This document shows positions 1 to 14,436 of a stretch of 14,436 nt of DNA, in pieces. The notes beneath the pieces were generated by a model, which did not search any database, was not told where the DNA came from, and saw only the letters and a program-made list of their open reading frames with translations. The position numbers and the translations under genes are program-made. Source of the stretch: Candidatus Zophobacter franzmannii (GTDB lineage: Bacteria > Cloacimonadota > Cloacimonadia > Cloacimonadales > JAFGVF01); NCBI GenBank assembly GCA_030765245.1, contig JAVCCX010000076.1, forward strand, positions 1 to 14,436, read 5' to 3'. How positions within the stretch are numbered: position 1 is the stretch's first letter; each line of letters opens with the position of its first letter.

Positions 1-392
1 ATTACTTTATGACCATACTTCAGCTCATAGAACATCAACCAAAAAGGTGCTGACTCTATAAACTTCATTGATTTACATGGCCCGAAATCAACATCAATAC
101 CAAATTCTTGGGTCAACTCTTTGTGAACTATTAAAAGTTCATGATTCATCTTATTCAGGGTAAGCCTTTTGAGGTTTGGAGTAATTACAAATAGATCAAA
201 ATCGTTAAAAAGAGCTTCATTGCCATCGCGATATATAATTCCGCCTTCACCTCTACCATAGCCACCACCAAGAATAATAGACTTTATTTTCCGTGCAGGT
301 ATCCGCTTTAAAACCTCTTCTACTACCCTCTTCATGTGTGAATCAATCAGAGCATCAAGTTTAGAAGAGCCTTCCGGTGTATACTTCCCCAT
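1..392 (-). CDS. Nucleotidyltransferase-fold protein, partial (C-terminus beyond window)
   Basis: I translated this from the reverse strand; 130 codons are visible before the window edge. The start ATG (392-390) overlaps the TAA stop of the upstream uridine kinase gene by one base (TAATG), and an AGGGA ribosome-binding sequence lies about 9 bases ahead, so coupled translation is likely. Residues 41-50 read LGGGYGRGEG, followed by NDFDLFVI (63-70) and DVDFGP (100-105). This is the Gly-rich turn, first metal-binding Asp pair and third acidic position of the Pol-beta-type nucleotidyltransferase fold. That motif set is seen in a poorly characterised family found near polysaccharide genes. The substrate is unknown; transfer of a nucleotidyl group to a sugar phosphate, lipid or protein is possible. 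It is the last visible gene of the eight-gene operon, and its pairing with a uridine/cytidine-type kinase suggests a small nucleotide-linked step. The fold is well supported; the function is not. Confidence 0.75.
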   Translation of the reverse strand, partial: MGKYTPEGSSKLDALIDSHMKRVVEEVLKRIPARKIKSIILGGGYGRGEGGIIYRDGNEALFNDFDLFVITPNLKRLTLNKMNHELLIVHKELTQEFGIDVDFGPCKSMKFIESAPFWLMFYELKYGHKV

Positions 393-1012
393 TATTTTAA
401 TCCCTGACTCAAGTAATTACAAAGGATACCTAGAACTTTGTCGAATTTCTTTTCTCCGGGAATAATCAAATCAGCATTTTTCTTACTGGGCTCAATATAT
501 TGCTCATGCATAGGTTTAACCTGTCCTAAATATTTTTTTAGTACGGAATCAATCGTATACCCTCTTTCTTGGATATCTCTATTTATCCTTCTTGCAAGTC
601 TAATATCTGCATCTGCATCCACATAAATTCTTAAATCTGCCAAGTTTACAATTTGCATGTAAAACAGGCAGAATATTCCCTCTAGTACAATTACATCAAC
701 ATCACTTATTTCAATGGCATTGGGTATTTGTTTATGAGTAATAAAGTCATAATCAGGTATCCTTACTGTTTCACCTGTAAGCAGCTTACGGATATCACTT
801 AGTAGTTTAACATGATCTATAGAATCAGGATGATCAAAATTAACCCTCACCGCCTTATTGTCTGGTAAATCACTTAAATCTCTATAGTAGTTGTCTTGCG
901 ATATATGGGCAACCTTACTATCACAAAGGATCTTCTCAATCTCCCTTGTAATGGTTGTCTTACCTGAACAGGTACCCCCAGAAATCAGGATTAGCTTTGT
1001 ATTATTAATCAA
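392..1012 (-). CDS. udk: Uridine kinase family protein
   Basis: Predicted cytosolic P-loop kinase phosphorylating uridine/cytidine to UMP/CMP in pyrimidine salvage. It has 206 residues, close to the usual length of about 210. Visible motifs are the Walker A loop GGTCSGKTT (12-20), ISQDNYY (37-43), NFDHPDSID (58-66), the IPDYDF substrate segment (85-90), the hydrophobic strand VIVLEGIF (107-114), the lid arginines RRINRDIQERG (141-151) and IEPSKKNADLIIP (173-185). All are in the order found in bacterial Udk. The start is TTG at 1012-1010: an in-frame TGA lies two codons upstream and no ATG occurs before the P-loop. It overlaps the upstream gene by 8 bases and the downstream nucleotidyltransferase-fold gene by 1 base, so expression is probably coupled. 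A salvage kinase inside a glycan operon is odd. It may feed UTP for UDP-sugars, or act on a different substrate together with its neighbour. Confidence 0.9.
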   Translation of the reverse strand: MINNTKLILISGGTCSGKTTITREIEKILCDSKVAHISQDNYYRDLSDLPDNKAVRVNFDHPDSIDHVKLLSDIRKLLTGETVRIPDYDFITHKQIPNAIEISDVDVIVLEGIFCLFYMQIVNLADLRIYVDADADIRLARRINRDIQERGYTIDSVLKKYLGQVKPMHEQYIEPSKKNADLIIPGEKKFDKVLGILCNYLSQGLK

Positions 1013-2390
1013 TGATCATACCCATAATTCTTTTTAAAATTGTTTTGTAAAATATCCCTTGCTCTCTAAGAAAGGTCGGTTCACTGGAATAAACTCGCTC
1101 ATGTATCTCTACTTCCTCAGGAAAATCTCTCCCTATGCTTTCGCTGTAGTAAAAAATCCCTGGTTTATAAAATGGAAGATCTCGAATTATATATCTATTC
1201 TCTTTGCAATCTTCAAATATCTTGTTGCCTATTAAGAGCAAATCGCCCTTAAAAAACTTTGGTAACAAGAGAAACTTATCCAATGAAAGATGAAGGAATA
1301 ATTTCAATAAAGGTGATTTTTTAGGTGTGTTAAAATTACAGAATTTCTCTGCCCTAAAGGATTTATCCATCAAGTGGTATTTCTTTAAAAAGTACTTCTT
1401 TTCCCAGTACCGGATGAAAGGGGACATCAATAGAAATGGAATCAGCTGGACTATAAACAGGATACTGGCCATAAAATATTGCACTAAAAGTTGAAGTGTA
1501 GATACCAGATATTTTTTCTCAACTCCCGATAATAGAAAGTTTTCACTCATATTGATGCTTTCACCACTAATAGCAGAAATAAGGGTATTCTTATAGACAA
1601 TCTTTCCGATTATATCAAGCTCTTGTCCAATATAGGTATTATCATAAATTATACTATCCTTAACAGTCGTCATAGAATCAACTATCGAGTTAACTCCGAT
1701 TATCACATTAGGTCCAAGTATCACCATATCATGAATCCGCGTATGATCCCCTAGCATGATTGGCTTGTCAGGACTCACAGTTTTAGGATAAGATGTATCG
1801 GCACCCATGAATACCTGATCTTCACTTGAATAACCCGGTAGCACAAAATGATTGGAGAGGTCATTGATCGCCATCATACTTAACTTGTAGTATGTTTGAA
1901 TGCTATCAATTGGAGTTATAAGCTCATTATTTTGTTGGTTAATGCATTCTAAAGTCTCTTTATAATTCTCATATTTCACAATATTAATACAACCTGAAGG
2001 GGTACTTCCAACAAGGTTATTAAGAGTATCATGACTAATATTATTCTTATCATAGTTTAAGAAATTATAACCATTGATAATCAGCAGTTCAGACTCTTTT
2101 GCAAATGAGATATTTTTTAGGTATATCTTTTTTAAGCTATCTTCCGTCTTTGAAAGGCTATAGCTAAACTTCATGCCCCACTTTGTACCATCCCCAAAAT
2201 GTTTGTTGATTTCACATGAAGGATAGTCATATACAAATCGAATCTCTTGAATTCCGATCATCTCCATCAGATCAACAAAATACTCTAGTAAAGGCTTATT
2301 GGCAATTTTCAATAAGTATGGGTCAATTCCCCTAAAGTAGTTCTTTACCCAGGCAGTTGGTTCTTCTTTGGCAATTATTAGCCCTTTCAT
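1005..2390 (-). CDS. Degenerate NDP-sugar nucleotidyltransferase / beta-helix / membrane / pseudo-PGT fusion
   Basis: A 461-residue, four-part protein. Residues 1-110 follow the RmlA/GlmU-type nucleotidyltransferase pattern (MKGLIIAKE, IANKPLLEYF, FGDGTKWGMKFSYSL). The GxGTR nucleotide loop is absent, and the metal-ligand Asp of the usual NGD motif is Tyr108 (INGYNF). Residues about 208-282 look like a left-handed beta-helix (LGDHTRIHDMVILGPNVIIG). Residues 298-323 form a hydrophobic membrane segment. Residues about 365-455 align by eye with the sugar-transferase domain encoded at 2751-3470: LSLDKFLLLPKFFKGDLLLIG matches its FSIDELPQLVNVLKGDMSLVG at identical spacing, followed by KPGIFYY for TPGITCLW. 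The catalytic Asp is kept (D371) but Glu is replaced by Lys372. Both enzymatic halves therefore look inactive. The ATG start is preceded by GGGGT; the gene begins 14 bases after the STAS gene. Possible roles are scaffold or sugar-nucleotide sensor; the function is unknown. Confidence 0.8.
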   Translation of the reverse strand: MKGLIIAKEEPTAWVKNYFRGIDPYLLKIANKPLLEYFVDLMEMIGIQEIRFVYDYPSCEINKHFGDGTKWGMKFSYSLSKTEDSLKKIYLKNISFAKESELLIINGYNFLNYDKNNISHDTLNNLVGSTPSGCINIVKYENYKETLECINQQNNELITPIDSIQTYYKLSMMAINDLSNHFVLPGYSSEDQVFMGADTSYPKTVSPDKPIMLGDHTRIHDMVILGPNVIIGVNSIVDSMTTVKDSIIYDNTYIGQELDIIGKIVYKNTLISAISGESINMSENFLLSGVEKKYLVSTLQLLVQYFMASILFIVQLIPFLLMSPFIRYWEKKYFLKKYHLMDKSFRAEKFCNFNTPKKSPLLKLFLHLSLDKFLLLPKFFKGDLLLIGNKIFEDCKENRYIIRDLPFYKPGIFYYSESIGRDFPEEVEIHERVYSSEPTFLREQGIFYKTILKRIMGMIID

Positions 2391-2404
2391 TCAGACCCCG
2401 TTTG

Positions 2405-2737
2405 TTATAAGTTAAAACTCTCTATAGCCGCATCGAGATCATCATAAATCTCAAATATTTTAAATGCCCTTGTTATTTCAAACACCATCCTTGGCTTATC
2501 AGCCATCCTAGCAATGCAAATATCGCCACCATTGGCTGTTGCTGACTTCAAGCAGGATACAATGCTCCCTAATCCTGTACTGTCTAAAAAATCCATTTTA
2601 TGCAAGTCAAAGACGAAATATCTTGTTTCTTCCATTAACTCTTTAAACAGGTTTTTTAAATTAGGAGCACTATAAGCATCTAAACGCCCGGCTATCTCAA
2701 GAACGCCAACATTGTCCTTTTTTATAAATTCGAACAC
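2405..2737 (-). CDS. Single-domain STAS (anti-sigma factor antagonist-like) protein
   Basis: A 110-residue SpoIIAA-type STAS domain with no other domain: MFEFIKKDNVGVLEIAGRLD, then VFDLHKMDFLDSTGLGSI and a C-terminal helix. The DSTGLG loop carries the serine that partner kinases phosphorylate in this family (Ser53 here). I chose the GTG at 2737-2735 because a perfect GGAGG (2743-2747) sits 5 bases ahead of it. An in-frame GTG 24 bases further upstream (2761) would overlap the preceding gene by 11 bases and has no such site. From 2737 the protein starts where STAS domains normally start. It lies 13 bases after the phosphoglycosyltransferase gene and 14 bases before the pseudo-PGT fusion gene. 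STAS proteins in polysaccharide loci are known regulators: SypA of the Vibrio fischeri syp locus controls biofilm formation through serine phosphorylation. A similar phospho-switch here is inference; no kinase or phosphatase gene is in the window. Confidence 0.88.
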   Translation of the reverse strand: MFEFIKKDNVGVLEIAGRLDAYSAPNLKNLFKELMEETRYFVFDLHKMDFLDSTGLGSIVSCLKSATANGGDICIARMADKPRMVFEITRAFKIFEIYDDLDAAIESFNL

Positions 2738-2742
2738 ATTTT

Positions 2743-2747
2743 CCTCC
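2743..2747 (-). promoter_or_regulatory. Shine-Dalgarno site deciding the STAS start
   Basis: On the minus strand this reads GGAGG followed by AAAAT and then GTG (2737-2735). It is the strongest ribosome-binding sequence seen in the operon. It argues for the internal GTG rather than the longer frame beginning at 2761. Confidence 0.75.
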
Positions 2748-2750
2748 AAT

Positions 2751-3470
2751 CTAATAGGCACCCTTACCGCTAATAACGGCAGGGATCGTTTTAATCAGTA
2801 TTTTAATATCTTGCCAGAGGCTTTTACTCTGGATGTATTGTTTATCAAGTTCAACTTGTTCACTAAAAGGGATATCACTTCTACCACCAACTTGCCATAA
2901 ACAAGTAATCCCTGGAGTGACATGTAATCGTTTTCTATCTTCCAAATTATATTCTGCTACTTCTCTTGGTAATGGAGGTCTTGGACCAACCAGGCTCATA
3001 TCACCCTTAAGAACATTAACTAATTGGGGTAATTCATCAATGCTGAATCTTCTAATGAACCTACCAACTTTTGTTACTCGTGGATCTTTCTTCATCTTAA
3101 AGATTACACCATCTTTAGATTCGTTTTCTTCAAGCAGTTGATCTTTAATCTTATCAGCATTCATTACCATTGACCTAAATTTTATAAACCCAAAGTTTCT
3201 TCCATCTTTACCAACTCGTGGGGCAGTATAGAATAAAGGTCCCGGATTATCTAAATATATTGCTATCATTGTGAAAATAAAGACTGGTAAAAGTAAGAGC
3301 ATTAGAATTATAGAACCAAGAAAATCTAATGAATGCTTGAGGAATTTGGCAAAACCAACTGTCCATTCCCAGCCCGACATTTTCAACAGAATCTTTGCCT
3401 TACTCGCCTTGCCATCATATCTGGCAATTCTATCCATTAGAAATTGATGTTGTCTCGTCCTGATTTTCAA
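2751..3470 (-). CDS. Monotopic phosphoglycosyl transferase (bacterial sugar transferase), catalytically intact
   Basis: A 239-residue membrane enzyme expected to transfer a sugar-1-phosphate from a UDP-sugar to undecaprenyl phosphate, the first step of glycan assembly on the inner face of the cytoplasmic membrane. One hydrophobic segment (about 48-73, with Pro62) precedes DNPGPLFY and the KFRSM motif (97-101). The core RRFSIDELPQL carries the Asp145-Glu146 catalytic dyad characterised in PglC-type enzymes. It is followed by LKGDMSLVGPRPPLP (154-168) and TPGITCLWQVGGR (185-197). The multi-pass N-terminal region of long WbaP-like enzymes is absent, so this is the short form. The TTG start shares TTGA with the TGA stop of the preceding gene, and AGGTG lies 5 bases upstream; an ATG at codon 12 lacks a ribosome-binding site. 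Sugar specificity cannot be read from the sequence. It is probably the committing enzyme for the whole operon. Confidence 0.92.
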   Translation of the reverse strand: MKIRTRQHQFLMDRIARYDGKASKAKILLKMSGWEWTVGFAKFLKHSLDFLGSIILMLLLLPVFIFTMIAIYLDNPGPLFYTAPRVGKDGRNFGFIKFRSMVMNADKIKDQLLEENESKDGVIFKMKKDPRVTKVGRFIRRFSIDELPQLVNVLKGDMSLVGPRPPLPREVAEYNLEDRKRLHVTPGITCLWQVGGRSDIPFSEQVELDKQYIQSKSLWQDIKILIKTIPAVISGKGAY

Positions 3471-4681
3471 TTGTTCACCTTATTCTGTTCTTTCTTCCAT
3501 GTTCGTACACGCTTTAAAAATAGTGGATTACCGATTATATATCGTCGCCACATTCTCTTGGGTTCCATCATAAGACGGAAAACCCACTCAATCCCGAGTT
3601 CACGCATCCATTTCGGTGCTCGAGGCATTGTCCCTGAGTAAAAATCAAACAATCCTCCGACACCGATAGCTGCATTGATTTGAAGTTCATGGAAATTCTT
3701 TTCTATCCATTTTTCTTGTAGAGGAACTCCAAATGCTACAAGAAGAATATTAGCTTGAGATTTATTAATTCTATCAATAACGATGTCACTTTCATTCTCT
3801 CGATCAAAATAGCCATCATTTGTGCCACATACTATTAAATCAGGGTATTTTTCTTCAAGGTTTTTTTTCATCTTTTCAGTAATACCCGGTTTTGCTCCCA
3901 ATAAAAACAATCGATATCTATTTTTCTCAACCATCTCGCAAAGATAGGGAAGCATATCTGTACCATTTACATTGTGCCTTAAGTCCTTACCTATCATAGT
4001 ACATGCCAGATTAACCCCACTACCGTCAGGGAACACATTGTCTGATTTTTCCATTATGGCTCGATATTCTTCATCTTCAAAAAGTTTATTGAAACAATCC
4101 GGATTCATGAAATAGAATTTCTCTTTCTTATTCATGTCAACCGTACGACTAATTAATTCAAGAGCTGCTGACATGGAACAATTCAAGAAATTAATCCCTA
4201 ATAAATCAATCTTCTCAGGAGTTTTGTTTGCACCAACCTTTGCTGATAATGCAAGCAAAGACTTCACTAGTATCATGAAATCCTTCTTGATTGATCTATT
4301 CTTCAAATACTCTAAATCTATGTTGTCTCGACCTTCATAGTCAATTTTGTTAATCCTTCGTATTAGCCATATACTCAAAATACCGGGTTTACCTATTTCC
4401 AGCCCACTTGTGACCTCTTCAATTGGTCTAAGTGATGACCCAATAATGTTTAACTTGCCACTGAGAACATGAGAATATAACGGCAAAGTATTAAGATATA
4501 TATGCTTAGTGTTAAACAGCTTCGCTTTTAGTGTAGAACTTGTGTTTAAATAGTATGCCTGTTTTAGGAAGCATACTTTTCCTCCAAAGAGCCTTCTTAT
4601 ACTTAGCAGCACTAGCATTGGTAGTGCTGCAAATAGAAGAACTACTAATGAAGTTACAAACTCTATCAACCTGGTTAGCAT
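3467..4681 (-). CDS. Pseudo-PGT domain fused to WecG/TagA/CpsF-family glycosyltransferase
   Basis: A 404-residue fusion. Residues 157-395 are a GT26 glycosyltransferase, the family adding the second sugar to a polyprenyl-diphosphate-sugar. Motifs are FMNPDCFNKL (191-200), FPDGSGV (217-223, with the Asp expected to be catalytic in TagA-like enzymes), NGTDM (239-243), LLGAKPG (260-266), FGVPLQEKW (317-325), GLFDFYSGTMPRAPKWM (343-359) and EWVFRLMMEPKRMWRRY (365-381). Residues 1-150 are not part of normal GT26 proteins. A hydrophobic segment (6-27) precedes YLNTLPLYSHVLSGKLNIIG (62-81), then IGKPGILSIW (96-105) and DFMILVKSLL (134-143). This follows the neighbouring sugar transferase (SIDELPQLVNVLKGDMSLVG, TPGITCLW, DIKILIKTI), but the Asp-Glu dyad has become Asn64-Thr65. 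It is probably a non-catalytic membrane platform delivering the lipid-linked acceptor. The gene starts 7 bases after the upstream GT4 gene and overlaps the PGT gene by 4 bases. Confidence 0.88.
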   Translation of the reverse strand: MLTRLIEFVTSLVVLLFAALPMLVLLSIRRLFGGKVCFLKQAYYLNTSSTLKAKLFNTKHIYLNTLPLYSHVLSGKLNIIGSSLRPIEEVTSGLEIGKPGILSIWLIRRINKIDYEGRDNIDLEYLKNRSIKKDFMILVKSLLALSAKVGANKTPEKIDLLGINFLNCSMSAALELISRTVDMNKKEKFYFMNPDCFNKLFEDEEYRAIMEKSDNVFPDGSGVNLACTMIGKDLRHNVNGTDMLPYLCEMVEKNRYRLFLLGAKPGITEKMKKNLEEKYPDLIVCGTNDGYFDRENESDIVIDRINKSQANILLVAFGVPLQEKWIEKNFHELQINAAIGVGGLFDFYSGTMPRAPKWMRELGIEWVFRLMMEPKRMWRRYIIGNPLFLKRVRTWKKEQNKVNN

Positions 4682-4688
4682 TTACTAT

Positions 4689-5846
4689 TTACAGCTCATT
4701 GACCATGTTGTAAAACTCTGTTAGGTAAGTTTTTTCTGCAAAAGTATCTCTTACATATTTATATCCTTCTTTACCCAAATCGGAGCAAAGAGAAGCATTA
4801 CTAATCAGGCTCTCAATCTTTTCAGCAAGGTCTTTTACATTGCCGGCCTTTGCGAGCAGTCCATTTTCTCCATCGTGTAACCATTCAGTTATCCCACCTA
4901 CATTGAAGGCAACTACAGGAGTTTGGTATGCAAAAGCTTCCAAGCCTACCAGACCAAATGGCTCTTGCCAGCGTGAAGGAACAACCACAACATCGGCTTG
5001 ACGATAATACCTTTCAACATCAGATGACCAGCCTACTAACTCAACTCTATCATCTAGTTTCATTGACTTTATCATACTTTTTATATTTGGTTCCTCATTG
5101 CCGGTACCGACAATAATTAATCTTACCGGATGATACACCTTACTCATTGCCTTTAACAATAAATCTACACCCTTACCCTTTATTAACTGACCAACATACA
5201 AAATCACCGGTACATTGTTTGCAGGTTTAGGCATCTTCTCACCGACATTGTAAATTGGATATAGAGTCTTAATCTTAGCTTCATCCCAGTCATTCTGAAT
5301 TAAGTTATGCTTCATATAGGATGACATAACTAATGATACATCGCAGCGTTTTATATTTTCTAATAATCTAATTTTGCTAGGAACATCAATTACTTTAGGC
5401 ATATCAGTGCTTAAATCTAACCCAAGAGAACAAAGACTACAGTAAACCTTATTGAAAGGTAATCTACAGTTCTTTCTCTTATAGATAAAGTATTTATGTT
5501 TACGAAGGCAGTAATAATCATGGTCATGGATAAAACTTATAGTCTTAAAGTTCTTCCGTAGAATCTGAAGCAATTCAGGATCACTTATTTTGTGGATGAA
5601 AGCAAGCCTACACCCGGTATCTCTCAAGATAGTCAGAACATCATTTCTTGTTCTTTTCTCATTCAAAAAGATACTTTCAAAAGGAGTATCAAATCCAACC
5701 TGATTGCCTGATTTCTTCTCAAAGAATCCATACACCTTCCACCCATCTCGTTTTAACAGGTCTGCAATCTTATGAATATAACTCTCTACTCCGCCTACAA
5801 ATCCACAGTTTTCATTCACAAAGACAATTTTTTTATCAATGTTCAT
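4689..5846 (-). CDS. GT4 family glycosyltransferase
   Basis: A 385-residue retaining glycosyltransferase with GT-B fold, probably adding a sugar from an NDP donor to the growing lipid-linked glycan in the cytoplasm. The N-terminal half has NENCGFVGGVESYIHKIADL, the acceptor-side GGxE loop. HDHDYYCLRKHKYF follows, with a nearby CSLC pair that recurs in part of the GT4 family and may bind a metal. The C-terminal half has LYVGQLIKGKGVDLLLKAM, VGTGNE, and PSRWQEPFGLVGLEAF with the complete E-x7-E donor motif (Glu295 and Glu303 from this start). I chose the ATG at 5846-5844 because GAGGG lies 4 bases ahead of it, overlapping the upstream stop. An ATG five codons earlier (5861) has no ribosome-binding site and would overlap the previous gene. 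The donor sugar is not identifiable. Confidence 0.9.
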   Translation of the reverse strand: MNIDKKIVFVNENCGFVGGVESYIHKIADLLKRDGWKVYGFFEKKSGNQVGFDTPFESIFLNEKRTRNDVLTILRDTGCRLAFIHKISDPELLQILRKNFKTISFIHDHDYYCLRKHKYFIYKRKNCRLPFNKVYCSLCSLGLDLSTDMPKVIDVPSKIRLLENIKRCDVSLVMSSYMKHNLIQNDWDEAKIKTLYPIYNVGEKMPKPANNVPVILYVGQLIKGKGVDLLLKAMSKVYHPVRLIIVGTGNEEPNIKSMIKSMKLDDRVELVGWSSDVERYYRQADVVVVPSRWQEPFGLVGLEAFAYQTPVVAFNVGGITEWLHDGENGLLAKAGNVKDLAEKIESLISNASLCSDLGKEGYKYVRDTFAEKTYLTEFYNMVNEL

Positions 5847-5853
5847 AATACCC

Positions 5854-8211
5854 TCACACATCCTTTTTATTCTTTACAATTGCTGAGAAAGTGGTCTCGT
5901 ATAACTCACTTAAGTACTCGTAAGTATATCTTTCACGAACCAACCTCTCCCCTACTTTTGCCATCTCTTTAAGTTTACTTCGTTCGCTGTATGCAAGCTT
6001 CATTTTCTCTGATAACTCATCAACGTCTTCACTTTTGAATAGATACCCGTTCACTCTTTCTTGAACCAGGTTAGGATCAACAACATCACTTTGAATAACG
6101 GGAATCCCACTAATCCAGCTCTCAACAACTACAGCTCCCGAATTCATAAATCTAACCGGGATTACATGTATATCAGCATTCCTGAGCCAACCGAGAACCT
6201 CTTCTCGCTCAACCATGCCTGTAAATATTATTCTATCTTCAAGCCCATTCTCTTCAATTATCTGCTTCATATCCTGCAAGAACTCAGGCTCATAATCATT
6301 TCTTCCAACATAAACCAACTTGGCATCGCTTAATTCTTTAGCCACGCTAACGAAAGCCTTTAAAGCTAAGTCCTGACCTTTTATATTGCAGATTCTTCCT
6401 AAGGATAAGAATACGAATTCACTTCCGACTCCATACTTGCTTCTCGGGTTTTCAACTTCTACCTCATACTCCTTCAGCAGAATCGGTACTGGTGAATATC
6501 CAACACTATCGTTATAATTACGATAGAGCTCAATCTCTTTATTAGCAATTGCATATATGAAATCCATATTTTGCATAAAGAACTTGTGATGGAATCTTGG
6601 TGGTTTTTTGGTAAGCTGGTCTTCAGCTATGAACCCCTGCTCTTTGATAATTGTTGCATAATCCAGATAATCAAAAGAACACAGTATCATTGGTTTGCCG
6701 GAAATCTTACCTGCAATGAATGCTAAGAGATTGTTATAGTTATAGGCAGGGAACATCATCAATACATCATGTTTCCCAAACAGAATCTCAAAGAATAACT
6801 CAGGACAAATGGTCCCTGCTTTTATATTTGGATAAGTCACTGGTTTATTGAAGAAATCAAACATTCTCCGAACATTTATTCCATCATATAACTCCCGGGC
6901 AGGTCTCTCTATTCTCTTCGGACAAAATACTGTTACATCATGCCCACGCTCTGCAAGCTCTTTTGCCTGGAAGTAGATATTAGTCTCAGCTCCGCCAACT
7001 TCAGGGTAAAACCTATTTGTAACTATTCCAACCTTGTATCTACAATTGTTCTGTTTCATATCTGTTTCCAGCATCTTCTTTGCCAGCTTTTCACCAACAG
7101 ATTCCCAAGTATAATCTTCAAGGCATCTATTCTTTAGATTCTCACCAAGCTCATCTGCCGCTTTTGAGTCTTTCAACAATCTAATAACTTCTAAGGCAAA
7201 TTCTTTAGGATCGTCCTTTATGATTATCTCTTCGCTACTAAAGTCAAAACCTTCAGCTCCAATGGTTGTTGTCACGATAGGTTTGCCTAAGATACCGGCT
7301 TCTAAAATTCGAGTTCTTGTACCGGATGCAATCCTTATTGGTAGTATTATAACATCAGCATCAACAATAGATTGATTTATATCATCCACCGGTCCTATCA
7401 GATTCATTCTCTTCTTATTATACACATTCATGCTATCTAATGGACCTTTACCAACTAAGTTGATGTATATATCCTTCTCCTCAAGATACTCCTCTAAATG
7501 CTGATATATGTCCTCACTAAGGTGAACTATAGCGTCAGTGTTGGCTGTAGAATTCAGAGTTCCAAAGAATAGTATGCTTGTCTCTTTGGATTTCCTTGGT
7601 GGAATTTCAATATTCTTCACTGTATTGGGTAAAATCTGGTAATTATCAATCGAGAGCCCCTTGCCATATTGTTCGACCACGAAGTCTCGCTCAACTATAT
7701 TTGAGAAAAGGAATAGATATGGTTTTTTAAAGAGTTTGCTTTCAAATCTGTTAAGTTTGAGTCTTTGCAAGAAGTAGTATCTATTCCGAAGGCTGGGTGA
7801 TTTCTCCCAGGACAAATTCGCTATCCTTGAAAAGAGCATATCAACATCAACCACAACTTTAACTTTCGGACAACAACGGGAAACTTCCCGCATCAACTCC
7901 ATATGACTAGTGAATCTAAAGAAGATATAATCAAAGTCATTCTCGATTAAAACATTCCTAAACTTCTCAATTTGTTTTTCAGAGTAGTGGAATACTGCCT
8001 CTGCTTGTGATGGACTGCCCTTTGCAGTTACCAATTGATGAGTTCCATCAGGCATTTTAGGGAAAGGCTTAGTTAGATAGTGATGGTCCTTGATAAGTAA
8101 GAGAGAACAATCAAACTGTTTTTGTAAAGAATCCCAGATGAATTTGCTTCGATTCTTATCTCCACCCCGCTCGTTTATAAACGGCAAATCGACATAAAGT
8201 AGCTTTTTCAT
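5854..8211 (-). CDS. Tandem GT4-GT4 glycosyltransferase fusion
   Basis: A 785-residue protein with two complete GT-B glycosyltransferases joined near residue 385. The first (1-380) has ILFFGTLNSTANTDAIVHL (213-231), LVGKGP (252-257) and GPVDDINQSIVDADVIILP (273-291), then GTRTRILEA (297-305), the usual donor loop of one GT4 subgroup. The second (about 392-780) starts with YKVGIVTNRFYPEVGGAETN, a fresh GT4 N-terminus, and continues with FLSLGRICNIKGQDLALKAF (601-620), VGRNDYEP and PVRFMNSGAVVVES. Here the first Glu of E-x7-E is Met689 while the second (Glu697) is kept. Two consecutive sugar additions by one polypeptide, as in bifunctional polymerising enzymes, is the simplest reading. Alternatively the second half may be an acceptor-binding domain. 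The ATG start is preceded by GAGGT with a 4-base gap. This is the first gene of the operon, followed closely by the single GT4 gene. No membrane segment is seen. Confidence 0.9.
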   Translation of the reverse strand: MKKLLYVDLPFINERGGDKNRSKFIWDSLQKQFDCSLLLIKDHHYLTKPFPKMPDGTHQLVTAKGSPSQAEAVFHYSEKQIEKFRNVLIENDFDYIFFRFTSHMELMREVSRCCPKVKVVVDVDMLFSRIANLSWEKSPSLRNRYYFLQRLKLNRFESKLFKKPYLFLFSNIVERDFVVEQYGKGLSIDNYQILPNTVKNIEIPPRKSKETSILFFGTLNSTANTDAIVHLSEDIYQHLEEYLEEKDIYINLVGKGPLDSMNVYNKKRMNLIGPVDDINQSIVDADVIILPIRIASGTRTRILEAGILGKPIVTTTIGAEGFDFSSEEIIIKDDPKEFALEVIRLLKDSKAADELGENLKNRCLEDYTWESVGEKLAKKMLETDMKQNNCRYKVGIVTNRFYPEVGGAETNIYFQAKELAERGHDVTVFCPKRIERPARELYDGINVRRMFDFFNKPVTYPNIKAGTICPELFFEILFGKHDVLMMFPAYNYNNLLAFIAGKISGKPMILCSFDYLDYATIIKEQGFIAEDQLTKKPPRFHHKFFMQNMDFIYAIANKEIELYRNYNDSVGYSPVPILLKEYEVEVENPRSKYGVGSEFVFLSLGRICNIKGQDLALKAFVSVAKELSDAKLVYVGRNDYEPEFLQDMKQIIEENGLEDRIIFTGMVEREEVLGWLRNADIHVIPVRFMNSGAVVVESWISGIPVIQSDVVDPNLVQERVNGYLFKSEDVDELSEKMKLAYSERSKLKEMAKVGERLVRERYTYEYLSELYETTFSAIVKNKKDV

Positions 8212-8444
8212 TGATACCTCAGTATTATAACAATATTAGCACAAGGCAGTATAGATACACAGCTACATTTTAGGCAAGAACTTTTCCATGTATTTATCCG
8301 CCACAGCGAAATTTTATATGAACCAAAGGGAGGAGCTCGCTTGAGTGAAATGAAAGCAACTCATTATTTCGGGAGAAGCTTGCACAATAGTGAGAGTAGT
8401 GAGTGAGGGGCAAAACTGAATTTGCACTCTTTTCAACAATTTGC

Positions 8445-8647
8445 ATGGTCTAAGACCATTACAAAGGTCTCAGAGTTTCCCTTTGTCCTCGCCCCACCGT
8501 CGCCTTGCTCATTGCGACCTCCTATGGCGTAATGTCAATGAAGACCAGTGCAAGTCCAATTTCCAGATACAACAGCTCTCGAGCTGTTCTCGACCAAGAC
8601 AGTCGAGCTACACTCTGGCATAAGATGTTATGCCCCTACGACATCTT
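8445..8647. repeat. Cluster of perfect hairpin-forming inverted repeats
   Basis: Six stems lie within about 200 bases. ATGGTCT/AGACCAT spans 8445-8459 around one central base. ACAAAGG/CCTTTGT pairs 8461-8467 with 8480-8486. GTCGC/GCGAC pairs 8499-8503 with 8514-8518. AACAGCTC/GAGCTGTT spans 8571-8588 with a 2-base centre. CTCGAC/GTCGAG pairs 8589-8594 with 8602-8607. GGCATAA/TTATGCC pairs 8617-8623 with 8628-8634 around GATG. The last competes with AAGATGT/ACATCTT (8622-8628 with 8641-8647), so the two are mutually exclusive. The cluster could be a structured leader of the minus-strand operon, a small RNA, or REP/MITE-like repeats. Confidence 0.6.
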
Positions 8648-8702
8648 CTGACTTGTAATTTCTCTTTCTTCTTTTTTGCCTTTAATTTTGCATTTGAAAT
8701 TA

Positions 8703-8734
8703 TACCCTTGCGGAGGTTTACAGCCGCAAGGGTA
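8703..8734. repeat. Isolated 11-bp perfect stem-loop
   Basis: TACCCTTGCGG (8703-8713) pairs perfectly with CCGCAAGGGTA (8724-8734) around the 10-base loop AGGTTTACAG. It is stable enough to be a terminator stem, but neither side has a clean T-run and the flanking genes point away from it. A terminator would make sense only for an unseen transcript. It resembles dispersed REP-type palindromes. Confidence 0.6.
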
Positions 8735-8802
8735 GTGTTTCTCTATTCTTTATTGTAAATAAATTCTTCTTATCTTTTTCTGCCGGGCGAAGCCTTTGGC
8801 GA

Positions 8803-8829
8803 AGACCGGTGCTTTCCGTGCCTTCCGTG
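8803..8829. repeat. Degenerate 9-bp tandem repeat, array 1
   Basis: On the plus strand, three 9-base units each end in GTG: GACCGGTG in the first, then CTTTCCGTG and CCTTCCGTG, followed by GTTAAAG. On the minus strand the units read CACGGAAGG, CACGGAAAG and CACCGG. The same unit, period and 3' flank recur in the array at 8869-8895. I recall similar CACGAAA-type repeats between genes of other environmental bacteria but cannot name a described family. Confidence 0.6.
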
Positions 8830-8868
8830 GTTAAAGTCTTTCTTGTACTAAATTTCATCTTTCTTTCT

Positions 8869-8895
8869 TTTTTAGTGACTTTCGTGTGGTTCGTG
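8869..8895. repeat. Degenerate 9-bp tandem repeat, array 2
   Basis: On the plus strand the three units are TTTTTAGTG, ACTTTCGTG and TGGTTCGTG, followed by GTTGAAA. The third bases of the final GTG fall at 8877, 8886 and 8895. The unit ends are in register with array 1, and the 3' flank (GTTRAA) is the same. The two arrays have diverged from one another in the first half of the unit. Confidence 0.6.
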
Positions 8896-9321
8896 GTTGA
8901 AATATCTTTCTGTTAAAATCCTAGCAACGCCATTCTCAACAACACGCAGTTTTCCCGCTGATAACCCACTGCAGATTCAGATTCTCAAAGATTTCTGAAG
9001 AGATTATCAAATAGTATCAAGACAGCCTGAATTGGTGTAACTCTTTGCAAAAGCCACTGTGAAGACTGGATTAATGCCCCGCAAGAATAAAAACCTATCA
9101 ATCCAACCCCGAGAATAGGATAGTTCCATTGAAAAGTCGCGTAGAGGACGAACAAAAGATAAAGAAAGAGGTACAGCTGAAGCAGTACTTCCCAGAAAGC
9201 TGCACTCCTTCCCACGCCTCAAGGCGAGCGTAATGACTTCGAGGCCATTGCAAACTGAGGATTAATGTTGCATGATGATTGAACAGTCACTTTTGCAGTA
9301 TATCAAAAAACTATAAAATAA

Positions 9322-9350
9322 TTGACGGTTAAGAACAATTATTTCATAAA
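9322..9350 (+). promoter_or_regulatory. Putative sigma-70-type promoter for the C25 gene
   Basis: TTGACG (9322-9327, five of six matches to the -35 consensus) is followed 17 bases later by CATAAA (9345-9350, four of six to the -10). An A/T-rich tract lies directly upstream. Transcription would start near 9357, giving a leader of about 70 bases with a small CTTGT/ACAAG hairpin (9374-9387). AGAGG (9414-9418) is the ribosome-binding site, 9 bases before the ATG. Promoter consensus in this phylum is uncertain. Confidence 0.4.
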
Positions 9351-9427
9351 AATATCTAAGTTAGTCAAGTTCTCTTGTGAATACAAGTGAATAGGCAAAC
9401 TAATGCTCCAAAAAGAGGTATAAAACG

Positions 9428-12400
9428 ATGAAAAACACGCTTTTGGTTTTATTTATTACTATAATGGCGTTGTCTTGCATTCAGTTAAATGCAATCAATG
9501 ATATTGAAGCGGTAACAGTTAAGCAAATCAAGATACTTGATTCTTCTGTTAACCACACAACACTCGAATTCACATTACCTGAATATGAAGTTGAAATCGA
9601 AGATCTCAATGGAATTGAATTTGACAAGATTGTTACCGAATGTGATGGTTTTCTCCCTGTTCAAGGATTACCGGAACTGCCGGTATTTTCTACGATGATT
9701 GCGATACCCTACCAGGGGTCGGTGTCGCTTGAAGTCGTGAACAAAACAACTCATACTTTAAGCAATTTCAGTGCTATACCTGCACAAGATTATACAGTAG
9801 AAAATCCAAGTGAACGGTCATTTTCATATGACGCAGATTTCTACAACTCAAATGATATCTATCCAACGGAAAACGAGAGCCTGTCCGATCCAATGATTGT
9901 CCGGGATTTCAGAGTTGTTGCTTTGTCCTTCAGCCCATTTACTTACAACCCGGCTACCCGTTCTTTAGAAGTTGCGGACAGGATAGTTTACAAATTGAAT
10001 TACAATAATGAACCGGGGGGAAATGAGTCCGAAACTCCCATTATGTATTCCCCGAGTTTCGTACCGGTTTACAAGGCTCTGATTGCCAATTATGATGAAG
10101 TTTTAGATAGAGAGATACCGTTTCATAACAAACGAATCTTGATCATATACGGTAACAGTGCGGATCAGAATTATCTGAATAAATTAGACGAATTTGTTAC
10201 CTGGAAGAAGCAAAAAGGTTTCGTAGTAGCAACAGCTTCAACCGCTACAACAGGAACCTCAACATCATCTGTAAAGGCTTATATCCAAACAGCATACAAT
10301 AATATAGCCACCCGCCCGGAATATGTGATACTTATCGGAGATACTTCAGGTTCTTTGGAAATTGATTGTTTTTCAGTAGGTGGTGGTTCTTCAGATTATC
10401 CATATCAACAACTTGCAGGTGGTGCTTCTGATACTCTTGGAGATATATTCATAGGTAGAATGCCTGTAGAAAATGTTACAGATTTCCTAACAATGGCGAA
10501 CAAAGTATTTATCTACGAAAGAGATACTATCCCTGCTCCTCCAACATGGTATAATCATATGCTTCTGGTAGGATATTCCGGAGCTTCCGGGCAGTCGGTG
10601 GTATATGTTAATAAGTTCTATAAATATGCCGGTCTGAGGGTAAACCCGAATTACACATTCACCGAGATTTATGGCTCCCCTACATCAACAGGAATGCAAA
10701 ACGCAATTAATAGCGGTGTGGCTTTCTTCGTTTATCGCGGATATATTGGAATGAACGGCTGGGATACTCCGTCTGAAGCATCCTTCACAAATGGAAATAA
10801 GATGTCTCATAGCATCATCCTTACTTGTTCTACAGGCAACTTTAGTGGTACCGATGCCATCGATTCCATTGTCCGTTACGGTTCTCCTGCCGCTCCTAAA
10901 GGTGCTATTACTGCTGTTGGTATGGCTACTTCAGGAACACATACTTTGATGAACAATGTTCTCTCCTCCCAGATTGGAGACTCAATTTTCAATCGGGGTA
11001 TGAGAGATATTGGTGCCCCACTTTTAACAGCAAAACTTCTGCTTTATATGATTTATCATGATTACCTTCCTTCTTATGTGATTAACTTCCCCGGTTGGTG
11101 TAACCTTATGGGAGACCCGACTGTTGAAGTTTGGGTAGGTGTACCTCAGCCCATTGTTGCGGAATATCCGGCCGAAGTATTCCCCGGTCAGACTTGTTAT
11201 CCTGTGCATGTGAAAGATAATGCAGGAAATCCTATGATTGGTGCTGATGTTACCATTCTTAACAACAACCTGCAGCTGATAATGGAAACAGATGAAAACG
11301 GAAATGCTGTCTTTGAGTTACCTGGTAATCTTGCCAACAATGATTCTTTTGTCGTTACCATTTCTCAGCATGACCATGTCCCTGTTTTTGAAACTATCGA
11401 TGTAGTGGCAGTTGATGGAATTAATGTAACCAATGCTGTATTCACAGGCGGAAACAATGACGGCAACCCTGACGCAGGTGAGACTCTTGATGTGAGCATC
11501 ACACTCAACAATCCCGGAACATCAGCCATAAACGGAGCTGTTGTCGAGATGAGCACTGATTCACCTTATATTACTATAGTGCAGAATAGTGCTGCTTATG
11601 GTGATCTTGTAGCTGGAGCTTCCGTAACAAATACAACTCCTTACCAGATTCAGATTGCCGGTAATGCCCCGGTTGAATATCAGGCAGCAATCAGATTAGA
11701 TATTGCCGGACAGAATTATACAACTTATATGGGATTGGAAATACATAATGCAGACATTGCTGTTAATAGTATTCAACTAAATGACACCAATGGTCTCCTT
11801 GAACCGGGAGAAACAACAACCCTGACTTTGAGCCTGATAAATAATGGGACAATTGCTGTTGATAACATAACAGCAGAGCTTCTCTGCGAATCTGAGCTTA
11901 TTATTCTTAACGATAATGAAGCCGTATATGGAGATTTCACTCCATCTGCTGTAATCATTAACGGAACTGATGAGATTTCCATAACAGCCAGAAATCATTT
12001 GCTGTCCGGTTATGATGTGGAATTCACTCTTCATATTTTCAATGATAATGGTTATGATACTTCTCAGCAGATTTACATTCCGACCGGAACACCCGATATC
12101 GGAAGCCCCACAGGACCGGATGCCTACGGACATTTCATTTATCATAGTGCTGATACTAACTGGATTGAATCACCGGAATACAACTGGATCGAGATTGCCC
12201 CCGCAGAAGGTGGTCCAGGAACACAGTTTACAAGCATCACTGACAACGGGACAGACGGAGGTGACGGTGATATTACAGGTGCCGACACAATAGATAACAC
12301 TAATCTGCCGTTTGATTTCAGGTTCTATGGTGTGGATTACGACGAAGTCTATATCTGTTCAAACGGATTCTTCACCTTTCTTCCAACTGAAGTTGGAACT

Positions 12401-14383
12401 TTCAGAAACTTCCCAATACCCGGACCAATGTGTCCGGATCCTCTGATTGCCCCGTTCTGGGATGATCTGGTATACAATCAGACAGGAAGCGGAATTTTCC
12501 ATTGGTATGACTCTGTCAATCATCTCTTTGTAATTGAATGGTATAATGCCAGGAATGGGTTTGATACATCATATACCGAACAATTCCAAGCTATCTTATA
12601 TGATCCTGAATATCACTCAACTGCGACCGGAGATGGAAAGATAAAACTTCAATACCATACTTTTAATGATATTGACGCCGGTAATACCAGCTCATATCCC
12701 CCAACCTGCGGTCAATTCAGTACCATCGGGGTAAGTGATCATACAGGGACTGATGGAATACAGTATGTATTTGATCTTGAGTATGCCCCTACTGCACAAC
12801 CTATTACTGACGGTACTGCTCTACTGATATCCGGAGAGCCGTATCTGAATATAAACCCATATCTGGTTTACGAAGATGTAGCAGTTACAGAAGCTAACGG
12901 AAACGGATTCAATGAGCCGGGTGAATTTATTGATATTGATATATCAATCATGAATATGGGACTGACTGATGCTACGAATGTTACAGCTACGATATCCTCA
13001 ACAGACCCCAACATAGGAATTATGCTCGGAACAGTTAATTATTCTTTCATTGCCGGATCAGATGGAACTTCCTGGTGCGATACTCCCTTCAGTGTGATGA
13101 TATCTCCAATTGCACCAAATCAGTATGTGATACCTTTAACCTTAACTCTGGAAACGGAGGATGATTCATGGATAATGTATACTTCATTAACCGTAACATC
13201 ACCTCACTTTGAAATTCTGGATGCTTTCATTTATGACTCAGCTTCCGGAAATGGCAATGGTGTTCCTAATATCGATGAAACCCTTGATTTAGTGGTAAAT
13301 ATTTATAACCCTGGATTAGACCCGATGAATAATGTTACAACAAATTTCTACTGCCAGAATAATCCACTTACAATAGTTAATGCCACCCAGCAGATCAATT
13401 CCATCCCTGCTTTGACAGGTAATCAACTGGCTTATACGATTCAGATTCCTTCAACCATTACAAATAACTCCTTCCTTTATTTTGTCCAAAGAGTACAAGG
13501 AACGGGAACGATTATAACTGAAAAGAATATAACTCTTCAAGTAAATGGACAAGGGGATTTGATACCTGCAGGAAAAATTAACGGAACTATCAGCGTGGAT
13601 TCAGGCACACCTGACTTTACTGAGGCACTGGTTTCTTCAGGAGAATACACAAATACAGTGCTCGGAGATGGAACATATTCTTTGTTCGCTCCTTACGGAA
13701 CTTATTCTCTCACAGGAGAATTGAACTATTACACTTCAGATTTGCTAAACAGTATCACTCTAACACCGTCTGTTCATAATCTGGATAACAACAACTTCAA
13801 TTTGCTCTATCTGGCAGAACCGACAGCCCTGGATGGTTCCTTCAATAATGGAGAGCTAACTCTTAACTGGACTGCTCCTGTTACTGACTTCACTGTAACT
13901 AACTACAATGTTTACAGGAAAATTAACAACAGCCATTCCCAGCTGATATCAACAACTGAAGGTGAAAACTACCTTGATAATTTGACTCAGGACGGAGAAT
14001 ACTTCTATTATGTAGAAGCTGTTTATCCGGAAGGGATAGGTCATCCGTCGATTCAATATACCTTTGACACAGCTGTAGCTTTAGAAGATGACATAATCAA
14101 TAAACCTATTACTGCACTGTATGGGAACTATCCTAATCCCTTCAATCCGACAACGACTATTTCCTATTCTCTGGCAACTGAAGATAAAGTGACGATAGAA
14201 ATATTCAATATTAAGGGACAGTTAGTAAAAACCCTTATAAACGAGATTCAGTCTATCGGTAGCTATTCAATAAAATGGAATGGAAAAGATAATGAAGGAA
14301 AGGATTGTGCATCAGGTCTCTATATGTACAGATTCCAAACGAAGGGAATTAACACCGTTAAGAAAGCAATGCTGCTTAAGTAA
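9428..14383 (+). CDS. Secreted gingipain-like (peptidase C25 family) multidomain protein with C-terminal sorting domain
   Basis: A 1651-residue exported protein. A signal peptide (1-22, cleavage after QLNA) is followed by a C25-type propeptide (about 30-192) and a C25 domain (about 234-570). Cys467 (ILTCSTGNF) matches the gingipain nucleophile, but the position of the catalytic His (GHG) is Tyr439 in RGYIGMNGW, so proteolysis is doubtful. A regulatory-like Ig module follows (about 575-660). Four related Ig/CARDB-like modules begin near 665, 773, 1147 and 1261, three of them with a [DN]-rich NG..-(E/A)-(P)GE loop (676-688, 786-796, 1157-1166). They are interrupted by a beta-rich domain (about 888-1136) with LPFDFRFYG and PLIAPFWDDL. 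Next come a carboxypeptidase-regulatory-like module (1382-1459) and a fibronectin-III module (1462-1546). The FlgD-like sorting domain (1567-1651) opens YPNPFNPTTTISYSL and ends KKAMLLK, indicating T9SS-type export. It is divergent from the glycan operon. Confidence 0.92.
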   Translation: MKNTLLVLFITIMALSCIQLNAINDIEAVTVKQIKILDSSVNHTTLEFTLPEYEVEIEDLNGIEFDKIVTECDGFLPVQGLPELPVFSTMIAIPYQGSVSLEVVNKTTHTLSNFSAIPAQDYTVENPSERSFSYDADFYNSNDIYPTENESLSDPMIVRDFRVVALSFSPFTYNPATRSLEVADRIVYKLNYNNEPGGNESETPIMYSPSFVPVYKALIANYDEVLDREIPFHNKRILIIYGNSADQNYLNKLDEFVTWKKQKGFVVATASTATTGTSTSSVKAYIQTAYNNIATRPEYVILIGDTSGSLEIDCFSVGGGSSDYPYQQLAGGASDTLGDIFIGRMPVENVTDFLTMANKVFIYERDTIPAPPTWYNHMLLVGYSGASGQSVVYVNKFYKYAGLRVNPNYTFTEIYGSPTSTGMQNAINSGVAFFVYRGYIGMNGWDTPSEASFTNGNKMSHSIILTCSTGNFSGTDAIDSIVRYGSPAAPKGAITAVGMATSGTHTLMNNVLSSQIGDSIFNRGMRDIGAPLLTAKLLLYMIYHDYLPSYVINFPGWCNLMGDPTVEVWVGVPQPIVAEYPAEVFPGQTCYPVHVKDNAGNPMIGADVTILNNNLQLIMETDENGNAVFELPGNLANNDSFVVTISQHDHVPVFETIDVVAVDGINVTNAVFTGGNNDGNPDAGETLDVSITLNNPGTSAINGAVVEMSTDSPYITIVQNSAAYGDLVAGASVTNTTPYQIQIAGNAPVEYQAAIRLDIAGQNYTTYMGLEIHNADIAVNSIQLNDTNGLLEPGETTTLTLSLINNGTIAVDNITAELLCESELIILNDNEAVYGDFTPSAVIINGTDEISITARNHLLSGYDVEFTLHIFNDNGYDTSQQIYIPTGTPDIGSPTGPDAYGHFIYHSADTNWIESPEYNWIEIAPAEGGPGTQFTSITDNGTDGGDGDITGADTIDNTNLPFDFRFYGVDYDEVYICSNGFFTFLPTEVGTFRNFPIPGPMCPDPLIAPFWDDLVYNQTGSGIFHWYDSVNHLFVIEWYNARNGFDTSYTEQFQAILYDPEYHSTATGDGKIKLQYHTFNDIDAGNTSSYPPTCGQFSTIGVSDHTGTDGIQYVFDLEYAPTAQPITDGTALLISGEPYLNINPYLVYEDVAVTEANGNGFNEPGEFIDIDISIMNMGLTDATNVTATISSTDPNIGIMLGTVNYSFIAGSDGTSWCDTPFSVMISPIAPNQYVIPLTLTLETEDDSWIMYTSLTVTSPHFEILDAFIYDSASGNGNGVPNIDETLDLVVNIYNPGLDPMNNVTTNFYCQNNPLTIVNATQQINSIPALTGNQLAYTIQIPSTITNNSFLYFVQRVQGTGTIITEKNITLQVNGQGDLIPAGKINGTISVDSGTPDFTEALVSSGEYTNTVLGDGTYSLFAPYGTYSLTGELNYYTSDLLNSITLTPSVHNLDNNNFNLLYLAEPTALDGSFNNGELTLNWTAPVTDFTVTNYNVYRKINNSHSQLISTTEGENYLDNLTQDGEYFYYVEAVYPEGIGHPSIQYTFDTAVALEDDIINKPITALYGNYPNPFNPTTTISYSLATEDKVTIEIFNIKGQLVKTLINEIQSIGSYSIKWNGKDNEGKDCASGLYMYRFQTKGINTVKKAMLLK

Positions 14384-14413
14384 TTAACGCAGTTTTATAT
14401 GTCAGTAGTCTGG

Positions 14414-14434
14414 TTCAGATTATCATAATTTGAA
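14414..14434. repeat. 21-bp near-perfect dyad downstream of the C25 gene
   Basis: TTCAGATTAT (14414-14423) and ATAATTTGAA (14425-14434) form an inverted repeat around a single C, with one G/T mismatch. Because there is essentially no loop, it resembles a protein-binding site more than a terminator hairpin, and no T-run follows within the window. It may belong to the control region of the next gene. Confidence 0.45.
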
Positions 14435-14436
14435 TC

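Follow-up and report, generated by a model that had tools for sequence, protein, structure and literature searches.

A single active phosphoglycosyl transferase (PGT), two PGT-type pseudoenzymes and a stand-alone STAS protein are encoded by four consecutive genes in a 14,436-nucleotide stretch of DNA from Candidatus Zophobacter franzmannii, here called the window. The original prediction had noticed this arrangement, and it is confirmed. The gene set recurs in other genomes and phyla. This recurrence suggests that polysaccharide synthesis starts at a single membrane complex, assembled and gated as a unit.

The block lies on the minus strand. Its first gene in the window encodes a 785-aa tandem GT4 glycosyltransferase with two GT4 stretches (5854..8211), followed by a second GT4 glycosyltransferase (4689..5861; PF00534, 5.7e-44); relatives of both are present at many related loci. 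The four genes of interest come next, and a uridine kinase family protein (392..1012; PF00485, 2.1e-43) is the final gene before the contig end; a uridine kinase gene is found near NTf, the protein described below, at 10 of 45 NTf loci. The window's contig ends before any export, chain-length, polymerase or flippase genes of a Wzx/Wzy-type pathway; at the relative locus L069 there are candidates for such genes (Poly_export and Wzy_C above cut-off, Wzz and GNVR below it), and at L107 MatE/Polysacc_synt scores above cut-off.

The active enzyme (2751..3470; 239 aa, TTG start) is an ordinary small monotopic PGT: Bac_transf is detected above cut-off (PF02397, 2.1e-65, 220 bits), the protein matches WbaP/PglC, and the catalytic pair D145-E146, said from the start to be kept in this middle gene, is invariant in 24/24 aligned relatives. 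It resembles PglC, EpsL and the large PGT WbaP, and the pseudo domains share the family fold or profile; the difference is that here the Asp-Glu pair is lost in two lineages, one attached to a GT26 enzyme and the other to a dead nucleotidyltransferase. The literature searched yielded no dead PGT.

The first of these lineages is the N-terminal part (residues ~1-152; PF02397, 4.8e-9) of a 404-aa protein, pPGT-GT26 (3467..4681), whose remainder (~156-400; PF03808, 2.8e-62, 209.9 bits) is a glycosyltransferase of the WecG/TagA/CpsF type. The GT26 part matches the ManNAc-transferase structures 7mpk and 5wb4, and the positions of its N-x-D-C-x-N-K, D-G-x-G and N-x-N-G-T-D motifs are invariant in 18/18 sequences. 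The fused domain was proposed to have the PGT fold without the catalytic pair, and both halves of that claim hold: the predicted fold matches WbaP/PglC, and neither the Asp nor the Glu occurs in any of 127 such domains (124 distinct; two GT26 matches without a detected pseudo-PGT were left out). The stretch ahead of the catalytic site is shortened as well; G81 is kept in 127/127. Its membership in the unit finds support in a natural single chain, pPGT-GT26-PGT, of which 11 examples occur among the best 120 of 1653 GT26 matches; DELPQ is kept in the last (PGT) domain of all 11, and the two with an organism assignment are both Desulfobulbales. A strict need for the domain is weakened, because it went undetected in 8 of the 18 Cloacimonadota module loci having a GT26 gene, where a stand-alone or GT4-fused GT26 takes the place of pPGT-GT26.

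The second lineage forms the C-terminus (~295-455) of NTf (1005..2390; 461 aa), behind a pseudo-nucleotidyltransferase domain (~1-180) and a left-handed beta-helix (~190-283). Profile comparison with PDB entries identifies this C-terminus as a PGT homologue (WbaP 1.4e-8, PglC 4.9e-8), and Bac_transf is detected in 19/20 family members, the window's own copy being the exception. Foldseek and VIA with the full-length model gave no PGT among the matches listed, because N-terminal domains filled the list. As judged from the aligned sequences, the catalytic pair is broken, as had been predicted: across 105 NTf sequences (three matches shorter than 421 aa and the 12 lowest-scoring matches, which are other nucleotidyltransferases, were left out) the Glu position never holds Glu (K 92, L 7, R 4, I 1, F 1), although the Asp position holds Asp in 85 and H, N, E or G in the other 20. 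The core is kept (G388 in 105/105, P410 in 104/105), and where the active PGT has GPRP, NTf mostly carries GN-type sequences. The N-terminal region has a sugar nucleotidyltransferase fold: it matches GlmU/RmlA-type enzymes in fold and, weakly, by family, and relatives bear annotations such as NDP-sugar synthase; a match to NCBIfam HepC is weak (E 0.0017, 17.7 bits against a cut-off of 140).

Between PGT and NTf lies the STAS gene (2405..2761; GTG start; PF01740, 1.9e-18), with a predicted phospho-acceptor, Ser61, in D-S-T-G-L-G. Asp60-Ser61 is invariant in 21/21 sequences, and Asp-Ser is also present in 15/15 STAS proteins examined from other phyla. The single SpoIIE-family protein of the MAG has receiver, PP2C and HATPase domains, which make it a candidate kinase and phosphatase; GT2 and GT4 genes follow it. 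A near full-length copy from regulator families f1, f2 or f7 occurs in 14 genomes, all of them among the 16 (of 53) that have the STAS gene, a figure to be read knowing that these families were picked after the data had been seen and that Fisher tests disregard shared ancestry. The regulator gene directly follows STAS at L113 and L124 and, by similarity, at L114 and L115; at the six f1/f2 loci inspected the genes behind it are GT2 and GT4 or a GT2-GT4 fusion. At four Lentisphaeria loci a single run of genes on one strand comprises STAS, regulator, GT2, GT4s, pPGT-GT26, PGT and NTf.

The search of related genomes for co-occurrence found STAS at 40 and PGT at 38 of 45 NTf loci (same strand, within 11 kb). 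A PGT of at least 60% identity is present in all 25 NTf genomes; one genome (67% complete) has that PGT only. Three genomes (G081, G086 and G088) hold the PGT apart from STAS-NTf, and at several Lentisphaeria loci no GT26 is seen near the PGT and NTf genes. With relatives and related loci in other genomes and phyla, an oddity of one MAG was rejected as an explanation. Synteny across phyla, the natural triple chain and co-occurrence together support the proposal that a single conserved functional unit comprises active PGT, pseudo-PGTs and a phospho-switch.

The supposed origin of the unit, by paralogous decay in tandem, finds no support. A tree of 59 domains (21 of 22 A7 rows, 11 of 24 A4 rows, plus five fusion and two other PGTs) places each pseudo-PGT type in a single group across phyla, apart from all active PGTs included; support is 100/100 for the NTf type, 100/93 for the GT26 type and 93/98 for the active type, on long branches and with a midpoint root. 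Recent tandem decay is thereby made unlikely. Taken as a whole, the original interpretation is partly supported; its heteromeric complex, in which inactive PGT domains would hold the active one, control it allosterically or channel lipid-linked substrate to it, is hypothetical.

One way to understand the block, and in our judgment probably the right one, is as the part of a Wzx/Wzy-type polysaccharide pathway that starts the chain, organized as a regulated membrane assembly of PGT, pPGT-GT26, NTf and STAS. This model starts from what is observed: domain content, loss of catalytic residues, the fold predicted for the domain linked to GT26, conservation, linkage, co-occurrence and the triple fusion. 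The active small PGT would load sugar-1-phosphate onto undecaprenyl phosphate; the GT26 enzyme, which its dead PGT domain would keep at the membrane next to the PGT, would attach the second sugar. NTf would be a non-catalytic regulatory subunit, docked to the same site by the second dead PGT domain, and its nucleotidyltransferase-fold/beta-helix head probably a sensor of nucleotide-sugar or nucleotide, GMPPA-like. GMPPA is described as a dead, ligand-binding regulator (PMC11228364), and the accessory domain of WbaP as a nucleotide sensor (PMC10942596); NTf differs from GMPPA/GMPPB and eIF2B in being bacterial and in having a pseudo-PGT domain. STAS would be the on/off input, its serine phosphorylated and dephosphorylated by the response-regulator/PP2C/HATPase protein; one STAS form (the unphosphorylated one, at a guess) may engage the PGT/pseudo-PGT assembly and set initiation. 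We infer the physical complex, the sensing, the STAS target and the sign of regulation.

Known systems offer partial likenesses. In Myxococcus xanthus, EpsW~P activates the PGT EpsZ; there too a phospho-regulated small protein acts post-translationally on an initiating PGT, but it is a single-domain response regulator acting on a large PGT (PMC12802240), whereas the present system combines STAS and a PP2C/HATPase regulator with a small PGT and with pseudo-PGT subunits. SypE-SypA of Vibrio fischeri likewise pairs a STAS protein with a response regulator that is both kinase and phosphatase, within a polysaccharide locus (PMC4517449, PMC10120452, PMC8256260), which in Aliivibrio salmonicida is described as also holding a sugar transferase, sypR (PMC6420764); it differs in that the target of SypA is described as unknown (PMC10120452). 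Of the 80 loci retained from the NTf genome scan, none has Vibrio in its title. Anabaena all4160, compared by its description, is stated to be STAS fused to a glycosyltransferase, a physical link between the two (PMC8256260).

A second perspective supposes that the pseudo-PGT domains merely anchor GT26 and NTf to the membrane, by a re-entrant helix and a residual lipid-binding surface, and neither contact the active PGT nor exert allostery. The acceptors of GT26 enzymes are lipid-linked, which fits this account, as does the replacement of pPGT-GT26 in the eight Cloacimonadota loci. So does the WbaP dimer: its active sites are 77 A apart, so a PGT:pseudo-PGT pairing is without structural precedent there (PMC10942596). 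But an anchor does not obviously need the retained PGT core, nor co-inheritance with one PGT subtype, and the triple chain joins a dead domain to a PGT already membrane-bound; we regard the account as unlikely. That one or both domains still catalyze through an altered site, for example by way of the NTf-type Asp, is highly improbable: the frequent Asp, with Lys at the Glu position, speaks for it, but against it stand the universal loss of Glu, the one-in-five or so substitution of Asp and the GN-type motif in NTf, and in the GT26-linked domains the absence of both residues and the shortened approach to the site.

The switch might instead control something else, a sigma factor or other glycosyltransferases, with the PGT linkage reflecting shared pathway control and no direct gating. 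STAS may indeed have another partner, because two genomes, G046 (69% complete) and G047 (81% complete), keep STAS and regulator where NTf, GT26 and module-type PGT were not found, and hold only a GT4-STAS-uridine kinase remnant; the GT2 and GT4 genes behind the regulator, and the classic action of STAS on anti-sigma kinases (PMC8256260), point the same way. Yet at L018, L078 and L079, with the PGT located elsewhere, STAS still adjoins NTf, and SypA, itself in a polysaccharide locus, is described as acting downstream of its own kinase through an unknown target (PMC10120452); another target seems rather unlikely. An active NTf, feeding the PGT as sugar nucleotidyltransferase or acyltransferase, would accord with the fold, the family matches and the annotations. 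As a nucleotidyltransferase it is disfavored by its motifs: GxGxR near the N-terminus occurs in 0/105 NTf proteins versus 8/10 related enzymes (the stricter GGxGxR, 0/105 versus 4/10), and the G-Asp motif of the metal-site stretch in 12/105 versus 8/10. The idea as a whole is improbable.

Cells have a limited supply of undecaprenyl phosphate and need it for peptidoglycan too; gating of the first committed polysaccharide step therefore matters. Returning to the regulated assembly, a broader version can be offered tentatively, at rather less than even confidence: the PGT superfamily may have evolved dedicated pseudoenzyme subunits into a switchable initiation complex, with a dead nucleotidyltransferase that senses nucleotide-sugar on one dead PGT, GT26 on a second, and a STAS phosphoprotein gating the single live PGT; SypA-type switches would then find their missing output in this STAS-to-PGT logic. 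If so, these would be the first pseudoenzymes of the PGT superfamily, as far as the literature searched shows, and STAS proteins such as SypA would gain a concrete target hypothesis, the PGT assembly. A paper of November 2025 described a response regulator that activates an initiating PGT and termed the mechanism 'previously unrecognized' (PMC12802240); the module would be a second wiring for such control. Structural work could begin with the natural pPGT-GT26-PGT chain, and some carriers are available in culture: Victivallis vadensis DSM 14823, Desulfogranum japonicum DSM 18378 and Desulforhopalus vacuolatus DSM 9700.

The window's phosphoglycosyl transferase (PGT) belongs to a block of seven minus-strand genes. 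In reading order these are a tandem GT4 (5854-8211); a GT4 (4689-5861); a fusion of a catalytically dead PGT domain (pseudo-PGT) to GT26 (3467-4681); the PGT itself (2751-3470; 239 residues); a STAS protein (2405-2761); NTf (1005-2390), which joins a pseudo-nucleotidyltransferase and a beta-helix to a C-terminal pseudo-PGT; and a uridine kinase (392-1012), with 391 bases between it and the contig end. Four adjacent pairs overlap by 4 to 11 bases, frames as called. The plus-strand C25 (gingipain-family) peptidase (9428-14383; 1651 aa), which carries a propeptide and, at its C-terminus, FlgD-Ig/Por secretion-tail domains, is apparently unrelated to the glycan block.

PGTs form Und-PP-sugar and release UMP, and a GT26 enzyme attaches the sugar that follows. 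Here the PGT would probably carry out the first of these steps and GT26 the next; most simply, the dead PGT domains would place both GT26 and NTf beside the PGT at the membrane. Against a PGT:pseudo-PGT assembly counts the 77 Å between the active sites of WbaP (PMC10942596). The same paper describes a nucleotide-sensing accessory domain in WbaP, for which the window's PGT, at 239 residues, has no room; because of this, and because the fold relatives of NTf include GMPPA, a non-catalytic protein that binds GDP-mannose (PMC11228364), NTf is best read, by analogy, as a putative regulatory subunit of the PGT assembly. STAS may gate that assembly, as EpsW~P gates the PGT EpsZ (PMC12802240). The module would thus fall among systems in which a partner switch controls polysaccharide synthesis initiated by a PGT. 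Searches of open-access literature found neither a dead PGT subunit nor a PGT as the demonstrated target of any STAS protein; the nearest precedents are a remark on all4160 (PMC8256260) and the SypA work.

Within the phylum, NTf orthologs occur in 25 of 124 genomes (E ≤1.4e-30; next match 1.9e-7); G052, of the same genus as the window's MAG, has a relative with 70% identity over residues 1-249, on a 3795-base contig. Module-type PGT is found in 26 genomes (identity at least 60%, next 45%), the one beyond the NTf set being 67% complete. STAS at E ≤8.1e-29 is present in 27 genomes. Three of them, G046, G047 and G064, lack NTf; the remaining 24 are all but one of the 25 NTf genomes, the exception being G088, whose STAS copy is interrupted (1.3e-20). 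Outside the phylum, the record titles of NTf loci name Lentisphaeria (Victivallis vadensis DSM 14823 among them), Desulfobulbales (with Desulfogranum japonicum DSM 18378 and Desulforhopalus vacuolatus DSM 9700 as examples), a Desulfobacterales MAG, Delongbacteria (L112 and L130, neither with a PGT within reach) and, for the short contig L131, Rhodospirillaceae. The titles of L131 and of L099 and L100 (Armatimonadetes/Armatimonadota) may be mislabelled.

The original prediction called for a search for co-occurrence of the module genes. NTf loci number 45, of which 26 are Cloacimonadota contigs (one genome contributes two) and 19 come from elsewhere. A STAS gene of like orientation lies no more than 11 kb away in 40 of them and a PGT gene in 38, several misses lying at contig ends and a few matches being fragments. 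Two findings count against the proposed assembly: the GT26-linked pseudo-PGT is undetected in 8 of the 18 Cloacimonadota loci with GT26, and in Lentisphaeria some loci that have both PGT and NTf show no GT26 in the neighborhood. In L066 (5549-7504), L067 (11236-13221) and L070 (5251-7356) the module position of GT26 is taken by a protein in which GT26 follows a GT4 domain and no pseudo-PGT is detectable.

The pseudo-PGTs look like old parts of the module, since in a tree of 59 domains each type forms one group spanning phyla; the tree's long branches and midpoint root weaken this conclusion. A further point against the proposed assembly is that the Asp of the catalytic pair persists in most NTf sequences. 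Among the 120 GT26 relatives listed, 11 join pPGT, GT26 and active PGT in a single chain of 645-719 residues, and the last domain keeps DELPQ in all 11; those named are from D. japonicum and D. vacuolatus, where STAS genes flank NTf on both sides. L123 and the Desulfopila-titled L117 instead have a pPGT-GT26 gene with an unfused PGT gene next to it.

The MAG, 83% complete, has one SpoIIE-family protein, the proposed regulator (receiver, PP2C and HATPase; 555 residues), and one STAS match besides the window's, a weak one (2.7e-5). GT2 and GT4 genes follow the regulator gene; the TPR-PAS (histidine kinase) gene divergent from it (minus strand; L178 3-1646, L186 249-2969) likely encodes its cognate sensor, and the L186 relative is a complete histidine kinase. 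All six f1/f2 family loci inspected retain the regulator-GT2-GT4 group, GT2 and GT4 being fused in two. Of the 53 genomes in families f1, f2 and f7, a set selected after the data were seen, 14 have a near full-length regulator, and every one of these is among the 16 with STAS. Six of the 12 genomes of genus g10 carry regulator, STAS, module PGT and NTf; the other six carry none of these at that level. Fisher tests of such co-occurrence ignore ancestry. Four of 12 Lentisphaeria-type loci (L113, L114, L115, L124) have a single same-strand run from STAS, regulator, GT2 and GT4 to pPGT-GT26, PGT and NTf; L110 has the regulator at greater distance, and the rest are short or lack it. Six of 11 f10 NTf genomes (G069, G072, G082, G086, G088, G090) have a PP2C-HATPase gene (33-39% identity) on the contig of the PGT, 6 to 11 kb away; in f10 loci L190 and L191 such a gene adjoins an extra STAS copy, without GT2 or GT4 genes. 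Receiver-PP2C genes lie in both the D. japonicum and D. vacuolatus clusters, and in L123 a HATPase gene adjoins STAS. G046 and G047 keep an unlinked regulator, their STAS being accompanied by GT4 and uridine kinase only (L185 6502-10002 and L184 9496-12984, respectively), without module PGT, GT26 or NTf; these two genomes also count against the proposed assembly.

The uridine kinase might conceivably clear or sense UMP, a PGT by-product that inhibits WbaP (PMC10942596). Its gene lies near NTf in 10 of the 45 loci. As to later pathway steps, D. japonicum has a flippase-like gene; in relative L069, export and Wzy_C proteins are encoded downstream above the cut-off and a Wzz/GNVR-like protein below it, and the block downstream of NTf includes a type I phosphodiesterase of about 380 aa (11064-12209) whose PglZ match is below the cut-off.
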